Source: Bacteroidota bacterium
GTDB lineage: Bacteria; Bacteroidota; Bacteroidia; UBA7662; CANHCV01
DNA: 64,000 nt
Assembly: GCA_947501265.1 (NCBI GenBank)
Contig: CANMVY010000007.1
Location: 1-64,000, forward strand
Reading direction: 5' to 3'
Both the position numbers and the translations under genes were made by a program. This document shows positions 1 to 64,000 of the stretch, one piece after another (positions within the stretch are counted from its first letter, which is position 1; each line of letters starts with the position of its first letter). Under the pieces are notes generated by a model that ran no database searches, had not been told where the DNA came from, and saw nothing but the letters and a program-made list of their open reading frames with translations.

Positions 1-19
1 CGTTGAACTGTAAAAGCTT

Positions 20-130
<111 letters not shown>

Positions 131-139
131 TTTTATCAC

Positions 140-174
140 CACCCTTGGTACCCCAACCAAGGGTGTTTTTTTTT
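140..174 (+). terminator. Rho-independent terminator of the rRNA operon
   Basis: Bases 140-149 (CACCCTTGGT) pair perfectly with 156-165 around a six-base loop, followed by a run of nine T. It lies ten bases after the 5S gene. Confidence 0.93.
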
Positions 175-290
175 ATCCCCAATTTTAGTTGAATTCTTGG
201 GGAAAAATACCCCAACCTACTTCCGCCTTTTCATCCAAATCTTCAACGTTTATTCCGTATTTTTACGTAGTATAAAACTGTACCAATACC

Positions 291-2852
291 ATGGCTGAAG
301 AGGGAAAAATTATCGATATAAACATCGAAAACGAAATGAAAACCGCTTACATCGATTACTCGATGTCGGTCATCGTTTCTCGTGCATTACCCGATGTAAG
401 AGATGGAATGAAACCCGTGCACCGTCGCGTCCTTTTCGGAATGCACGAACTCGGAATGGGCCCAACTCGACCCTATAAAAAATCCGCACGTATCGTTGGG
501 GAAGTTCTCGGTAAGTATCACCCTCACGGCGATTCTTCCGTTTACGATACCATGGTGCGAATGGCCCAAGATTGGTCACTACGCTATTGCCTCGTAGACG
601 GACAAGGTAACTACGGTTCCGTCGATGGCGATCCTCCAGCCGCTATGCGTTATACCGAAGCACGTATGACCCGTATCGCCGAAGAAATGCTGTCCGATAT
701 CGAAAAAGATACCGTCGATATGCAACTCAATTTCGACGATACCTTGGAAGAACCCCGAGTTCTACCTTCCCGTTTCCCAAATCTTTTGGTGAACGGTGCA
801 GCTGGTATTGCTGTAGGTATGGCCACCAATATGGCTCCACACAACCTCTCCGAAGTGATCGATGGTATTTGTGCTTACATCGATAACCGAGATATTACTT
901 CCGAAGATCTTCTTCCCTTAATCAAAGCTCCCGATTTTCCAACCGGAGGAATCATTTATGGATACGAAGGCGTGCGTGAAGCCATGTTAACCGGTCGCGG
1001 ACGTGTGGTGATTCGTTCCAAATCTGAAATTGAAGAAATCAATAACCGCGAAAGAATCATCGTTACTGAAATCCCATACCAAGTTAATAAATCAGATCTT
1101 CTCGTTCGTATCGGAGAATTGGTGAACGAAAAGAAAATTGAAGGAATTTCAGATGTACGCGATGAATCCTCCAAACGAGGAGGTATGCGTATCGTAATCG
1201 AAGTGAAACGCGATGCTTCCGCTAACGTGATCCTTAATTCTCTTTACAAATACTCGAACCTTCAAACTTCTTTTTCCATCAATAATATCGCATTGGTGAA
1301 AGGGCGCCCTATGGCGCTGAATGTTCGCGATATGATTGAACATTTCGTTGAACACCGCCATGAAGTGATTGTTCGCCGGACCCAATTCGATCTCAAGGAA
1401 GCTCAAAAACGCGCACACATCCTGGAAGGGTTGCTCATCGCCCTCGATCACCTCGATGAAGTGATAGCCTTGATTCGAAATAGCCAGAATCCCGACGAAG
1501 CAAGAGCCGGTTTGATGGAAAAATTCGGACTCAGTGAAATTCAGGCTCGTGCCATTCTCGATATGCGTTTGCAACGCCTTACTGGCCTGGAACGCGATAA
1601 AATTCGCGATGAGTACAATGAACTCATGAAAACCATCGCAGATTTGGAAGATATCCTTGCCAATGAGCCACGTCGTTACCAAATCATCAAAGATGAACAA
1701 CTCCTCATCAAGGAAAAATATGGTGATGAACGCCGCTCCGAAATCGATTACGCCGGTGGCGATATGAACATGGAGGATTTGATTGCCGACGAAGAAGTGG
1801 TGGTTACCATTTCTCACCAAGGTTATATCAAGCGAACCGCACTTTTGGAATACCGCAAGCAAGGTCGCGGTGGACGTGGAGTGAAGGGTTCTTCCACCAA
1901 GGATGAAGATTTCGTAGAACACGTTTTAGTGGCAAGTAACCACAATTACCTTTTGGTTTTCACTAAGTTAGGAAGATGTTTCTGGTTAAGGGTTTTCAAC
2001 ATTCCCGAAACTGGAAAAGTTTCCAAAGGACGCGCTATTCAAAACATCATTCAACTTCCACCAGAAGACAAAGTGATGGCTTACCTTCCGGTGAAGAGCT
2101 TGTCAGACAAAGAGTACATCGAAAATACCAACATCCTTTTCTGTACCAAAAACGGGATCATCAAAAAAACAACGTTGGAAGATTTCAGTCGTCCTCGCGC
2201 CAATGGCATTATTGCCTTGGGAATTCGTGAAGGCGATGAATTATTGGCGGTTAATCTCACTACCGGTTCCAGTGAAGTTCTTATCGCCATTCGCTCTGGT
2301 CGCTCCATCCGTTTCCCCGAAAGTAAAGTTCGAGCCATGGGCCGAACAGCTACCGGGGTGATTGGTATTGAATTGGATGATGAAAAAGATGAAGTGGTTG
2401 GCATGATTTGTGTAAACAACCCGCAGGCGACCATCTTCGTTCTCTCTGAGAATGGTTACGGAAAGCGTTCGGAATTGGACGAATACCGCATTACCAATCG
2501 TGGAGGAAAAGGGGTGAAAGCCATGCAAGTAACCGAAAAAACCGGAAGATTGGTGTCCATTCAGGAAGTATCCGATTTCGACGATTTGATCGTTATTCGC
2601 AAAGACGGTGTGGCCATTCGCATTGGAATGATGGAATTCCGAGTGATGGGCCGCGCCACTCAAGGCGTAAAAGTGATCCGATTGGAAGATGGCGCATCCA
2701 TTGCATCCGTTGCAAAAATCGCTCGAACCCAAGAAGATTACGAACGCGAAATGGCTGAAGCCGCTGCAGAAGCTGCTGCTGAAGCAAACCAAACCGACAA
2801 CACTGATGTTCCTTTAACAGACGAAAATAACGAAACCCAACATGATGCTTAA
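291..2852 (+). CDS. gyrA: DNA gyrase subunit A
   Basis: The 853-residue product is the DNA cleavage and rejoining subunit of DNA gyrase, which with GyrB adds negative supercoils. The N-terminal winged-helix region carries the catalytic tyrosine (Tyr121 in AAMRYTEAR). The quinolone-resistance region reads [10 protein letters not shown] with Ser82 and Asp86, the residues usual in drug-sensitive enzymes. A GyrA box (QGRGGRG, residues 524-530) in the first blade of the C-terminal beta-pinwheel, and a later NRGGKG, separate it from ParC. The tail after about residue 820 is Ala/Glu-rich and acidic. The ATG at 291 gives the standard [13 protein letters not shown] start. The stop overlaps the next gene by 11 nt. 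A near-consensus -7 box (TATTTTTA, 258-265) lies 25 nt upstream of the start. Confidence 0.97.
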
Positions 2853-4011
2853 AAAATCTTGGCTAGTTGCCCTCGCTTTGGGCACCGCCTTCACCACCCA
2901 AGCTCAAAAAGCTAACGTAATTAGTGCGTTTAATGAATTACGTAATGGTTCATTGGCTTTAGCCAAAGAATACATTGATCAGGCAACGGTTCATCCTGAA
3001 ACACAAAACTGGGATAAAACCTATTTGTATCGCGGACAGGTTTATGCCAAAGTTAATGCCGATGCAGAACTTAAAGCAAAATCTCCCAATGCTTTGGATA
3101 TTGCTGGAGAAAGCTTCCTAAAATGCCGGGAATTGGACAAAAAAGGAAAGTATGTTGATGAAATAGCCCAAGGCTTAGCAGGAGTTTATGGCTCCATGAT
3201 CGACATGGCCATTCGTGCAAGCGAGAAAAAAGATTATCCTGCAGCGGTTGCCGGTTTCGAAGGCGCGATGAAGTACGAATTCGAACAAGTAAAGAATAAC
3301 CACATTCGCTTGGTTGATAATGCTGCGTATAACGCAAAGTTGGGTAAAATCTACGACAAAGCAGAGCTTTACTATACCCAAATGACCCAAACCGATTCCG
3401 TTAAACCGTATCACTTCGGTGATTTGGCAAACATCTACAAGGAGCAAAAGAAAAACGATGCTTATCTAAAAACCTTGGAAGCTGGAATCGCTAAATTTCC
3501 TGGGAATTACGATTTAATGGTGGAAGAAATCAATGCCTACATTGAAATGAATAAACTTCCTGATGCCATCTCCAAGTTGTTGAAAGCCCACGACTTAAAT
3601 CCGAAGAATGTGTCCATTACGGAGGTGTTGGCCAATGCTTACGAAAAGGCGAAGGACATGCCCAATGCCATGAAGTATTACCAAGAGGCATTAGCAACCG
3701 ATCCTAAATCGTATTTCTCCAACTACAACATGGGAGCCATCATCGTTACCGATGCGGCCAAAATGATGGATGATGCCAATAAAATTCCTACAAATAAAAC
3801 CAAGGAATACGAGGCTGCCGTTGTTAAAGTAAACGACAAACTGAAAACCGCTATTCCCTATTTGGAAGCTGCGATTGCCTCCAAGGCAGGTGACATCGAC
3901 GGTATGGATGCTTTGCGAAAAATTTACGTAAAGCTCAACATGATGGACAAAGCATCGGCCTTGAAAAAGGAAATTGATGCGGCCAAAGCGAATAAAGGCG
4001 CTGCCCGATAA
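2842..4011 (+). CDS. Exported tetratricopeptide-repeat protein
   Basis: The 389-residue product begins with a basic-hydrophobic signal peptide ending near TTQAQ (about residue 21). The rest is alanine-rich helical sequence with several TPR-like units, for example the [16 protein letters not shown] and [16 protein letters not shown] segments at about 250-300. TPR proteins act as periplasmic or membrane-bound scaffolds; no catalytic motif is visible and the partner is unknown. The start overlaps the gyrA end by 11 nt (ATG at 2842; 2845 is also possible), so it is probably translated from the gyrA message. A strong terminator follows. Confidence 0.8.
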
Positions 4012-4020
4012 ACCAACAAA

Positions 4021-4046
4021 AACCCTCGATTCTTCGAGGGTTTTTT
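4021..4046 (+). terminator. Rho-independent terminator after the gyrA-TPR operon
   Basis: AACCCTCGA (4021-4029) pairs with TCGAGGGTT (4034-4042) around a four-base loop, and the T run extends to 4046. It lies ten bases after the TPR stop codon. Confidence 0.92.
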
Positions 4047-4071
4047 GTTTCTATTCCTTCCATTTTTCCCT

Positions 4072-4079
4072 TATTTTTG
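4072..4079 (+). promoter_or_regulatory. Bacteroidota -7 promoter box for the DPP IV gene
   Basis: TATTTTTG matches the TAnnTTTG consensus and follows a terminator, so a new promoter is expected here. A TTTG at 4044-4047 lies 24 nt upstream, slightly long for a -33 element. The box is 15 nt before the ATG at 4095. Confidence 0.5.
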
Positions 4080-4094
4080 AATCAAATTCCCATC

Positions 4095-6269
4095 ATGAAA
4101 AATATCATTTTCTTTGGCGCCATGGCGCTATCGGCTTTTGCTTTTTCTCAAGAAAAAAAGGTCGTTACCTTGGAGGATGTGTGGTTGAAAAATTCCTTTT
4201 CAGCCCGTTCCGTTGGCGGCTTCCGTAGCCTCAATGATGGACAACACTATGCCGCCACCTCCTTCGATCCAGAACAAAAGTTGGTGCATCTCCTCAAATA
4301 CCAATACGCAACAGGAAAAGTTACCGATACCCTTTTTCATGGGAAGAAAATTCAGTTCAACGGCAAACCTTTGAATTGGTCCGATTATCAATTCTCGGCC
4401 GATGAATCCAAAGCGCTACTCGAAACCGAATCCGAAGGGATTTATCGCCGTTCAGCGCTTTCCAATTATTTCGTTTTGGATCTCAAATCTGGAGCAATTT
4501 CTCCGCTTTCCAAAGGTGGAAAACAACGGGAAGCCACCTTCTCTCCCGATGGCTCAAAAGTAGCCTTCGCTCGTGATAACAATCTTTTTGTGGTGGATTT
4601 AACGACCATGAAAGAAACTCAGATGACCTCAGATGGAAAGAAAAATTCCATTATCAACGGAACAACCGATTGGGTGTACGAGGAAGAATTGGAATACGTT
4701 CGCGCTTTCTATTGGTCGCCCGATTCTAAAAATATCGCTTTCCTTCGCTTCGATGAATCGGCTGTGCCCGAGTACACAATGGCCAAATACAAAGGGTTGT
4801 ACCCCGAAAACGCAACCTTCAAATACCCAAAAGCGGGTGAAGTAAATTCTAAAGTAACAGCTCATTTAATGAACGTTCAACAGAATCAAATTGCTGAAAT
4901 CAAAGGACTTCCTGCCTTTGAATACGTAGCACGCATGGATTGGACTCCCGATGGAAAAATATGGATGCAATTGTTGAATCGTCATCAAAATCAATTGGAA
5001 TTGATTTTTGTTCATCCTCAAACCCAGGTGGTTGAAAACATCATTCAGGAAAAATCGAATACCTGGGTAGATGTGCACGATTACCTCACTTTTTTACCGA
5101 AGAAAAACGGATTTATTTGGTCATCTGAACGCAGTGGATTCAATCATCTCTACTTTTTCGACCTTCAAAAAAAATCGCTGAACCCCATTACTTCTGGTCA
5201 ATTTGATATCACTGGATATTACGGTGTGGATGCCAAGAATCGGGTATTCTACCAAGCTGCCGTTCCAACTCCTGCCAATCAACAAATCTGGAGTGTGGGC
5301 ATCGATGGGAAAAAGCCCCTTTTGGTTTCGGGGAAAAATGGTGTCAACACCGGGGCTTTCAACGAAGCGTGTACCTATTTCTTGAACTACCATTCCGATG
5401 CCAATACCCCAACAACGGTAACTCTGTGTACTTCCAATGGTAAAGTGTTGCGCACCTTGGAAGACAATGCAAAATTGAGAAAGAAGTTGGAAGACTTTCA
5501 GCTAACATCCAAAGAATTCCTCACGGTGAAATTACCCAATGGACTCGACGTGAATGGCTGGATGATGAAACCTCTGAATTTCGATTCAACCCGAAAATAC
5601 CCTGTATTGATGTTTGTTTACGGCGGTCCTGGAAGTCAAACCGTGGTGAATCGTTGGGGCGGAAACGATTATTTCTGGCATCAAAGTCTGTGTGCTAAGG
5701 GCTACATCGTGGTAAGTTTCGACGGGCGTGGAACCGGAATGCGTGGAGTAGCGTATAAAAATGCAACGTACAAGCAACTCGGTAAATACGAAATTGATGA
5801 CCAAATTGAGGTGGCTAAAATGCTCGGAAAAATGAACTACATCGATGCAGGAAGAATTGGTATTTACGGTTGGAGTTTCGGTGGTTACATGTCGTCCTTG
5901 GCCATCACCAAAGGCGCCGATGTTTTTAAATCGGCCGTGGCTGTTGCTCCGGTGATCAATTGGCGTTATTACGATAACATTTACACCGAGCGCTACATGC
6001 AAACGCCTCAAGAAAATGCCGATGGTTACGACCAAAACAGTCCTTCAACGTTTGCCCATAAAGTCAAAGGGAATTATTTGTTGATCCATGGAACAGCAGA
6101 CGATAACGTTCACTTTCAAAACAGCATGATGATGGTGAAAGCCATGGTGGATCAAGGGATTTCCTTCGATTTTGAAGCATATCCTGATAAAGATCACGGC
6201 ATTTATGGAGGAAAGACTCGCTATCAACTTTTCTCTAAAATTAGTGAGTGGTTGTTTACCAATTTGTAA
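4095..6269 (+). CDS. Dipeptidyl peptidase IV (S9B family serine peptidase)
   Basis: The 724-residue product cleaves X-Pro or X-Ala dipeptides from peptide N-termini and is expected in the periplasm or on the surface. A signal peptide (MKNIIFFGAMALSAFAFSQ) is followed by the DPPIV N-terminal beta-propeller (about 35-460) and a C-terminal alpha/beta-hydrolase domain. The catalytic triad is visible: Ser594 in GWSFGGY, Asp669 in HGTADDNVHF and His701 in DKDHGIYGG. The propeller carries WVYEEEL, the double-Glu motif that binds the substrate amino terminus and is diagnostic for DPP IV rather than general S9 peptidases. The ATG at 4095 is chosen over an in-frame TTG at 4077 because it opens a clean signal peptide. 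Confidence 0.93.
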   Translation: MKNIIFFGAMALSAFAFSQEKKVVTLEDVWLKNSFSARSVGGFRSLNDGQHYAATSFDPEQKLVHLLKYQYATGKVTDTLFHGKKIQFNGKPLNWSDYQFSADESKALLETESEGIYRRSALSNYFVLDLKSGAISPLSKGGKQREATFSPDGSKVAFARDNNLFVVDLTTMKETQMTSDGKKNSIINGTTDWVYEEELEYVRAFYWSPDSKNIAFLRFDESAVPEYTMAKYKGLYPENATFKYPKAGEVNSKVTAHLMNVQQNQIAEIKGLPAFEYVARMDWTPDGKIWMQLLNRHQNQLELIFVHPQTQVVENIIQEKSNTWVDVHDYLTFLPKKNGFIWSSERSGFNHLYFFDLQKKSLNPITSGQFDITGYYGVDAKNRVFYQAAVPTPANQQIWSVGIDGKKPLLVSGKNGVNTGAFNEACTYFLNYHSDANTPTTVTLCTSNGKVLRTLEDNAKLRKKLEDFQLTSKEFLTVKLPNGLDVNGWMMKPLNFDSTRKYPVLMFVYGGPGSQTVVNRWGGNDYFWHQSLCAKGYIVVSFDGRGTGMRGVAYKNATYKQLGKYEIDDQIEVAKMLGKMNYIDAGRIGIYGWSFGGYMSSLAITKGADVFKSAVAVAPVINWRYYDNIYTERYMQTPQENADGYDQNSPSTFAHKVKGNYLLIHGTADDNVHFQNSMMMVKAMVDQGISFDFEAYPDKDHGIYGGKTRYQLFSKISEWLFTNL

Positions 6270-6278
6270 ACCGAAACT

Positions 6279-6286
6279 TACCTTTG
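6279..6286 (+). promoter_or_regulatory. -7 box four bases before the ppx-like start codon
   Basis: TACCTTTG is a perfect TAnnTTTG, followed by CGCC and then the GTG start at 6291. A TTG at 6252-6254 is 24 nt upstream. Transcription would begin at or next to the start codon, giving a leaderless message. Confidence 0.55.
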
Positions 6287-6290
6287 CGCC

Positions 6291-7154
6291 GTGAACATAG
6301 CGAGCATCGATATTGGAACCAATGCCATTCGAATGGCCATCTACCACGTTTTGGGTCAAAATGTAGAACCTAAATTGTTGGAGTTGATTCGAGTGCCCAT
6401 TCGCTTGGGTACCGATGTTTTTGATCACGGAGAAATAACTCCTGAAACAGAAGCGAAGCTGCTGAAAATGGCCATTGCTTTTCGAAATTTGATGGAAATT
6501 TTTGAGGTAGATGCTTACAGAGCATGTGCAACATCTGCTTTCAGAGAAGCCAATAATGGATTAGAAATCAAACAAAAGCTAATTGAAAACGGGATCGATT
6601 TGGAAGTGATTGATGGGGATGAAGAGGCACGCCTTATTTTCAAAGCCCACGAACAACTGCTTCGCTCCACCAAAAATTTATTGTTCATCGACGTGGGTGG
6701 AGGAAGTACCGAACTCACTCTTTTTGAAAATGGAAAAGTGAAAACTTCACGTTCTTTCAAGATTGGAGCCGTTCGTATTTTGGAAGAAAAAGTTGATCCT
6801 GCCGAATGGATAGAATTGGAAGATTACATCATCGATGAAATTGCCGATCACGATATCGACTTGGCGGTTGGTTCTGGAGGAAACATCCGCAAATTGGTTG
6901 GGTATCTCGGTCGAATAGAATCCGATGCCATTACCTTGACCCGGTTGGAGAAAGCCATCAAAGAAATTGAAAAACTTTCCTACCAAGAACGTTTGGAATT
7001 GCTTCGATTTAATCCGGATCGAGCGGATGTTATTGTTCATGGATTAAAAATCTACCAAAAGGTGATGCAATTGGCCAAGGTCGAACGCATCATGGCCTCT
7101 TATTTGGGGTTGAAGGATGGAATGATTCTGGATTTAATTGAAAAGAAAATTTGA
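6291..7154 (+). CDS. Ppx/GppA-family phosphatase (exopolyphosphatase or guanosine pentaphosphatase)
   Basis: The 287-residue product belongs to the sugar-kinase/Hsp70/actin-fold phosphatases that hydrolyse polyphosphate or pppGpp. The opening SIDIGTNAIRMAIY is the phosphate-1 loop, ATSAFREANNG is the family signature, and LLFIDVGGGSTELTLF is the phosphate-2 motif. It holds only the two-lobed core; the C-terminal HD-like domain of long Ppx enzymes is missing, so polyphosphate versus pppGpp cannot be decided. The start is GTG at 6291, placed four bases after a -7 box. It is followed after one base by the 3-hydroxybutyryl-CoA dehydrogenase gene. Confidence 0.88.
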   Translation: MNIASIDIGTNAIRMAIYHVLGQNVEPKLLELIRVPIRLGTDVFDHGEITPETEAKLLKMAIAFRNLMEIFEVDAYRACATSAFREANNGLEIKQKLIENGIDLEVIDGDEEARLIFKAHEQLLRSTKNLLFIDVGGGSTELTLFENGKVKTSRSFKIGAVRILEEKVDPAEWIELEDYIIDEIADHDIDLAVGSGGNIRKLVGYLGRIESDAITLTRLEKAIKEIEKLSYQERLELLRFNPDRADVIVHGLKIYQKVMQLAKVERIMASYLGLKDGMILDLIEKKI

Positions 7155-7155
7155 T

Positions 7156-8046
7156 ATGAAAAACATTACTGTTATCGGTGCAGGTACCATGGGAAATGGA
7201 ATCGCCCACGTTTTTGCCATGAATGGCTACCAAGTAAATTTGGTGGATATGAATCCTACTTCCTTGGAGAAAGCTTTGGCGACCATCACCAAAAACTTGG
7301 ATCGCATGCTGGCCAAAGGTGGGATTGATGAAGCAAAGAAAGCCGAAACTTTGGCCAATCTTCATCCCACAACCTCCATCGAATCTTGCGCTCCAGCCTC
7401 CGATTTAATCGTTGAGGCCGCTACCGAGAACGTTGAAATTAAATTGAGTATTTTCCGCCAAATGGATGCTTTGGCACCTGCTCATTGCATTTTGGCTACC
7501 AATACATCATCTATTTCCATTACCAAAATTGCGGCAGTTACCAATCGTCCAGAACAAGTCATTGGAATGCACTTTATGAATCCTGTTCCAGTGATGAAAT
7601 TGGTTGAGGTGATTCGCGGATATTCAACCTCCAACGAGGTTTGTTCGCAAATCATGGAGCTTTCCAGAAATTTGGGTAAAGTACCCGTAGAAGTGAACGA
7701 TTATCCCGGATTTGTAGCCAACCGTATTTTAATGCCGATGATCAACGAAGCCATTTATACCTTGTTTGAAGGAGTAGGAGGAGTTGAAGAAATCGATACC
7801 GTGATGAAGTTAGGCATGGCCCATCCGATGGGCCCGTTGCAATTGGCCGATTTTATCGGTTTGGATGTTTGTTTGGCTATTCTTCATGTTTTGCACGACG
7901 GATTCGGAAATCCGAAGTACGCTCCATGTCCGTTGTTGGTTAACATGGTGATGGCTAAAAACTTGGGAGTGAAATCGGGTAAAGGATTTTACGACTACAA
8001 CCACGGAGGAAAAGAATTGGTGGTCGCGCCTAACTTCAAAAAGTAA
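7156..8046 (+). CDS. 3-hydroxybutyryl-CoA dehydrogenase
   Basis: The 296-residue enzyme oxidises (S)-3-hydroxyacyl-CoA with NAD(P)+, as in short-chain fatty acid breakdown or the beta-oxidation part of phenylacetate catabolism (PaaH/Hbd type). The N-terminal Rossmann motif is VIGAGTMGNGIAH, the catalytic histidine lies in GMHFMNPVPVMKLVE, and the C-terminal helical domain carries NRILMPMINEA and GMAHPMGPLQLADFIGLD. The ATG at 7156 gives the standard MKNITVIGAG start, one base after the preceding stop. The paaG-J-Z genes are 23 kb away, so a role with them is possible but not shown. Confidence 0.94.
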   Translation: MKNITVIGAGTMGNGIAHVFAMNGYQVNLVDMNPTSLEKALATITKNLDRMLAKGGIDEAKKAETLANLHPTTSIESCAPASDLIVEAATENVEIKLSIFRQMDALAPAHCILATNTSSISITKIAAVTNRPEQVIGMHFMNPVPVMKLVEVIRGYSTSNEVCSQIMELSRNLGKVPVEVNDYPGFVANRILMPMINEAIYTLFEGVGGVEEIDTVMKLGMAHPMGPLQLADFIGLDVCLAILHVLHDGFGNPKYAPCPLLVNMVMAKNLGVKSGKGFYDYNHGGKELVVAPNFKK

Positions 8047-8107
8047 AAAATTGTCGTAACTTCGCCAACGTTAATAATCGTTCCACCAAACCCCATCTCC
8101 ATGGAAG

Positions 8108-9040
8108 ATGATCCGGATATACAAAAACTTAGAAGGGCAACTCCAAGAGTTGCAACATCCGGAAGTGGGTTGTTGGATCAACATCACCGGATCTGATCCG
8201 TCCGATCGAGAGTGGATTGAACAAAATCTTGGCGAAATTTCGGAATCTTTGATCGATTTCCAAGACGTGGACGAAATGTCGCGTGTGGAGAAAGAAGATG
8301 ATTATTTAACGATTATCCTTCGTATTCCTCATTTTTCTGGGGTTGATTCTGACAAACCGTTTGTAACCATTCCGTTGGTTATCATCTTAACAGAAGAATT
8401 GATCATTACGGCCTGTACCGAAGAAAGCGTTATCATTTCTGAATTTGTAAAAGGCCGTGTCAAAGGAGCCGCAACGGTAAAACGAAATCGTTTCTTGCTT
8501 TTGTTGCTGTGGAAAACAGCGAATCGCTATTTGTTGCACCTGCGAAACATCAATAAAATTGTAGAAGAACTGGAAGATGAGTTGGAAAATTCGCTTCAAA
8601 ATAAGGAGATTATGGCCTTGTTGAAGTATGAAAAAGCGCTCATTTACTATACCACAGCTCTCAAGAGCAACGAGGCCATGATGGAGCGCTTGAAGCGAAT
8701 GCTCATTTTTCGAGCCTACGAGGAAGACATGGAATTATTGGAAGATGTTTTGATTGAAAATCTTCAGGCCATTGAAATGACCAACATCTCTCAAAACATT
8801 TTGGCTCAGATGACCGAAGCTTACAGTTCCATCATCAATAACAACATGAATAACGTCATCAAGTTCCTTACTTTGGTGACCATTTGTATCAGCTTACCAA
8901 CCTTGATTTCCAGTTTTTACGGAATGAACATTTCCCTTCCAGGGCAAGATTCTGACAAAGCTTTTTTTGCCATCATCGCCATTTCGGTGGGAATGGTACT
9001 CGCAACCATTTTATTCTTCCGCAAAAAGCGGTGGTTTTAA
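8108..9040 (+). CDS. corA: CorA-family magnesium/cobalt transporter
   Basis: The 310-residue product is an inner-membrane channel for Mg2+ (also Co2+ or Ni2+) that works as a pentamer. A large cytoplasmic N-terminal domain with long helices (about 1-245) is followed by two C-terminal membrane segments (about 250-270 and 283-303). The signature YGMN loop lies between them (SFYGMNISLPG). The protein ends in a basic FFRKKRWF. The ATG at 8108 starts MIRIYKNLEG; the ATG at 8101 is out of frame. Its stop overlaps the convergent T9SS gene by four bases. Confidence 0.93.
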   Translation: MIRIYKNLEGQLQELQHPEVGCWINITGSDPSDREWIEQNLGEISESLIDFQDVDEMSRVEKEDDYLTIILRIPHFSGVDSDKPFVTIPLVIILTEELIITACTEESVIISEFVKGRVKGAATVKRNRFLLLLLWKTANRYLLHLRNINKIVEELEDELENSLQNKEIMALLKYEKALIYYTTALKSNEAMMERLKRMLIFRAYEEDMELLEDVLIENLQAIEMTNISQNILAQMTEAYSSIINNNMNNVIKFLTLVTICISLPTLISSFYGMNISLPGQDSDKAFFAIIAISVGMVLATILFFRKKRWF

Positions 9041-12000
9041 TGAATGATCCAAGGGTACATTTTACGTGTTCCCTTTTCATCATCGATCACAATAAAGTAA
9101 CTTCCGGTTGCTAAGTTTTCTGTTGCTAACGTTCGATATCCTGCTCCAACTTTTTCTTGAAATACAATTCTTCCTTGAGCATCCACAATGCGAATGGATA
9201 AGCTTTCATAGGAATGATCGATGGATAAACCTCGACCGCCTTTGGTTGGATTAGGGAAAAACGTAAACGATGAGGCGGGCTTCTTGTAGGTGATTACTTC
9301 GATATTGGAATACGATATGGAACCATCGACATCTACCTCTTTGATGCGGTAGTAAGCCGTGCCGTGGATGGGCATGGAATCAAAATAACGATAGTAGGAT
9401 GGAACTTGCGAATATCCAGCAGCTGGAACTTCTCCCAAAGAATCGAAATGTTGCCCGTCAGCACTGCGTTCAACCACAAATCGAAGGCTGTTGAATTCCG
9501 TTGCTGTAGCCCAATCCAATTTTACACGATCCGGGAAATCGGGAGTGGCTTTGAACCAAAGCCATGAAACGGGGAGGGGAGTAGGCGTGCCTTTGGTAAA
9601 GACAAACTGACTAAAACTGGTGATGTTGTTGTTCAATCCAAAACGTACTTGTCCTTGACTTCCGGATGTGGCTGAGTCGGCCGCTCCAAACGCTTGCCAA
9701 GTCGCACCTTCGTCGATGGAGCGGCGTTTGAACAAACTGAATTTCGAAGGACAAGCCCCATGCTGAGGGGATACGAATCCAATTCCTCTGAACCACAATT
9801 CTTGCATGGGAGAAAACGAGGCATTGCTTCCAAAATTATTGATCACCCAATAGTATTTACTCATGGAATCTTGAGAATTGGGAACCACATCGGGTTGAAA
9901 ATTTAAGCGAGAAACAACAACTTCTCCGTTCGGATTTGATCCGATACTCGAAAATTTCATCGTTACCTGGGTATTGGGAAAAGTGGTAGCGTTGGAAGAA
10001 TTGATGGTCAATCGGTCGCTCACACCACCGGCAACGGGAACAGAACTGCTGCTTCGAGCAGCACCGGCAACAAGAGATGCGTGATCAATTCCCATTTTAT
10101 CTTGAATGAGTCCTTCATTTTCATTGAATTGAAAATACGCTATCAAATTATCGGCATAAATTCCGCTTTTGGTAAGGTGCATGCTCTCTCGAATTTCGGC
10201 CTGATTGAGGGAACGATTGTAAAAACAAACTTCATCGATCAATCCTTTGAAAGTTCGGTTGGTCCAGTCGCGATAGCTCCCAATGGTCAATTCTCGGAAT
10301 TCGCAGGCCGATAGGGCGATGGATTGGGTTCTACCAACACCATTTTTATAAATTGTTGCCGAAGTTGGGGTAATGACTAAGGCAACATGAGCCCATTCTC
10401 CCGGCGTAAGGATCAATCCGCTGCTCCAACTCCACGATCCGCCGGGCCAGTGGTATCCCAATTCGTTATTTTGTCGAACATTTAAACCACCAGCATTTGC
10501 CGTTCCAGCATAATTCATCACAATTCCAGAATAATCACTTTGGATTTGCGATGGTTTTACCCATGCTGTGATCGTTACCGTGTTACTGTTAACATTCAAA
10601 GGAGCCGTAAGTGCTCGCTGCCCATCAGCAGAAATTTGCAAAGCACTTCCCGGAATCGGATCGATGTTGCAACCTTCACTGATTGAATAAAAGGAAGAAA
10701 TGGTTTGCGAATCTGTGCCCAAACTGTCCGATACGACCAAAGAAACCGTATAACTTCCAGCTGTTCCAAAAACCACTTTGAGGTTTTCAACGGATCGAGA
10801 ACTGATGTAAGAAGGGCTGGGCGTGATGGTCCAGAAAAACGTAGCTCCTGTTTTATAGTGAGCAGAGTAATCGGATAAAAAAAGCGTGTCTCGAATGCAT
10901 GCGCTCTTCAATTTATCGGCAGAAATTTGAACCGATGGTTTTTGAAGGGAATAAACCGGAGATTCAAAAACACCTCGGTTGGAGGCATTTCGCATTTTTC
11001 CTTCCAAATACCATGGTAGGATTTTAACGGAAGCAGTAGGAATCGGCATTCCGGTGCCAAACGTTACCCAGTTGCTCATTGTTTTGTCTCGGTAAAAAAC
11101 CGATTTTCTAGATCCAACATAAATACCTCCCGAACTTCCACGGTAGAATTCAATGTTGGTGATTCCTTCCCCATTCAATAATGTAGTGGTCCAATTGGTG
11201 TAAGTTAGTCCACCATTGCCAGAATAGAAAATTTTATTTCCATCGGCATTGTTCCAATTGTAAGGGTGGATCAAACCAACCCAAATGTCGTTTTCCGAAG
11301 AATCACTCACCGTTAAATCCATGGCTAACGAACTGTTATTACTGGTAACGGCGGAACTCAAGGAGATGTTGGTCCAGGTTTTTCCCGCATCGGTGGTTTT
11401 CCAAATAAACTTATTTGCGTAAAAATCGGTTGGTGCAAAAACCACATAAATCACATTGGGATTCGACCACGCAACTTCAATATCGATAATTTTGCCGCTG
11501 GCAAACGTTTTGATCGCCGTCCACGATGCACCATCGTCTTCGGTTTTCCAAAGGGTGGAATCAACTCCGGAATAATAATGATTATAGGAACGGGGATCCC
11601 ATCGCAACGGACACGATTCACCGGGGAAATACCCCGCGTTCGGACGTTTGTCGTAGGAGGTTCGGGTGAATGGAAGCGTTCTGCTTTGCACCAATTGGTC
11701 TTTACCGCTGTCGTTGTACACCGTTTTTGGTTTTCCTGGATTCACAAATCCGCGGTATCCATCGGCACTGCCTGTGTACGAAATCCAACCATTTTGGTAA
11801 ACGTTTCCGTTCTTCATTAAATGGGAATTGTGATAGGTTCCGCCCAACATCACATCGGCATCTTTGTGTCCCATGCCAAAGCCCCAAAACTCAGTGCCTT
11901 GAATGCCGTACTGTCGGCGGTTGAACGATAGTTTTCCACTATCAACCGATAGGAAAATACCTCCATCGCACGAAACCCAAACTTGGTTATTGCGAATGAA

Positions 12001-13419
12001 AATGTCGTGAATATCGGCATGCACGTATTTCACGTTGGCGGCATCCGACCAACTGGCTGTATTGGTAAACGTTTGGCCGCCATTCAAAGAAATCCAATGC
12101 ATGATTCCAGCGGCATGAACTTTATTTGGGTTGCTCGGATCGGCTTGAAGCGCCAAATCGTAATAATACTGACCTCCGTTATCGGCACCAGTTGAACTAT
12201 AACCCAAAATATTCGGATTTGATGTAGTTGCTGTTCCTCCCGGTCCGGTCCCACAGCACGTGTGGTTCCATGTTTCTCCTGCATCCAAAGATTTGTAGAA
12301 TCCGTACAACCCCGTTCCTCCACCAAATTCTCCAGCTAAAAGAGCGTAAATCAAATTGGGAGATGCAGGAGTAACGGAAATTTCAGCTCTTCTTTGATGA
12401 CTAGGAGAAACAATTAGAGTAGCATTACTGGGCCACGATGTTTTGTTGGTGAAATTTTGCCCAAAATCTGTTGATTTGTAAAACTCGGTGAATAGGTCGT
12501 TAACAGCATTTTTTATGGCATAAACGATGTTTTCATTGGTGGGATGAATTTCAATTTCATCAAAATAATCTTTGGATGTAGAAGCCGATAAAATTTGAGT
12601 GAAGTTGATGCCTGAATTTGTAGAGCGATAAAGGCCGTTGTTGGTCGCTGCGTAAACGATGTTGGTTCGATTGGGGTGAATCACCAAATCGTAAACCGTA
12701 TGAGATGATGATGTAAATGGAGATGACCCAACGACAGACCAAGTGCTACCGCCGTCGGTGGAGCGATAAATGCTTCCATTTCCACCGAAAAATACGGTGT
12801 CGGGATTGGTAGGATGAATGGCGATTGCACGTACTTGGCTAATGAAAAGCGATTTACTTACCAAAACCCAATTCGCACCGGAATCCACCGTTTTCCAAAT
12901 GCCCGATGAGGCTGTACCGGCAAAAAGAATGTTTGGGGAGGACAAGGATTGACGGGTAACGAATACGTGGGCGGCCCCGGGCGCGTGCGAACGGCCGTAG
13001 GCATCTTTGTCGAAATCGAAGGGGCCAATGCCATTCCAATTCGGCAAGCCCTCCACCGATTGGCTTTGATTCGCGCGGTCTTCCGCCTCTTTAGATTCCC
13101 TTCTCCACGTATCCCAATCGGGTTCTTCAAAAACACCGGTTCGGTTTAGAAAAGGACCACTTGTTTTGAGCAGCCGTTTGAAATACTGCGTGTGTTGATT
13201 TTTAATGAAGGGATTTTTAACATAAAACTTTTCGTATTCTTGAAGAACCAAACGAACATTTACCGGCTCTTGGTACATCAACCGAACCCAATAGGGCAGG
13301 GTCAAGTCGTTGGGATCTCCATAAGCGGATTCAAGTGGAATGTGAAATCCATTTTGCTTTTGGGCATGCGAAACGCCAGCAGCGAAAAGTAGCAGTAAGG
13401 CAATGAGAAAAATCTTCAT
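9037..13419 (-). CDS. Large secreted BNR/sortilin-repeat protein with T9SS sorting domain
   Basis: The 1460-residue exported protein is a likely type IX secretion cargo attached to the surface or released. A signal peptide (MKIFLIALLLLFAAGVSHAQ) is followed by a VPS10/BNR-like propeller region (about 140-830) with many Asp-box repeats such as STDGGSTW, SLDAGETW, TTDAGKTW and TEDDGASW. Next come a PKD-like segment (about 850-930), a LamG-like concanavalin fold (about 955-1090) and a C-terminal sorting domain that starts at FTFFPNPTKGG and contains SIRIVDAQGRIV and ATGSYFIVI. No catalytic residue can be assigned; adhesion, carbohydrate binding or cell-surface degradation are possible. A near-consensus box TATCTTTA (13424-13431) lies four bases before the ATG. 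Confidence 0.9.
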   Translation of the reverse strand: MKIFLIALLLLFAAGVSHAQKQNGFHIPLESAYGDPNDLTLPYWVRLMYQEPVNVRLVLQEYEKFYVKNPFIKNQHTQYFKRLLKTSGPFLNRTGVFEEPDWDTWRRESKEAEDRANQSQSVEGLPNWNGIGPFDFDKDAYGRSHAPGAAHVFVTRQSLSSPNILFAGTASSGIWKTVDSGANWVLVSKSLFISQVRAIAIHPTNPDTVFFGGNGSIYRSTDGGSTWSVVGSSPFTSSSHTVYDLVIHPNRTNIVYAATNNGLYRSTNSGINFTQILSASTSKDYFDEIEIHPTNENIVYAIKNAVNDLFTEFYKSTDFGQNFTNKTSWPSNATLIVSPSHQRRAEISVTPASPNLIYALLAGEFGGGTGLYGFYKSLDAGETWNHTCCGTGPGGTATTSNPNILGYSSTGADNGGQYYYDLALQADPSNPNKVHAAGIMHWISLNGGQTFTNTASWSDAANVKYVHADIHDIFIRNNQVWVSCDGGIFLSVDSGKLSFNRRQYGIQGTEFWGFGMGHKDADVMLGGTYHNSHLMKNGNVYQNGWISYTGSADGYRGFVNPGKPKTVYNDSGKDQLVQSRTLPFTRTSYDKRPNAGYFPGESCPLRWDPRSYNHYYSGVDSTLWKTEDDGASWTAIKTFASGKIIDIEVAWSNPNVIYVVFAPTDFYANKFIWKTTDAGKTWTNISLSSAVTSNNSSLAMDLTVSDSSENDIWVGLIHPYNWNNADGNKIFYSGNGGLTYTNWTTTLLNGEGITNIEFYRGSSGGIYVGSRKSVFYRDKTMSNWVTFGTGMPIPTASVKILPWYLEGKMRNASNRGVFESPVYSLQKPSVQISADKLKSACIRDTLFLSDYSAHYKTGATFFWTITPSPSYISSRSVENLKVVFGTAGSYTVSLVVSDSLGTDSQTISSFYSISEGCNIDPIPGSALQISADGQRALTAPLNVNSNTVTITAWVKPSQIQSDYSGIVMNYAGTANAGGLNVRQNNELGYHWPGGSWSWSSGLILTPGEWAHVALVITPTSATIYKNGVGRTQSIALSACEFRELTIGSYRDWTNRTFKGLIDEVCFYNRSLNQAEIRESMHLTKSGIYADNLIAYFQFNENEGLIQDKMGIDHASLVAGAARSSSSVPVAGGVSDRLTINSSNATTFPNTQVTMKFSSIGSNPNGEVVVSRLNFQPDVVPNSQDSMSKYYWVINNFGSNASFSPMQELWFRGIGFVSPQHGACPSKFSLFKRRSIDEGATWQAFGAADSATSGSQGQVRFGLNNNITSFSQFVFTKGTPTPLPVSWLWFKATPDFPDRVKLDWATATEFNSLRFVVERSADGQHFDSLGEVPAAGYSQVPSYYRYFDSMPIHGTAYYRIKEVDVDGSISYSNIEVITYKKPASSFTFFPNPTKGGRGLSIDHSYESLSIRIVDAQGRIVFQEKVGAGYRTLATENLATGSYFIVIDDEKGTRKMYPWIIH

Positions 13420-13423
13420 GCCT

Positions 13424-13455
13424 TAAAGATAAATAAAAAATTGATATTAAAACAA
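13424..13455 (-). promoter_or_regulatory. Probable promoter of the T9SS cargo gene
   Basis: On the minus strand TTG (13453-13455) lies 21 nt upstream of TATCTTTA (13424-13431), one mismatch from TAnnTTTG. The box is four bases before the ATG at 13419, and the TTG lies within the last codons of ruvB. Confidence 0.45.
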
Positions 13456-14472
13456 GGAGCCGGTATTGGAGGGAGGCAATTTCCCTAAATGTTTGAATGC
13501 TTTTTCGGTAACTTCTCGGCCCCTTGGGGTTCGTTTGAGGAAGCCTTCTTGAATTAGAAACGGTTCATAAACCTCCTCGATGGTGCCTGCATCTTCTCCA
13601 ACAGCCGTTGCAATGGTCGTTAATCCAACCGGTCCGCCTTTGAATTTATCGATGATGTTGAGAAGAATTCGATTGTCCATTTCATCCAAGCCGTGTTCGT
13701 CAACGTGCAGGGCAGAAAGCGCAATTTTGGAAATTTCGAGATCGATGGTGCCATTTCCTTTTACTTGAGCAAAATCGCGCGTTCGACGCAATAATGCATT
13801 CGCAATTCGTGGCGTTCCGCGCGATCTGCGGGCAATTTCGTAGGCGCCGCTTTCCTCGATGGGTACGCCCAAAATCCCTGAACTTCGGGTTACGATATCG
13901 GTTAGTTTATTGGCATCGTAATACTCCAATCGACACGTAATTCCAAATCGGGCGCGCAACGGTGCCGTTAACAATCCGCTTCGGGTGGTCGCGCCTACGA
14001 GGGTGAACGGATTTAGTCCGATTTGAACGCTTCGGGCATTCGGCCCTGTATCGATCATGATATCAATTTTAAAATCTTCCATGGCCGAATACAGGTATTC
14101 TTCCACGACCGGACTTAATCGGTGAATTTCATCAATGAAAAGAAAATCGCCAGGCTCTAAGTTGGTTAACAGACCAGCTAAATCGGCGGGTTTTTCCAAA
14201 ACAGGTCCGCTGGTGAGTTTAACCGACGCGCCCATTTCATTGGCTACAATGTGGGCGAGGGTGGTTTTGCCTAATCCCGGGGGACCGTGCAATAAAACGT
14301 GATCCAAACTTTCACCTCGTTGGGTAGCGGCTCGGGTGAAAATCATCAGATTTTCGAGGATCTTTTCTTGGCCCGTAAAATCGTCGAAACTTTGTGGCCT
14401 CAATTGGCTTTCTATTTCTTTTTCACCGGGGGAAAGGTGATGCTCTTCTCCGTCTAAAAAACGCTCGCTCAT
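13447..14472 (-). CDS. ruvB: Holliday junction branch-migration ATPase RuvB
   Basis: The 341-residue AAA+ motor drives Holliday junction migration with RuvA during recombination repair. Walker A is GPPGLGKTT, Walker B is LFIDEIHRL, the sensor region is [18 protein letters not shown], and the C-terminal winged helix holds RTPRGRE. The ATG at 14472 gives [10 protein letters not shown] and overlaps the stop of the ornithine aminotransferase gene as ATGA; the longer in-frame upstream extension lies inside that gene and is not believed. Translation is therefore probably coupled to rocD. Confidence 0.96.
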
Positions 14473-15767
14473 TGGAATTGAGGATAAGCTTGAACAAATT
14501 CTTGGGTCGTTTTTTCGATGATGTCGCAAGCTTGAGCCATTTCAACTTCAGAAATGACCAAGGGCGGTGCAAAACGGATGATGTTTCCGTGTGTTGGCTT
14601 GGCGAGAACGCCGTTTTGCATCATCATGACACAGAAATTCCATGCGGTTTTCGACGATTCTTCGTCGCGAATGACCACGGCATTCAATAGTCCCTTTCCA
14701 CGAACCAACGAAAAAAGTTTGGGGAAATCGGACATCAATTTTTCCATGCGTTGACGGAAGTAAACTCCACGTTCCTTCGCTTTTTGAGCAAGTTCTTCGT
14801 CTTCGACAACGTTCAGGGCTGATGTGGCCACTGCGCAAGCAAGTGGGTTTCCACCAAAGGTACTTCCGTGCTCGCCAGGGTGAATGCATAGGAGAATTTC
14901 GTGGGAGGCGAGCACCGCCGAAACAGGCATGATGCCGCCAGAAAGTGCTTTTCCTAAAATTAGTAGGTCGGGTTTGGCGGCATATTTTCGTTCGCATCGT
15001 GTACTACAAGAACAACCGGCACAGGTTGCTAGCAATTGTCCGGTTCGGGCGATACCCGTTTGAACTTCATCGGCCATCATCAAAACGCCAGCCTTAGTAC
15101 AGAGCTCACGAACTTTTTCCAAAAAGCCAGCATCGGGAACCATCACACCAGCTTCTCCTTGAATCGGCTCAAACAGAAATCCCGCGACGTAGGGATTTTT
15201 CAAGGCTTCTTCCAAGGCGGGAAGGTCGTTGTAAGGGATGATTTGGAATCCGGGAGTAAATGGTCCAAAGTCGCGAGTAGAGTCGGGATCCGTAGAAAAA
15301 CCAACGATGGTGGTGGTTCGGCCGTGGAAGTTCTGACTACAAACCACGATGATGGCTTGGTTTTCGGGGATGTTCTTTTTTTGATATGCCCATTTACGGC
15401 AAACTTTAATGGCCGTTTCAACGGCTTCTGCACCGCTATTCATGGGCAGCATGCGGTCGAATTGAAAGTATTCGGTAAGGAATTTAGAAAAATCTCCAAG
15501 GTTGCTGTTGTAGAAAGCCCTCGACGTGAGCGTTAATTTAGATGCCTGATCGGTAAGGGCTTTCAAAATTTTCGGGTGGGAGTGTCCTTGATTAACGGCA
15601 CTGTAGGCAGAAAGGAAATCGAAGTATTCTTTACCATCAACATCCCAAACCTTCGCTCCAAGCCCTTGGTCTAAAACCACCGGAAGGGGGTGGTAATTGT
15701 GGGTGCCGAATTGATTTTCTAAATCGATGGAACGCTGAGAAAGGGGCGATGGTAAAAAAGTACTCAT
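14469..15767 (-). CDS. rocD: Ornithine aminotransferase with a cysteine-rich insertion
   Basis: The 432-residue PLP enzyme converts ornithine and 2-oxoglutarate to glutamate semialdehyde and glutamate, linking arginine and proline metabolism. The PLP sites are MNSGAEAVE (about 109-117), Asp233 in [13 protein letters not shown] and Lys273 in [10 protein letters not shown]. Between the last two motifs, where most family members have a short acidic link, it has [10 protein letters not shown] with Cys249, 252, 254 and 258, which could bind a metal or form disulfides. It heads a minus-strand pair with ruvB (ATGA overlap) and is divergent from rpmB. Confidence 0.92.
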
Positions 15768-15806
15768 AAATTTTTCCGAAGTGTTTTATTATTTGCGAAA
15801 TGATTC

Positions 15807-15814
15807 TATCTTTG
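15807..15814 (+). promoter_or_regulatory. -7 promoter box of the rpmB-rpmG operon
   Basis: TATCTTTG is a perfect TAnnTTTG in the 131-bp gap between divergent rocD and rpmB. No clear TTTG is found at the usual -33 distance. It leaves an untranslated leader of roughly 80 nt before rpmB, much longer than for most genes here. Confidence 0.5.
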
Positions 15815-15898
15815 CATCCTCAAAATGAACCGCACGGGTGAATTGAAGATGGTACAAAAGTACTGAAATAAGTTCCTCGGTGCAAAAAATAGCGCGAT

Positions 15899-16132
15899 AT
15901 GTCTCGAATTTGTGATCTTACAGGAAAAGTTGCCATTACCGGTAACCACGTATCTCACTCAAACCGTAAAACGAAGCGCAAGTTTTATCCAAACTTGCAG
16001 GTAAAGAAATTTATCATTCCAGAAACGGGAGAAGTGATCAAGTTGAAAGTTTCAACTTCTGCTTTGCGTACCATCAATAAGGTGGGTATCACCGAAGCGA
16101 TCAAGCGCGTAATTAAAAAAGGAACGCTTTAA
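15899..16132 (+). CDS. rpmB: 50S ribosomal protein L28
   Basis: The 77-residue product is large-subunit protein L28. It opens with MSRICDLTGKVAITGNHVSHS and contains the family motifs RKTKRKFYPNLQ and LKVSTSALRTINKVG. It heads the rpmB-rpmG-DUF4295 cluster, with 11 nt before rpmG. The single CxxTG at the N-terminus is not a full zinc ribbon. Confidence 0.97.
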   Translation: MSRICDLTGKVAITGNHVSHSNRKTKRKFYPNLQVKKFIIPETGEVIKLKVSTSALRTINKVGITEAIKRVIKKGTL

Positions 16133-16143
16133 TCGATTGAATC

Positions 16144-16326
16144 ATGGCTAAAAAAGGAAACCGCATCCAAGTTATCATGGAGTGTACCGAGCACAAGACT
16201 TCTGGCATGCCAGGAACTTCTCGTTACATCACTGTAAAGAATAAAAAAAATACGCCTGATCGTTTGGAGTTGAAAAAATTCAACCCCATTCTTAAGCGTG
16301 TAACTGTTCACAAAGAAATTAAATAA
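16144..16326 (+). CDS. rpmG: 50S ribosomal protein L33
   Basis: The 60-residue product is large-subunit protein L33. The start [18 protein letters not shown] and the [19 protein letters not shown] segment are family hallmarks. The four zinc-ligand cysteines of the C+ form are not present: only one Cys is seen, so this is a zinc-free type. It lies between rpmB and the DUF4295 gene, two bases before the latter. Confidence 0.96.
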
Positions 16327-16328
16327 TC

Positions 16329-16487
16329 ATGGCAAAGAAAGTAGTAGCAACCCTAAAGAAACAACTTTCTGCTGACGAGAAGATCGTTAAAGTGATCAAA
16401 GCTCGCCGTTCAGAAAAATCCGGAGCTTACACCTTCCGTGAAGAGTTCGTTACCGCTAACCGCGTTGACGATTTTTTCAAATCCTAA
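16329..16487 (+). CDS. DUF4295 small basic protein of the ribosomal cluster
   Basis: The 52-residue product reads MAKKVVATLKKQLSADEK at its start, then KVIKARRSEKSGAYTF and ends VDDFFKS. It matches DUF4295, a Bacteroidota-specific family found directly after rpmG. It is basic and small, consistent with a ribosome-associated protein, but its function is not established. It starts two bases after rpmG and is followed by a terminator. In relatives ftsY often comes next; here it does not. Confidence 0.88.
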   Translation: MAKKVVATLKKQLSADEKIVKVIKARRSEKSGAYTFREEFVTANRVDDFFKS

Positions 16488-16510
16488 TGAAACAACTGAA
16501 TTAAAATACA

Positions 16511-16537
16511 GGCGCATCGATTCGATGCGCCTTTTTT
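16511..16537 (+). terminator. Rho-independent terminator after rpmB-rpmG-DUF4295
   Basis: GGCGCATC (16511-16518) pairs with GATGCGCC (16524-16531) around a five-base loop, followed by six T. The gpmI ATG at 16542 comes only four bases after the T run. Confidence 0.92.
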
Positions 16538-16541
16538 ACGT

Positions 16542-18035
16542 ATGGAACAACGCAAAGCAATGCTTATCATCATGGATGGATGGGGACACGGCGCCAATGA
16601 TGCTTCCGATGCCATTTATCAAGCCAACACTCCTTTCGTTGATGCTCTCTATTCTACCGTTCCTCACACCGAATTGGCCACTTGCGGAGAAGCCGTAGGT
16701 TTGCCCATCGGTCAAATGGGAAATTCTGAAGTAGGGCATTTTACCATTGGCGCCGGACAAATTGTTTTTCAAGAGTTGGCGAGGATCAATAAATCCATTC
16801 GGGACGGTGAATTTGAAAAGTTGGAAATCCTTCGAAATGCTTTTCTAAAGTCGAAACGAAACGGAACGAAAGTGCATTTGTTGGGTTTGGTTTCCGACGG
16901 TGGAGTGCATTCGCACATCGAACACCTTTTTGCTTTGTTGCGCATGGCCCAAGAAATTGGCCACGAGCAAACGTTTGTTCATGCATTCACCGATGGCCGA
17001 GATTGCGACCCCAAATCGGGACTCGCATTCATTCAATCGTTGGAATTGGAATGTACTAAAACGAAAACCCATATCGCTTCGGTTTCAGGGCGGTATTACG
17101 CCATGGATCGCGACAAACGTTGGGACCGCGTTGCAAAGGTTTATCATGCCTTGGTAAACGGCTCGGGGGAGAAAACCACTTCTGCCTCATCAGCGGTAGC
17201 TCAATCGTATTCCAACGGTGTTACCGATGAATTTATTCTTCCGCATTTGGTGGTGGATGAACATCAACAGCCTTTGGGGTGCATCGAACATTCCGATACC
17301 GTTATCTTCTTCAATTTTAGAACAGATCGGGGACGTGAGTTAACGCAAATGCTTCATCAGCAAGCCTTTTTGGAACAAAATACCGAACCCTTAGAGCTGG
17401 ATTATTACACCTTTACGAAGTACGATGAAACCTTTCGAAATGTTCAAGTGGTTTTTGAAAAAGATGCTTTAAAATCTACATTAGGTCAGAAAATTTCAGA
17501 AGCGGGCAGGACTCAACTTCGAATGGCAGAAACTGAAAAATATCCGCACGTAACTTTCTTTTTTAACGGACAGATGGAAGAGCCTTACCCCGGTGAACAT
17601 CGGGTAATGGTGGCTTCGCCAAAAGTGGCGACCTACGATCTTCAGCCGGAAATGAGTGCGTTGGAGTTAACCGATTCGTGCATCGAGCAATTGAATCAAC
17701 AGCCCTATGATTTCGTGGTGTTGAATTTTGCAAATCCGGATATGGTTGGACATACGGGGGTTTTTGAGGCCATCAAAAAAGCCGTTGAAACGGTAGATCA
17801 ATGTGTGAAAAAGGTGGTTGAAGTGGCATTGGAAAAGGATTATTCCATTTTTCTAACGGCCGACCATGGAAATGCAGATTGTGCGGTGAACTCCGATGGA
17901 TCGCCCAATACGGCCCACACCTTGAACTTGGTTCCTTTGTTTCTGATCAATTGTAAACGGGTTGAAGCAGGAAAAGAACAAGGCCTTTCGGCCTTGGCTC
18001 CGATGATTGAAAAAGAGATGGGAATTTCAGCATAA
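16542..18035 (+). CDS. gpmI: 2,3-bisphosphoglycerate-independent phosphoglycerate mutase
   Basis: The 497-residue enzyme interconverts 3- and 2-phosphoglycerate in glycolysis through a phosphoserine. The N-terminal metal motif is LIIMDGWGHG, the catalytic serine lies in QMGNSEVGHFTIGAG, and the second metal site is completed by FANPDMVGHTG and FLTADHGNADC near the C-terminus. These are the alkaline-phosphatase-fold ligands for two Mn2+ ions. The ATG at 16542 gives the usual short lead before the first motif. It sits almost on the preceding terminator, with no -7 box in between. Confidence 0.96.
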   Translation: MEQRKAMLIIMDGWGHGANDASDAIYQANTPFVDALYSTVPHTELATCGEAVGLPIGQMGNSEVGHFTIGAGQIVFQELARINKSIRDGEFEKLEILRNAFLKSKRNGTKVHLLGLVSDGGVHSHIEHLFALLRMAQEIGHEQTFVHAFTDGRDCDPKSGLAFIQSLELECTKTKTHIASVSGRYYAMDRDKRWDRVAKVYHALVNGSGEKTTSASSAVAQSYSNGVTDEFILPHLVVDEHQQPLGCIEHSDTVIFFNFRTDRGRELTQMLHQQAFLEQNTEPLELDYYTFTKYDETFRNVQVVFEKDALKSTLGQKISEAGRTQLRMAETEKYPHVTFFFNGQMEEPYPGEHRVMVASPKVATYDLQPEMSALELTDSCIEQLNQQPYDFVVLNFANPDMVGHTGVFEAIKKAVETVDQCVKKVVEVALEKDYSIFLTADHGNADCAVNSDGSPNTAHTLNLVPLFLINCKRVEAGKEQGLSALAPMIEKEMGISA

Positions 18036-18092
18036 AAAAATGGGAAATCTTTCCAACGTTTCCGAGGTTTTTTCGTTAATTTGGAGCGAGAA

Positions 18093-21000
18093 ATGATGAA
18101 CAGCGGATACCAAAATTTAATTCAAAAAATTGACGAATTTATTCGGAAGTATTACAAAAACCGAATGATGCGGGGTGGGTTATGGTGCTTGGCTACTTTC
18201 CTCTCGTATTTTTTGATTTTGGTTGTGCTGGAGCATTTTGGAAGATTTGAAACCGGCGTTCGAACTTTTCTTTTCTTCTCTTTCGTTGCCGGTTTTTTAG
18301 GACTTTCTGTTTATTTCATTTTCATTCCGTTTTTAAAATTGCGGAAAATAGGAAGTGCCTTAACTCACGAACAAGCAGCGGCCATCATCGGTCTTCATTT
18401 TCCGGAAGTATCCGATCGATTGCTGAACGTTTTGGAACTCAAAGCTAATCTATCCCAATCTCAGAGCGATTTGGTTGCCGCCGCCATCGATCAAAAAGCA
18501 GCTCAGCTGAAATCTGTTCCCTTTGCGGCCGCCATCGATTATTCGAAAAATAAACCGATTCTTAAGTACATTCTTCCATCCGTTTTGGGTTTGGTGCTGT
18601 TGCTTATTTTTCAACCCAGCTTCATCACCGGTTCAACCGAACGTTTGGTGAAGTTCGACCAGCATTTCGAAGTGCCGGCGCCCTTCACTTTCGTTCTGGA
18701 TCCCAAAACACCGTCTGAGGTATTAGAAGGAACCAATCTTCCAATTTCTGTTCAGGTGGTTGGGGATGAATTTCCTGATCAAGCGTACATTCAGGTTGGA
18801 GAACATCGATTTAAAATGGCGAAAAAAGCGAAAAATGCTTTTGAGTTCCAATTGGAAAACCTCAGGAACACAACTGAAATTCGATTTTCTGCGAACGGTT
18901 TTCAATCCATTCCCACAACCATCGAGGTTTTGCCCAAGCCCATCGTTGCCGGTTTCGATGTTTGGTTGGATTACCCAACGTATTTGGGTAGAACCGACGA
19001 GCGAATTTCCAACGCTGGAGAATTGGAAGTGCCAGCTGGAACTACGATTCGTTGGAGCATCAATACTCAAAAGGTTGATGAAATTGGTTTCCTTTTTCAG
19101 GGGAAGCTCGAACGCATCAAAGTAAAAGAATCACCCACTCAATTGGTAAGAAAGGTTTTGCAAAATAGCCAATATGGCGTTTTTGGTACCAATGCTTACG
19201 TCAAAAAAACCGATACTGTTCAGTACCAAATATCTGTTATTCCAGATCAATATCCGGGAATTTCTGCATCCATGGAAATGGATAGCAATCAGTCGGCAGT
19301 TCGATTTTTCTCGGGAGAAATTTCCGATGATTACGGAATTACAAAATTGGTATTCCATTACGAAAAGTCGTTGCAAGGGAAAAAATCTGGAAGCGGGGAG
19401 CAACGCTTGGAAGTTAGGAATTCCCTTCGACAAAGTTTTATTCATGGTGTTCAACTTGATAAATTGGATTTGAAACCCGGTGAAGAAGTAAGCTTTTGGT
19501 TTGAGGTGTGGGACAACGATGGAGCGACCGGCACAAAATCAACCAAATCATCTTCCTTGGTTTATCGAGAACCAACTGAATCCGAAGCCGAGAAAAAAGA
19601 AGATCAAAATAACCAAGCCATCAATCAAAAGTTGAACGAATCTTTGAAAGAAATTCGGAAGATTCGAAAAGAAACCGAGAAGATTTCTCAGAAATTGATG
19701 GATAAAAAAGACCTTAATTTCGATGATCAAAAGAAGTTAAAGGAATTGATGCAGCGACAGCAGCAAGTAACCAAAAACATTCAGGAGGCTCAGAAATTAA
19801 ACGAGGAAAATAAAAAAGACCAGGAACGGAACAACGAACCGCTGAGTGAGGAGTTGATGGAAAAGCAGCGGATGGTGGAGGAATTGTTCGACAAAGTGGT
19901 AAGCGAGGAGTTGAAGAAGATGATGGAGGAATTGAAAAAACTCCTGGAAGCCGAGAACAAAGAGAAATTTAACGAAGATGCCAAGAAATTCAATTTAGAC
20001 AACAAAGAGTTGGAGAAAGAATTGGATAAAATGGCGCAGATGCTTAAGCAAGCGCAGTTGGAAGAAAAGCTAGAGCAAACCGCCAATGAAATTGAAAAGC
20101 TCGCAGAGCAACAAGAAAAGTTGGCGGAACAAAGCGAAAACAAAAACAACAAATCCGAAGACCTCAAAAAGAAACAAGACGATTTGAACCAAAAATTCAA
20201 CGAGTTGGATCAGAAACTTCAACAGTTGGAGGAGGAAAATAAGAAATTGGAGGACCCAAAAGAATTGGGCGACCTGAATGAAGAAAGTGGCGACATTCAA
20301 AAAGATCAAAAAGAGAGTTCAGACCAATTGAACAAAGGAAATAAAAAGTCAGCCTCCGAAAAACAAAAACAGGCCGCCAATCAAATGAAACGGATGGCCA
20401 ATCGGATGAAGGAAAGCATGGAACAAGACCAAGAAGATCAGTTGGAAGAGGACATGCGTGCGCTTCGTGCATTGATGGAAAACTTGGTAAAATTCTCTTT
20501 CAATCAGGAAAAAGTGATGGAGGATTTAGGAAAGAATCCGAATTACAACAATACCTACGTTCGCATTGGACAAGATCAGCGGAAGTTAAAAGATGACGCC
20601 AAGTTGATTGAAGATTCGTTGTTTGCCCTTTCCAAACGCGCACCCCAAATCAGTTCTTACATCAATAAAGAAGTAACCGGCCTTCAGTCGAACCTGGACA
20701 AAGCCATCAAAGGGTTGGCCGATCGCAACACCTATGAGGCAAAATCCAAGCAACAATACACCATGATGCATGCCAATAATTTGGCCGTGATGCTTTCCGA
20801 ATCCTTCAAGCAAATGCAACAAGACATGTCGGAAATGCAGCAAAAGAAGCAACAAAAACAGCAAAAGGGTGGAGGGCAGTGCACCAAACCCGGTTCTGGA
20901 AGCAGCAAAGGCAAAAAGCCCAGCATGAGCAACATGCGTGAGATGCAGGAACAGTTGAACAAGCAGTTGCAACAAATGCGGGAACAACAAAAGAACGGAC

Positions 21001-21500
21001 AGAAACCTGGGGAAAAGCCGGGGGATAAACCTGGGCAAAAACCTGGGGGAGGGAAACCCGGGCAAGGCGGGCTTCCGAGTTCAGATTTTGCCAAAGCCGT
21101 TGCCCGCCAAGAAGCCATTCGGAGGGAACTCCAAAAAATGGCCGACCAATTGAAGAAGGAAGGTGGATCAGGCTTGGGCGATTTGGATAAACTCGCCAAA
21201 GAAATGGAGAAAACCGAAGAAGAATTGGTAAATAAGCGATTGTCTCCGGAAACTTTAAAACGCCAACAAGATATTCTTACTCGATTGTTGGAAGCAGAGA
21301 AGGCGGAAAGGGAACGTGAACAAGACCAAAAACGCGAGTCTAAGTCGGCCAAAGAAACGGCCCCAATTCCTCCAGCAGCTTTGGAAGAATATCGGAGGAA
21401 ACGGGAAAAGGAATTGGAAATGTACCGCACCTTGCCGGCCGAGTATACGCCATTTTTCAAGCAAAAAGTGGAAGATTACTTCCGTAAATCGGGTGAATGA
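18093..21500 (+). CDS. DUF4175-family membrane protein with long charged coiled coil
   Basis: The 1135-residue product has three N-terminal membrane segments (about 24-46, 54-80 and 155-172), an extended beta-rich region (about 180-500), then about 350 residues of Glu/Lys/Gln-rich coiled coil. A Gln- and Pro-Gly-rich linker with KPGEKPGDKPGQKPGGG repeats follows before a final helical part. The architecture fits the DUF4175 family of Bacteroidota, whose role is unknown; an envelope scaffold is plausible. The ATG at 18093 is preferred to an in-frame TTG at 18081. It overlaps the following ATPase gene as ATGA. The charge pattern makes long spurious reading frames on the other strand. Confidence 0.78.
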   Translation: MMNSGYQNLIQKIDEFIRKYYKNRMMRGGLWCLATFLSYFLILVVLEHFGRFETGVRTFLFFSFVAGFLGLSVYFIFIPFLKLRKIGSALTHEQAAAIIGLHFPEVSDRLLNVLELKANLSQSQSDLVAAAIDQKAAQLKSVPFAAAIDYSKNKPILKYILPSVLGLVLLLIFQPSFITGSTERLVKFDQHFEVPAPFTFVLDPKTPSEVLEGTNLPISVQVVGDEFPDQAYIQVGEHRFKMAKKAKNAFEFQLENLRNTTEIRFSANGFQSIPTTIEVLPKPIVAGFDVWLDYPTYLGRTDERISNAGELEVPAGTTIRWSINTQKVDEIGFLFQGKLERIKVKESPTQLVRKVLQNSQYGVFGTNAYVKKTDTVQYQISVIPDQYPGISASMEMDSNQSAVRFFSGEISDDYGITKLVFHYEKSLQGKKSGSGEQRLEVRNSLRQSFIHGVQLDKLDLKPGEEVSFWFEVWDNDGATGTKSTKSSSLVYREPTESEAEKKEDQNNQAINQKLNESLKEIRKIRKETEKISQKLMDKKDLNFDDQKKLKELMQRQQQVTKNIQEAQKLNEENKKDQERNNEPLSEELMEKQRMVEELFDKVVSEELKKMMEELKKLLEAENKEKFNEDAKKFNLDNKELEKELDKMAQMLKQAQLEEKLEQTANEIEKLAEQQEKLAEQSENKNNKSEDLKKKQDDLNQKFNELDQKLQQLEEENKKLEDPKELGDLNEESGDIQKDQKESSDQLNKGNKKSASEKQKQAANQMKRMANRMKESMEQDQEDQLEEDMRALRALMENLVKFSFNQEKVMEDLGKNPNYNNTYVRIGQDQRKLKDDAKLIEDSLFALSKRAPQISSYINKEVTGLQSNLDKAIKGLADRNTYEAKSKQQYTMMHANNLAVMLSESFKQMQQDMSEMQQKKQQKQQKGGGQCTKPGSGSSKGKKPSMSNMREMQEQLNKQLQQMREQQKNGQKPGEKPGDKPGQKPGGGKPGQGGLPSSDFAKAVARQEAIRRELQKMADQLKKEGGSGLGDLDKLAKEMEKTEEELVNKRLSPETLKRQQDILTRLLEAEKAEREREQDQKRESKSAKETAPIPPAALEEYRRKREKELEMYRTLPAEYTPFFKQKVEDYFRKSGE

Positions 21501-21901
21501 TGCGGCGCGTAGAATGGACATCCACTTTGGAGTCTTTGGGCTTAATTGAACCGCTTTTGCAGGAGATGGAAGAGTTACATACGGTGTTGTCGCCAGTCGA
21601 ATTACGACTTTTGCTTTCCGAGGCGGTGACCAACGCCATTCAACACGCCAATCAATTGCAGGAGCAAAAAAAAGTGATCATCGAGTGGTGCAGGGGAGAG
21701 GAAGCGCCTTGGCAATTGGAAGAGCAGTTTCGATTGAATTCTTGGGTTTTTTCCATCCAAGATGAAGGAGATGGGTTCGAAATGGAGGAGGTGCCGGTTC
21801 CTTGTGAAATGCCGGGCGGACGCGGGGTGTTTATTTTAAAATCGCTTACGAAATTTGTTTGTTACCGCAACGAAGAGCGGAGATTGATCTTCATCATCTA
21901 A
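21497..21901 (+). CDS. GHKL ATPase, RsbW/anti-sigma-factor type
   Basis: The 134-residue product is a stand-alone histidine-kinase-like ATPase domain. The N box is LLLSEAVTNAIQHAN, the G1 box is IQDEGDGFEM and the G2 region is GGRGVFILKSL. This single-domain form resembles RsbW/SpoIIAB serine kinases that act on STAS anti-anti-sigma partners. No STAS or PP2C gene is seen in the window, so the partner is unknown. It is coupled to the DUF4175 gene by an ATGA overlap, which suggests that both work together. The 3' end overlaps the convergent DUF2279 gene by 8 nt. Confidence 0.85.
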   Translation: MMRRVEWTSTLESLGLIEPLLQEMEELHTVLSPVELRLLLSEAVTNAIQHANQLQEQKKVIIEWCRGEEAPWQLEEQFRLNSWVFSIQDEGDGFEMEEVPVPCEMPGGRGVFILKSLTKFVCYRNEERRLIFII

Positions 21902-22763
21902 ATCCGCGCACCTGAATTCCTTGGATTTTAGAATACTCCAGAGCGGGAAAGGGGAATTTGAAGTAATTCATCAAGAAAAAGGTCTTCTTCAAAAATTTAC
22001 TTTTGGTTGGCACCTTGGTAAAATCAATATCTAAACTCGCGTAAAATTCGGAATACCGAGGAGATTTAGAATAATCTTGAATTCCCGACGCATTCTCAAA
22101 AACATTGTCTCCGCCGCCGTAATATCCGTTGATTCCGTAACCGACCGACGCTAGGAGAAAAGGGTATTTCTTCGAAATGGGAACACTCAGCCAATAGGTT
22201 TGGCCATTGTAGTTTTTGAGCATTCGCGAAACGGGACCATTGCCAAACATTTCAGGTCGAACTTCGGCAATAGGATTATTAAGGTAACTGTACTTGAAAC
22301 AAAAATTTCTACTTTCTGGCTTGAGGGCTTGGTAGGTGCCAAGTAATCCTCCGAAAGTATTGGCGATGAGATCTCCAGGCGATGCCCCCCAGCTCTGAGA
22401 TTTACCGTCGAGGTATTCAATTCCGGTTAAGAAAATCACTCCTGACATTCCGCCCCACCATGCCGACTGTTTGGATGTGAATCCGGTAGCACGCATGGCA
22501 GCAACTCCACCTCTTGAGATTTGATAGCAGGTGTGCGCATGTCCTAATTTATCCATTCCTCCCCATTCATGATTGTCGTTGAACCAATGAAAGGAAGTGG
22601 TTTGATTGTTGGAATACCATTGGCTATTTAAAAGACCAAAGGTTGTTCCGCAAAAAGCCGTGTAACCGGTGCCCAGAAACCATCGGTTTCGAAGGGTGTC
22701 GATGTTCTGTGAAAACAAGAATATGCTTGATAAAAGAAATGTGCTAGTCCAGAAAAGCTTCAT
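21894..22763 (-). CDS. DUF2279 exported protein
   Basis: The 289-residue product starts with a signal peptide (MKLFWTSTFLLSSIFLFSQ). The core with FNDNHEWGGMDKLGHAHTCYQ, then IEYLDGKSQSWGASPGDLIANTFG matches DUF2279 (YfiM-like), a family of envelope proteins of unknown function. Hydrophobic stretches at about 60-110 could be membrane-associated. The ATG at 22763 lies inside the end of the upstream gene (20-nt overlap) and is chosen because it gives the signal peptide; a 22-residue upstream extension is cysteine-rich and implausible. Confidence 0.82.
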   Translation of the reverse strand: MKLFWTSTFLLSSIFLFSQNIDTLRNRWFLGTGYTAFCGTTFGLLNSQWYSNNQTTSFHWFNDNHEWGGMDKLGHAHTCYQISRGGVAAMRATGFTSKQSAWWGGMSGVIFLTGIEYLDGKSQSWGASPGDLIANTFGGLLGTYQALKPESRNFCFKYSYLNNPIAEVRPEMFGNGPVSRMLKNYNGQTYWLSVPISKKYPFLLASVGYGINGYYGGGDNVFENASGIQDYSKSPRYSEFYASLDIDFTKVPTKSKFLKKTFFLMNYFKFPFPALEYSKIQGIQVRGFR

Positions 22764-23895
22764 ATTCTTTTTGCTTTTGCAGCAATTGATTCCAAATGAT
22801 GTTGTTTTTGGGATTTTCCAGCAAATCATACATCAAAGGTGCAATGGCTCGAGGAACTGGGGTGGTATTGATTTGGAAAAGGCGTTCTTTAGAAGATGTC
22901 GCTAAATAGGTTGTTATTGGAAGATTATTGACGCTGAGATTGAATTGGTAGAGCTGCTGAAACGAAATGGTGTCGGGTTGAATTCCCGATTTGTACAAGA
23001 GAATGATATCTTTTGCTTCTGAAAGGAGTTCATTTGATTTCCAAGAGATTTTCCTTCGAACAATGATTTGTTCAATTTCGGGAAAATCAAAGTTGATAAA
23101 ATCGTGATTGGAAAAAGGAAATGTATTGAAATATTCTTCAGGTTTCTCGCTAAAAAACTGGGAAATAAGGTCAGAAATCACTTTTCCAACAGGGTCATAA
23201 AGGGAGTGATTGGCGTAGATGAAATGTTGCATCTTTTGAGAGGCGTCCACTGAGTTGTTCTCTGTAAAATGAAACTTTGATTTGAGTTTAGTTTCAAACT
23301 CTACTCCTTGAACGTCATTGAAAAATCTGCCAGCAAAATAAATGACCTCACCAGAGAATCCTCTTTTATGAATCCAATCGTTGAAGTGGATTTCACAATT
23401 CCCATTCATATTGGATGGAATAATCGCGTTGGAGAGGTCGTTTTGAAGTTGCGAATAGGGAAAATAAATCAGTTCAATGTTTTTTACTTCTTTCGTTGAT
23501 TTCCCTTTCTTACCTGAAATAATTTCTTCCTTTTTAAGAATGATGGATAAGCCACCTTGTGCAATTCGAACGGAATCCTTTTCAAAATCCCATTGCTCGT
23601 ACAAAAAAATACCGTCGGCCGAATCCAAACGTTTCTGGTAGTATTTTTCAATCAGCGGGATGTCGGAAGTTTGAATTTTTTGTGTGCAGGACAAGTCGGT
23701 AAATCCATAAATTTTACCCAATCGAAGTTGCAAATACAAGTGATTTAAAAGCGCTTGAGTAACGTTTGTTCCCCAAGTGCTATCTTGTTTTTGAACCAAT
23801 ATTTGGGTAATGGCTTTGTTTTGCGCATGAGAGGTTTGGCCCAAAAGGCAGAAGGTAAGCAACGGAAAAAACAGAAATAACTTCTTGGGAAGCAT
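22744..23895 (-). CDS. Exported protein of unknown function
   Basis: I do not recognise the family of this 383-residue product. It has a signal peptide (MLPKKLFLFFPLLTFCLLGQTSHAQ) and no further membrane segment. The mature part is rich in aromatic and charged residues, with segments such as CEIHFNDWIHKRG and LYDPVGKVISDLISQFF. It probably acts in the periplasm or outer membrane. Its end overlaps the DUF2279 gene by 20 nt, so the two form an operon. Confidence 0.7.
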   Translation of the reverse strand: MLPKKLFLFFPLLTFCLLGQTSHAQNKAITQILVQKQDSTWGTNVTQALLNHLYLQLRLGKIYGFTDLSCTQKIQTSDIPLIEKYYQKRLDSADGIFLYEQWDFEKDSVRIAQGGLSIILKKEEIISGKKGKSTKEVKNIELIYFPYSQLQNDLSNAIIPSNMNGNCEIHFNDWIHKRGFSGEVIYFAGRFFNDVQGVEFETKLKSKFHFTENNSVDASQKMQHFIYANHSLYDPVGKVISDLISQFFSEKPEEYFNTFPFSNHDFINFDFPEIEQIIVRRKISWKSNELLSEAKDIILLYKSGIQPDTISFQQLYQFNLSVNNLPITTYLATSSKERLFQINTTPVPRAIAPLMYDLLENPKNNIIWNQLLQKQKEYEAFLD

Positions 23896-23917
23896 GAAAA
23901 AAGGTGGTAATTTTACC

Positions 23918-23951
23918 CAAAATTAAGTCTTCAACGGTTATGGATAGCAAA
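23918..23951 (-). promoter_or_regulatory. Promoter of the 23895 minus-strand operon
   Basis: On the minus strand TTTG (23948-23951) is followed after 22 nt by TAATTTTG (23918-23925), both perfect consensus elements. The box is 22 nt from the ATG at 23895. The -33 element lies inside the divergent gene that starts at 23940. Confidence 0.62.
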
Positions 23952-24377
23952 TTATTTAACGAAAATTTCGCCAAAATTCTAGAAATACGCAAAGAACTCA
24001 ATTCCATGGAGTTTAATTCTGCCAAATACGATGAATTGGAAGAAGTTTTAGCCGATTTAGAAGATGATTTTATGGAAGATTTTGGAGATGAGTTGGATGA
24101 AGTGATCACCAAAATTCATCATACTCTTTGCCCCGAAATCGAATCGGCTCACCCGATGGCTTATTTTGCTCGTAATTATACCGAAAGTGAATTTGTTCCT
24201 GGAGATTATGAAATCAATACCGGCGATGGAATAAAAATCATTGCTGAAATCAAAGGCAAAAAAGTTCGCGGAAGTTTGGTTTGGTTACCGAACCCTGCCC
24301 GATTGGTGATGATTTCTGCAGAAGATATTTTGGTTTTGTGGAATTCTGAAAAATCCGAAGAAGTTCACTTGGGGTAA
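23940..24377 (+). CDS. Small acidic protein of unknown function
   Basis: The 145-residue product is predicted cytoplasmic, with no signal peptide. An acidic helical N-terminal half (KYDELEEVLADLEDDFMEDFGDE at about 33-55) is followed by a beta-rich C-terminal half (GDGIKIIAEIKGKKVRGSLVW). I know no function for it. The ATG at 23940 (MDSKLFNENF) is preferred because the longer frame lies in the divergent promoter region. It precedes the aldehyde dehydrogenase gene by 26 nt. Confidence 0.65.
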   Translation: MDSKLFNENFAKILEIRKELNSMEFNSAKYDELEEVLADLEDDFMEDFGDELDEVITKIHHTLCPEIESAHPMAYFARNYTESEFVPGDYEINTGDGIKIIAEIKGKKVRGSLVWLPNPARLVMISAEDILVLWNSEKSEEVHLG

Positions 24378-24403
24378 ACTTTTATGCCCATTCGGCCGTT
24401 CTA

Positions 24404-25783
24404 TTGCCAGTGAACTATCCATCCTTTCATACCATCAATCCCTTTTCTGAAGAAATCATTTCGGAATACCGTTTTGACACCCTTCAAACGTTGGAGTCGA
24501 AACTTCAAATTGCCCATCAATCCTTTCTTCATCATAAAACAACCTCGATTTCCACTCGAATCGAATGGTTGAAGTCTCTGATTCCAATTCTTGAATCTTC
24601 AAAATTCCATTGGTCAAGTCTCGCAACCATCGAGATGGGAAAGCCTCTTGTTGAAGCTTCGCATGAAGTTGAAAAATGCATCGGACTTTGTCATTATTTC
24701 ATTGAAAATGCCGAATCATTTTTGGCACCTGAGATGATTCCTTATTCCAAAAAAGCGGTTGTAACCAAGTCGCCCGTAGGAGTCGTTCTTGGAATAATGC
24801 CTTGGAATTATCCGTTTTGGCAGGTATTCCGCTTCGCAATTCCGGCTCTCATGTCCGGAAATGCCGTTGTTTTAAAACATGCCCCCAATGTGACTGGGTG
24901 TGCCTTGGCCTTGGAAGATGCGTTCAAAAATTCCTTGTTTCCTGAAAAACTATTTCAGGTGGTATTGGCCGATGTGGATCAAACCCAGCGGTTGATTACC
25001 GATGAACGGGTACAACGGATTTCGTTCACCGGCAGCAACGAAACCGGATTTAAAATTGCTATGGCTGCCGGATCAGTTGGAAAAAAATGTGTCCTTGAAT
25101 TGGGCGGCTCCGATCCCTTCATCGTTTTGAACGATGCTCCCTTAGGTCTCGTGGTTCCACAAGCCATTAAATCTCGCTTCATCAATGCCGGCCAAAGTTG
25201 CATTTCTGCAAAACGGTTTATTGTTCACTCTAGTTTGTACGATGAGTTTGTTGAAAGAATGATTCAAGAGATGCAAAAATTGAGTTTTGGTAATCCGCTC
25301 GAACCCTCAACGCAAATTGGCCCATTAGCCAGGAAAGATTTGCAATCCAAAGTTCTCAATCAAATTCAATCTGCGAAATCCTCGAACAACCAGTTGCTGT
25401 TCGAAGCCGAGGTTCCTTCCGAGGGTTACTTCGTGCCTCTGATGCTTTTTGGCAACATCAACCGATATTCTACGCTTTGGAAAGAAGAAGTTTTTGGTCC
25501 GGTTGCTTCGGTTATTCCGTTTCAACAGGATTCAGAACTGATTGAATTGGCTAACGATACAAAATTTGGGCTTGGAGCAAGTATTTGGAGTAAAGATGTA
25601 GAAAAAGCATTTACCTTGGCGCAACACATCGACGCTGGAAATGTCTATGTAAATGAAATGATGAAAAGTGATTTCGAATTGCCATTTGGAGGAACCAAAC
25701 AATCGGGCTTTGGAAAAGAATTATCCAAATCGGGAATGATGGAATTCGTCAATCTGAAAACTTCAATAATATCTCCATTATGA
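24404..25783 (+). CDS. NAD(P)-dependent aldehyde dehydrogenase (succinate-semialdehyde type)
   Basis: The 459-residue enzyme oxidises an aldehyde, most likely succinate semialdehyde, to the acid. Motifs in order are MPWNYPFWQVFRFAIPAL (substrate and cofactor channel), ISFTGSNETG (Rossmann turn), the general-base Glu in VLELGGSDPF, the catalytic Cys in NAGQSCISAKRF and the C-terminal ELPFGGTKQSGFGKE. The start is a TTG at 24404 or a GTG two codons later. It overlaps the mbnP-like gene by ATGA. The substrate is inferred only from overall resemblance. Confidence 0.88.
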   Translation: MPVNYPSFHTINPFSEEIISEYRFDTLQTLESKLQIAHQSFLHHKTTSISTRIEWLKSLIPILESSKFHWSSLATIEMGKPLVEASHEVEKCIGLCHYFIENAESFLAPEMIPYSKKAVVTKSPVGVVLGIMPWNYPFWQVFRFAIPALMSGNAVVLKHAPNVTGCALALEDAFKNSLFPEKLFQVVLADVDQTQRLITDERVQRISFTGSNETGFKIAMAAGSVGKKCVLELGGSDPFIVLNDAPLGLVVPQAIKSRFINAGQSCISAKRFIVHSSLYDEFVERMIQEMQKLSFGNPLEPSTQIGPLARKDLQSKVLNQIQSAKSSNNQLLFEAEVPSEGYFVPLMLFGNINRYSTLWKEEVFGPVASVIPFQQDSELIELANDTKFGLGASIWSKDVEKAFTLAQHIDAGNVYVNEMMKSDFELPFGGTKQSGFGKELSKSGMMEFVNLKTSIISPL

Positions 25784-26553
25784 AAAAACTTGTCTTATTA
25801 ACCTTGGGAGTAGTCCTGTTTTTTTCATCTTGCAGAAGAAAAACTGGTCCGGATTGTTGTCCGCCTGTCGAACCCGTTGGTAGCATCGAAGTTCATTTGA
25901 ACCATTTGTGGGGAACCGATACCATTGTTCGAAATTCTGGAAAGTATGTAACTGCCAATGGAGATACGGTTATGATTTCAGATATCAAAGGATTGATTTC
26001 AAATTTCAATTTGGAGTTTACAGATCAAACATCCTTCGCGGTAGACGATTATTTTTATTACAAACTTTCTAATTCATCCACCAATACGTTAGTTTTATCG
26101 GGTATTCCTGATGGTGGTTATAAAAAGATGGGTTTTTTCATGGGGGTGGATTCAACAGCAAACCATTCTGATGTTACAATTTACCCAAGAACCAGTGCAT
26201 TGAGTACCTACCAAGCCGGTGGAGAAATGCATTGGAATTGGGCTGATGGATTTATTTTTACCAATATTACTGGGAATTATCGACCAGCCAATGCTTCCCG
26301 ATACAAAGGATTTTCTTTTCATTTAGGCATGGATCAAAATTTGGTGAAGTTTTCTCTTCCCGTTCCAACTTTTACCATTTCAGGCGATTCTCGATTAGTA
26401 GAGATCAATATGGATTGGAAAGAAATGTTTGAATCGCCCAATTTGATCAATATTGCATCTCAGGAAGTGACCCATTCTACCTCAGGTGATACGTTGGCAA
26501 CACGCCTTTCGGCCAACATGTTCAATATGGTTAAAATTGGCTCAGTGAAATGA
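25780..26553 (+). CDS. MbnP-like copper-binding lipoprotein
   Basis: The 257-residue product has a lipoprotein signal (VVLFFSSC, lipid Cys18) and matches the MbnP family. Known MbnP proteins bind copper through histidines and a kynurenine made from Trp by the di-heme enzyme MbnH. Candidate ligands here are His39 and His42, the HWNW motif (His151, Trp152, Trp154) and His181 in FSFHLG. Two MbnH-like genes follow directly, which strongly supports the call. An extra CC pair lies just after the lipid anchor (residues 26-27). The start overlaps the aldehyde dehydrogenase stop (ATGA). Confidence 0.85.
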   Translation: MKKLVLLTLGVVLFFSSCRRKTGPDCCPPVEPVGSIEVHLNHLWGTDTIVRNSGKYVTANGDTVMISDIKGLISNFNLEFTDQTSFAVDDYFYYKLSNSSTNTLVLSGIPDGGYKKMGFFMGVDSTANHSDVTIYPRTSALSTYQAGGEMHWNWADGFIFTNITGNYRPANASRYKGFSFHLGMDQNLVKFSLPVPTFTISGDSRLVEINMDWKEMFESPNLINIASQEVTHSTSGDTLATRLSANMFNMVKIGSVK

Positions 26554-26554
26554 T

Positions 26555-27679
26555 GTGAAGAAAATCATTGCCATTGGAATTCTTTTTGGGGTTTTCTTGT
26601 ACAGTTGTGTGCACGAGCCTATGGATGGAGAGTCGTTTTCCGATCCCACCCCCTACGTTTTCTCTACCCCTGCAGGATTCCCCCCACCCAACTTGCCATC
26701 CGACAATCCGTTAACCGTTGAAGGAATTGAACTGGGAAGGCGTTTGTTTTACGATCCCATTTTAAGCGCAGATTCCACAATTTCCTGTGGCAATTGCCAC
26801 GCCCCCAATGCATCTTTTGCAGATACTTCTCGCTTTTCAAAGGGCATTCGTGGGCAGTTTGGGTACCGACAAAGCATGCCACTTTTCAATTTGGCTTGGG
26901 TAAATGAATTCTTTTGGGATGGACGAGCATCCAGCTTACGAAAACAAATCCATTTCCCCATCGAAGATCCCGTTGAAATGGGAGAACGAGTTGGAAATGT
27001 AGTTCAAAAATTGAATCAGCAACCACGTTATCGAAAAATGTTTAAAAAAGCATTTCAAGTCAACGAGGTGACCGATACACTGATGTTCAAAGCCATCGAG
27101 CAATTTTTGTTAACCATGGTTTCTTCCGATTCCAAGTTTGATCAATGGAGAAGGGGAGAGGTTCAACTGAGTCAGCAAGAATTGTACGGATTGCAAATTT
27201 TTGAAAAAGAAATCTATAATACCACCGTGACGGATGTTCGGTTGATTCCACCTCCTCCAGGAACTTTGGTGGGCGCAGATTGTTTTCATTGCCATGGTAA
27301 CAGGAACAACCCATTTTTTAGCAATAACTTCGGTTACCAAAACAACGGATTGGATGCAGTTCCTTCCGATTCAGGACGAATGCTTGTAACCAAAGATCCC
27401 ACCGATTACGGTAAGTTTAAAATTCCCACCCTTCGAAATTGGGGATTCACATTTCCATACATGCATGATGGACGTTTTCAAACCATCGATCAAGTGTTGG
27501 ATCATTACGAAAAGCCCAATCCATTGTCGCCCAATTTAGATCCAGGAAGCATTGGGAAGTCGGCCACTTACGGATTGAGGTTGCGGGTTTATGAGCGAAC
27601 TGCCTTAAAGGCCTTTTTGAACACATTGAACGACACGGCGTTCACCACCAATCAGCGCTACCAAAGCCCTTTTCGATGA
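26555..27679 (+). CDS. MbnH-like di-heme peroxidase, complete motif set
   Basis: The 374-residue lipoprotein (lipobox FLYSC, Cys18) belongs to the CCP/MauG superfamily and probably oxidises a Trp in the adjacent MbnP. It has two c-type heme sites, Cys78-Cys81-His82 (CGNCH) and Cys243-Cys246-His247 (CFHCH). The inter-heme motif FFWDGR has Trp121, the position used for electron transfer in this superfamily, and FPYMHDGRF carries Met303. The start is GTG at 26555, one base after the mbnP stop. Its stop overlaps the next di-heme gene by ATGA. Confidence 0.87.
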   Translation: MKKIIAIGILFGVFLYSCVHEPMDGESFSDPTPYVFSTPAGFPPPNLPSDNPLTVEGIELGRRLFYDPILSADSTISCGNCHAPNASFADTSRFSKGIRGQFGYRQSMPLFNLAWVNEFFWDGRASSLRKQIHFPIEDPVEMGERVGNVVQKLNQQPRYRKMFKKAFQVNEVTDTLMFKAIEQFLLTMVSSDSKFDQWRRGEVQLSQQELYGLQIFEKEIYNTTVTDVRLIPPPPGTLVGADCFHCHGNRNNPFFSNNFGYQNNGLDAVPSDSGRMLVTKDPTDYGKFKIPTLRNWGFTFPYMHDGRFQTIDQVLDHYEKPNPLSPNLDPGSIGKSATYGLRLRVYERTALKAFLNTLNDTAFTTNQRYQSPFR

Positions 27680-28584
27680 AATTTCACGTTGCTTTGGTAC
27701 TAACTTTCCTATGGAGTTGCCAAAGAACCAACTCACCATTTGAGTTTCCTCCCATTAAAGAACCTGCAAACAACCGCACTTCTCCTGAAAGAATTGATTT
27801 GGGGGAAAAACTATTCTTCGACTCATTGCTCAGCAGCGATTCGAGTATTTCCTGCGGCAGTTGTCACCAACCCTATCATGCCTTCTCTTCTCCCCAACCT
27901 TTAACATCAGGGGTACATGGTTCTCTTGCGAAACGAAATGTTCCTGTTTTAATCAACCTCGCTTGGAGTCCCTATTTCATGTTTGAAGGTGGATTGCCAA
28001 CCTTGGAAAAGGTGAGTCTTTCTCCCATTCAAGATGCGATTGAAATGAATTTACCTTTCCCCGAATTGATCGAGCGATTGAAATCGCACTCCGAATATCC
28101 TTCGTTGTTTAAGAAGGCATACGGTGAAGGACCCACTCCATCTTCCGTTGTACGGGCTTTAGCGGCATACCAAAGAAGCATCCAATCCACCCAAACGCGT
28201 TGGGATCAATTCGTAACCAGTAGGGTGGAACTTTTCAATGATGCCGAGAAAAAAGGTTGGCAATTGTTTATGGGGAAAGCCAAATGCCAATCTTGTCACC
28301 CGCCACCGTTGTTTACCGACTTTCAATTTCATGCTATTTTGCCTTACGATGGTGATGATGGCCGATATCGCATAGATCCTCGTCCAGCCATGAAAGGGGC
28401 ATTCAAAACTCCAACGCTGCGCCAATTGGCTTTTTCTGCTCCCTACTTCCATCGAGGAACTGCTGCTAATTTAGATGAGGTATTAAATGCTTATGCTTCC
28501 ACGCAGAACTCCAATGCAAACGTAAGATTATCCAAAGAAGAAAAAGCGCATCTGGTTGCTTTTTTGTTGACGTTAAGTCGATAA
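27676..28584 (+). CDS. Second MbnH-like di-heme protein, diverged
   Basis: The 302-residue lipoprotein (lipobox FLWSC, Cys15) is a paralogue of the preceding gene with heme sites Cys60-Cys63-His64 (CGSCH) and Cys204-Cys207-His208 (CQSCH). It differs at telling places: the WDGR motif is FEGG (Phe103 replaces the inter-heme Trp), and PYMHDG is PYFHRG (Phe258 replaces Met). It may be an electron carrier or have a different substrate rather than being a second MbnH. ATGA coupling with the first copy suggests joint synthesis. Confidence 0.83.
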   Translation: MKFHVALVLTFLWSCQRTNSPFEFPPIKEPANNRTSPERIDLGEKLFFDSLLSSDSSISCGSCHQPYHAFSSPQPLTSGVHGSLAKRNVPVLINLAWSPYFMFEGGLPTLEKVSLSPIQDAIEMNLPFPELIERLKSHSEYPSLFKKAYGEGPTPSSVVRALAAYQRSIQSTQTRWDQFVTSRVELFNDAEKKGWQLFMGKAKCQSCHPPPLFTDFQFHAILPYDGDDGRYRIDPRPAMKGAFKTPTLRQLAFSAPYFHRGTAANLDEVLNAYASTQNSNANVRLSKEEKAHLVAFLLTLSR

Positions 28585-28624
28585 TTTTCACCTTTGCATC
28601 CGACCTTTTTTGGTAACTTGCATC

Positions 28625-29338
28625 GTGTTTAATAAAGATCAGCTCAAACGCGTTTTTGAACTTCTTCCAGATGAATTTTCTGAAGAACAATTGCTGATAT
28701 TATTGTCGGAGATTGATCAAATTAATCCTCGAATTACCACGGTTCCGTGGCAGTCCATTCAAATTGGAACCCAGGTATGGGCCTCTCAAAATTTATCGGT
28801 CACTCATTTTCAAAATGATGATCCAATTCCTCATATCGAGGACGATGAAACGTGGGAACATTATGGATTATTGGGTAAGCCTGCGTGGTGCTTTTTCAAC
28901 AATGACCCCTCTACAGAAGCCGTTTTTGGGCGACTTTACAATTGGCATGCGGTGGCTGATCCTAGAAAAATTGCTCCTCCAGGATGGATGGTACCATCGG
29001 ATCAAGATTGGGAGGAATTGATTGGTTTTGTAGAGCGTGATTCGCTCTTGGATTCATCCTTTACCGCTCCCCAAGTTGGTTTGAAGTTAAAAGGGAAAAC
29101 CCATTGGAATGAAGGCGGCAACGGAGTTGATGCTTTTGGATTTAATGCGCAACCAGCGGGATATAGGGCAACCATTGGCCCCTTTCGCGACCAAGGTGGT
29201 ACGGCAAACTTTTGGAGCAGTTCAGATAACTCAAGCCAAAATGCGTTCTACCGAACCCTTTACTTTTACTCAGCTAATATTTTCAAGTACAACAATGATA
29301 AATCCAACGGAATAAGCGTCCGTTGCTTAAAAAAATAA
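28625..29338 (+). CDS. FISUMP (Fibrobacter succinogenes major paralogous domain) protein
   Basis: The 237-residue product carries the FISUMP fold from about residue 45: IQIGTQVWASQNLSV, GRLYNWHAVADPRKIAPPGWMVPSD, DAFGFNAQPAGYR, ANFWSSSDNS and the closing GISVRCLKK. Members are usually secreted lipoproteins, yet no signal peptide is visible with the GTG start at 28625 or with a TTG five codons upstream. The N-terminal 45 residues are helical and acidic. The function is unknown. A CACCTTTG at 28589-28596, one base off consensus, may be its promoter. Confidence 0.78.
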   Translation: MFNKDQLKRVFELLPDEFSEEQLLILLSEIDQINPRITTVPWQSIQIGTQVWASQNLSVTHFQNDDPIPHIEDDETWEHYGLLGKPAWCFFNNDPSTEAVFGRLYNWHAVADPRKIAPPGWMVPSDQDWEELIGFVERDSLLDSSFTAPQVGLKLKGKTHWNEGGNGVDAFGFNAQPAGYRATIGPFRDQGGTANFWSSSDNSSQNAFYRTLYFYSANIFKYNNDKSNGISVRCLKK

Positions 29339-29343
29339 AAATC

Positions 29344-30777
29344 ATGTCAGAAGTAAGAAACTTACAGCCCAACGACGTTTGGAATCATTTTGAAGATCTC
29401 AATGCCGTTCCAAGAGCTTCCAAAAAAGAAGAGCAAGTCATTCAATTTATGGTCGACTTTGGAAATGGACTCGGATTGAGCACCTACCGCGATCCCATTG
29501 GCAATGTGATCATCAAAAAGCCGGCAACACCCGGGAAAGAAAAATCGCCAACGGTTATTTTGCAAGCCCACATCGACATGGTGCATCAAAAAAATAACGA
29601 TACCGTTTTCGATTTTGCTACTCAAGGAATTCAAACCTGGGTGGATGGCGATTGGGTTCGCGCAAAAGGAACAACCCTCGGTGCCGATAATGGTCTTGGT
29701 GTTTCCATGATCATGGCCGTGCTCGCAGCCAAGGATATCGCTCATCCCGCATTGGAAGCCTTGTTCACCATCGATGAAGAGACCGGGATGACCGGCGCTA
29801 AAGAGTTGGAACAGGGGATTTTAGAAGGTAAAATTCTATTGAACATCGATACCGAAGAGGACGATGAGTTTACCATTGGTTGCGCTGGAGGAATTGATAC
29901 CACCATTGAATGGAAATACGACCTCGATGCCGAAGGCAATGGAAAAGGCTATCGCCTAACCGTGAAAGGATTGGTGGGCGGACACTCGGGTACCGACATT
30001 CATCTTCAACGTGGAAATGCGAACAAAATCATGGCGCGTTTGCTTCAGCATGCTCCAATTCGTTTGGTTCGCATGGAAGGTGGAAGCCTTCGAAATGCTA
30101 TCCCTCGCGAAGCTGTGGCCGATTTCTATACCGACGAAACTAATTTTTTATCTTTCAAAAAACAATTAGAACGCCTTGTTTCTGAAATCAAAGTAGAGTT
30201 GGCTTCGGTAGATCCAAATTTTGACGTGCATTTGGAAGAAATCAATTTGGCTGGCAAATCCATGTCGCCTCTGCACCAGAAACAATTCATCAATGCTTTG
30301 ATGGCTTCTTTCAATGGAGTATTTCGCATGAGTCCAGATATTGCAGATTTGGTTGAAGCGTCGAACAACGTAGCACGGGTTGAAGTAGGTGAGGGTTCTG
30401 CCCGAGTTCTAACCCTTCAGCGCAGTTCCGTAGAATCGTCCAAAGAAGATGTCGCCAATACCGTTGCCGCCCCATGGCATGTTTTGGGAGCATCGGTAAC
30501 GCACAGTGGAAGCTACCCCGGATGGAAGCCCAACCCGAATTCCACCATCCTTACCGTTATGGTTGATCGATACCGCTCTCTTTTTGGAACCGAACCCAAA
30601 GTTTTAGCTTGCCACGCTGGTTTGGAATGCGGAATTCTTGGGGAACGTTATCCAGGATTGGACATGATTTCATTTGGTCCTACCATCCGTGGAGCCCATT
30701 CTCCCGATGAACGTGCAAGCGTGTCATCGCTTCAGAAGTCCCACTCCTTTTTCTTGAACGTTTTAGCCCAATTGTAA
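29344..30777 (+). CDS. pepD: Aminoacyl-histidine dipeptidase (cytosol non-specific dipeptidase, M20C)
   Basis: The 477-residue zinc peptidase cleaves dipeptides such as Xaa-His. Metal-site motifs are LQAHIDMVHQKN, GADNGLGVSMIM, the catalytic Glu in TIDEETGMTG, NIDTEEDDEF and a late SFGPTIRGAHSPDER. The dimerisation insert starts near VGGHSGTDIHLQRGNANK. The ATG at 29344 gives MSEVRNLQPNDVWNHF. It lies five bases after the FISUMP gene and one base before paaG, so it is transcribed with the paa genes. Confidence 0.94.
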   Translation: MSEVRNLQPNDVWNHFEDLNAVPRASKKEEQVIQFMVDFGNGLGLSTYRDPIGNVIIKKPATPGKEKSPTVILQAHIDMVHQKNNDTVFDFATQGIQTWVDGDWVRAKGTTLGADNGLGVSMIMAVLAAKDIAHPALEALFTIDEETGMTGAKELEQGILEGKILLNIDTEEDDEFTIGCAGGIDTTIEWKYDLDAEGNGKGYRLTVKGLVGGHSGTDIHLQRGNANKIMARLLQHAPIRLVRMEGGSLRNAIPREAVADFYTDETNFLSFKKQLERLVSEIKVELASVDPNFDVHLEEINLAGKSMSPLHQKQFINALMASFNGVFRMSPDIADLVEASNNVARVEVGEGSARVLTLQRSSVESSKEDVANTVAAPWHVLGASVTHSGSYPGWKPNPNSTILTVMVDRYRSLFGTEPKVLACHAGLECGILGERYPGLDMISFGPTIRGAHSPDERASVSSLQKSHSFFLNVLAQL

Positions 30778-30778
30778 C

Positions 30779-31573
30779 ATGAGTAACACCTTCATCAAAG
30801 TTGAAAAAAAGAATGGGGTCATGATCATTTCCCTTAATCGACCCGAGGTGTTGAATTCATTCAATGAATTCATGGCCAAAGAAACTCAACTGGCGTTGGA
30901 TCAGGCAGAACAAGATCCGGAAATTCGAGCTGTTGTATTAACCGGTGAAGGTCGTGGATTTTGTGCCGGTCAGGATTTGCAAGAGGTTCTCTCTTCCGAA
31001 ACGAATCCAACTCCTAAGCCCATACAAAAGATTGTTGAAGAGCATTACAATCCTATTGTTACGAAAATTCGTGAATTAGAAAAGCCTGTAATTGCCGCAG
31101 TGAATGGAGTTGCAGCGGGTGCCGGAGCCAATTTAGCTCTTTGTTGCGATTTCGTTATTGCAGAAGAATCGGTAGCCTTTGTGCAAGCCTTCAGCAAAAT
31201 AGGATTGGTTCCCGATACGGGTGGAACTTGGATTCTTCCCCGTTTGGTTGGAATGGCTCAAGCAACACGAATGATGTTTTTGGGTGATAAAGTTATGGCA
31301 GCTGAGGCCAAAGCCTTAGGAATGATTTATGAAGTTGCAGAAGTTGGAGCTGCCTTGGAAAAAGCCATGATTTTAGCAAGTCAGTTGGCTGTTCAACCTA
31401 CCAAAGCTTTCGGCTATACCAAAAAACTATTGAATCAAGCTTTCGAAAATTCCCTTTCCAAGCAATTGGAAGCCGAAGCCGTTTACCAAGCCAAAGCGGG
31501 ATCTACCGAAGATCATCGCGAAGGAGTTGCGGCATTTTTAGAAAAAAGAAAACCCCATTACCAAGGAAAATGA
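30779..31573 (+). CDS. paaG: 2-(1,2-epoxy-1,2-dihydrophenyl)acetyl-CoA isomerase (PaaG-type crotonase)
   Basis: The 264-residue crotonase-fold enzyme is assigned to PaaG, which turns the ring epoxide into oxepin-CoA in aerobic phenylacetate catabolism. The oxyanion loop and PaaG-type motifs are GRGFCAGQDLQEV, AAVNGVAAGAGANLALCCD and SKIGLVPDTGGTWILPRLVG. The Asp in PDTGG replaces the Glu of hydratases. The assignment over a general enoyl-CoA hydratase rests on these motifs and on paaJ and paaZ directly downstream. The stop overlaps paaJ as ATGA. Confidence 0.88.
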   Translation: MSNTFIKVEKKNGVMIISLNRPEVLNSFNEFMAKETQLALDQAEQDPEIRAVVLTGEGRGFCAGQDLQEVLSSETNPTPKPIQKIVEEHYNPIVTKIRELEKPVIAAVNGVAAGAGANLALCCDFVIAEESVAFVQAFSKIGLVPDTGGTWILPRLVGMAQATRMMFLGDKVMAAEAKALGMIYEVAEVGAALEKAMILASQLAVQPTKAFGYTKKLLNQAFENSLSKQLEAEAVYQAKAGSTEDHREGVAAFLEKRKPHYQGK

Positions 31574-32769
31574 GTTTTATTGTAGATGGAATCCGAACTC
31601 CCATTGGGAATTTCGGTGGGGCTTTGAGCCCCGTTCGCGCCGACGATCTCGGAGCACTTGTCCTAAAAGAATTGATGGCGCGAAATGCCAACCTCGATCC
31701 GGCCTTGGTTGCCGACGTAATCATGGGTTGTGCCAATCAAGCTGGAGAAGATAATCGAAACGTGGCGCGGATGTCGTTGCTCTTGGCCGGTCTTCCTTTT
31801 TCGGTTCCCGGTGAAACGGTGAATCGATTGTGCGCATCAGGAATGAGCGCCGTTGCGGGAGCTCATCGCATGATTTTGGCTGGTGAAGGCGACTTGGTGA
31901 TCGCAGGCGGAGTAGAGCACATGACTCGTTCTCCATGGGTCATTTCAAAAACATCTTCCGCTTTCGGACGTGATGCCCAAATGTTTGATAGCTCTTTCGG
32001 TTGGAGGTTCATCAATCCCAAAATGAAGGAAATGTACGGCGTGGATGCCATGGGTGAAACGGCCGAGAATCTAGCCGATCAATACGGCATCAGCCGCGAA
32101 AGGCAAGACGAATTTGCGTACCATTCTCAAATGAAGGCGACCCAAGCTCGGGAAAACGGATGGTTTTCCGGTGAAATCGTACCCGTAACGATTCCTCAAA
32201 AAAAAGGGGAACCGGTAGTAATTTCCCACGACGAATTCATCAAACCCAAAACCACCATGGAAGGCCTTGCCGGTTTGCGACCTGCTTTCCGGAAAGACGG
32301 TAGTGTAACGGCTGGAAATGCAAGTGGTTTGAACGATGGCGCTGCCGCCTTATTGATCGCTAGTGAAAAAGCCGTTCGAGAACATCATCTGAATCCGTTG
32401 GCTCGCATCGTATCTACCGGAGTAGCCGGAGTAGAACCTCGAATCATGGGAATTGGACCTGTTCCAGCTTCTCAATTGGCGTTGAAACGAGCCGGATTAA
32501 CCTTGGATCAAGTTGAAGTGTTGGAATTCAATGAAGCATTTTCTGCCCAAGTTCTAGCTTGTACCGATGCTTTGGGTTTGGACGCCATTGATCCTCGCAT
32601 CAATGTGAACGGAGGTGCCATCGCACTTGGACATCCACTTGGAATGTCGGGAGCTCGAATCACGCTTACTGCAGCGCGTCAGTTGGCAGCTTCCAATAAA
32701 AAATACGCTTTGGCCACCATGTGCATCGGGGTAGGGCAAGGTTATGCCATCGTTTTAGAAAAAGCATAA
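31570..32769 (+). CDS. paaJ: 3-oxoadipyl-CoA / 3-oxo-5,6-dehydrosuberyl-CoA thiolase
   Basis: The 399-residue thiolase cleaves 3-oxoadipyl-CoA to succinyl-CoA and acetyl-CoA and, in the paa pathway, also the dehydrosuberyl intermediate. The nucleophilic Cys lies in [12 protein letters not shown], the His in [16 protein letters not shown] and the second Cys in [33 protein letters not shown] is typical of PcaF/PaaJ. It is coupled to paaG and four bases upstream of paaZ. Confidence 0.92.
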
Positions 32770-32772
32770 ATC

Positions 32773-34809
32773 ATGAGTGTAGCTTTAAAAAATTACGCCT
32801 GCGGTCAGTGGATTCCAGGAGAAGAAAATCAGCTTTTTCATGCGATTTCGGGTGAAGTAATCGCTACTGCAGGATCTGAAAAAATCAATTTGGGAGAAAT
32901 GATGCAGTACGCTCGTTCGGTTGGCGGACCCGCTTTGCGGAAATTGACCTTCCACGAGCGAGGACGCGCTTTGCGATCGTTGGCCCAACACTTGTTGGCG
33001 AATAAAGATAAATATTACGCGCTCAGTGCTGCAACGGGAGCTACAAAAGTAGATTCTTGGGTGGACATCGAAGGGGGAATTGGGAATTTGTTTTCCTATG
33101 CTTCTTTGCGACGCCAATTTCCGGATAAGCCGTATGCTTACGATGGAGATTTTGTGAGTCTTTCCAAGGGAGGAACTTTCGGGGGGCACCATTTGTTGGT
33201 TCCTAAAGAAGGAGTGGCCATTCACATCAACGCTTTCAATTTTCCTGTTTGGGGTATGTTGGAGAAAATTGCGGTGAATTTGTTAGCTGGGGTTCCAGCG
33301 ATTGTAAAGCCAGCAACGATTACCAGTTATTTAACGGAATTGGTTTTTCAAGACATCATTCATTCTGGTATTTTTCCTGAGGGTTCGTTGCAATTGGTTT
33401 GCGGAAGTGCGCGGGGAATTTTGGATCACGTTACTTCTCAAGACGTTGTCACCTTTACGGGAAGTGCAGAAACCGGAAAAATGTTGAAGAAACATTCACG
33501 CATCATTGATGAGGCAGTGCCCTTCAACATGGAGGCCGACTCGTTGAATTGCTGTGTTTTAGGTCCGGACGTTTCACCCGATATGCCTGAATTCGACATC
33601 TTTGTGAAAGAAGTGTTGAGGGAAATGACGACCAAGGCCGGCCAAAAGTGTACGGCTGTTCGACGAATCATGGTGCCGGCCCATCGTTTGGAAGAGGTTA
33701 AAGATTCGCTTACGTCGAAGTTAGCCAAAACAGTGGTGGGCGATCCTTCCGTAGAAGGCGTTCGAATGGGCGCTTTGGCTGGGAAGGAACAAGTGAAAGA
33801 AGTTTTAGAAAAGGTGGAAGCCTTATCTTCGGAACAATCCTTGGTTTTCGGATCGTTGGATCGTTTTGAAGTGGTTGGTGCTGATCAACATACCGGTGCC
33901 TTTTTGCCTCCGATGTTGTTCGTGAACGACGCACCGAAAACCAAAATCCTTTGCCACGAGCTGGAGGCTTTCGGTCCGGTTGCCACGCTAATGCCCTACG
34001 CTGATTTGGCCGAGGCGGCAGAGTTAGCGAAGATGGGTAAAGGAAGTTTGGTGTGCAGTATGGTTACTGCCAACGACGATATGGCCTTGGATTTCACTTT
34101 GGCTGTTGGTGCGTATCACGGTCGAGTTTTGATCTTAAATGCAAGTTGTGCCAAAGAAAGTACGGGCCACGGTTCGCCCATGCCCATGTTGGTTCACGGA
34201 GGGCCCGGAAGGGCAGGAGGTGGAGAGGAAATGGGAGGACTTCGTGGTGTGAAACACTATTTGCACCGATTGGCCATTCAGGGGTCGCCCACAACATTGA
34301 CCAAGTTAACAGGAGTTTATCAGCCTGGAGGTCACCAATTTGAAGGGGAGAAACATTTGTTTCGAAAACATTTCGAGGAGATGGAAATTGGGGAGACGGT
34401 GTTTACCCACAAACGAACCATCACCGAGTCGGACATCGTTACCTTTGCCAATGTTAGCTGGGATCATTTCTACGCCCATACCGATGAAACTGCTTTGGAA
34501 GGTACCTTGTTCACGCAGCGGGTTGCCCACGGATATTTCATTCTCTCGGCCGCTGCGGGCTTGTTCGTTGACCCTGGAAAGGGACCGGTTTTGCTCAATT
34601 ACGGCTTGGATGATTTCCGATTCACGAAACCTGTTTATGCAGGAACGACCATTTGGGTAAAGTTGACGGTTAAGGAAAAAATCGAACAAGAAACCAAAGG
34701 GGAGAACGATGTTCCCAAAGGAATCGTGAAGTTTCGTGTAGAAGTTTTCGATCAAACCAACGAAACCCTTGCTGTTGGTACCATTTTAACCATGGTAAAG
34801 AAACGTTGA
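32773..34809 (+). CDS. paaZ: Bifunctional oxepin-CoA hydrolase / semialdehyde dehydrogenase PaaZ
   Basis: The 678-residue fusion enzyme opens the oxepin-CoA ring and oxidises the resulting aldehyde. An aldehyde dehydrogenase domain covers about 1-520, with FTGSAETG and the catalytic Cys in TTKAGQKCTAVRR. A MaoC-like hydratase domain covers about 535-678, with the Asp-His pair in VSWDHFYAHTDETA. Length and domain order match known PaaZ. The ring epoxidase paaABCDE and ligase paaK are not in the window. The gene ends the plus-strand run that began at 24404. Confidence 0.94.
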   Translation: MSVALKNYACGQWIPGEENQLFHAISGEVIATAGSEKINLGEMMQYARSVGGPALRKLTFHERGRALRSLAQHLLANKDKYYALSAATGATKVDSWVDIEGGIGNLFSYASLRRQFPDKPYAYDGDFVSLSKGGTFGGHHLLVPKEGVAIHINAFNFPVWGMLEKIAVNLLAGVPAIVKPATITSYLTELVFQDIIHSGIFPEGSLQLVCGSARGILDHVTSQDVVTFTGSAETGKMLKKHSRIIDEAVPFNMEADSLNCCVLGPDVSPDMPEFDIFVKEVLREMTTKAGQKCTAVRRIMVPAHRLEEVKDSLTSKLAKTVVGDPSVEGVRMGALAGKEQVKEVLEKVEALSSEQSLVFGSLDRFEVVGADQHTGAFLPPMLFVNDAPKTKILCHELEAFGPVATLMPYADLAEAAELAKMGKGSLVCSMVTANDDMALDFTLAVGAYHGRVLILNASCAKESTGHGSPMPMLVHGGPGRAGGGEEMGGLRGVKHYLHRLAIQGSPTTLTKLTGVYQPGGHQFEGEKHLFRKHFEEMEIGETVFTHKRTITESDIVTFANVSWDHFYAHTDETALEGTLFTQRVAHGYFILSAAAGLFVDPGKGPVLLNYGLDDFRFTKPVYAGTTIWVKLTVKEKIEQETKGENDVPKGIVKFRVEVFDQTNETLAVGTILTMVKKR

Positions 34810-34822
34810 AGCAATAAATTAA

Positions 34823-34854
34823 TTTGCCCATCCTCTAGGAGGGCCTTAACTTTG
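34823..34854 (+). promoter_or_regulatory. Promoter of the phosphate transporter gene
   Basis: TTTG (34823-34826), 20 nt, then TAACTTTG (34847-34854): both elements are perfect at ideal spacing. The ATG is 11 nt after the box. The spacer contains a short inverted repeat (CCTC 34832-34835, GAGG 34839-34842) that could be an operator, but it is too short to be sure. Confidence 0.72.
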
Positions 34855-34865
34855 AAAAAAAAACT

Positions 34866-36266
34866 ATGTTCGGTTTAGAGTCAGGAATCCTTATTTTATT
34901 TATCGTTTGCATTGTTGCGATTTTTTTGTTTGAATTTATCAATGGATTTCACGACACGGCCAATGCCGTAGCCACCGTTATTTATACGCACACCCTAAAG
35001 CCTCAATATGCGGTAATCTTATCAGGTGCGTTGAACTTTTTGGGCGTTATGCTCGGCGGGGTAGGGGTAGCGATGGGAATTGTGGAGCTCATGCCCATTG
35101 ATGTGGTTGCCAGCCAAGATATTGGAGTTTCAGTTTCATTGATTCTTGCTGTGCTGATCTCTGCCATTGTTTGGAATTTAGGTACATGGTATTACGGAAT
35201 TCCCTGTTCCTCTTCCCATACCCTTATTGGTTCCATTGTTGGTGGAATATTGGCTTTTTCACTGGATTTATCGGGAAATAGTTTTTTGGTACCTTGGAAA
35301 AAAGCGGAAGAAATAGGGTTTTCATTATTGATTTCTCCATTAATAGGATTTTCAATGGCATTTCTTTTGATGCTTTTATTGAAAAGGATTTTTAGAAAAA
35401 GATCGGATATCTTTCACAAACCTGATCCCATTTCTCCTCCACCTTTTTGGATACGTTTGATTTTGATTTTGACCTGTTCCGGGGTATCGTACGCACACGG
35501 TTCAAACGACGGACAAAAAGGAGTTGGTTTAACTCTTTTAGCGTTGATCTGTTTTGCTCCGGGTTACTTCGCTTTGAATGATTCACTGAAAATAAATGAT
35601 TTGGCTATTCCAATTCAAACCATCGAAACAACGCTATCAAAAATTGATGAGAAAAAACTGCCTTCTGCCTCTTGGGAAAGTTTTTCATCAAGTAAGTTTG
35701 CTGCCAAGGAATTACAGAGGATTGTTCACATGGATGTGCGAAAGCAAGATGCTAAATTGAAATCTTACACGAGAACACAAATTACAAAACTCAATAAATC
35801 TCTAAAAACGCTTACCCAATCATATCCAAAGGTTTTGCCACCAAATGAAATAGTTTTGTTGAAGGAACAATCCAATGTGATGAAACCATATGTTGAATAC
35901 GCACCTAAATGGGTTATTCTGATGATTTCCCTTGCCTTGGGAATTGGTACCATGATCGGTTGGAAGCGCATCGTTGTAACCATCGGTTCGAAGATTGGGA
36001 AAGATCATTTGACCTATGCTCAAGGAGCTTCTTCGGAACTCATCGCAGCTTCTACCATTGGAATTTCAACCCTATTCAAACTTCCCGTTTCAACCACCCA
36101 TATTTTGTCTTCTGGTGTGGCAGGTACCATGGTGGCCGATAAAGGATTGAAAAACCTTCAAAAGAAAACACTGAAAAACATCGCTTTGGCTTGGGTGTTA
36201 ACCTTGCCCGTTTGCGTCGCTCTGTCTTTCGGATTGTTCTATTTTCTGAAAATGCTATTTGTTTAA
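34866..36266 (+). CDS. PiT-family inorganic phosphate transporter
   Basis: The 466-residue inner-membrane protein imports phosphate, usually with H+ or Na+. Both inverted PiT signatures are present: GFHDTANAVATVI near the N-terminus and HGSNDGQKGVGLTLL after residue 210. About five membrane segments precede, and four follow, a soluble insert (about 240-345). A terminator follows and it has its own promoter. No PhoU-like gene lies beside it. Confidence 0.93.
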   Translation: MFGLESGILILFIVCIVAIFLFEFINGFHDTANAVATVIYTHTLKPQYAVILSGALNFLGVMLGGVGVAMGIVELMPIDVVASQDIGVSVSLILAVLISAIVWNLGTWYYGIPCSSSHTLIGSIVGGILAFSLDLSGNSFLVPWKKAEEIGFSLLISPLIGFSMAFLLMLLLKRIFRKRSDIFHKPDPISPPPFWIRLILILTCSGVSYAHGSNDGQKGVGLTLLALICFAPGYFALNDSLKINDLAIPIQTIETTLSKIDEKKLPSASWESFSSSKFAAKELQRIVHMDVRKQDAKLKSYTRTQITKLNKSLKTLTQSYPKVLPPNEIVLLKEQSNVMKPYVEYAPKWVILMISLALGIGTMIGWKRIVVTIGSKIGKDHLTYAQGASSELIAASTIGISTLFKLPVSTTHILSSGVAGTMVADKGLKNLQKKTLKNIALAWVLTLPVCVALSFGLFYFLKMLFV

Positions 36267-36291
36267 AACACCTTGAATCTTTCCTTTTTTT

Positions 36292-36317
36292 AAGCCCGAA
36301 TTCTCGGGCTTTTTTTT
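36292..36317 (+). terminator. Rho-independent terminator after the phosphate transporter gene
   Basis: AAGCCCGA (36292-36299) pairs with TCGGGCTT (36304-36311) around a four-base loop, with a T run to 36317. A run of T also precedes the stem, so the T tract complement is A-rich only on one side. The next promoter box begins in the T run. Confidence 0.9.
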
Positions 36318-36324
36318 ACTTTTG
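36317..36324 (+). promoter_or_regulatory. -7 box of the transaldolase-like gene, overlapping the terminator
   Basis: TACTTTTG is a perfect TAnnTTTG that starts in the last T of the terminator run, 15 nt before the ATG at 36340. No TTTG is found at the -33 distance. Confidence 0.5.
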
Positions 36325-36339
36325 TAGAAACAAATTCCT

Positions 36340-36996
36340 ATGAAATTTTTTATCGATACGGCCAATTTGCAACAGATTGCCGAAGCTCAAGCCATGGGCA
36401 TTTTGGATGGTGTAACCACCAATCCAACCTTGATGGCCAAAGAAGGTATTTCCGGTGCCGATAACATCATGAACCATTACAAAGCCATCTGTCATATTGT
36501 GGATGGAGATGTAAGCGCCGAAGTGATGGCCGTTGACTACGAAGGCATGATGCGTGAAGGTGAAATCTACGCAGCTCTCGATCCAAAAATTGTGGTGAAA
36601 GTTCCCATGACCGCCGACGGTGTGCGTGCCATCGCTTCTTTCTCCAAAATGGGAATCAAAACCAATTGCACGCTGGTTTTTTCTGCTGGACAAGCGATCT
36701 TGGCGGCCAAAGCTGGTGCTACTTATGTTTCTCCTTTCATTGGCCGCCTCGACGATATTTCCTTCGATGGAATGGAACTCATCGATCAAATTGTGAGCAT
36801 TTACAACATGCAAGGCTACGCCACTCAAGTTCTCGCAGCATCCGTACGTAACCCCTTGCACATCGTAAAATGCGCCGAAGCCGGAGCCGATGTAATAACT
36901 TGCCCGCTTTCCGCCATGACCGGTTTATTGCATCATCCATTAACCGATAAAGGCCTTGCCCAATTCATCATCGATGCCGCAAAAATGAAAGGATAA
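36340..36996 (+). CDS. Transaldolase / fructose-6-phosphate aldolase (TalC/FSA family)
   Basis: The 218-residue class I aldolase belongs to the short transaldolase family of the pentose phosphate pathway. MKFFIDTANLQQIAEA and DGVTTNPTLMAKEG are the N-terminal signature, and the Schiff-base lysine lies in KIVVKVPMTADG. The C-terminal GADVITCPLSAMTGLLHHPLTDKGLAQF is typical of this group. Whether it acts as transaldolase or F6P aldolase cannot be told from motifs alone. It has its own -7 box and terminator. Confidence 0.92.
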   Translation: MKFFIDTANLQQIAEAQAMGILDGVTTNPTLMAKEGISGADNIMNHYKAICHIVDGDVSAEVMAVDYEGMMREGEIYAALDPKIVVKVPMTADGVRAIASFSKMGIKTNCTLVFSAGQAILAAKAGATYVSPFIGRLDDISFDGMELIDQIVSIYNMQGYATQVLAASVRNPLHIVKCAEAGADVITCPLSAMTGLLHHPLTDKGLAQFIIDAAKMKG

Positions 36997-37020
36997 AGTC
37001 CTCCAAATTTTCATTCAAAT

Positions 37021-37042
37021 AAGCTCCTTTCGGGGCTTTTTT
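37021..37042 (+). terminator. Rho-independent terminator after the transaldolase-like gene
   Basis: AAGCTCC (37021-37027) pairs with GGGGCTT (37032-37038), one G-T pair, around TTTC, and the T run reaches 37042. Confidence 0.85.
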
Positions 37043-37163
37043 GATTTAATGATGTTTTGAATAGAAAGCCATTACCAAATAGCCATGAAAAATCGATTAC
37101 CTTAATTTTTACTTTCGGCACTCCCTTGATTTCGAAAAGATTGGAATCTCAAAAGTAAGGGCA

Positions 37164-37192
37164 TAAAAAAAGTCCTAGCAGAACTAGGACTT
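37164..37192 (-). terminator. Rho-independent terminator of the tRNA-Pro transcript
   Basis: AAGTCCTAG (37170-37178) and CTAGGACTT (37184-37192) form a nine-base stem with a five-base loop. On the minus strand it is followed by a T run (complement of 37164-37170). It starts 12 bases after the tRNA 3' end. Confidence 0.88.
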
Positions 37193-37203
37193 GAAACGGT
37201 TAG

Positions 37204-37278
37204 TCGGGATGATTGGATTCGAACCAACGACCACACGCCCCCCAGACGTGTACTCTAACCGGGCTGAGCTACATCCCG
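37204..37278 (-). tRNA. tRNA-Pro (anticodon GGG)
   Basis: The complement folds as a 75-nt tRNA: acceptor CGGGATG pairs with CATCCCG, the D arm contains AGCTCAG, and the T arm has GGTTCGAATCC. The anticodon stem CACGT/GCGTG holds the loop CTGGGGG, giving anticodon GGG for proline. CCA is not encoded. The rest of the 371 bp between the transaldolase and mutase genes holds only this tRNA, two terminators and a promoter box. Confidence 0.96.
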
Positions 37279-37353
37279 AAGCGGGTGCAAATATACACGC
37301 CATTTAGAAACCAATCAACCGAAAAATACCATTTTTTTGATTCTTTCAAAGCT

Positions 37354-37361
37354 TATCTTTG
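37354..37361 (+). promoter_or_regulatory. -7 box of the methylmalonyl-CoA mutase gene
   Basis: TATCTTTG is a perfect TAnnTTTG six bases before the ATG at 37368. A TTTG at 37336-37339 is only 14 nt upstream, so the -33 element is uncertain. Confidence 0.52.
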
Positions 37362-37367
37362 TAACCT

Positions 37368-40300
37368 ATGCGAACTCCCTTATTCACAGATTTTAGCAAG
37401 ACAACCAAGGCGGAATGGTTGAAAAAGATTGGCAGCGATCTCAAAGGAAAGTCCATTGACGACTTGCAAAAAACCAATTCTTCAGGATTTCAATTCAGTC
37501 CGTTTTGGAGTGAAGAAGACCAGCCCCAATTTCCTTTTCCTCAAATTCCAGGAGCATTTCCTTTCACTCGTTCGTATCGTTCCCAAAATAACCATTGGGA
37601 GATTTCGCAAAGCATCGATTTGTCTCAATCTGCAAAAACTGCTAATCACCAAATTCTGGATGCACTCCAAGGGGGCGCCAACGCTCTTTATTTTCAGAAT
37701 TATTCGCCAGCGGTTGAGCTGGAGCATGTTTTACAAGGGGTTTTCTTAAACTACATCTCCCTGCATTTTGCACCACACCCTCATCCTGAAGTGGTGCAGC
37801 AGTTGCAATCCATTGCCAACACTCAACAGGTTTCTTTGGATGAAATAACCGGTTCTTTTGGATTAACTGTAGCTAAAAAAAGCTGGGAAGTTTTTCCCAA
37901 AATGAGGTCCATTACCTTTTCCACGTTGGGGAAAGCACTAACTCCTCAAGAAGAAATTTATGAAATTGGAAAGCAAGTCATAGCGTTTTCCCAACATCAA
38001 TCGGTTGACGAATGGGCTCCGTACATTCAATTGGAATTGGAGGTAAAAACCGATTATTTCTCCGAGATTGCCAAGTTGCGCGCCCTTCGAACGGTTTATG
38101 CGTTGCTTACCAAAGCGTTGGGCGCGAAAAATATTTGCTCATCAGCCGCATTCATCCACTCGGTAAGTGCTCCAAGTTCCATTCTTCCCCAACTCGAACA
38201 CAACAACCTGCTTCGAACCACCACCGAAGCCATGTCGGCCATTCTCGGAGCTACGAATGCTCTCACCTTACTTCCGCACATTCCCGAAACGGCCGACTTT
38301 TCTCTTCGAATGTCGCGAAACATTCAGCATTTATTGCAAAATGAATCGCACTTCCACCAAGTGATCGATCCTGCAGCGGGTTCGTATTTCTTGGAAAACC
38401 TTACCCAGCACATGATCGACTCGGCCATGCATTCCCTCCAAGAATTACTGCCAGCGATCAGTGGGTTAAATTGGGAGAAAGATCCTTTTATTCCTCAATC
38501 GCAGGCTCCATCATTTGAAACTGCCGAACAAATTGTTCTACAACCGTTTTACCAAAAGGCCGATGTTGAATCGGTTGAACACCTTGGTTTCGGAGCGGGA
38601 ATCCCGCCATTTTTGAGAGGACCCTATTCTTCCATGTACGCTCAAAATCCTTGGACCATTCGTCAATACGCAGGTTTTTCTACCGCAGAGGAATCCAACG
38701 CATTTTACCGCCGAAATTTAGCTGCGGGGCAAATGGGACTTTCTGTAGCTTTCGATTTAGCCACCCATCGAGGTTACGATTCCGATCACCCTCGGGTGGT
38801 TGGAGATGTTGGAAAAGCAGGGGTCGCCATCGATTCGGTGGAGGACATGAAAATCCTTTTCGACCAAATTCCACTCGATCGAATGTCGGTTTCCATGACC
38901 ATGAACGGTGCTGTTCTTCCCATCATGGCGTTTTACATTGTTGCTGCCGAGGAGCAAGGCGTTTCTGCAGAAAAGTTAACCGGAACCATTCAGAATGATA
39001 TTTTGAAGGAGTTCATGGTTCGGAATACGTACATTTATCCGCCAGTTCCTTCCATGAAAATCATTGCTGATATTTTTGATTACACGGCCAAGAACATGCC
39101 GAAATTCAACAGCATCAGTATTTCTGGTTACCACATGCAAGAAGCCGGCGCTACCGCCGATATCGAATTGGCATACACCCTCGCCGATGGCTTGGAGTAT
39201 TTGCGTACCGGCATCGCAGCCGGCATGAAAATCGATGATTTTGCTCCACGATTGTCTTTCTTCTGGGCCATCGGAATGAATCATTTCATGGAAATTGCCA
39301 AGATGCGAGCCGGACGATTAATCTGGGCAAAATTGGTAAAACAATTCAATCCCCAAAATCCGAAGTCCATGGCTTTGCGCACGCACTGCCAAACTTCCGG
39401 TTGGTCCTTAACCGAACAAGATCCGTTCAATAACGTTGCTCGTACGTGCATCGAGGCGATGGCTGCTGCACTCGGACATACCCAAAGTTTGCATACCAAT
39501 GCCTTGGATGAGGCGATTGCACTTCCTACCGATTTTTCTGCTGCCATTGCGCGAAATACGCAGAAATACTTGCAAGAAGAAACGGGAATTACCCAAGTGG
39601 TAGATCCTTGGGGTGGATCGTATTACGTTGAATCCTTAACGCAAGAATTAGTAGATAAAGCATGGAAGCATATTCAAGAAGTTGAATCGTTGGGAGGAAT
39701 GGCTAAAGCCATTGAAACTGGAATTCCAAAGATGCGCATCGAAGAAGCTGCAGCAAGAAAACAAGCCCGAATCGATGCTGGAAAAGACATCATCGTAGGA
39801 GTGAATTTGTTCCAAAGTGATGAAAAAACGAAAATTGACATCCTTGAAGTCGATAATGTTCGTGTTCGTCAGCAGCAAATTGAGCGTTTGAATTCCATGA
39901 AAGCGAATCGGAACGCTGAAGCGGTGAAGGCTTCTTTGGAAGCACTTACCCACGCAGCTCAAACCGGCAGTGGGAATCTGCTGGATTTGGCCGTTATTGC
40001 TGCTCGTCATCGAGCGTCATTGGGTGAGATTTCCGATGCCTTAGAAACCGTTTATGGAAGGTATCAAGCCGTTATTCGCAGCATTGCTGGAGTTTATCAA
40101 AATGAAATTGCCATGAATTCTTCGTTTCAACAGGCCCGAACCATGGCCGATGCCTTTGAACAACAAAACGGTCGCCGTCCCCGCATTTTAGTGGCGAAAA
40201 TGGGACAAGATGGCCACGATCGCGGGGCCAAAGTCATTGCGACCAGTTTTGCCGACATCGGTTTTGATGTAGATATGGGACCGTTGTTTCAAACACCTGA

Positions 40301-40598
40301 GGAAGTAGCCAGGCAAGCCATGGAGAACGACGTTCATTTGGTTGGCGTGTCTTCTTTGGCGGCCGGACACAAAACTTTGGTACCTCAATTGATTGCCGCC
40401 TTAAAAGAGGTAGGTCGGGAAGATATTTTGGTGATCGCAGGAGGCGTTATTCCTCAACAAGATTATTCGTTTTTGTTCGATCATGGCTGCGCTGCGGTTT
40501 TTGGTCCAGGAACCGTAATCGCCGAGGCAGCCATGGATATTTTATCGCTGATGGGAATCAATCGACCTGAAGCGCCATCCAGCGCTCCATCAACGTAA
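37368..40598 (+). CDS. Single-chain methylmalonyl-CoA mutase (MutA-like domain fused to MutB)
   Basis: The 1076-residue product interconverts methylmalonyl-CoA and succinyl-CoA using adenosylcobalamin. Residues about 1-385 resemble the MutA TIM barrel, without its B12-like domain ([16 protein letters not shown] is a family motif). From about 405 a complete MutB follows: [67 protein letters not shown], and a C-terminal B12 domain with DGHDRG (His950, the lower cobalt ligand). In the propionibacterial enzyme the subunits are separate. Position 427 is Asn where the MutB consensus has Arg (RPWTIRQY). The gene has its own -7 box and overlaps the convergent ABC-F gene by 41 nt. No epimerase or mutase chaperone gene is nearby. 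Confidence 0.92.
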
Positions 40599-42441
40599 GC
40601 TGTTCCAATTCCACTTCACCAATTCGGGTGCTCCAATTCGTTATTTTTTCGAAGTCGGTTTCACCCGATGATATTTTTTCGGTTAAATCTTTCAGTTCTT
40701 TTTCGAGATCACCCATTTTCTGATTGATTTCTTCCAGCTCCTTTTGCTCTTTGTAGCTTAATTTTCGTTTCGTTGGAGCTGGAGTTTCTTTCGGAAGTTC
40801 AACCACTGCAATGGATGGAGCTTGAGATTTTTTTAGTTTTTCTTCCTCCTCACTTTCTTTTTTCAATTCAGCATATTCCCGATATTGAGAATAGTTTCCG
40901 GGAAAATCCTGAATAACCCCGTTTCCTTCAAACACAAAAAGGTGTTCCACCAATCGATCCAAGAAGTATCTGTCGTGGGAAACAATCATCACACATCCGG
41001 CAAAGGCTTCTAAAAAATCTTCCAAAACCCCAAGCGTCATGATGTCGAGGTCGTTGGTGGGTTCATCGAAAATAAGGAAATTTGGATTCTGCATTAACAC
41101 TTGCACCAAGTTGAGTCGTTTTCTCTCTCCTCCCGAAAGTTTGCGAACAAAAACTTGCTGACGTGGTGGAGGGAAAAAGAATTGAGTCAATAGTTGCGAG
41201 GCCGACAAGGTTTTTCCATTCGCCAACTCAATAACGTCGGCAACGTCTCTGATCACATCGATGACTTTTTGGTCGGGATTGAATTCCAATCCATCTTGCG
41301 AGAAGTATCCAATTTTTAAAGTTTCGCCATGGACTACTCGTCCTTGATCGGGTTTGATTTTTTCAAGGGCTAAATTCAGAAGGGTGGTTTTGCCCATTCC
41401 ATTTTTTCCAACAATTCCAACGCGATCTTTCTTTTTGAAAACGTAGGTAAAATCTTCAATGAGATTTTTTGAAGCGATGGATTTGTGGATGTTGCGAAAT
41501 TCCATGATTTTCCCTCCCAAGTGGTTCGACTTGAAAGCGAGATCAATTTCTTGTTGTTTTTTATTGACGATGCGAGATTTTAATTCAGAGAATGCATCGA
41601 TGCGGCTTTTCGATTTGGTGGTTCTGGCCTTGGGTTGTCGCCGCATCCACTCCAATTCTTTCCGGAAAGTGTTCTTCAGTTTCTCTTGTTCAGCGGCGGA
41701 AATCGCTTCCAGTTCTTCTTTCTTTTCCAAATAATAGGCGTAATTGCCTTTGTAGGATTTGATTTGGCTTCCGTCCAATTCCAACAGCTCGTTGCATACT
41801 CGATCGAGGAAATAACGATCGTGAGTAATCATGAAAACGGCCATTCTGGAGGCAGAAAGAACGTGTTCCAGATATTCGATGGATTCCAAATCCAAGTGGT
41901 TGGTTGGCTCGTCGAGCAAGAGGAGATCGGGCTGTTCTAGCAATACCTTGGCTAAGGCCACTCGCTTTTTTTGCCCGCCCGAAAGCGTTCCCATCTTTTG
42001 ATGAAGTTCGCTAATTCCGAATTTTGAAACCACTTGCTTCATCAATGCTTCGGCTTCCCAACCTCGAGTGCGGTCGAGTTCATCCAATAAATCCGTCATT
42101 TCTTGAGGGGAGATGTTCCCGGCTATTTTTTGCTGGTATTTCAGAAGTGCCTGAAGGCCGGGATGATCGGAATAATACAACTCTTGCTCAACGGTTCGAT
42201 TCGGATCGAATTCGGGTTCTTGTTCGAGGTATAAAATTTTTGCATCTCTTCGAAAAGAGATCTCACCAGAATCGGGGGAATCGCTTCCCATGAGCAACCG
42301 CATCATGGTAGATTTTCCGCTGCCGTTTAAACCGATGAGCGCCATTTTTTGGCCTTCACCGATTCCGAAAGTGGCATTTTCAAAGAGAACTCGATCTCCG
42401 TAAGTTTTAGAAACTTGATGTACTGATAAGACGTTTTGCAT
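40558..42441 (-). CDS. ABC-F family ATPase (Uup-like)
   Basis: The 627-residue cytoplasmic protein has two ABC ATPase domains and no membrane segment, so it acts on the ribosome or nucleic acid rather than in transport. Domain 1 has [32 protein letters not shown] and [12 protein letters not shown]; domain 2 has [32 protein letters not shown] and [13 protein letters not shown] charged interdomain linker and a C-terminal coiled coil (about 555-627) fit the Uup branch. It lies behind the gcvP terminator without an obvious promoter, and its end overlaps the mutase gene on the other strand. Confidence 0.92.
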
Positions 42442-42443
42442 GA

Positions 42444-42474
42444 ATGAAAAAGAAAGGCGGGCTATGCCCGCCTT
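42444..42474 (-). terminator. Rho-independent terminator after gcvP
   Basis: AAGGCGGGC (42454-42462) and GCCCGCCTT (42466-42474) form a nine-base stem with a three-base loop. On the minus strand the stem is followed by TTTCTTTTT. The ABC-F start codon lies only three bases further. Confidence 0.85.
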
Positions 42475-42494
42475 GAATTTAAAAGGTGATTGGT

Positions 42495-45371
42495 TTATGC
42501 TTCAGCGTATTCTGAAGTAGGAATACAAGCGCAAACCAAGTTGCGATCTCCGTAAGTATTGTTTACACGTCCAATCGAAGGCCAGAATTTGTTGGTTCTG
42601 CTCCATTCGTTCGGGAAAGCCGCTTGGGAACGGGTGTAAGGATAATTAAAATCATCGGAAGTAACCACGGCTGCGGTGTGAGGCGCATTTTTCAAAAGGT
42701 TATTTTCTTTGTCGGCCCCACCGTTTTCGATCACGCGAATTTCATCCCGAATACCGATCATTGCATCGCAAAAACGATCCAACTCTGCTTTCGCTTCCGA
42801 TTCGGTTGGTTCGATCATCACTGTTCCGGCAACGGGGAAAGAAACCGTTGGAGCATGATAACCATAATCCATCAATCGCTTGGCGATGTCTTCCACTTCC
42901 ACCATGCCATTTCGCTTGAAGTCGCGGCAATCCAAAATCATTTCGTGAGCGCAACGTCCTTTACTTCCTACGTACAAAACAGGATAATGATTTTCTAAAC
43001 GAGCCTTGATGTAATTGGCATTTAAAATAGCGATTTTGGTCGCATTCACCAATCCATCGGGACCCATCATGCGGATGTAGGTGTAGGAAATCAACAAAAT
43101 GCTGGCCGATCCCCATGGCGCTGCCGAGATGGCCGACATGGCTTTTTCGCGACCCATCTTGATGATGGGGTTTCCAGGTAAGAAAGGTGCGAGGTGTGAA
43201 CGTACGCCAATGGGGCCCATTCCAGGACCGCCACCACCGTGAGGAATGCAGAAGGTTTTATGCAAATTCAAGTGACAAACGTCGGCGCCGATAATACCCG
43301 GACTGGTTAATCCAACTTGAGCATTCATGTTGGCGCCATCCATGTATACTTGTCCGCCACAATCGTGAATGAATTGGCAAATGTCAATGATGCTTTCTTC
43401 AAATACACCGTGTGTTGATGGATAAGTCACCATCAAAACAGCGAGATTATCTTTGTGAAGGAGCGCTTTCTCTTTCAAATCGGCCACATCGATGTTTCCG
43501 TTTTCGTCGGTTTTGGTCACCACCACTTTCATTCCCGCCATAACGGCAGAAGCCGGATTGGTTCCGTGAGCGGAAGCGGGAATCAATGCAATATTTCGGT
43601 GATTTTCGCCTCGATCTTTGAAATATTCCCGAATCACCATCAAACCAGCATATTCACCTTGCGCTCCGGCATTGGGTTGCAAAGAAACCGCATCGAAACC
43701 GGTTACTTGCTCCAAATATCCTTCCAATTCTTTGAAAATCTGAGCGTATCCTTTTGCTTGTTCTTGAGGAGCATAGGGATGCAACGCATTGAATTCAGGC
43801 CAAGTTACGGGAATCATTTCGGTAGTTGCATTTAACTTCATGGTGCAAGAACCTAATGAAATCATGCTGTGGCAAAGCGATAAGTCTTTGCTTTCCAAAC
43901 GCTTGATGTAACGCAACATCTCGTGCTCAATGTGGTAGTTGTGAAACACCTCGTGAGTCATGAAATTCGTTGAACGATTAAAACTTCCAAAATCTACAGA
44001 AATCTGATCGCCGAAATCGGCAACATTAGGAGCCGTTGTTCCTTTGGCTGAAGCAAAAACATTGGCAACTTCCTGGATATCTGCAACTTGAGTTGTTTCA
44101 TCGCAGCTTAAAGTAATACAACCATCGTAGTGGTAGAAGAAATTCATCTTCGCAGCTTCTGCAATGGAGCGAATGCTTGATTTTTCTTCAGAAGAAACTT
44201 CTACCGTTAAGGTGTCGAAAAATGATCCATCTTTCAAACGGTAGCCCATGCCTTTAAGGGCAGCCGCTAATGCAGCCGTGTGAGCGTGAGTTACTTTTGC
44301 AATTTGAGTGAGTCCTTTTGGACCGTGGTAAACGCCGTACATGGAAGCCATGATGGATAGCAATACCTGAGCCGTGCAAATATTGGACGTAGCTTTTTCG
44401 CGCTTGATGTGTTGTTCACGGGTTTGAAGTGCCATGCGAAGTGCACGATTTCCTTGAGCGTCGATGGAAACGCCAATGATTCGTCCCGGCATGGAACGTT
44501 TCATATCGTCTTTTGCAGCGAAGAATGCTGCGTGGGGACCACCGTAACCCATGGGTACTCCAAAACGCTGGCTGGATCCGAAAACCACATCGGCACCCCA
44601 AGTTCCGGGAGCTTCCAAAACGGTTAATGCCAAAAGATCGGTTGCAACGCAAACAAATACGCCGCAGGCGTGGCATTTTTCAGCGAAAGTACGGTAATCG
44701 TTGATTTGGCCGAATTTATTGGGATATTGTAAAACGACTCCAAAGAATTCTTCCGTTGGAGTAAACTCTGCCGGATTTCCTACCACCAATTCTACTCCAA
44801 TGGGCTCGGAGCGCGTTTTTAATAGGTCTAGGGTTTGGGGATATACATCGTGGGAGACAAAAAACTTATTTCCGTTGTTTTTGCCTTTCAAGCTATTTAC
44901 CATGAACATGGCCTCTGCAGCAGCTGTTGCTTCATCCAAAAGAGAAGCGTTGGTAATTTCCATTTGGGTGAGGTCAATCACCATGGTTTGGAAATTCAAC
45001 AGGGCTTCCAAACGTCCTTGAGCAATTTCCGCTTGGTAGGGCGTGTATTGGGTGTACCAACCTGGATTTTCCATGATGTTTCTCAAAATCACCGTTGGAA
45101 CGTGGGTGTTGTAATAACCTTGTCCGATGAACGATTTGAAAATCTGGTTTTTTCCTCCAATTTTCTTCAATTCAGCCAAAATTTCATATTCTGTCAACGC
45201 AGCAGGAATGTCCATCAAACCTTTGCGACGAATGTGAGCTGGTACCGTTTCATCGATCAATTGATCCAGGGAAGGAACTCCGATGGTGGCCAACATGTCG
45301 GAAACTTCTTGAGCAGAAGGGCCATTATGACGACGTTCAAAACCGTCGTTTCGATTGGTTAAATAATTCAT
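42495..45371 (-). CDS. gcvP: Glycine dehydrogenase (decarboxylating), P-protein of glycine cleavage
   Basis: The 958-residue PLP enzyme decarboxylates glycine and passes the aminomethyl group to lipoyl-GcvH. Both homologous halves are fused in one chain. The PLP lysine lies in HLNLHKTFCIPHGGGGPG, and SLGSCTMKLN, SAHGTNPASA and YPSTHGVFE are further family motifs. The ATG at 45371 (MNYLTNRNDGFERRH) is preferred to a TTG four codons upstream. gcvH and gcvT are not in the window. It has its own promoter and terminator. Confidence 0.97.
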   Translation of the reverse strand: MNYLTNRNDGFERRHNGPSAQEVSDMLATIGVPSLDQLIDETVPAHIRRKGLMDIPAALTEYEILAELKKIGGKNQIFKSFIGQGYYNTHVPTVILRNIMENPGWYTQYTPYQAEIAQGRLEALLNFQTMVIDLTQMEITNASLLDEATAAAEAMFMVNSLKGKNNGNKFFVSHDVYPQTLDLLKTRSEPIGVELVVGNPAEFTPTEEFFGVVLQYPNKFGQINDYRTFAEKCHACGVFVCVATDLLALTVLEAPGTWGADVVFGSSQRFGVPMGYGGPHAAFFAAKDDMKRSMPGRIIGVSIDAQGNRALRMALQTREQHIKREKATSNICTAQVLLSIMASMYGVYHGPKGLTQIAKVTHAHTAALAAALKGMGYRLKDGSFFDTLTVEVSSEEKSSIRSIAEAAKMNFFYHYDGCITLSCDETTQVADIQEVANVFASAKGTTAPNVADFGDQISVDFGSFNRSTNFMTHEVFHNYHIEHEMLRYIKRLESKDLSLCHSMISLGSCTMKLNATTEMIPVTWPEFNALHPYAPQEQAKGYAQIFKELEGYLEQVTGFDAVSLQPNAGAQGEYAGLMVIREYFKDRGENHRNIALIPASAHGTNPASAVMAGMKVVVTKTDENGNIDVADLKEKALLHKDNLAVLMVTYPSTHGVFEESIIDICQFIHDCGGQVYMDGANMNAQVGLTSPGIIGADVCHLNLHKTFCIPHGGGGPGMGPIGVRSHLAPFLPGNPIIKMGREKAMSAISAAPWGSASILLISYTYIRMMGPDGLVNATKIAILNANYIKARLENHYPVLYVGSKGRCAHEMILDCRDFKRNGMVEVEDIAKRLMDYGYHAPTVSFPVAGTVMIEPTESEAKAELDRFCDAMIGIRDEIRVIENGGADKENNLLKNAPHTAAVVTSDDFNYPYTRSQAAFPNEWSRTNKFWPSIGRVNNTYGDRNLVCACIPTSEYAEA

Positions 45372-45395
45372 GCGATTGAACAAATTTTATGGGTG

Positions 45396-45425
45396 CAAAA
45401 TTAAGAAAATGAAGCGGAAAGCCAA
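45396..45425 (-). promoter_or_regulatory. Promoter of gcvP
   Basis: On the minus strand TTG (45423-45425), 19 nt, then TAATTTTG (45396-45403), a perfect -7 box, 24 nt before the ATG at 45371. No glycine riboswitch fold is evident in the short leader. Confidence 0.6.
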
Positions 45426-45474
45426 GAAGCTTTCATCCACAAAAAAGGAACAAGAAAAGAAGAAAAAAGTTGGG

Positions 45475-45972
45475 TTAAACTAAAAAAGCTTCTACTTGAT
45501 GGTTTTCGATAACAACTTCAACGTGTTCTTGCAAAGTAGTGGCCAATGAAACCCCAATAAAGTCGGGAGAAATGGGAAATCTTTTGTGGGAACGATCAAC
45601 CAAAACCGCCGTTTTGAGCGATGAAAGTTCAGTTTCCATCCACAAACGAAGCGCATAAAATAAGGTGCTTCCCGAATTGGCAACGTCATCAATCAAAACA
45701 ATCGGCATTTGATTGTGAAACTCGAGCGATTGTGAAACTTCGATGGGGTGAGAGTAAGGATTCTTTTTATCGAGCGTTACTTTCATAAAATGCACCCTTA
45801 AGTCCGAAATTTCAATAATTTCACGACCGAGAATGTAGGACAACTCAGCACCATTTCCTACAATTCCCGCCAAACAAATTTGAACTTCGCCGTAGTGTTG
45901 TTCTACGATTTCGTACGCCATTCGTTGAATGGTTCGATTTGCGGCTTCAGGGGTAAGGACAGTGGATTTCAT
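45475..45972 (-). CDS. PyrR-like phosphoribosyltransferase
   Basis: The 165-residue product is a type I phosphoribosyltransferase. The PRPP loop is VLIDDVANSGSTLFYAL (about 93-109), and the fold includes LAGIVGNGAELSYIL. It resembles PyrR-like proteins of Bacteroidota, but the usual Thr-Gly of the PRPP motif is Asn-Ser-Gly, and its role (uracil salvage or RNA binding) is open. The ATG at 45972 overlaps the stop of the preceding gene (ATGA), so a 22-residue upstream extension is rejected. Confidence 0.8.
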   Translation of the reverse strand: MKSTVLTPEAANRTIQRMAYEIVEQHYGEVQICLAGIVGNGAELSYILGREIIEISDLRVHFMKVTLDKKNPYSHPIEVSQSLEFHNQMPIVLIDDVANSGSTLFYALRLWMETELSSLKTAVLVDRSHKRFPISPDFIGVSLATTLQEHVEVVIENHQVEAFLV

Positions 45973-46679
45973 GCTAAATTTTGGTGGTAATGGTAAAACG
46001 TTTCTTCCGAAAAAACGAGGTTTTTCAAAAGTGGACAAACCTTGTAGCGCTCGTCTTTGGTATCGTCGTAAATGGCGTGAAGCAATTCAACAATATGTTG
46101 AAGCCCAATGCGGTCTGCCCATTCTAAAGGACCCATCGGATAATTGGTGCCGAGTTTCATCCCCAAGTCCACGTCGGGCACAGAAGCAGTTCCTTCCTGA
46201 ACGGTAAATGCCCCCTCGTTAATGATCATGGCCAACACCCTTGGGGTAACCATGCCAACGCGGTCGCCAACCTGAAGCGTGGGAACTCCCAATTCATTCT
46301 CCAATTTCGCTAGTACGCGAATATTCCCGGGACGAAGTTGAGAAACCTCCCACTTGGGGCGGTTGATCATGGTGGGCAGGAAATTACAACCGGTAATGTT
46401 GTACTGGTTTACGGGCGATTTAAATCGAGCGAATTGTTCGGAAAGCGATATTTTCGCAGCAGATACCATCACGGGGACGTTTTCGAGTCGGGCGTAATAG
46501 TTCAAATTTGCCGGATTATCGTCGAAATTAAGATCGAAGATGTAATCGAATCCATTCAGCTGATCGCTGGAAAGGAAGCCATCCGAAAAATCGGGCTTAT
46601 AGGTATATTGATGTTCTGATCCCAAACGGGTTTGGAGTTCTTCAAAACGTTTTTGTTCGCCAATGGCCAAAATTTTCAT
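45969..46679 (-). CDS. Degenerate 3-hydroxyacyl-CoA dehydrogenase-like protein
   Basis: The 236-residue product keeps the C-terminal 3HCDH helical domain (about 128-225: DRVGMVTPRVLAMIINEGA, GMKLGTNYPMGPLEWADRIG). The N-terminal half is shortened and has lost the GxGxxG dinucleotide loop (MKILAIGEQKRFEELQ). At the catalytic position the GMHFxNP motif reads GCNFLPT, with Asn99 in place of the essential His. It is therefore unlikely to be an NAD-dependent dehydrogenase; binding of an acyl-CoA or a partner is possible. It is coupled to the phosphoribosyltransferase gene, with a thioesterase gene just upstream. Confidence 0.8.
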   Translation of the reverse strand: MKILAIGEQKRFEELQTRLGSEHQYTYKPDFSDGFLSSDQLNGFDYIFDLNFDDNPANLNYYARLENVPVMVSAAKISLSEQFARFKSPVNQYNITGCNFLPTMINRPKWEVSQLRPGNIRVLAKLENELGVPTLQVGDRVGMVTPRVLAMIINEGAFTVQEGTASVPDVDLGMKLGTNYPMGPLEWADRIGLQHIVELLHAIYDDTKDERYKVCPLLKNLVFSEETFYHYHQNLA

Positions 46680-46683
46680 GATG

Positions 46684-46691
46684 CAAAAATA
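46684..46691 (-). promoter_or_regulatory. -7 box four bases before the 46679 start codon
   Basis: The minus strand reads TATTTTTG, then CATC, then the ATG at 46679. The box matches TAnnTTTG exactly; no clear -33 element is seen. Confidence 0.5.
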
Positions 46692-46698
46692 CGATGGT

Positions 46699-47172
46699 TT
46701 ATTTACCGATAAATTGTTTCATTTCGCTTTCGATATCTTTTCGAAGATCCATCAATTTGATGGCGTACTGGTGCATTTGAATTTCAGCTTCCGAATGCGG
46801 CTCAAACGGTTTAACCGGATGCGGTTTCCCGTTTTCCATGCTCACAAAAACCATCACACAATGGGTGGTTTGGTGAAATTTCTTATCGGTCATCTTTCTT
46901 GAAAAAACATCTACTGCGATGTGGATCGACGTTTTTCCGGTATAAATGACCGTTGCCTCTAAGCGCACCAAATCGCCAATGGCGATGGGGGAGATGAAAC
47001 GTATCCCGCCCACATAAACGGTAACGCAATAACGTCCAGCGTACTCCGATGCGCAGGCAAACCCTACTTGGTCGATCCATTTCATCACCATTCCACCGTG
47101 AACATTGCCACCGTAGTTAACATCTGTGGGTTCCGAAATGAATTGAAAAACCGTTTTGTGAGTGTGTGCCAT
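46699..47172 (-). CDS. Acyl-CoA thioesterase (hotdog fold, YciA/Acot type)
   Basis: The 157-residue enzyme hydrolyses acyl-CoA. The hotdog core has TDVNYGGNVHGGMVMKWIDQVGFACA, the motif with the catalytic Asp-like acid region of the YciA/BACH group, then IRFISPIAIGDLVRLEA and FVSMENGKPHPV. It ends 20 nt before the degenerate dehydrogenase start, which suggests related acyl-CoA chemistry. Chain-length preference cannot be told. Confidence 0.9.
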   Translation of the reverse strand: MAHTHKTVFQFISEPTDVNYGGNVHGGMVMKWIDQVGFACASEYAGRYCVTVYVGGIRFISPIAIGDLVRLEATVIYTGKTSIHIAVDVFSRKMTDKKFHQTTHCVMVFVSMENGKPHPVKPFEPHSEAEIQMHQYAIKLMDLRKDIESEMKQFIGK

Positions 47173-47176
47173 GCTT

Positions 47177-47184
47177 CAAAGGTA
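47177..47184 (-). promoter_or_regulatory. -7 box four bases before the thioesterase start codon
   Basis: The minus strand reads TACCTTTG, then AAGC, then the ATG at 47172. The preceding gene ends in a terminator (47198-47223), so an independent promoter is needed here. Confidence 0.55.
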
Positions 47185-47197
47185 AAAAAAATTGGGC

Positions 47198-47223
47198 ATA
47201 AAAAAGCCCCGAAAATCGGGGCT
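47198..47223 (-). terminator. Rho-independent terminator after the bacilliredoxin gene
   Basis: AGCCCCGA (47205-47212) pairs with TCGGGGCT (47216-47223) around AAA. On the minus strand a T run follows (complement of A at 47200-47204). Confidence 0.88.
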
Positions 47224-47228
47224 GAAGG

Positions 47229-47645
47229 TTATGCGCAATGTTGTTGGTAGGCGTCTTTCAAATTATCGGCGATCATTTCTGCTGGACGGCCTTCAATGTG
47301 ATGGCGTTCCAACAAATGAACCAATTGGCCGTCTTTGAAAAGAGCAATGCTGGGCGAACTTGGAGGGAATGGGGCCATGTGCTGTCGAGCTTCGTTCACC
47401 GCATCGATTTCCATACCCGCAAATACGGTGAGCAATTGATCGGGTTTTACTTCGTTTTGAATGGAAGCTACAGCACCTGGTCGTGCATTTCGTGCCGCAC
47501 ATCCGCAAACAGAGTTCACAACTACCAAGGCCGTGCCTTTTTGATTGAGTGCATTTTTTACATCTTCGGCAGATTTCATTTCTTGGAAACCGTTGGAGGT
47601 GAGTTCTTGGCGCATGGGCGCCACCATAAATTCAGGATAATTCAT
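47229..47645 (-). CDS. BrxA/BrxB-family bacilliredoxin
   Basis: The 138-residue thioredoxin-fold protein carries the family CGC motif in VVNSVCGCAARNARPGA (about residue 47-49). Bacilliredoxins reduce bacillithiol mixed disulfides in Firmicutes and some Bacteroidota. The rest matches the YphP/YqiW pattern (MAPFPPSSPSIALFKDG, ERHHIEGRPAEMI). It follows the LETM1-like gene after three bases and ends in a terminator. Confidence 0.92.
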   Translation of the reverse strand: MNYPEFMVAPMRQELTSNGFQEMKSAEDVKNALNQKGTALVVVNSVCGCAARNARPGAVASIQNEVKPDQLLTVFAGMEIDAVNEARQHMAPFPPSSPSIALFKDGQLVHLLERHHIEGRPAEMIADNLKDAYQQHCA

Positions 47646-47648
47646 ACG

Positions 47649-48104
47649 TTATTGTTTTTCTTCTAAACCCGGTAAATCGTTTTTTGATTCCAAATTTTGA
47701 ACTTTTTTTTCGTTTTTTTTATCGTGATGATCAAAAGAACTGGGCAACAAATGAATATCCATTTTATCAGCCAATTTAATCAAGATGGGCAAAATGATGG
47801 AAGCCCCGGGAATGATGAAAAAAGGAATACCAATGCCCAACATTTTTAGTACATCGTACATCTGCCGGCGAAACGCTTCGCCCTCTTCTTCAGACAAATG
47901 TCCGGTTTGTGCATATTTCTGAAGCAATCGGGCGGCTTCTTTGGTTTCAGCTGCTTCTTGCGACATGTTTTTTAGAAAATGGTCGAAGGCTTCAATCAAT
48001 TTGATGCGCTTTGATTTTAAGTACCCAGCGAAGGCTTTTCCTTGCTCGGTGCTTTCAAAGACATTGATTTCTTTCAGAAGCGATTTTCCTTTTTCGGTTT
48101 CCAC
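47649..48104 (-). CDS. LETM1-like domain protein
   Basis: The 151-residue product has a helical N-terminal part, one hydrophobic segment (about 92-112, GIGIPFFIIPGASIILPILIK) and a charged C-terminus. The run MLGIGIPFFIIPG...LPILIKLADKMDIHLLPSSF resembles the membrane part of LETM1-related bacterial proteins. The function is unknown; ion homeostasis is only an analogy to mitochondrial LETM1. The start is GTG at 48104, four bases after a -7 box. Confidence 0.78.
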   Translation of the reverse strand: METEKGKSLLKEINVFESTEQGKAFAGYLKSKRIKLIEAFDHFLKNMSQEAAETKEAARLLQKYAQTGHLSEEEGEAFRRQMYDVLKMLGIGIPFFIIPGASIILPILIKLADKMDIHLLPSSFDHHDKKNEKKVQNLESKNDLPGLEEKQ

Positions 48105-48108
48105 TTCA

Positions 48109-48116
48109 CAAAAGTA
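48109..48116 (-). promoter_or_regulatory. -7 box four bases before the LETM1-like GTG start
   Basis: The minus strand reads TACTTTTG, then TGAA, then GTG at 48104. The box supports the GTG start. A TTTG 10 nt upstream is too close to be the -33 element. Confidence 0.55.
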
Positions 48117-48192
48117 AGAGAGAAATCAAACTCTTGGGATAGATGAAAACCAAATATTCTGAACTTGTTGTGAAGGGGAATAAATCGTTTTT

Positions 48193-48933
48193 TCAATAGC
48201 GAATCGGCTGATTTGATGGCCTAGGTGGTCTTGGAGGACGTGGGGAGCGTGGAAGATGATTAGGCCCTGGCCCGTGTCTCATGTCTTGGTGGCTCGCCGT
48301 TGGTTCCGCCAAGCCAATGATGGTGATTCCGATTCCAGCATACCATCGATTGAAGGCATCGAGGGTAGAAAATTCGGTTTTTCCTTCTGCGCTCCGGTAC
48401 CTCAATTTGGCCGAAAGCTGTAAGTCGAAATCGGCATTTGGAAGCAATGAATATCCCAATTCTACGCCGGGAGTGATGCAAAACAAGGTGTTGGATGCAA
48501 TGGTTTTGTATTGAGAACTGCTTGAACCATCGGGATTTTGAGTAATGATCTTCTGGGAACGATCAACCAACGTAGGACCTCCAAAAAACAAGCCGAACGT
48601 GGCCGAAGCTCGCCAGCGGTTGTATTCCCAAAAATCCAATTGGTTGTTCCAGCCGAGTCCCACGTAATTTACCCGTGGCAACCCGATGGGGAATCCAAAC
48701 GTATCGGCCACGGAGCGACCAAAATACTCGAACGAAAATCCGGTTGCGAATCTTTCAGACAAATAAAAGTCGATGTCGAAGTTCGCCCCGTTCATTCCAT
48801 GTCCTGCCAACAGGCCTCTCAAATAATGCATGTCAACTCCAACGGGAATGCCGCCGCCGCGCTCTATGCTGTGTTGGGCCCATGTTGTTGTTAGAAAAAT
48901 GCTGAATAGTAAGGTGAAGATTGATTTTTTCAT
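48193..48933 (-). CDS. Outer-membrane beta-barrel protein, copy 1
   Basis: The 246-residue product has a signal peptide (MKKSIFTLLFSIFLTTTWAQ) and alternating amphipathic strands typical of small outer-membrane barrels. The C-terminus is a Pro/Arg-rich tail (PRSPRPPRPPRP) after the last strand (GIGITIIGLAEP). The function is unknown. It overlaps the upstream gene by ATGA, and both end in a similar IGIT(I/L)IG strand, so they appear to be paralogues. Confidence 0.72.
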   Translation of the reverse strand: MKKSIFTLLFSIFLTTTWAQHSIERGGGIPVGVDMHYLRGLLAGHGMNGANFDIDFYLSERFATGFSFEYFGRSVADTFGFPIGLPRVNYVGLGWNNQLDFWEYNRWRASATFGLFFGGPTLVDRSQKIITQNPDGSSSSQYKTIASNTLFCITPGVELGYSLLPNADFDLQLSAKLRYRSAEGKTEFSTLDAFNRWYAGIGITIIGLAEPTASHQDMRHGPGPNHLPRSPRPPRPPRPSNQPIRY

Positions 48934-49607
48934 AGCGTTGTAAATAAAAAGGCAGGAGATTTTTTAGTGTCACGATCCCAGCCAATTAAGGTGATTCCGA
49001 TGTTCCATTGCGAGCCGGAGAAGGAGGCATCGGGAAGTTCGGCGTGTTGGCCCCACGTTTTGCGGTAGCGCCATTGGCTGGTGATAAAGATATCGGGCTG
49101 ATGGTCGTTGGCGTAAATTCGGAAAGATGCTGCACAGCCCGTTGAGAAGGTAGCAAGCAGATTCTTGGAAATAATTTCAACCGTTTCGGGGTACTTTCTG
49201 CCGGTCCACGGGTTGGTGTTGAACACTTTATTCTGAATGTTGGCCACTGCCAATCCTGGAGCAAGCAGGCCGCTGAAACGAAAGCGTGGATGTTGAATAA
49301 AATCCAACCACGCAGAGGGCGATAATTCTAAAAAGTATAGGGAAGGATGATTGATTTGAGGAGTTTTGTAGGAAGGAATGGCCGTATTTGAAGAGGTTAA
49401 TCCCAGGCCCAAAGCCCACCATTTTTTGGGGTAAATGCGTGCCTCAAGCTGGATTCCATCGGTGGATTGCTTGGGAACGAATTGGTTGTGAGCTAGATGA
49501 AAGTCGAAGGCGACTTCTTTGGGCTTCCCTTTGGGTTGAAGGGAAAAATTTTGAGAAATCCCGTTGATGTAAAAGCAACAGCAAAAAACGAGGACGAGTT
49601 GTTTCAT
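48930..49607 (-). CDS. Outer-membrane beta-barrel protein, copy 2
   Basis: The 225-residue product has a signal peptide with a Cys-rich core (MKQLVLVFCCCFYINGISQ) and barrel-like strands ending in WNIGITLIGWDRD. The ATG at 49607 is chosen for the signal peptide: the frame stays open 183 codons further upstream, but that part lies within dnaE and has no sensible composition. It forms a two-gene unit with the next paralogue. Confidence 0.7.
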   Translation of the reverse strand: MKQLVLVFCCCFYINGISQNFSLQPKGKPKEVAFDFHLAHNQFVPKQSTDGIQLEARIYPKKWWALGLGLTSSNTAIPSYKTPQINHPSLYFLELSPSAWLDFIQHPRFRFSGLLAPGLAVANIQNKVFNTNPWTGRKYPETVEIISKNLLATFSTGCAASFRIYANDHQPDIFITSQWRYRKTWGQHAELPDASFSGSQWNIGITLIGWDRDTKKSPAFLFTTL

Positions 49608-49669
49608 GTTGGTTGTCGTTTGAACGGATAAAGGACGACTTCGGTTGTCAAAATTGATGCCAATTTTCA

Positions 49670-52609
49670 TCATTTCCAAGGACACTTTTCCATTCGACTC
49701 ACTTCCAACGTGGGGAAGTCGAATTCTTGCGTTACTCTTCCTTCCAAAAGATAGCACCCTTGTCCGCGAAATGGGAATTTTGCCGCAACCGGAGGGAAAT
49801 GCACCGTGTCGACCCAATTCCCATCCTGATCCAAAAAAGTTCCAAAAAACATGCGTTGGCCTTTCACGGTCCGCGTCGGTTTGATGGTCACCAGCTGGCC
49901 AACGATGCGGTACATCTTTCCTGCATTTTTTTTGAGTTCGCTGGCTTTGCCCATCACCGGTTGTTTCAACAGTGGAAATGGAGACGCTAGCGTGAATCCC
50001 AAAAGTTCCAACTCGTCCCAAGCATCGGAGTTGGGGGCGCATTCCCACGCGGGTAAATCCTCTGTTCGGATTTCTTCGGGTTGAAAGAGGGCCATGGCCC
50101 TTGGCGCAGCGGTGTTTTTTTTGTTGCTTTTCCGGGCCGAGGAGTGCACTTGCCAAAGCAAGGTTTGCTTCGGAAGCCCGGTAAATCGGAATGCGCCCAC
50201 CCGCACCAACAGCCCCGCTTGATCTGCACTCACGTCGGTGCGGGAAAGGAAGTCGGCAAGACCCACGAAAGCGCCCTGCTTCCTAGCCTCTGCGATACGA
50301 AAAAGGCTTTTTTCCTCCAATCCCTGAACGAGTCCGAACCCCAACCAAATCGTTGATCCACGCAAACGCGTTAACGACCAACTCTCGTTCACGCAGGGCG
50401 CTTCCAATTGGGCGCCGTAACGTTTCGCTTCGTGCAAGTAGAATTCCGCATGGTAAAATCCGCCGAAATTGTTGATCACCGCCGTGAGGAATTCCAGCGG
50501 GAAATGGGCTTTGAGGTACATGCTTTGGTAACTTTCTACCGCAAATGAAGCCGAATGCCCCTTGGCAAACGAATAGCCCGCAAAGCTCTCAATCTGATTC
50601 CATACTTCTTCGGCCAATGCCGGCGGACGTTGCTTTTCAGCGCAATGGCGGAAAAAAGAATCTTTCACGCGTTGGAATTCTGCCTTCGATCGAAATTTTC
50701 CGCTCATCCCTCTTCGTAAAACGTCGCATTCGTCCAGTCCCAATCCCGCAAACAAGTGGGCAACCTTCATCACATCTTCCTGATAAACCATGATGCCATA
50801 GGTTTCGGGCATCAGTTCTTGCATCACGGGATGAGCATCCGCTCTTCGTTCGGGCAATCGGTGCCGTTCAATGTAGGCTTGCATCATGCCCGAGCGCGAC
50901 ACTCCTGGGCGAATCACCGAACTGGCCGCAACCAAGGTGAGGTAATCCGTGCAATGCAATTTGGAAAGCAACATCCGCATCGCCGGCGATTCAACGTAAA
51001 AACAACCCATGGTTTCTCCCTTTGAAAGCAATTGGGCAATTTTGGGATCGATTTTAAACGATGCGATGTCGTGAATATGGACGTTCAATCCTCGGTTTTG
51101 TTGGATCAGCGTCACGGCATCTTTGATATGGCCCAATCCGCGTTGGCTTAAAATGTCGTATTTGAAGAGGCCAACATCTTCGGCTTCCAACATGCTGAAT
51201 TGGGTAACTGGAAATCCTTTGGGCGGAAGAAACGTGGCTGTATGTTGGTAGATGGGTGCTTCGCTGATGAGTACGCCGCAGGCATGGATGGAGCGCTGAT
51301 GCGGAAAGTCGTGCAGGTATTGAGCAAAAAAACGCAACGTTTGGTGCAACTTTGCCTGCTCGGGTTTGGGCGGCGTTTTTTCCTCCTGCAACTCCTCAAT
51401 TTCGGCGGGAGGAAGTCCAACGGCTTTGCCCAATTCCCGAAGAATGGCCCTGTGCTGAAAGGTAACGTATGCGCCCAAAAGGGCCACATGCTCTCTTCCG
51501 TAAGTGTCGAACAAATACTGAAACATTTCGTCCCGGTCCTTCCACGAAAAATCGAGATCGAAGTCGGGCGGACTCGCCCGGTGAGGGTTGATGAAACGCT
51601 CAAAATACAAATCCAATTCGATGGGATCCACGTCGGTAATGTGCAGGCAGTAGGCGGCGAGGGAGTTGGCGCCCGATCCGCGGCCAACGTGGAAAAATCC
51701 TCGCCTTCGGGCGTACTGAATCAAATCCCAATTGATGAGGAAGTACGACGAAAATCCCAATTGGTGAATGGTTTCCAACTCTTTTTTCAGTCGGGGTAAG
51801 GCTTCATGGGCTCGTTCCGCATACCGCTCTTTTAGCCCTTGGAAGGCCAAATTCTTCAGCATTTCAAAGTCGCGAAGCGAATTTCCGGTGAAGTTTTTTT
51901 TGTTGGTGGGCAAGGGAGTTTGGAACGGACATTCGCAGGATTGAAGGAGAGCTTCGGTTTGATTTTCGAGGAATGCGCAATGGTGGGATTGAAGGAGAAG
52001 GCGCAACTCGTTGGGGGAATGGAAGCGATGGGTGGGGGGCGCCATTTGGTGGGGTTGGAGTTTGGTCACCAGTTCGTTGTGATGGATGGCGCGCAGCAGT
52101 TTGTGGGCACGGTAATCGGTGGGCGTATCGAACGCCATGGGGTGGTGAAGGATCCATTGCGCTTTCTGTTCTTGGAGATAAGGCCGCTGGGAGAGCAGCG
52201 CAAGATCGGCGATGGTGAGTCCGAGCAACTCGTTGCCCGATGGGCGGGTAGGGAAGTGGTTCAGGGGGTAAATGACGTAGGTGTTCGGCAAGTGGGTTGG
52301 GGCACGTTCGGGAAAAGGGAGGTTGCTTTCCAGGTGGGTCGATAAAAACCGATTGATGGCGGCGTAGCCGTTTGCGTTTCTCGCGAGGAGGGAATAGAGG
52401 TATTGGGAATTATTCCAAATTTGGGTGCCGAAAACGACATGAATATCCAGTTTTTTTGCCAGTTTCCAGGCCGTTGCGTGGGCGGAGCTGCCTAAAACAT
52501 CGACCACGGCCAGCGTTTTGATTTGGTGTTGTTGGGCCAGATTCATCCATCGCTCAACCGAAAGCGTACCATAACAAAGGCTGAAGTAGGTGAGGGCGTT
52601 GCTGTACAT
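49670..52609 (-). CDS. Short DnaE-type DNA polymerase III alpha subunit (DnaE2/ImuC-like)
   Basis: The 979-residue C-family polymerase is shorter than replicative DnaE1 (about 1160) because the C-terminal clamp-loader-binding region is missing. The catalytic Asp pair lies in PPDFDLDFSWKDRDEM, and the third Asp in LFKYDILSQRG. The N-terminal PHP domain is degenerate: the HxH and TDH metal motifs read YFSLCYG and VVDVLGS. An OB fold (about 900-975) closes the protein. Such enzymes usually act in translesion synthesis with ImuA and ImuB, which are not in the window. The ATG at 52609 (MYSNALTYFSLCYGTLS) is the family-like start. Confidence 0.86.
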   Translation of the reverse strand: MYSNALTYFSLCYGTLSVERWMNLAQQHQIKTLAVVDVLGSSAHATAWKLAKKLDIHVVFGTQIWNNSQYLYSLLARNANGYAAINRFLSTHLESNLPFPERAPTHLPNTYVIYPLNHFPTRPSGNELLGLTIADLALLSQRPYLQEQKAQWILHHPMAFDTPTDYRAHKLLRAIHHNELVTKLQPHQMAPPTHRFHSPNELRLLLQSHHCAFLENQTEALLQSCECPFQTPLPTNKKNFTGNSLRDFEMLKNLAFQGLKERYAERAHEALPRLKKELETIHQLGFSSYFLINWDLIQYARRRGFFHVGRGSGANSLAAYCLHITDVDPIELDLYFERFINPHRASPPDFDLDFSWKDRDEMFQYLFDTYGREHVALLGAYVTFQHRAILRELGKAVGLPPAEIEELQEEKTPPKPEQAKLHQTLRFFAQYLHDFPHQRSIHACGVLISEAPIYQHTATFLPPKGFPVTQFSMLEAEDVGLFKYDILSQRGLGHIKDAVTLIQQNRGLNVHIHDIASFKIDPKIAQLLSKGETMGCFYVESPAMRMLLSKLHCTDYLTLVAASSVIRPGVSRSGMMQAYIERHRLPERRADAHPVMQELMPETYGIMVYQEDVMKVAHLFAGLGLDECDVLRRGMSGKFRSKAEFQRVKDSFFRHCAEKQRPPALAEEVWNQIESFAGYSFAKGHSASFAVESYQSMYLKAHFPLEFLTAVINNFGGFYHAEFYLHEAKRYGAQLEAPCVNESWSLTRLRGSTIWLGFGLVQGLEEKSLFRIAEARKQGAFVGLADFLSRTDVSADQAGLLVRVGAFRFTGLPKQTLLWQVHSSARKSNKKNTAAPRAMALFQPEEIRTEDLPAWECAPNSDAWDELELLGFTLASPFPLLKQPVMGKASELKKNAGKMYRIVGQLVTIKPTRTVKGQRMFFGTFLDQDGNWVDTVHFPPVAAKFPFRGQGCYLLEGRVTQEFDFPTLEVSRMEKCPWK

Positions 52610-52694
52610 GATTTGACAAAAAATGTGTCTGGTATTGGTCGTGAAAAATAGCAATCTTTTTTTGATGCAAGATGGATGTGGAAAATATTTTATT

Positions 52695-52702
52695 TATTTT
52701 TG
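52695..52702 (+). promoter_or_regulatory. -7 box four bases before the DUF1801 start codon
   Basis: TATTTTTG, then AGGC, then ATG at 52707. The box matches the consensus fully; no -33 element is seen at 17-24 nt. Confidence 0.55.
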
Positions 52703-52706
52703 AGGC

Positions 52707-53156
52707 ATGAAACCAGAAGTACAAGCCTATCTAACCAATCAGGTTGTTGCGGAACATCAGGAAGCGATGGATCGCCTGAGAGAAGTTATTTTGCAGAATA
52801 TGGGGGAGGGATTTGAGGAATGTGTGAGTTACGGAATGTTGGGATATATGATACCGCATACGTTGTATCCGGATGGCTACCATTGCGATCCGAAACTTCC
52901 GCTTCCGTTTGCGAATTTGGCTTCGAAAAAGGCGGGAATCAGCTTGTACCACATGGGCGTGTATGCCGATGCTGATTTGTTGAATTGGTTTCAGGAAGAA
53001 TACGCGAAGCGAGTGAAAGGAAAGTTGGATATGGGGAAAAGCTGTATTCGATTCAAGAAAATGGATCAAATTCCGTACGACCTCGTCGGCGAGTTGTTTG
53101 CAAAAATGTCGGCCAACGATTGGATCGCCATGTACGAGAAGAATTACAAGCGGTGA
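52707..53156 (+). CDS. DUF1801-domain protein
   Basis: The 149-residue cytoplasmic protein matches DUF1801 (YdhG-like): RLREVILQNMGEGFEECVSYGMLGYMIPH, then LPFANLASKKAGISLYHMG and LDMGKSCIRFKKMDQIPYDLVGEL. The fold is known, but no biochemical role is established. It is transcribed away from the dnaE-like gene with its own -7 box. Confidence 0.85.
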   Translation: MKPEVQAYLTNQVVAEHQEAMDRLREVILQNMGEGFEECVSYGMLGYMIPHTLYPDGYHCDPKLPLPFANLASKKAGISLYHMGVYADADLLNWFQEEYAKRVKGKLDMGKSCIRFKKMDQIPYDLVGELFAKMSANDWIAMYEKNYKR

Positions 53157-53199
53157 GTTATTTTTGATTGGTAATTGAAGGCCGCATAAGTGCTATTTT

Positions 53200-53234
53200 T
53201 TTGTGCAGATTTTTCATTTTTTTTGATATTTTTG
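53200..53234 (+). promoter_or_regulatory. Promoter of the small exported protein gene
   Basis: TTTG (53200-53203), 23 nt, then TATTTTTG (53227-53234). Both elements are perfect, and the box is 23 nt before the ATG at 53258. Confidence 0.6.
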
Positions 53235-53257
53235 CTAAACCACTGAAAAAGAAAATC

Positions 53258-53827
53258 ATGAAAAAGATAGTGTTTACCATCTTGTTGGGTTTGTCGCTAT
53301 GTGAAATTTCTGCAGAAACAAAAAATGGACTGGGAATCAATCAAGAGTTTAAATCCCATGTTTCATTAGAGCTGCGGAATAACCGAAGACCAACGGATCA
53401 ATCGTTATTTATAGCTTCTTTTCCTAAGAAAAAGTTTGAAGTAAAAACCGCTTCACCTTGGGCCATTCATGCATGTGTTGGGATCGTGAATCAACCAACC
53501 GTTACGGCTGAATATCGCCTTTTATCGAGTAAAAGCAAACCGCACAACCATCTTTTTACATCTATTGGATTTTCTCGATTATCATTTTTGAGAGATCAAG
53601 GTTATGGAATTGAGCTAAAAGCTGGAGGACAACTAGAGATACTTGAGTTTAATGTTGGTGCTTGGCTTGCGTTGAATAAGCAAGACCCGTATATCTATAA
53701 TTATAGAAGCAATACCCTTGCGATTCAACTGGGAATTCGTACACGTTCTTTCAAAAATCGTGGCTTCTTTCGCTGTGGAGTTGGGTTCCCAGATGGGATA
53801 TACATTGGTGGTGGCGTGAATTTGTGA
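53258..53827 (+). CDS. Small exported protein, possible outer-membrane barrel
   Basis: The 189-residue product has a signal peptide (MKKIVFTILLGLSLCEISA) and a beta-rich mature part with alternating residues, ending GVGFPDGIYIGGGVNL. I do not recognise the family. The ATG at 53258 is chosen because a longer frame runs through the promoter and lacks sense. A+T content is higher than in neighbouring genes. It converges on the GH3 gene after 13 nt. Confidence 0.65.
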   Translation: MKKIVFTILLGLSLCEISAETKNGLGINQEFKSHVSLELRNNRRPTDQSLFIASFPKKKFEVKTASPWAIHACVGIVNQPTVTAEYRLLSSKSKPHNHLFTSIGFSRLSFLRDQGYGIELKAGGQLEILEFNVGAWLALNKQDPYIYNYRSNTLAIQLGIRTRSFKNRGFFRCGVGFPDGIYIGGGVNL

Positions 53828-53840
53828 GGAGATAAACTAC

Positions 53841-56492
53841 TCACTCTCCCTTCAACCTTGCATTCCAAATCAACGGAAGTTCCCTGCTGCTGCTCCCAAC
53901 CCGAAACTGAATCGGTCCAGGCTCTAAAATTTCCTCGTTTTGGTCGTTGAATTGCTTCAGCATTTTTGGGGTAATGGCCATTTGAATGGTTCTGCTTTCG
54001 CCCGGTTTTAACGTCACTTTTTCTAACCCTTTCAACGCCAAAACCGGTTGGGTGAGTCTCGAAACCGGACGGTGAACGTACAACTGAACCGTTTCCGTCC
54101 CTTCTCTTTTTCCTTCATTTTTCAATTGAAAAGTAAGCATGCCCGATCCATCTTCCTTCAAAAAGACTTCAGGTCCAGAAAGGTTCTTCCACGAAAATTC
54201 GGTGTAACTCAAACCAAAACCGAAGGGAAATAGCGGCAAGCCACTTTCGTTCACGTAATCGTCGCCCCGGCCAGTCGGCTCGTGGTTGTACACCAACGGA
54301 AGTTGGCCCTCGCTTCGAGGAAAAGTGATGGGAAGTTTTCCGCTCGGATTCACTTCTCCCGTTAAAATTCTTGCCAAGGCATTTCCTTGTTGTTCCCCTC
54401 CGTACCACGCTTCCACCACCGCATCGACCTGATCCAACCATGGATTCATGGTCATCGCACTTCCGCCAAACAGAACGACGACTATTTTTTTACGCAATTT
54501 GATGAGTTCATTCAAAACTTCCACTTGGTTGCCGGGTAAACTTAACGACGACCGGTCTTGAAATTCACCTTCCTCAATCCCCGCACAAAAGATAATTTGA
54601 TCTGATTTTTTAGCAATTTCTACCGCTTTAGCAACTTCTTCGGAAACACTTTTTGGCCGATATTGATCCCAAATGAATTTCAGCTTGGCATTTCCAGCCG
54701 TTTCTTTGAATTGAACCCGAATAGAAACCAATGTGCCTTTGTTGAAGTTGACGGGAATACTTCGGGTATGGTAAGATACCTTTTCCCATTGGTCGATGAC
54801 CAATTTCCCATCGATGTACAACCGAAAACCGTCGTTGCCTTCCAGACCAATTTTCCCGACAAACGTAGTGTCCCATTGGAAATTTCCGCGATATTCTACA
54901 GCAAAGTGTTCTTTTCGAATGCGATCGTCGGGCCCCATGAAGGTGTAGTGAAAATCGATTTTCTCTTCCCGACGAACCAAAAGCGGTTCATTTTCAAACG
55001 TTGGATCGTTGAAATATCGAGCTTCCCATCCCAATTGCCCTTCATAAGAAATCGCTTCTTTGGGAACTGCAGAAAATTCCTCCAACTTACGAAATGTTCC
55101 TTGGGTGTAGGAAATGCTGGTTTTGCTACCAAACTGTTTTTTCAGACCTTCTAAAAAAGAAACCTTTTGAATTCCAGAACCGGAATAGCCTCCCGTTCTG
55201 CACTCCACAGCATCGGCGCCAATCACGGCAATCGATTTGATTTGCTTGGAAAGAGGAAGTGCGCCGCCTTCGTTTTTGAGCAATACCACCGATTGTTCGG
55301 CGGCTTCTCTCGCCAGTTTTTGATGTTCAACAACCGAAAAACCGCGGTAGGCTAAATATGGATTTTCGAACAATCCCAATTCGAACTTCAATCTTAAAAT
55401 TCGAGATACAGCAGAATCAATCACTTGGGCATTCATGCTTCCATCTAAAAAGGGTTTTTCAAACAGGGTATGATGCTGAATGTCGCCTTGATAAATGACA
55501 TCGAGGCCATTCTCTACCGATTTTTTACCCGAAGTAGCGTAATCGGGTGATGTGTTGTGAAGCACATTGGCGCCTCCCACTGCTCCTGCGTCGGAAATCA
55601 CAAAACCGTTGAATCCCCATTCTTTTCTTAACTTTTGCTGAAGCAATTCGGGGTTCATTCCACTGGCTTTCCCGTTTACCGAATTGTAGGCCGACATGAT
55701 GGAGCGGGAACCGCCTTCCTGAATGCATGCCTTGAACGGAGGGTAGTAGTAGTTATTCAACGTTCGCTCATCGAGATGAATGGGATAGCTGTCGCGACCG
55801 CCATCCCCAACGTTTGCGATGAAGTGTTTGGGCGTGGTCACCAGATTTCTTTTTTCAAATTCGCGAACGAAGGCCACGCCCAAAATGCTGTTCAAGAAAG
55901 GGTCTTCTCCGTAGGTTTCCTCCACGCGTCCCCACCGAACGTCGTTCCCCAAATTGATGACCGGAGAGAGCACTTGATGGAATCCGTGTTGTTGGGTTTC
56001 CAACGCAATGGCATCTGCGATACGACCCATCAATGTAGAATCGAAGGTGGCCGCTAGCGCAATCGATTGCGGAAAAGAAGTCGAAATGTCGGCTTCGCAG
56101 CCGTGTAAGCTTTCACCTATGAAGAAGGTAGGAATACCTAATCGGGTTTTCTCAACGAAAAATCGCTGCACATCATTCACTTGTGCAACACTCATTTTTA
56201 ATAGGGAATCGACTTGTTTTTGGGAGTACATTGGCATTCGCTGGTGATCCCAAGGCAAATTCCATTTGATTCCACAAACCCCCGATTGAAAGGCCAAAGT
56301 ATCAAATTTCCCAAAAAAATAAACCGAAAACAACTGCCGAAACTTTTCTTCCGGAGTCATTCGACTCAATAAATCGGCAACTCGTTTTTCGGTAGGAAGA
56401 TTAGGGTTCTTGTAAGGCATTGTTGGAGTTTGGCCTAAAGCCGACACCACTCCGCATGCGCCCAAAAGGAAGGCCCAAACGAAAAACTTCAT
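53841..56492 (-). CDS. Exported GH3 beta-glycosidase with a PA14 insert
   Basis: The 883-residue product hydrolyses beta-linked glycosides in the periplasm. After a signal peptide (MKFFVWAFLLGACGVVSALGQ) comes the GH3 barrel, with the substrate-pocket motif SAYNSVNGKASGMNPELL and the nucleophile Asp in FNGFVISDAGAV. The second GH3 domain begins near SVVLLKNEGGALPLS, is interrupted by a PA14-like sugar-binding domain (about 460-600), and continues to GIEEGEFQDRSSLSLPG. A C-terminal Fn3-like domain follows. SDAG replaces the commoner SDW. The specificity is not clear; beta-glucosidase or beta-xylosidase are candidates. The ATG at 56492 lies one base after the wecB stop. Confidence 0.9.
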   Translation of the reverse strand: MKFFVWAFLLGACGVVSALGQTPTMPYKNPNLPTEKRVADLLSRMTPEEKFRQLFSVYFFGKFDTLAFQSGVCGIKWNLPWDHQRMPMYSQKQVDSLLKMSVAQVNDVQRFFVEKTRLGIPTFFIGESLHGCEADISTSFPQSIALAATFDSTLMGRIADAIALETQQHGFHQVLSPVINLGNDVRWGRVEETYGEDPFLNSILGVAFVREFEKRNLVTTPKHFIANVGDGGRDSYPIHLDERTLNNYYYPPFKACIQEGGSRSIMSAYNSVNGKASGMNPELLQQKLRKEWGFNGFVISDAGAVGGANVLHNTSPDYATSGKKSVENGLDVIYQGDIQHHTLFEKPFLDGSMNAQVIDSAVSRILRLKFELGLFENPYLAYRGFSVVEHQKLAREAAEQSVVLLKNEGGALPLSKQIKSIAVIGADAVECRTGGYSGSGIQKVSFLEGLKKQFGSKTSISYTQGTFRKLEEFSAVPKEAISYEGQLGWEARYFNDPTFENEPLLVRREEKIDFHYTFMGPDDRIRKEHFAVEYRGNFQWDTTFVGKIGLEGNDGFRLYIDGKLVIDQWEKVSYHTRSIPVNFNKGTLVSIRVQFKETAGNAKLKFIWDQYRPKSVSEEVAKAVEIAKKSDQIIFCAGIEEGEFQDRSSLSLPGNQVEVLNELIKLRKKIVVVLFGGSAMTMNPWLDQVDAVVEAWYGGEQQGNALARILTGEVNPSGKLPITFPRSEGQLPLVYNHEPTGRGDDYVNESGLPLFPFGFGLSYTEFSWKNLSGPEVFLKEDGSGMLTFQLKNEGKREGTETVQLYVHRPVSRLTQPVLALKGLEKVTLKPGESRTIQMAITPKMLKQFNDQNEEILEPGPIQFRVGSSSRELPLIWNARLKGE

Positions 56493-56493
56493 G

Positions 56494-57603
56494 TTAAACA
56501 ATCACTTTTCGAATCACTTCCACGATTCGATCGGTAGCCTTTCCGTCCCAAAGAGGCGGAACACTTCCTTGCTTGTAGGTGCCTTGAACAATGGAATTCA
56601 TGTAATGGCTAATGGCCTCAAATTCAAACGGTACCAAAGTGTTGGTGCCATGGATGATGGTACTCGGCCGTTCCGTATTTTCTCTGATCGTTAAACAAGG
56701 AACTCCACAGTACGTTGATTCCTCCTGAATTCCACCGCTATCGGTAAGGATGAATGCGCAACCTTTGATCAAACGTTGGAACGAAAAATAATCGAGTGGG
56801 GGAGTGAAGATGATGTTTTCATTGTTGCGCACCCGATCGCCTAATCCGAACTTTTCAATGTTGTTTCGGGTGCGAGGATGGATGGGAAACACCACCTTTA
56901 GGCCCAAATGGTCGGTTGCTCTTTCGCATACCTGCAACAATTTCTCCAAATTTGGAGCATCGTCCACATTGGAAGGGCGGTGCATGGTCATCAATACGAA
57001 ACCCTTTTCTGAAAGATGGAAGCGCTCCATGGCGTCTGACGCTAAAATTTGAGGCTCGAAAGCTACCAAGGTATCGATCATGGTGTTTCCAACGAAATGC
57101 ATGGCTTTGGGATCTTTGCCTTCTGCGGTTAAATGGTCGATGCCACTTTGTTCGGTAATGAAGAAATGGTCACTCAAGGCATCGGCAACGAGGCGGTTGT
57201 GCTCTTCGGGCATGCCGCGGTCGAAGCTGCGAAGTCCCGACTCGAGGTGAGCGATGGTTACACCGGCTTTGTTGGCGGCAATGGCCGCAGCTAAAGTGGA
57301 GTTCACGTCCCCAACAACAATGCACAAATCCGGACGCCATTCGGCCATAACTCCTTGCAATTCAATGATGATTCGTCCGATCTGTCGTGCGGGTTCACGG
57401 TCTTCAATATTTAAATGGTAGTCGGGCTTCTTCAGTTGTAACTGTCGGAAGAAAACATCGCTCATGTTTTCGTCGAAATGCTGCCCTGTGTGCAACAACC
57501 GGTATTCAAATTCACCGGGGTATTGGTTGAAAACTCGTTCGAATTGAGTGATTTTGATGAAGTTGGGGCGAGTGCCCACCACGATCAATATTTTCTTAGG
57601 CAT
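56494..57603 (-). CDS. wecB: UDP-N-acetylglucosamine 2-epimerase (non-hydrolysing)
   Basis: The 369-residue enzyme converts UDP-GlcNAc to UDP-ManNAc for surface polysaccharide synthesis. The N-terminal motif VVGTRPNFIKITQF, then HTGQHFDENMSDVFF, VVGDVNSTLAAA, AHLESGLRSFDRGMPEEHNR and LTDSGGIQEEST are the family signature, with the conserved acidic and histidine residues. The start overlaps the permease stop by 8 nt. No wecC-type dehydrogenase is seen next to it. Confidence 0.95.
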   Translation of the reverse strand: MPKKILIVVGTRPNFIKITQFERVFNQYPGEFEYRLLHTGQHFDENMSDVFFRQLQLKKPDYHLNIEDREPARQIGRIIIELQGVMAEWRPDLCIVVGDVNSTLAAAIAANKAGVTIAHLESGLRSFDRGMPEEHNRLVADALSDHFFITEQSGIDHLTAEGKDPKAMHFVGNTMIDTLVAFEPQILASDAMERFHLSEKGFVLMTMHRPSNVDDAPNLEKLLQVCERATDHLGLKVVFPIHPRTRNNIEKFGLGDRVRNNENIIFTPPLDYFSFQRLIKGCAFILTDSGGIQEESTYCGVPCLTIRENTERPSTIIHGTNTLVPFEFEAISHYMNSIVQGTYKQGSVPPLWDGKATDRIVEVIRKVIV

Positions 57604-58960
57604 CGGAATTCTTCGATTTGGAGTGAAAGAAATAATAAATGGGTAATCCTAGCAACATGATTCCTATTCCATACAAACTGTTTTCCGTTTGATTCACAAT
57701 GATATTGATGGAAACCCATACGGCTAAAATGATGTAAAGAGCAGGAAGGAAAGGATATCCAACCGCTTTGTAGGGACGTTCCATTTCAGGTTTTTTCTTC
57801 CTCAGGATAAATAAACCACCTACGGTGAGGATGTAAAAAATCAAAACCACAATGATGAGAAAATCGAGCAATTGATTGTATTGACCACTCAAACAAAGCA
57901 AGCCTGACCACAACATTTGAATGGTTAGACCGTACTTAGGAACTCCATCGGAAGTGAGGTTTGCCGCTTTCTTGAAGAACAATCCATCTTTGGCCATGGC
58001 CATGTAGGCACGTGGAGCCGTGAAAATGAGTCCGTTCAAACAGCCAAAGGTGGAAAGCATGATAAGGCCTGCCATCCAATACTGTCCGCTATCGCCCAAA
58101 AGTTTCTGCATGAAAGCCGTTCCAACCCGTTCTTGGGGCGCATTGGCAATTTCGGTGATTGGCATTACGTACACGTACATGATGTTTACCAAAATGTAGA
58201 TCAGTAAAACGCTTCCGGTGCCAAGAGCCAAGGATAATGGAAGATTCCGCTTCGGATTTTCTACTTCACCGGCGGTATAGGTGATGTTGTTCCAAGCATC
58301 AGAAGAGAAAAGAGAACCGGTCATGGCCGCTCCGAAAACTCCGAGGGTTCCCCAGGTAAACACATCTGGCCAGGCCGGAGAGAAATTTCCCCAATCGCCA
58401 ATCCCGTTCATGCCGATGAACAAACCTGCCAGAACCACGATCACAAGGGCTAAAATTTTAGCTACCGTAAAGATGTTCTGAACCAAAGCCGAGTTTTTTA
58501 CGCCTCGGTAATTCACAAGGGTAAGTGCAACGATGCTAGCAATCGCAACCAATTGTTGAAGACTTATTTCTTTGAATCCTAAGTCAATGATGATATTGGT
58601 GCTGCTGCAATCGTCCCAAAAAACGCCGAGGAATTTGGCGAAAGCCATTCCTACTGCGGCAATCGTTCCGGTCTGGATCACCGAAAACAAGCTCCAGCCG
58701 TATAAAAATGCTGTTCTTTTCCCGTAAGCCTCCCTCAAGTACACGTACTGTCCGCCAGCTTGGGGATACATGGCCGCCAATTCACCGTAACTCAAAGCCC
58801 CAAGCATGGTGATGATGGCGGTGAGCACCCACGCTCCAATCAATAAGCCGGGAGATTTTACTTGTTGGGCAATGCTGGCCGAAACGATGAAAATTCCCGA
58901 ACCAATCATGGAACCCATGATGATCGTGGTGCTATCGAATAAACTCAGTTTTTTGCTCAT
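57596..58960 (-). CDS. APC-superfamily amino acid permease
   Basis: The 454-residue inner-membrane protein has about twelve hydrophobic segments. The substrate loop GSMIGSGIF in TM1 and LGALSYGELAAMYPQAGGQYVYLREAYG in TM2-3 are typical of the APC/LAT type. It probably exchanges or imports amino acids; which ones cannot be told. The ATG at 58960 overlaps the pyrE stop (ATGA); a longer upstream frame lies within pyrE. Confidence 0.9.
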   Translation of the reverse strand: MSKKLSLFDSTTIIMGSMIGSGIFIVSASIAQQVKSPGLLIGAWVLTAIITMLGALSYGELAAMYPQAGGQYVYLREAYGKRTAFLYGWSLFSVIQTGTIAAVGMAFAKFLGVFWDDCSSTNIIIDLGFKEISLQQLVAIASIVALTLVNYRGVKNSALVQNIFTVAKILALVIVVLAGLFIGMNGIGDWGNFSPAWPDVFTWGTLGVFGAAMTGSLFSSDAWNNITYTAGEVENPKRNLPLSLALGTGSVLLIYILVNIMYVYVMPITEIANAPQERVGTAFMQKLLGDSGQYWMAGLIMLSTFGCLNGLIFTAPRAYMAMAKDGLFFKKAANLTSDGVPKYGLTIQMLWSGLLCLSGQYNQLLDFLIIVVLIFYILTVGGLFILRKKKPEMERPYKAVGYPFLPALYIILAVWVSINIIVNQTENSLYGIGIMLLGLPIYYFFHSKSKNSDA

Positions 58961-59598
58961 GGCTTCCAATTGGCGGGGTCGTTTCTCCACGTTCCCAATT
59001 TTTCTAGCACGTTTTCTTGGATGTATTCGCCTTGCATGGCCGCTTCCAACAGGTGGTCGTAATCGGAAAGCGAATAATAAGGAACCCCAATGTTCTCAAA
59101 TACTTCATCGGCTTTTGCAAAACCGTAGCTGAAAGTAGATAATGTGGCCAAAACATCGGCTCCTGAAGCGAGAATGGCTTCAACGGCTTTGGCTGAACTT
59201 CCACCCGTTGAAATTAAATCTTCAATCACCACCACTTTCCAATTGCTTTCAATTTTCCCTTCAATCTGATTTCCCATGCCGTGATCTTTGGGTGCACTGC
59301 GAACGTAGGCTGCGGGCAATTCCAAGGCATCGGCCACCAAGCAAGCTTGGGGAATCCCCGCTGTGGCTACTCCAGCGATGCAATCCACATCTGGAAAATG
59401 GGTTTCAATGAATTTAACCAATTCAACAGTAATGGTTTTACGAATATCGGGATAGGATAAGGTTAGTCGATTGTCGCAATAAATGGGAGATTTCCATCCA
59501 CTAGCCCAAGTAAATGGATTTTCTGGTTGTAATTTTACTGCACCACATTCGAGCAAAAGCCCGGCGATGTCGTGGGCAACTTCGGAATTTTGAATCAT
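58957..59598 (-). CDS. pyrE: Orotate phosphoribosyltransferase
   Basis: The 213-residue enzyme joins orotate and PRPP to form OMP in pyrimidine synthesis. The PRPP loop is VVVIEDLISTGGSSAKAVEAI, and the substrate region has FTWASGWKSPIYCDNRLTLS and GVATAGIPQACLVADAL. The catalytic loop is SAPKDHGMGNQIEG. It heads a minus-strand operon (pyrE, permease, wecB, GH3). A near-consensus box TAAGTTCG (59603-59610) is four bases from the ATG. Confidence 0.96.
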   Translation of the reverse strand: MIQNSEVAHDIAGLLLECGAVKLQPENPFTWASGWKSPIYCDNRLTLSYPDIRKTITVELVKFIETHFPDVDCIAGVATAGIPQACLVADALELPAAYVRSAPKDHGMGNQIEGKIESNWKVVVIEDLISTGGSSAKAVEAILASGADVLATLSTFSYGFAKADEVFENIGVPYYSLSDYDHLLEAAMQGEYIQENVLEKLGTWRNDPANWKP

Positions 59599-59602
59599 AA
59601 TG

Positions 59603-59610
59603 CGAACTTA
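59603..59610 (-). promoter_or_regulatory. Near-consensus -7 box of pyrE
   Basis: The minus strand reads TAAGTTCG (one mismatch), then CATT, then the ATG at 59598. The four-base spacing repeats that seen at other genes in the window. Confidence 0.38.
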
Positions 59611-59616
59611 CTAAAA

Positions 59617-60231
59617 ATGAGGGAAATTAAAGTTTACTTGCAACACACGTTGCTCTCAATTTATCCACTAACTACGTTGGAAATTCCATCTGGCGTAGAA
59701 GTTTCAAATTTCAATCCCGCCAAATTCAAAAATAAGGTGGTGGAATGGATGGCGCGAACAGCCCGTTCCCAAGTGGTTATGATCCATACCGATCCCTCTG
59801 AAGTGCTCTTGGAATTGGAAAAATTGTTGTTGTTGATTCCCGCCGCTGGCGGATTGGTCGAAAATGGAAATGGTGCATTGTTGTTGATGAAACGCCGTGG
59901 ATTTTGGGATCTCCCCAAAGGAAAAATCGACGATGGAGAAACGATCGAAGAAGCCGCCGTTCGAGAAGTACGAGAAGAAACGGGTTTACAGGCGGTTCAG
60001 TTGGGACCCTTTATCATTACCACGTTTCATGCGTATTTCTTAAAAAATCAAGCTTGCCTTAAGCCCTCCCATTGGTATTGGATGAAGGTGGAAGGAGTTC
60101 CTGCCGTCCATCCTCAATGGGAAGAAGACATCACAGAAATCATTTGGATTACTAAGGATGAAGTGGATGATTACCTTCCCATGTCACTTCCAACCATTCG
60201 CGATTTGTTGCTTATTTGGAAGGAAGCGTAA
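59617..60231 (+). CDS. NUDIX hydrolase
   Basis: The 204-residue product has a complete NUDIX box (GKIDDGETIEEAAV then REVREETG, about residues 107-128) that binds Mg2+ and cleaves nucleoside diphosphates linked to another group. The N-terminal 70 residues form a separate alpha/beta part of unknown role. The substrate is unknown. The ATG at 59617 is the only sensible start because upstream codons lie in the divergent pyrE. The end overlaps coaD by 20 nt. Confidence 0.9.
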   Translation: MREIKVYLQHTLLSIYPLTTLEIPSGVEVSNFNPAKFKNKVVEWMARTARSQVVMIHTDPSEVLLELEKLLLLIPAAGGLVENGNGALLLMKRRGFWDLPKGKIDDGETIEEAAVREVREETGLQAVQLGPFIITTFHAYFLKNQACLKPSHWYWMKVEGVPAVHPQWEEDITEIIWITKDEVDDYLPMSLPTIRDLLLIWKEA

Positions 60232-60673
60232 ACTGAGGTGGAAGTAAGTCCGAACAATCACGACCGTGCTTCAATAAATCGCGAACCACACTGGACGAAA
60301 TATGACTCAAATGAGGTTGGGTTAATAGGAAATACGTATCGATGCCCGAAATTTGGAAATTCATTTGAGCAATGCTCTGCTCGTAGTTGAAATCGGTCCC
60401 GTTGCGAAGTCCGCGCAACAAAAAATTCGCCCCACGACTCTTCGCAAAATCTACGGTTAATCCGCTGTATTCGGAAACCGTTACTTTTGGGAAGGAGGAA
60501 AATACCTGTTTTAGTTGAAGAAGTCGATCCTCCTTGGAAAAATAAGTTTGTTTGGAAGAATTCGCGCCCAACGCAACAATCACTTCATCGAACAGCGCAC
60601 TGGCGCGTTCTACCATGTCGTAATGTCCCCGAGTAATGGGATCAAACGAACCTGCAAAAACTACTTTATTCAT
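60212..60673 (-). CDS. coaD: Phosphopantetheine adenylyltransferase
   Basis: The 153-residue enzyme transfers AMP to 4'-phosphopantetheine in CoA synthesis. The nucleotidyltransferase motif is AGSFDPITRGHYDMVERA (TxGH), and LLRGLRNGTDFNYEQSIAQMN and HLSHISSSVVRDL complete the active site. The ATG overlaps the rsmD stop (ATGA). A perfect TATCTTTG box (60681-60688) also lies seven bases before it, inside rsmD, so it may have its own transcript. Confidence 0.96.
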   Translation of the reverse strand: MNKVVFAGSFDPITRGHYDMVERASALFDEVIVALGANSSKQTYFSKEDRLLQLKQVFSSFPKVTVSEYSGLTVDFAKSRGANFLLRGLRNGTDFNYEQSIAQMNFQISGIDTYFLLTQPHLSHISSSVVRDLLKHGRDCSDLLPPQFTLPSK

Positions 60674-61185
60674 TTCGATTCAAAGATAGAGAAAACCGAT
60701 TGTCCGTACACCCTTTCTTCCATCAAATGGGGGTGTCCTTCGAACGATAACCCGCTGCGGTGCTCCAGAATGAGAACAAGGCCGGGGCGGGAAATCAAAT
60801 CAGGAATTTCTCGCATTCGGGGATGGTCGTAAGGGGGGTCGGCAAAAACAAAATTGCAATTTTCTGGAAGATGAGAAAGAAAAGTGAACGCATCTTTTTG
60901 AACTACCTGGGCGGAAAGTTGAAGGTCTTGTGCAGCCTTTTTAATCCATTGTACTCCTCCTGGGTGTTTTTCTACGCAAGTCACTTGCGCTCCCCTTGAT
61001 GCAAATTCCAAGCCCATGTTTCCGGTTCCACTGAAGGCATCAACAGCTACCAAATCTTCCCAATCGAACCGTGCTTGGATCCAATTGCAAATCGCTTCCT
61101 TCGACAAATCGGTGGTGGGACGAACGGGAAGCCCTTTGGGCGGTTGCAATCGTCGGCCACCGGCGCTACCGCTAATAATTCTCAT
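60670..61185 (-). CDS. rsmD: 16S rRNA (guanine(966)-N(2))-methyltransferase
   Basis: The 171-residue SAM-dependent methyltransferase modifies G966 of 16S rRNA. It starts MRIISGSAGGRRLQPPKG, binds SAM at DAFSGTGNMGLEFASRGA and has the N-methyltransferase catalytic motif FADPPYD. It lies between the DUF3822 gene and coaD, both joined by ATGA overlaps, an arrangement usual in Bacteroidota. Confidence 0.94.
   Translation of the reverse strand: MRIISGSAGGRRLQPPKGLPVRPTTDLSKEAICNWIQARFDWEDLVAVDAFSGTGNMGLEFASRGAQVTCVEKHPGGVQWIKKAAQDLQLSAQVVQKDAFTFLSHLPENCNFVFADPPYDHPRMREIPDLISRPGLVLILEHRSGLSFEGHPHLMEERVYGQSVFSIFESK
60681..60688 (-). promoter_or_regulatory. Internal -7 box seven bases before coaD
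   Basis: The minus strand reads TATCTTTG (perfect consensus), then seven bases, then the coaD ATG at 60673. It lies within the last codons of rsmD. Confidence 0.38.
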
Positions 61186-61949
61186 GAAGTCATCACGTTA
61201 AGCGCCGCCATGGATTGAACAGAAGCATCCGGAAAAAAATGAGGGGCTTGCAAGCGCAAGCCACCGAAGGGGAGAATACGTTGAACATACCGCTGCAGTA
61301 ATTTCCATACTTCGGCATCTTCGGTAATTTCTCCTAGGGCATGAATTTGGGCTTCTTGGTTGTTGATCCCCAACGATTGAAAAACATTCAACACGTGGTA
61401 AAGCACATCCGTGCTTCCATGGAATGAAAAGGTATTGGCTAGCAGTAATTTTTGATCTTTCCCAACCCAAAACTGAAACGACTTATTTCGCAAGATCATC
61501 CAAATAACAGGTTCTTCATTCAATTGCAAGTGCTGAAAAAAAGCTTTCATCCAAAAAATTGTCATGGGAATGACCTCTTCGCCCCTTAATCCAGAAGTTT
61601 CGTGAATCACTGAAATTCCTTCTTCGGAAAGGGAATGAACTTTGGGAAATGCTTGATTGGAAAATCCGAGTTGTTGGGTAAGCTGATGGGCGTTGATGTT
61701 GGAAAGTAGGGCAGAAGGAGCCAAGGTAAAGTGAAACGGCTCGGCAATTTGCACCGCATCATCGTTCCAACCGGCCACTTGGGGAGTATGCTGCCGGTAT
61801 TCCAATTCATCGTCGAACAATTCCACCACGTCCATCTCCTGGGTGAGCCGATTCACCCACACCAAACCGAACAAGCTGCCCCAGTGGATAAACCGCGCTT
61901 GGTGTTCGGTGGAGTTGACGATGATTTGTCGAGGGTTGAAAGATTGCAT
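61182..61949 (-). CDS. DUF3822 protein
   Basis: The 255-residue cytoplasmic protein matches DUF3822, a family of Bacteroidota found upstream of rsmD. It has the two-lobed actin-like pattern only loosely, and no active-site motif is clear. The function is unknown; constant linkage with rsmD and coaD suggests a housekeeping role. It starts from a leaderless-type promoter that interlocks with that of the divergent thioesterase gene. Confidence 0.85.
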   Translation of the reverse strand: MQSFNPRQIIVNSTEHQARFIHWGSLFGLVWVNRLTQEMDVVELFDDELEYRQHTPQVAGWNDDAVQIAEPFHFTLAPSALLSNINAHQLTQQLGFSNQAFPKVHSLSEEGISVIHETSGLRGEEVIPMTIFWMKAFFQHLQLNEEPVIWMILRNKSFQFWVGKDQKLLLANTFSFHGSTDVLYHVLNVFQSLGINNQEAQIHALGEITEDAEVWKLLQRYVQRILPFGGLRLQAPHFFPDASVQSMAALNVMTS

Positions 61950-61971
61950 GCTTCAAAGTTACCTTTGCAAA
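61950..61971. promoter_or_regulatory. 22-bp divergent promoter with two interlocked -7 boxes
   Basis: The whole gap between two divergent start codons is 22 bp. Plus strand: TACCTTTG (61960-61967), CAAA, then ATG at 61972; a TTG at 61936-61938 is 21 nt upstream. Minus strand: TAACTTTG (61954-61961), AAGC, then the ATG at 61949. The two boxes share two base pairs in the near-palindrome CAAAGTTACCTTTG. Confidence 0.62.
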
Positions 61972-62379
61972 ATGGATTTAGAAACTCGAATTCGAGAGAA
62001 ATTAAAAGGACAGCGGTTCATGCACCACATCGGTTTTGAAATTACAAAAATTGAAGAGGGGCGCGTTGAAGGAGAAATGCAACTTCATGAGCATACAAAA
62101 CAACAATTGGACTTTCTTCACGGGGGGGTTACGTTAACGGTTTCAGATATCGTGATGGGATTTGCCGCTCTTACAAAAACTCCCGAACCCCACAAAGTGG
62201 TTACCGCTGAACTAAAATTATCTTTTTTAAATCCTGGAATTGGTGATCGAATTAGAGCAGTAGGAATAACTTTGAAATCAGGTTCAAAATTGCACTTTTG
62301 CGAGGCCGAAGTGTATGTCTATCACCAAGGGAAAGAAACACTTATCGCAAAATCATCTTCTACCATGGCAATCATTTAA
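61972..62379 (+). CDS. PaaI-family hotdog thioesterase
   Basis: The 135-residue enzyme hydrolyses acyl- or aryl-CoA. The motif EHTKQQLDFLHGGVTLTVSD with HGG is the PaaI/DUF4442 type, and VVTAELKLSFLNPG follows. It may protect CoA pools, also in phenylacetate breakdown (paaG-J-Z are 27 kb away), but that link is not shown. The ATG at 61972 is preferred because a longer frame would run into the divergent DUF3822 gene; a perfect -7 box is four bases upstream. Confidence 0.88.
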   Translation: MDLETRIREKLKGQRFMHHIGFEITKIEEGRVEGEMQLHEHTKQQLDFLHGGVTLTVSDIVMGFAALTKTPEPHKVVTAELKLSFLNPGIGDRIRAVGITLKSGSKLHFCEAEVYVYHQGKETLIAKSSSTMAII

Positions 62380-62388
62380 AACTTTTTT

Positions 62389-63309
62389 TTGAAACCGTTG
62401 TTGAGGGATAGAGAAAACGATAGAGCTTTGGAGCGATTTACAATTAAAGACATTGAAGTATTAACGGACATTAAGGCCCATACTTTGCGTATTTGGGAAC
62501 AGCGATACGATATTATTCGACCCAAACGCACCGATACCAATATTCGCTACTACGACGCTGAAGATTTAAAACTCCTGTTGAACATTTCTGTTCTCAATCA
62601 ACATGGCGTAAAAATTTCTTCCATTGCCGAAATGTCCAAGCAAGATATCGGACGAAAAGTAGCAGCGATTACCTTAAACAATTTTGATTCTGATCACCAA
62701 ATTAAAGCCATGGTTTACACCATGTTGGATTTGAATGAAGATCAGTTTGAAAAAATTGTGATGACGAACATTCTTCAAAAGGGATTCGAATCCTGCATGA
62801 TTGATGTGATTTTTCCGTTCATGTCAAACGTTGGTATTCTCTGGCTTTCAGGTTCCATCACCCCAGCCCACGAACATTTCATTTCGAACATCATTCGCCA
62901 AAAACTAATTGTTGCCATCGACGGACAAGTTCGTCACAAAAACGAGTGGGGCAAGAAATTTGTGTTGTACCTTCCTGAGAACGAATACCACGAGTTGGGT
63001 TTATTGTTTTCTTCCTATTTGATCAAAGCTCGCGGCCATCATGTGGTTTACTTAGGTCAAAGTGTACCGATCCTGGATTTGCCGGTTATCGAAAAAGAGT
63101 ATCAACCCGATTATTTTTTCACAGCGGTTACAACCAGTTTCCCCAAAGGTACAGTTCAAGATTACGTGAATGAGGTTCAGAAATTGGTTCCCAATGTTCC
63201 ATTTCTATTCTCTGGCCGTGAAGTTCTTCATAAAAATCCAGAACTTCCAGCAGGTTCTAAATTGATCAAAGATTTCAATCAATTGGTTGAAATGTTCAAA
63301 AATCTATGA
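62389..63309 (+). CDS. MerR-family regulator with cobalamin-binding domain (CarH/LitR-like)
   Basis: The 306-residue product has an N-terminal MerR DNA-binding domain (FTIKDIEVLTDIKAHTLRIWEQRY, residues 17-40), a four-helix cap (about 100-185) and a B12-binding Rossmann domain (about 188-300). The cap holds the Wx9EH motif (Trp152, Glu162, His163), and the B12 domain has ExHxxG (Glu199, His201, Gly204). In CarH these bind adenosylcobalamin, whose photolysis releases DNA. The gene overlaps the crtZ-like gene (ATGA), so light control of carotenoid genes is likely but inferred. No ATG is available near the start; TTG at 62389 or a nearby TTG is used. Confidence 0.86.
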   Translation: MKPLLRDRENDRALERFTIKDIEVLTDIKAHTLRIWEQRYDIIRPKRTDTNIRYYDAEDLKLLLNISVLNQHGVKISSIAEMSKQDIGRKVAAITLNNFDSDHQIKAMVYTMLDLNEDQFEKIVMTNILQKGFESCMIDVIFPFMSNVGILWLSGSITPAHEHFISNIIRQKLIVAIDGQVRHKNEWGKKFVLYLPENEYHELGLLFSSYLIKARGHHVVYLGQSVPILDLPVIEKEYQPDYFFTAVTTSFPKGTVQDYVNEVQKLVPNVPFLFSGREVLHKNPELPAGSKLIKDFNQLVEMFKNL

Positions 63310-63758
63310 TGTCAATCATTTGGTTTTTATTGGGTTTCGTTGGAATGGAATTGGCTTCCATTTTTATCCACCAGTACTTATTTCACGGACCATTGTGGTT
63401 CATTCACAAAACACACCACCGTCCGAACTCCGGGTTTTTCGAGTTGAACGATTTGTTTAGTTTGATTTTCGGAGGTTCTTCGGTTTACTTGATAGTTACG
63501 GGTGCTTCTGAGATGACTCCATCCTTCTTCATTGGATTGGGGATTGCTCTCTACGGTTGGTTATATTTTATCTTGCACGATATCGCCGTTCACCGAAGAA
63601 TAAAAAACAAGATTTTTTTCAAAAACAAGTACCTCAATTGGGTACAAAGAGCCCATTGGGAACACCACAAAACCCAAGAAAAAGATGGGAGCGTAAGTTT
63701 TGGGTTGTTTTGGATACCTGTACATTTGTGGAAAAAATACATGGTTGAAAAACGGTGA
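63306..63758 (+). CDS. crtZ: Beta-carotene hydroxylase (CrtZ-like, fatty acid hydroxylase superfamily)
   Basis: The 150-residue integral membrane di-iron enzyme hydroxylates beta-ionone rings to give zeaxanthin-type carotenoids. All four His clusters are visible: HQYLFH, HKTHH, HDIAVH and HWEHH. About four membrane segments alternate with them. The length is that of bacterial CrtZ. It starts within the stop of the MerR-B12 regulator (ATGA) and is thus co-translated with it. Confidence 0.88.
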   Translation: MMSIIWFLLGFVGMELASIFIHQYLFHGPLWFIHKTHHRPNSGFFELNDLFSLIFGGSSVYLIVTGASEMTPSFFIGLGIALYGWLYFILHDIAVHRRIKNKIFFKNKYLNWVQRAHWEHHKTQEKDGSVSFGLFWIPVHLWKKYMVEKR

Positions 63759-63780
63759 ATCCAATTTCTTCTTTTGGAAG

Positions 63781-63788
63781 TAATTTTG
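63781..63788 (+). promoter_or_regulatory. -7 box three bases before the last partial gene
   Basis: TAATTTTG (perfect TAnnTTTG), then GGC, then ATG at 63792. No -33 element is clear. Confidence 0.48.
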
Positions 63789-63791
63789 GGC

Positions 63792-64000
63792 ATGCCATTT
63801 CGATTTTCCCTCGCATTCTTTTTTGTTTTTTTTGTAGCTCAAATTGAAGCTCAGGTAAAAAATGTACTGATTTCCAGCGATTTCAATCCCAATGAGGTGA
63901 GCATTGCGATCAGTCAGAAACACCCCAATGTTCAAGTCGCAGCATCCAATCTCAACAACCTTTATATTTCTTCCGATTCTGGCAGAACGTGGACCCAAAC
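63792..64000 (+). CDS. Exported BNR/sialidase-like protein, N-terminal part only
   Basis: The frame is open from the ATG at 63792 to the window end (69 codons), so the gene is cut. A signal peptide (MPFRFSLAFFFVFFVAQIEAQ) is followed by VKNVLISSDFNPNEVSIAIS and an Asp-box-like SSDSGRTW. This resembles the BNR-repeat exoproteins of Bacteroidota, as in the T9SS cargo at 9037-13419. Whether it has a C-terminal sorting domain cannot be seen. Confidence 0.65.
   Translation, partial: MPFRFSLAFFFVFFVAQIEAQVKNVLISSDFNPNEVSIAISQKHPNVQVAASNLNNLYISSDSGRTWTQ

Follow-up and report, generated by a model that had tools for sequence, protein, structure and literature searches.

Pairs of genes encoding MbnP and the di-heme protein MbnH are conserved far beyond the producers of methanobactin (PMC3621798). 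Whether long-range oxidation of a protein needs a Trp between the two hemes is contested, work on MauG answering yes and BthA of Burkholderia managing without it (PMC6405878). BthA has Ser257 at this position, together with Gln267, Pro271 and Glu277, and despite Ser in place of Trp it reaches the bis-Fe(IV) state and is active in peroxide reduction (PMC6405878). The corresponding residues of NgBCCP are Trp98, Gln108, Pro112 and Glu118, and bacterial peroxidases in which either the pocket Gln or the pocket Glu was changed singly are reported to be inactive (PMC10094543). MbnP/MbnH pairs are already known, but in the open-licence literature searched no paper was found that describes MbnP with a tandem or an unequal pair of MbnH proteins, or with a second, Trp-less di-heme gene at its side.

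The gene run and the residues of its products

The locus lies in the window, by which we mean the whole stretch of 64,000 nucleotides analysed (contig CANMVY010000007.1). The coordinates, linkages and residues given in an earlier note for mbnP and the two di-heme genes were recomputed from the sequence and all agreed, as did its central claim that MbnP has two di-heme partners which are unequal, one (DH1) having the inter-heme Trp as W121 and the other (DH2) having F103 instead. Also an aldehyde dehydrogenase gene overlaps mbnP by an ATGA, and the run therefore includes four genes, all on the + strand (Table 1). DH1 begins with a GTG start codon 1 bp past the end of mbnP, and DH1 and DH2 are joined by another ATGA. 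The aldehyde dehydrogenase overlap was absent from the earlier note, as were the loss of the distal Gln in DH2 (V113) and the generality of the arrangement in Bacteroidia. An N-terminal Cys fitting a lipoprotein signal, as judged by eye, is present in MbnP (Cys18), DH1 (Cys18) and DH2 (Cys15).

Table 1. Features of the gene run at 24404-28584 of the window.
Feature	Position	Strand	Basis or remark
Aldehyde dehydrogenase (PF00171)	24404..25783	+	Profile match; ATGA overlap with mbnP
mbnP, MbnP-family lipoprotein gene, 257 aa	25780..26553	+	PF20243 match
MbnP W152-N-W154 codons	26233..26241	+	Aligned with WNW of the solved MbnP 7l6g
DH1, Trp-type MbnH-like di-heme protein, 374 aa	26555..27679	+	PF03150 match
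DH1 inter-heme Trp121 codon	26915..26917	+	Residue alignment
DH2, Trp-less di-heme protein, 302 aa	27676..28584	+	PF03150 match
DH2 Phe103 codon, inter-heme position	27982..27984	+	Residue alignment
DH2 Val113 codon, distal-pocket Gln position	28012..28014	+	Residue alignment

MbnP of the window matched PF20243 (E 1.1e-30) with 107.4 bits, above the gathering score of 27, and scored 35.1 bits against the NCBIfam equivalog TIGR04052, below its cut-off of 140. DH1 and DH2 matched PF03150 (CCP_MauG) with E-values of 2.7e-53 and 3e-44 and scored 210.5 and 174, respectively, against TIGR04039 (MbnH), below the cut-off of 362.85. The scores of the two di-heme proteins against TIGR03791 (MauG) were 141.1 and 176.9, below the cut-off of 443.85. 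Since none of the three proteins reached the NCBIfam cut-offs for MbnP, MbnH and MauG, the names MbnP and MbnH denote kinship here and not equivalence.

The MbnP sequence includes the WxW motif (W152/W154) and the residues H151, H181 and H232. Its WNW lines up with the WNW of 7l6g, the MbnP of Methylosinus trichosporium, and a fold search with the structural model (pLDDT 89) returned at E ≤ 0.001 only chains of 7l6g. The protein is probably a copper-binding lipoprotein.

In sequence alignment the best solved relative of both DH1 and DH2 was MbnH 6e1c. The spacing from the inter-heme position to the pocket was taken from the numbering of NgBCCP and BthA. DH1, with CxxCH motifs at 78 and 243, has a complete pocket (W121, Q131, P135, E141 and Y318), and its inter-heme Trp and axial Tyr match those of 6e1c. 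DH2, with CxxCH motifs at 60 and 204, has F103 at the inter-heme position and V113 at that of the distal Gln, followed by P117, E123 and Y273. The BthA-like combination of no Trp with intact Gln, Pro and Glu is thus not found in DH2, where F103 is accompanied by V113, P117 and E123. An Asn is the presumed calcium ligand.

The Met ligand of the C-terminal heme in classical bacterial cytochrome c peroxidases is absent from both proteins, and both have Tyr instead; Y273 of DH2 aligns with the axial Tyr of MbnH and with a Met of the peroxidase 3o5c. The earlier note had counted a further Met as lost from DH2, the one in the PYMHDG of DH1, which reads PYFHRG in DH2 (F258). This residue is not a heme ligand, as crystallised cytochrome c peroxidases, 3o5c among them, have PYFHDG or PYFHSG here and the axial Tyr is kept in both copies. 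Neither is the Met diagnostic, the Trp-type copy in another cluster of the same genome (C4) having PYFHDG.

The model of DH2 had a pLDDT of 71, with residues 102-108 and 117-125 below 50, and its fold search was topped by 6e1c; because of the weak pLDDT there, the model is mute on the geometry at F103 and V113. The dN/dS of DH2 was 0.095-0.121 compared with 0.062 for DH1, and DH2 is under strong purifying selection.

Recurrence and ancestry of the unequal pair

Profile searches of the window's own genome found six PF03150 genes and four MbnP genes, forming three MbnP/di-heme clusters (C1, C4 and that of the window) and one solo MbnP. The search for methanobactin genes, made with MbnB (TIGR04159) only, gave no match in this genome. 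To this extent the independence from methanobactin stated in the earlier note is supported; it is ordinary for such pairs (PMC3621798).

MbnP was detected in 19 of the 21 genomes of the window's order. The run of MbnP, first copy and second copy was present in 16 of the 21 (in G001 split over two contigs), and in two further genomes it stops at contig edges. A second di-heme gene unlinked to mbnP in the relatives, which the earlier note had named as evidence against its proposal, was looked for and is not the case. An aldehyde dehydrogenase gene lies upstream of the run in seven genomes (G000, G001, G002, G018, G062, G218 and G395).

The W, P, E and Y are present in all 15 first copies of the order and the Q in 14 of them (L in G002). 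In the second copies, F, K, R or A replaces the Trp in 13 of the 16, and the three with Trp (G398, G269 and G332) all belong to genus g6. The distal Gln is replaced by Val in ten second copies; the other six, all of genus g6, are out of register, a three-residue insertion making their Gln column uncertain, and in the same alignment also their Pro and Glu are changed. The pocket Pro is Ser in the second copies of G352, which runs past the contig end, and G311. Both CxxCH motifs and the axial Tyr are retained in 16/16 second copies. Mean identity within the order was 57% for the first and 41% for the second copies, the latter being lower in 105 of 105 comparisons; the second copies thus evolve faster than the first copies, yet are constrained. 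That the tandem is kept in 16 of the 21 genomes, together with the purifying selection on DH2, argues for more than a chance arrangement.

PF20243 was present in 296 of the 395 Bacteroidia genomes, and MbnP loci are thus common in the class. An even sample of 75 genomes, of which 50 had MbnP, provided 97 regions round the listed matches in addition to those of the window's own genome; tandem loci were defined by genes on one strand at most 500 bp apart. Of the 16 MbnP loci with two di-heme genes, that of the window included, 15 combined a single Trp copy with a single non-Trp copy, as did 14 of 15 when the limit was 450 bp. The further unequal tandems that the earlier note had suggested searching for are therefore found in Bacteroidia, and the unequal pair, set there against the usual one MbnP with one MbnH, is recurrent and not peculiar to this genome. 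The Trp was kept in 57 of the 63 single di-heme loci. Given the pooled Trp frequency (74/95) and assuming independence, the chance of at least 15 unequal loci in 16 is about 1e-6, a value that is too small and a guide only, because the loci share descent. The non-Trp residue in these pairs is R, K, M, A or F, and the non-Trp copies have the Gln in 12/15, the Pro in 15/15 and the Glu in 15/15, with the axial Tyr replaced by Phe in 6/15. Because the lopsided trio recurs so widely in Bacteroidia, the unequal pairing looks selected rather than accidental.

A second set, of named genomes, was drawn with the DH2 profile and is therefore biased to Trp-less copies; it includes at least 80 loci. Among the 80 listed, 17 had tandem di-heme genes and 16 of these were unequal, a proportion to be read with that bias. 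One of these 17 tandems (L054) had no MbnP on its contig piece. The unequal pairing is not without exception: the Trp occurs twice in L181, whose two Trp copies are sisters in the tree, and in L124 (Neolewinella maritima), besides the three second copies of the order mentioned above. Among the matches listed in both sets, the non-Trp copy came first in 20 of 31 unequal pairs and the Trp copy in eight, while in three the copies flanked MbnP. In the DH2-anchored set, 24 of the 33 non-Trp copies among the matches listed shared a run with MbnP; two of the nine outside such runs were at contig edges, and in three loci (L055, L071 and L116) an MbnP gene lay on the other strand at most 1.6 kb away. 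A Trp-type copy was also present in all six genomes checked that had a non-Trp copy adjoining MbnP. One 597-aa open reading frame (L133) is MbnP fused to a Trp-type di-heme protein. Unequal cassettes are present also in the named isolates Cryomorpha ignava (L105) and Aureispira sp. CCB-QB1 (L082).

The first tree (136 rows) excluded duplicates and proteins shorter than 280 or longer than 700 aa, long ones being represented by their last 400 residues; from the single or orphan Trp copies a random sample of 45 was taken, to which any from loci L050-L059 were added. One group of 51 rows included 47 of the 54 non-Trp copies, and the Trp copies of the pairs were in the other half of the tree. The non-Trp label required seven changes, compared with 42.6 in shuffles. 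The DH2 of the window was placed just outside the 51-row group, and many deep forks of this tree were weak. In the second tree, constructed of 70 rows of the first and the copies of the order, DH1 fell in a starred set of 24 rows together with the first copies of the order, pair-type Trp copies and the fused L133. The second copies of the order formed three starred groups, whose deep placement this tree did not settle. Both trees put DH1 and DH2 in different branches, which speaks against a recent local duplication of DH1; judged from the trees, the two look like old paralogues that stayed together. The Trp that the earlier note regarded as lost from DH2 is indeed replaced by F103, but not after a local duplication.

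The genes of the cassette have been inherited together. Over 30 loci, pairwise distances were correlated between Trp and non-Trp copies (r 0.68), Trp copies and MbnP (0.82) and non-Trp copies and MbnP (0.75), with none of 2000 permutations equally high; the correlation is not specific, because also shared vertical descent produces it. D131 of MbnP was present in 33/33 unequal-pair loci compared with 20/80 lone-Trp loci, and H232 in 33/33 compared with 22/80. These residues were not found to track the Trp-less partner beyond descent: the independent-pairs test, made for H232 only, was not significant, and the trends of the MbnP residues follow the tree.

Possible roles of the two di-heme proteins

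We tentatively read the cassette, with a little less than even confidence, as a maturation system of the MbnP/MbnH type, in which DH1 would be the Trp oxidase of MbnP and DH2 an electron conduit or docking partner, not a second Trp oxidase. Peroxide would react at the N-terminal heme of DH1, Trp121 would spread the oxidising equivalents across both of its hemes, and DH1 would then oxidise one Trp in the WxW of MbnP, the product being kynurenine in those relatives that have been characterised, and so enable MbnP to bind copper. That DH1 acts on a Trp of MbnP is suggested by what is known of the family: kynurenine is present in CorA and MopE (PMC3912023), and the title of a paper on MbnP that PMC9426467 cites points to Trp oxidation in MbnP. 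DH2, keeping both hemes and the His/Tyr coordination, would serve DH1 or MbnP by carrying electrons or by positioning the substrate. Electron transfer or docking is favoured for it because both the Trp and the distal Gln are missing while hemes and Tyr are kept. The loss of the Trp is in itself no proof of lost bis-Fe(IV) chemistry, since BthA forms bis-Fe(IV) with Ser at that position. Elsewhere non-Trp partners may react with peroxide, as most of them keep the whole peroxide pocket, and second copies may have different jobs in different lineages. As a general statement, it is possible, though short of probable, that two non-equivalent di-heme proteins, widespread in Bacteroidia, form an obligate pair for the maturation of MbnP, in which the Trp-less member has a distinct and necessary job.

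The main rival is a division of the oxidation into two steps, in which DH1 would begin to oxidise a Trp of MbnP and DH2 would complete the reaction from an oxygenated intermediate or would act on the second WxW Trp. Such a pathway is possible for an unequal tandem, since the PA2077 (W251)/PA2078 (S243) tandem of P. aeruginosa acts in sequence, PA2078 using the hydroperoxide produced by PA2077 (PMC4496055), and non-Trp copies of the class mostly retain Gln, Pro and Glu. The distribution of W154 in MbnP points the same way, this Trp being present in 33/33 unequal-pair and 15/15 lone non-Trp loci compared with 61/80 lone-Trp loci. However, those 61 single Trp-type loci have both MbnP Trp residues with no second di-heme gene in the run, the trends in MbnP track the tree (the test for H232, not W154, being non-significant), and DH2 itself is without the distal Gln. 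We consider two steps unlikely.

DH2 would have less to do with MbnP if it were a peroxidase like BthA, removing or metering H2O2 round DH1 and MbnP and leaving MbnP untouched. BthA, Tyr/His-ligated and without the Trp, turns over H2O2 (PMC6405878), and Pro117, Glu123 and Tyr273 are kept in DH2. BthA, however, keeps the Gln267 that DH2 does not have, one genus of the order has also Pro and Glu changed in its second copies, and simple scavenging leaves the tight linkage to mbnP unexplained, which makes this role rather improbable. The faster evolution and the pocket erosion, together with the presence of DH2-type genes in only part of the MbnP loci, would suit a paralogue that is hitch-hiking or decaying and plays no part in maturing MbnP. 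Such a gene would hardly show a dN/dS of about 0.1, both heme motifs and the axial Tyr in 16 of 16 second copies, and linkage to mbnP in many families with either gene order, and such a paralogue is very improbable.

Whichever partner role DH2 may have, Trp and Trp-less di-heme proteins repeatedly placed beside the same substrate are a natural test of the role of the inter-heme Trp. As the cassettes pair both types by one substrate, and do so also in named isolates, the question is directly addressable.

Comparison with described systems

MopE/SACCP and CorA/CorB of methanotrophs resemble the cassette in combining a copper protein with a di-heme peroxidase-like neighbour, and they have kynurenine at their copper site (PMC3912023, PMC3621798). 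They differ in having one di-heme partner and copper proteins without marked similarity to MbnP (PMC3621798). The oleate-diol synthase PA2077/PA2078 is likewise encoded by two di-heme genes in tandem, of which one product has the inter-heme Trp and the other a Ser (PMC4496055), but its proteins are RoxA-like and about twice the size, act on fatty acids and have no MbnP beside them. BthA (6nx0), a di-heme protein like DH2, shares with it the Tyr/His ligation and the absence of the inter-heme Trp (PMC6405878); it differs in having Ser at that position, in keeping Gln267 and in having a phosphatase as neighbour instead of MbnP. MauG shares the fold and the axial Tyr with both proteins and the inter-heme Trp with DH1, whereas its substrate is unrelated and the TIGR03791 cut-off is above the scores of DH1 and DH2.

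The closest likeness is to MbnP/MbnH of Methylosinus trichosporium (7l6g and 6e1c), in the gene pair, the MbnP fold, the WxW, the axial Tyr and the closest solved relative. Compared with this system the proteins of the window score far under the NCBIfam equivalog cut-offs and MbnB has no match, and the window adds to the pair a Trp-less di-heme gene and an upstream aldehyde dehydrogenase.

Residues of the paired di-heme copies

Among the tandem loci of the evenly drawn Bacteroidia sample (MbnP and two di-heme genes on one strand within 500 bp), the copies with the inter-heme Trp carried Gln at the usual Asn position in 8 of 17 cases. Among single Trp copies the same replacement occurred in 1 of 57, and it was absent from all 21 non-Trp copies of the sample. 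Q106 of DH1, the Trp-type copy of the window, is an example of Gln in place of this near-universal Asn, which we take to be a calcium ligand. The axial Tyr was present in all 17 Trp copies of the tandem loci and replaced by Phe in 6 of the 15 non-Trp copies (L180, L191, L201, L204, L205 and L207).

Within the order of the window, three second copies had Trp at the inter-heme position (L274, L275 and L276, from genomes G398, G269 and G332), with the Pro and Glu altered; their sister species had Ala at the inter-heme position. The Trp of these copies was either regained or retained.

Gene neighbourhood and further copies

The MbnP-Trp-nonTrp run was directly preceded by an aldehyde dehydrogenase gene also in genomes G018, G062, G218 and G395, an arrangement spanning two families of the order; the dehydrogenases of the window and G018 share 39% identity. 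A GldN-like gliding-motility gene lies close to the window's mbnP operon.

On contig C3 of the window's own genome (G000), an MbnP gene and a Trp-type di-heme gene each stand solo, widely separated. Locus L206 includes three MbnP genes inside 7 kb, the sole di-heme gene following the first.

Coordinates of the features
Feature	Position	Strand	Remarks
Aldehyde dehydrogenase	window 24404-25783		directly upstream of run
GldN-like protein	window 22744-23895	-	PF19841, 26.9 bits (cut-off 23)
Solo MbnP	G000:C3:260935-261435		
Solo Trp-type di-heme	G000:C3:66084-66518		
L206	G003:C13:6656-23767		
Fused MbnP + Trp-type di-heme ORF	L133:2583-4376	+	597 aa; Chthoniobacter MAG JANXSB010000131.1

Putative fusion protein

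In locus L133, a single ORF on one MAG contig joins an MbnP domain and a di-heme domain of the Trp type. This putative fusion supports the view that MbnP and the Trp-type di-heme protein act together.

What the first reader, a model, noticed from the sequence alone, without database searches (positions are those of the whole stretch)
62389..63758. B12-based light-sensor candidate translationally coupled to a carotene hydroxylase gene
The MerR-type regulator at 62389 has the full cobalamin-photoreceptor signature: Wx9EH (Trp152/Glu162/His163) in the helical cap and ExHxxG (His201) in the B12 fold. Its stop codon overlaps the start of a crtZ-like gene (ATGA). This suggests light-released repression of carotenoid modification, with the repressor made from the same message (autoregulation). 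CarH and LitR are known in Myxococcus and Thermus; the cap residues here predict the AdoCbl-photosensing subclass in this lineage.
Basis: partly seen in the sequence, partly recalled or inferred. Interest (0 to 1): 0.68.

Follow-up and report, generated by a model that had tools for sequence, protein, structure and literature searches.

The report
Vitamin-B12 light-switch regulator of carotenoid genes
The gene encodes a CarH-like repressor that probably uses vitamin B12 to sense light; its likely DNA target is not its own gene pair but a distant promoter controlling a sigma factor and the main carotenoid genes, in an arrangement that recurs across the Bacteroidota.

Summary
A MerR-type regulator with a cobalamin domain lies at 62428-63309 and overlaps crtZ (ATGA); Trp152, Glu162-His163 and ExHxxG are present. 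AlphaFold plus Foldseek return CarH structures first. W, E and E are invariant in 110 Bacteroidota homologs; each His occurs in 106. "Full signature" overstates: the SxV/T-GG half is altered, and the CarH bis-His ligand (His132) is Leu here and almost never His in the clade. CtMerR, with Arg there, still monomerises in light.

The inferred target is wrong. Comparing carH-ECF intergenic regions gave an inverted-repeat operator, TTTGTTTAA-N16-TTAAACAAA (32/39 regions; 0.26% of shuffles). In this genome it lies on another contig, upstream of ECF sigma-crtI-crtB-lycopene cyclase. No copy occurs in the window or upstream of carH-crtZ in 17 loci of its order. Across 197 genomes the site follows carH (73/125 with, 2/72 without), not the ECF gene (17/22 carH-only, 0/11 ECF-only). 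Elsewhere it precedes photolyase, FolE or carH.

Best reading: a light-released AdoCbl repressor acting in trans on an ECF-carotenoid regulon; autoregulation and direct crtZ control are unsupported. New variant of a known kind.

The parts
62428..63309 (+).
   Evidence: PDB best hits TtCarH 5C8D/3WHP E~3e-17, Foldseek best 5C8E 3e-15
62437..62640 (+). MerR winged-helix DNA-binding domain
   Evidence: Pfam MerR_1 residues 17-84
62704..62907 (+). four-helix cap of the cobalamin domain (B12-binding_2)
62842..62847 (+). Trp152 (conserved cap Trp) followed by Leu153 (TtCarH His132, the bis-His ligand, is absent)
62872..62877 (+). Glu162-His163 of Wx9EH
62983..63000 (+). ExHxxG: E199-Y-H201-E-L-G204, with the lower axial His
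63121..63126 (+). Thr245/Ala246 in place of the Ser of SxV/T
63211..63216 (+). Ser275-Gly276 in place of GG (the second Gly is 110/110)
63306..63758 (+). crtZ-like beta-carotene hydroxylase, ATGA overlap with the regulator
61972..62379 (+). hotdog thioesterase, first gene of the likely operon; upstream of carH on the same strand also in several order relatives
61936..61967 (+). Bacteroidota-type promoter-like TTG-N21-TAccTTTG just before the thioesterase ATG, identical from the TTG on in three congeners; no CarH-type operator overlaps it
   Evidence: promoter consensus from general knowledge

Best explanation
The protein is a CarH/LitR-type repressor of a Bacteroidota-wide clade. In the dark, AdoCbl held between the Trp/Glu/His cap and the Rossmann His should make an oligomer that binds pairs of the inverted repeat TTTGTTTAA-N16-TTAAACAAA. 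In this genome the pair brackets the -33/-7 promoter of an ECF sigma gene heading crtI-crtB-(hypothetical)-lycopene cyclase-desaturase-acyltransferase-glycosyltransferase-cruF-like, and lies between it and a divergent gene run ending in PTPS and FolE. Light cleaves the Co-C bond, the oligomer leaves, and the ECF sigma and carotenoid genes are switched on. carH and crtZ are probably co-transcribed with a thioesterase from an ordinary promoter without this operator, so crtZ is probably not a direct target. Shown: sequence, predicted fold, operator and its association with carH, and the genes next to it. Inferred: AdoCbl binding, light response, DNA binding by this protein, sign of regulation.
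For: Fold and domains. AdoCbl-contact residues invariant or nearly so. AdoCbl can be made: PduO-type adenosyltransferase, and a methylmalonyl-CoA mutase that uses it is in the window. Operator: 32/39 carH-ECF upstream regions at <=2 mismatches of 18 versus 0.26% of shuffles; spacer almost always 16; repeat pairs 43-44 or 63-65 bp apart. Own genome: PWM scores 37.9 and 23.9 upstream of ECF, nothing above 11 in the window; the only exact N16 copy genome-wide. Operator follows carH, not ECF: carH+ 73/125, carH- 2/72 (Fisher 6e-17); carH-only 17/22 versus ECF-only 0/11, p=2e-5. Half-site TAAACA fits the TnnACA core of the CarH repeat nAnnTnnACAn (PMC8156234). Genes next to the site elsewhere: photolyase, FolE, PTPS, crt genes, as in the Pseudomonas LitR regulon phrB/folE (PMC9758184).
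Against: Identity to TtCarH is only 24%, and the NCBIfam CarH model scores 86 bits against a cut-off of 400. His132 is absent, and TtCarH H132A mostly stays tetrameric in light (PMC10442372); but CtMerR with Arg there does monomerise in light (PMC11796333). The SxV/T-GG tail pocket is altered. CarH sites are direct repeats, these are inverted repeats. No direct binding, B12 or light data. The genome counts ignore shared ancestry.
Confidence: 0.68

Rival explanations
1. The protein binds the operator but is not a photoreceptor: it has become B12-independent or senses B12 level or redox, like Myxococcus CarA or class II LitR, with light sensed elsewhere.
For: His132 lost in nearly all of the clade, altered SxV/T-GG motif; four Saprospiraceae-like homologs have lost the axial His and cap His; CarA and class II LitR show that such loss happens.
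Against: Trp and Glu of the cap are 110/110 and both His 106/110; CarA lacks Wx9EH (PMC8156234); genes near the operator include photolyase.
Confidence: 0.2
2. The inverted repeat belongs to the ECF sigma factor or another regulator, and carH merely travels with it.
For: The motif usually lies at the ECF promoter.
Against: Genomes with a close ECF homolog but no carH: 0/11 have it; with carH but no close ECF: 17/22. Palindromic, fixed spacing, found before carH itself in other lineages.
Confidence: 0.1
3. One reading: CarH represses its own operon and so controls crtZ directly by light.
For: Translational overlap, conserved in most of the order; operator upstream of carH in 8/90 loci of other lineages.
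Against: Best match upstream of carH in the window has 6 of 18 mismatches; none of the 17 order loci has <=3 mismatches; no PWM hit in 64 kb.
Confidence: 0.07

Closest known systems
CarH of Thermus thermophilus (pTT27, with ldrP)
   Same: MerR DBD, four-helix cap with Wx9EH, ExHxxG Rossmann domain, carotenoid targets, operator overlapping the promoter, stop-start overlap with the next gene
   Different: 24% identity; no His132; altered SxV/T-GG; inverted instead of 11-bp direct repeats; inferred target is an ECF sigma-crt operon in trans
CtMerR of Chloracidobacterium thermophilum
   Same: MerR-AdoCbl photoreceptor without His at position 132; Foldseek match 8JBT/8JBS
   Different: Only about 12% identity in the Foldseek alignment; GxxH is NxxH here
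Class II LitR (PplR/PmlR2) of Pseudomonas
   Same: Two-armed operator at promoters; targets include photolyase and folE
   Different: These have no complete B12 domain; PmlR2 uses a LOV partner; site TGTACA-N12-TGTACA
CarA/CarH and CarQ of Myxococcus xanthus
   Same: Light control of carotenoid genes involves both MerR repressors and an ECF sigma factor
   Different: There the ECF factor CarQ is not placed under the MerR proteins' operator (PB drives crt genes); here the operator lies at the ECF gene itself (and general knowledge)

Membership tests
CarH (AdoCbl photoreceptor, class I LitR) | MerR DNA-binding domain plus C-terminal cobalamin domain | tested here: met
CarH (AdoCbl photoreceptor, class I LitR) | Wx9EH in the helical cap | tested here: met
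   W/E 110/110, H 106/110 in the clade
CarH (AdoCbl photoreceptor, class I LitR) | ExHx2Gx41SxV/Tx22-27GG, strict | tested here: not met
   ExHxxG present; Ser is Thr (shift of one) or Ala; GG is SG
CarH (AdoCbl photoreceptor, class I LitR) | NCBIfam CarH equivalog cut-off (400 bits) | tested here: not met
   86 bits
CarH (AdoCbl photoreceptor, class I LitR) | AdoCbl binding and light-driven disassembly | not testable with these tools
   needs protein; adenosyltransferase present
CarH (AdoCbl photoreceptor, class I LitR) | bis-His light state (His132 equivalent; seen in TtCarH, not required in CtMerR) | tested here: not met
   Leu153; His in 1/110 of the clade; also missing in photoactive CtMerR
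CarH (AdoCbl photoreceptor, class I LitR) | operator of 11-bp direct repeats at the target promoter | tested here: not met
   inverted repeats with a 16-bp spacer at the ECF promoter
SignatureFinder light-responsive CBD | GxxW, EH, GxxH, GxxxP | tested here: inconclusive
   GxxW, EH and GxxxP met; GxxH is NxxH in this genus, G in 79/110 of the clade
CrtZ carotene hydroxylase | His-box membrane hydroxylase (FA_hydroxylase) | tested here: met
   HX4H, HX2HH, HX4H and HX2HH boxes read by eye

The most novel reading that the evidence does not exclude
A Bacteroidota-wide clade of AdoCbl photoreceptors that lacks the bis-His switch and uses inverted-repeat operators controls a light regulon (ECF sigma factor, carotenoid genes, photolyase, FolE/PTPS, DUF4397 and fasciclin surface proteins), a light-response circuit for which I found no description in the papers searched.
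Probability: 0.55. Interest if true: 0.66.

Novelty: new variant of a known kind. Interest (0 to 1): 0.52.

Why it matters
Light-induced carotenoids have been reported in a Bacteroidota strain with the regulator unknown (Chryseobacterium lacus, PMC7064467). Here a candidate sensor, its DNA site and its target promoter are named together, so one EMSA and one reporter would test the circuit. The missing His132 in a whole clade also bears on the open question of how CarH proteins couple photolysis to disassembly.

Tried and rejected
No operator found near 61950-62390 or anywhere in the window. The only looser site in the own genome, C14:22852 (spacer 13-14), was set aside: the reversed-pattern control also gave one. 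Own photolyase loci (C21, C1) carry no operator in the fetched stretches. The idea that the motif belongs to the ECF factor was tested and disfavoured. I first read the x41 Ser as replaced by Ala or a hydrophobic residue (notes); the multiple alignment instead puts Thr/Ser in that column in 94/110, so I treat it as conservative but alignment-dependent. A first alignment had minus-strand loci unreversed and was redone. Paper searches for a Bacteroidota CarH found none; most subscription papers are not held. Locus L101 is probably the same contig as L029 (equal contig length), so it is not counted as an extra locus of the order.

Full report
What is there. The window holds a thioesterase (61972-62379), a MerR-cobalamin regulator (to 63309) and crtZ (63306-63758) on one strand, closely spaced and then overlapping by ATGA. 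The regulator's stated start, TTG 62389, is doubtful: in the congener G002 the stretch before LERF/VERF contains an in-frame TAA, the model is disordered over residues 1-12, and a start at TTG 62428 (GTG in G002, TTG in G001) is shared.

Protein. Pfam gives MerR_1 and B12-binding_2; the best solved relatives are Thermus CarH. A 43-sequence AlphaFold2 model has mean pLDDT 89.9 and its Foldseek matches are headed by full-length CarH chains, with CtMerR further down. The sequence is 24% identical to TtCarH. In 110 homologs (30 from genome relatives, unbiased by motif; 80 from a scan whose pattern included ExHE) Trp152, Glu162 and Glu199 never vary and His163 and His201 are kept in 106. So the cap and axial residues are under strong constraint.

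Departures from CarH. The residue after Trp, His132 in TtCarH, is Leu here and Gln/Leu/Val/Ile in almost the whole clade (His 1/110). H132A TtCarH mostly stays tetrameric when lit (PMC10442372), yet CtMerR with Arg there forms tetramers that monomerise in light (PMC11796333), so the change is not disqualifying. The Ser of SxV/T aligns with Thr245 (T or S in 94/110) and GG is mostly [S/T]G with the second Gly invariant. By the strict published definition (both motifs; PMC8156234) the protein is CarH-like rather than a certified CarH.

Genome context. Named relatives are all Bacteroidota (apart from one MAG labelled Thalassovita). The main carotenoid genes lie on another contig (C5): ECF sigma, crtI, crtB, hypothetical, lycopene cyclase, second desaturase, acyltransferase, glycosyltransferase and a CruF-like gene, without crtZ. 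An adenosyltransferase and methylmalonyl-CoA mutase are present, so AdoCbl is likely available.

Neighbourhoods. In Algoriphagus-type genomes the order is cruF-crtZ-carH-(about 200 bp)-ECF-crtI-crtB-lycopene cyclase; in many Bacteroidales-type genomes carH is followed by ECF without crt genes; in the window's order carH is followed by crtZ and the ECF-crt operon is elsewhere.

Operator. The carH-ECF gaps share TTTGTTTAA-N16-TTAAACAAA. At <=2 mismatches of 18 it is in 32/39 regions against 0.26% of shuffled ones. Two copies are often present, 43-44 or 63-65 bp apart, bracketing or overlapping the TAnnTTTG element. The half-site fits the CarH TnnACA core, though CarH uses direct repeats.

Own genome. 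The only exact N16 copy is C5:67340-67373, with a second weaker one at 67276-67309, both in the gap between ECF-crt and a divergent gene run that ends in PTPS and FolE. Both congeners and the order relatives whose ECF upstream region was read have the same pair or a close version of it. Nothing scores in the window; upstream of carH in 17 loci of the order the best match has 4 or more mismatches, 6 in this genome. The thioesterase-carH-crtZ operon starts at a plain TTG-N21-TAccTTTG promoter-like site that is identical in three congeners from the TTG on.

Whose site? In 197 class genomes the exact site is in 73/125 carH+ and 2/72 carH- genomes (Fisher 6e-17); in carH+ without a close ECF 17/22, in ECF+ without carH 0/11 (p 2e-5). 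The reversed control pattern occurs in three of the 197 genomes. Shared ancestry makes these p-values optimistic, but the direction is clear. The site also precedes carH itself in 8/90 loci of other lineages. Other neighbours of the site include a DNA photolyase, FolE, PTPS, four DUF4397 proteins and a fasciclin protein, recalling the phrB/folE regulon of Pseudomonas LitR.

Mechanism. I conclude that the protein is most likely a dark repressor released by light, acting in trans on the ECF-carotenoid promoter. Carotenoid synthesis would be gated at the ECF/crtI/crtB level, while carH and crtZ are supplied constitutively or by other control. Sign of regulation, light dependence and B12 dependence are inferred from CarH and not shown.

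Verdict. The molecule was read well; the circuit was not. Light sensing is plausible and testable; autoregulation and direct crtZ control are not supported.

Noticed in passing
L059, L080, L085, L094 (mostly Saprospiraceae/Lewinella MAGs): Four homologs have lost both the axial His (ExQ) and the cap His (EN/ES) but keep Trp and Glu: natural candidates for B12-independent, CarA-like descendants.
   Followed up: no
L122, L135, L136, L137 (site at 1501): Four genomes carry the exact operator directly next to secreted DUF4397 proteins, an unexplained possible member of a light regulon.
   Followed up: partly
L006:12398-15435 (C5): Divergent from ECF-crt: a tightly packed four-gene run ending in PTPS and FolE that shares the operator region; no Pfam hit for the first gene.
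   Followed up: partly
window 37479-40058: Methylmalonyl-CoA mutase gene in the same window, a second likely AdoCbl user.
   Followed up: no
L126:1011-1496, L123, L132: A small protein without a Pfam hit in the one copy scanned (L126), similar by eye in L123 and L132, lies next to the operator in three genomes, once divergent from a photolyase.
   Followed up: no
L180 (G028), L181 (G059), L182 (G040): crtI-crtB clusters in genomes without carH have no ECF gene next to them and no operator upstream.
   Followed up: yes
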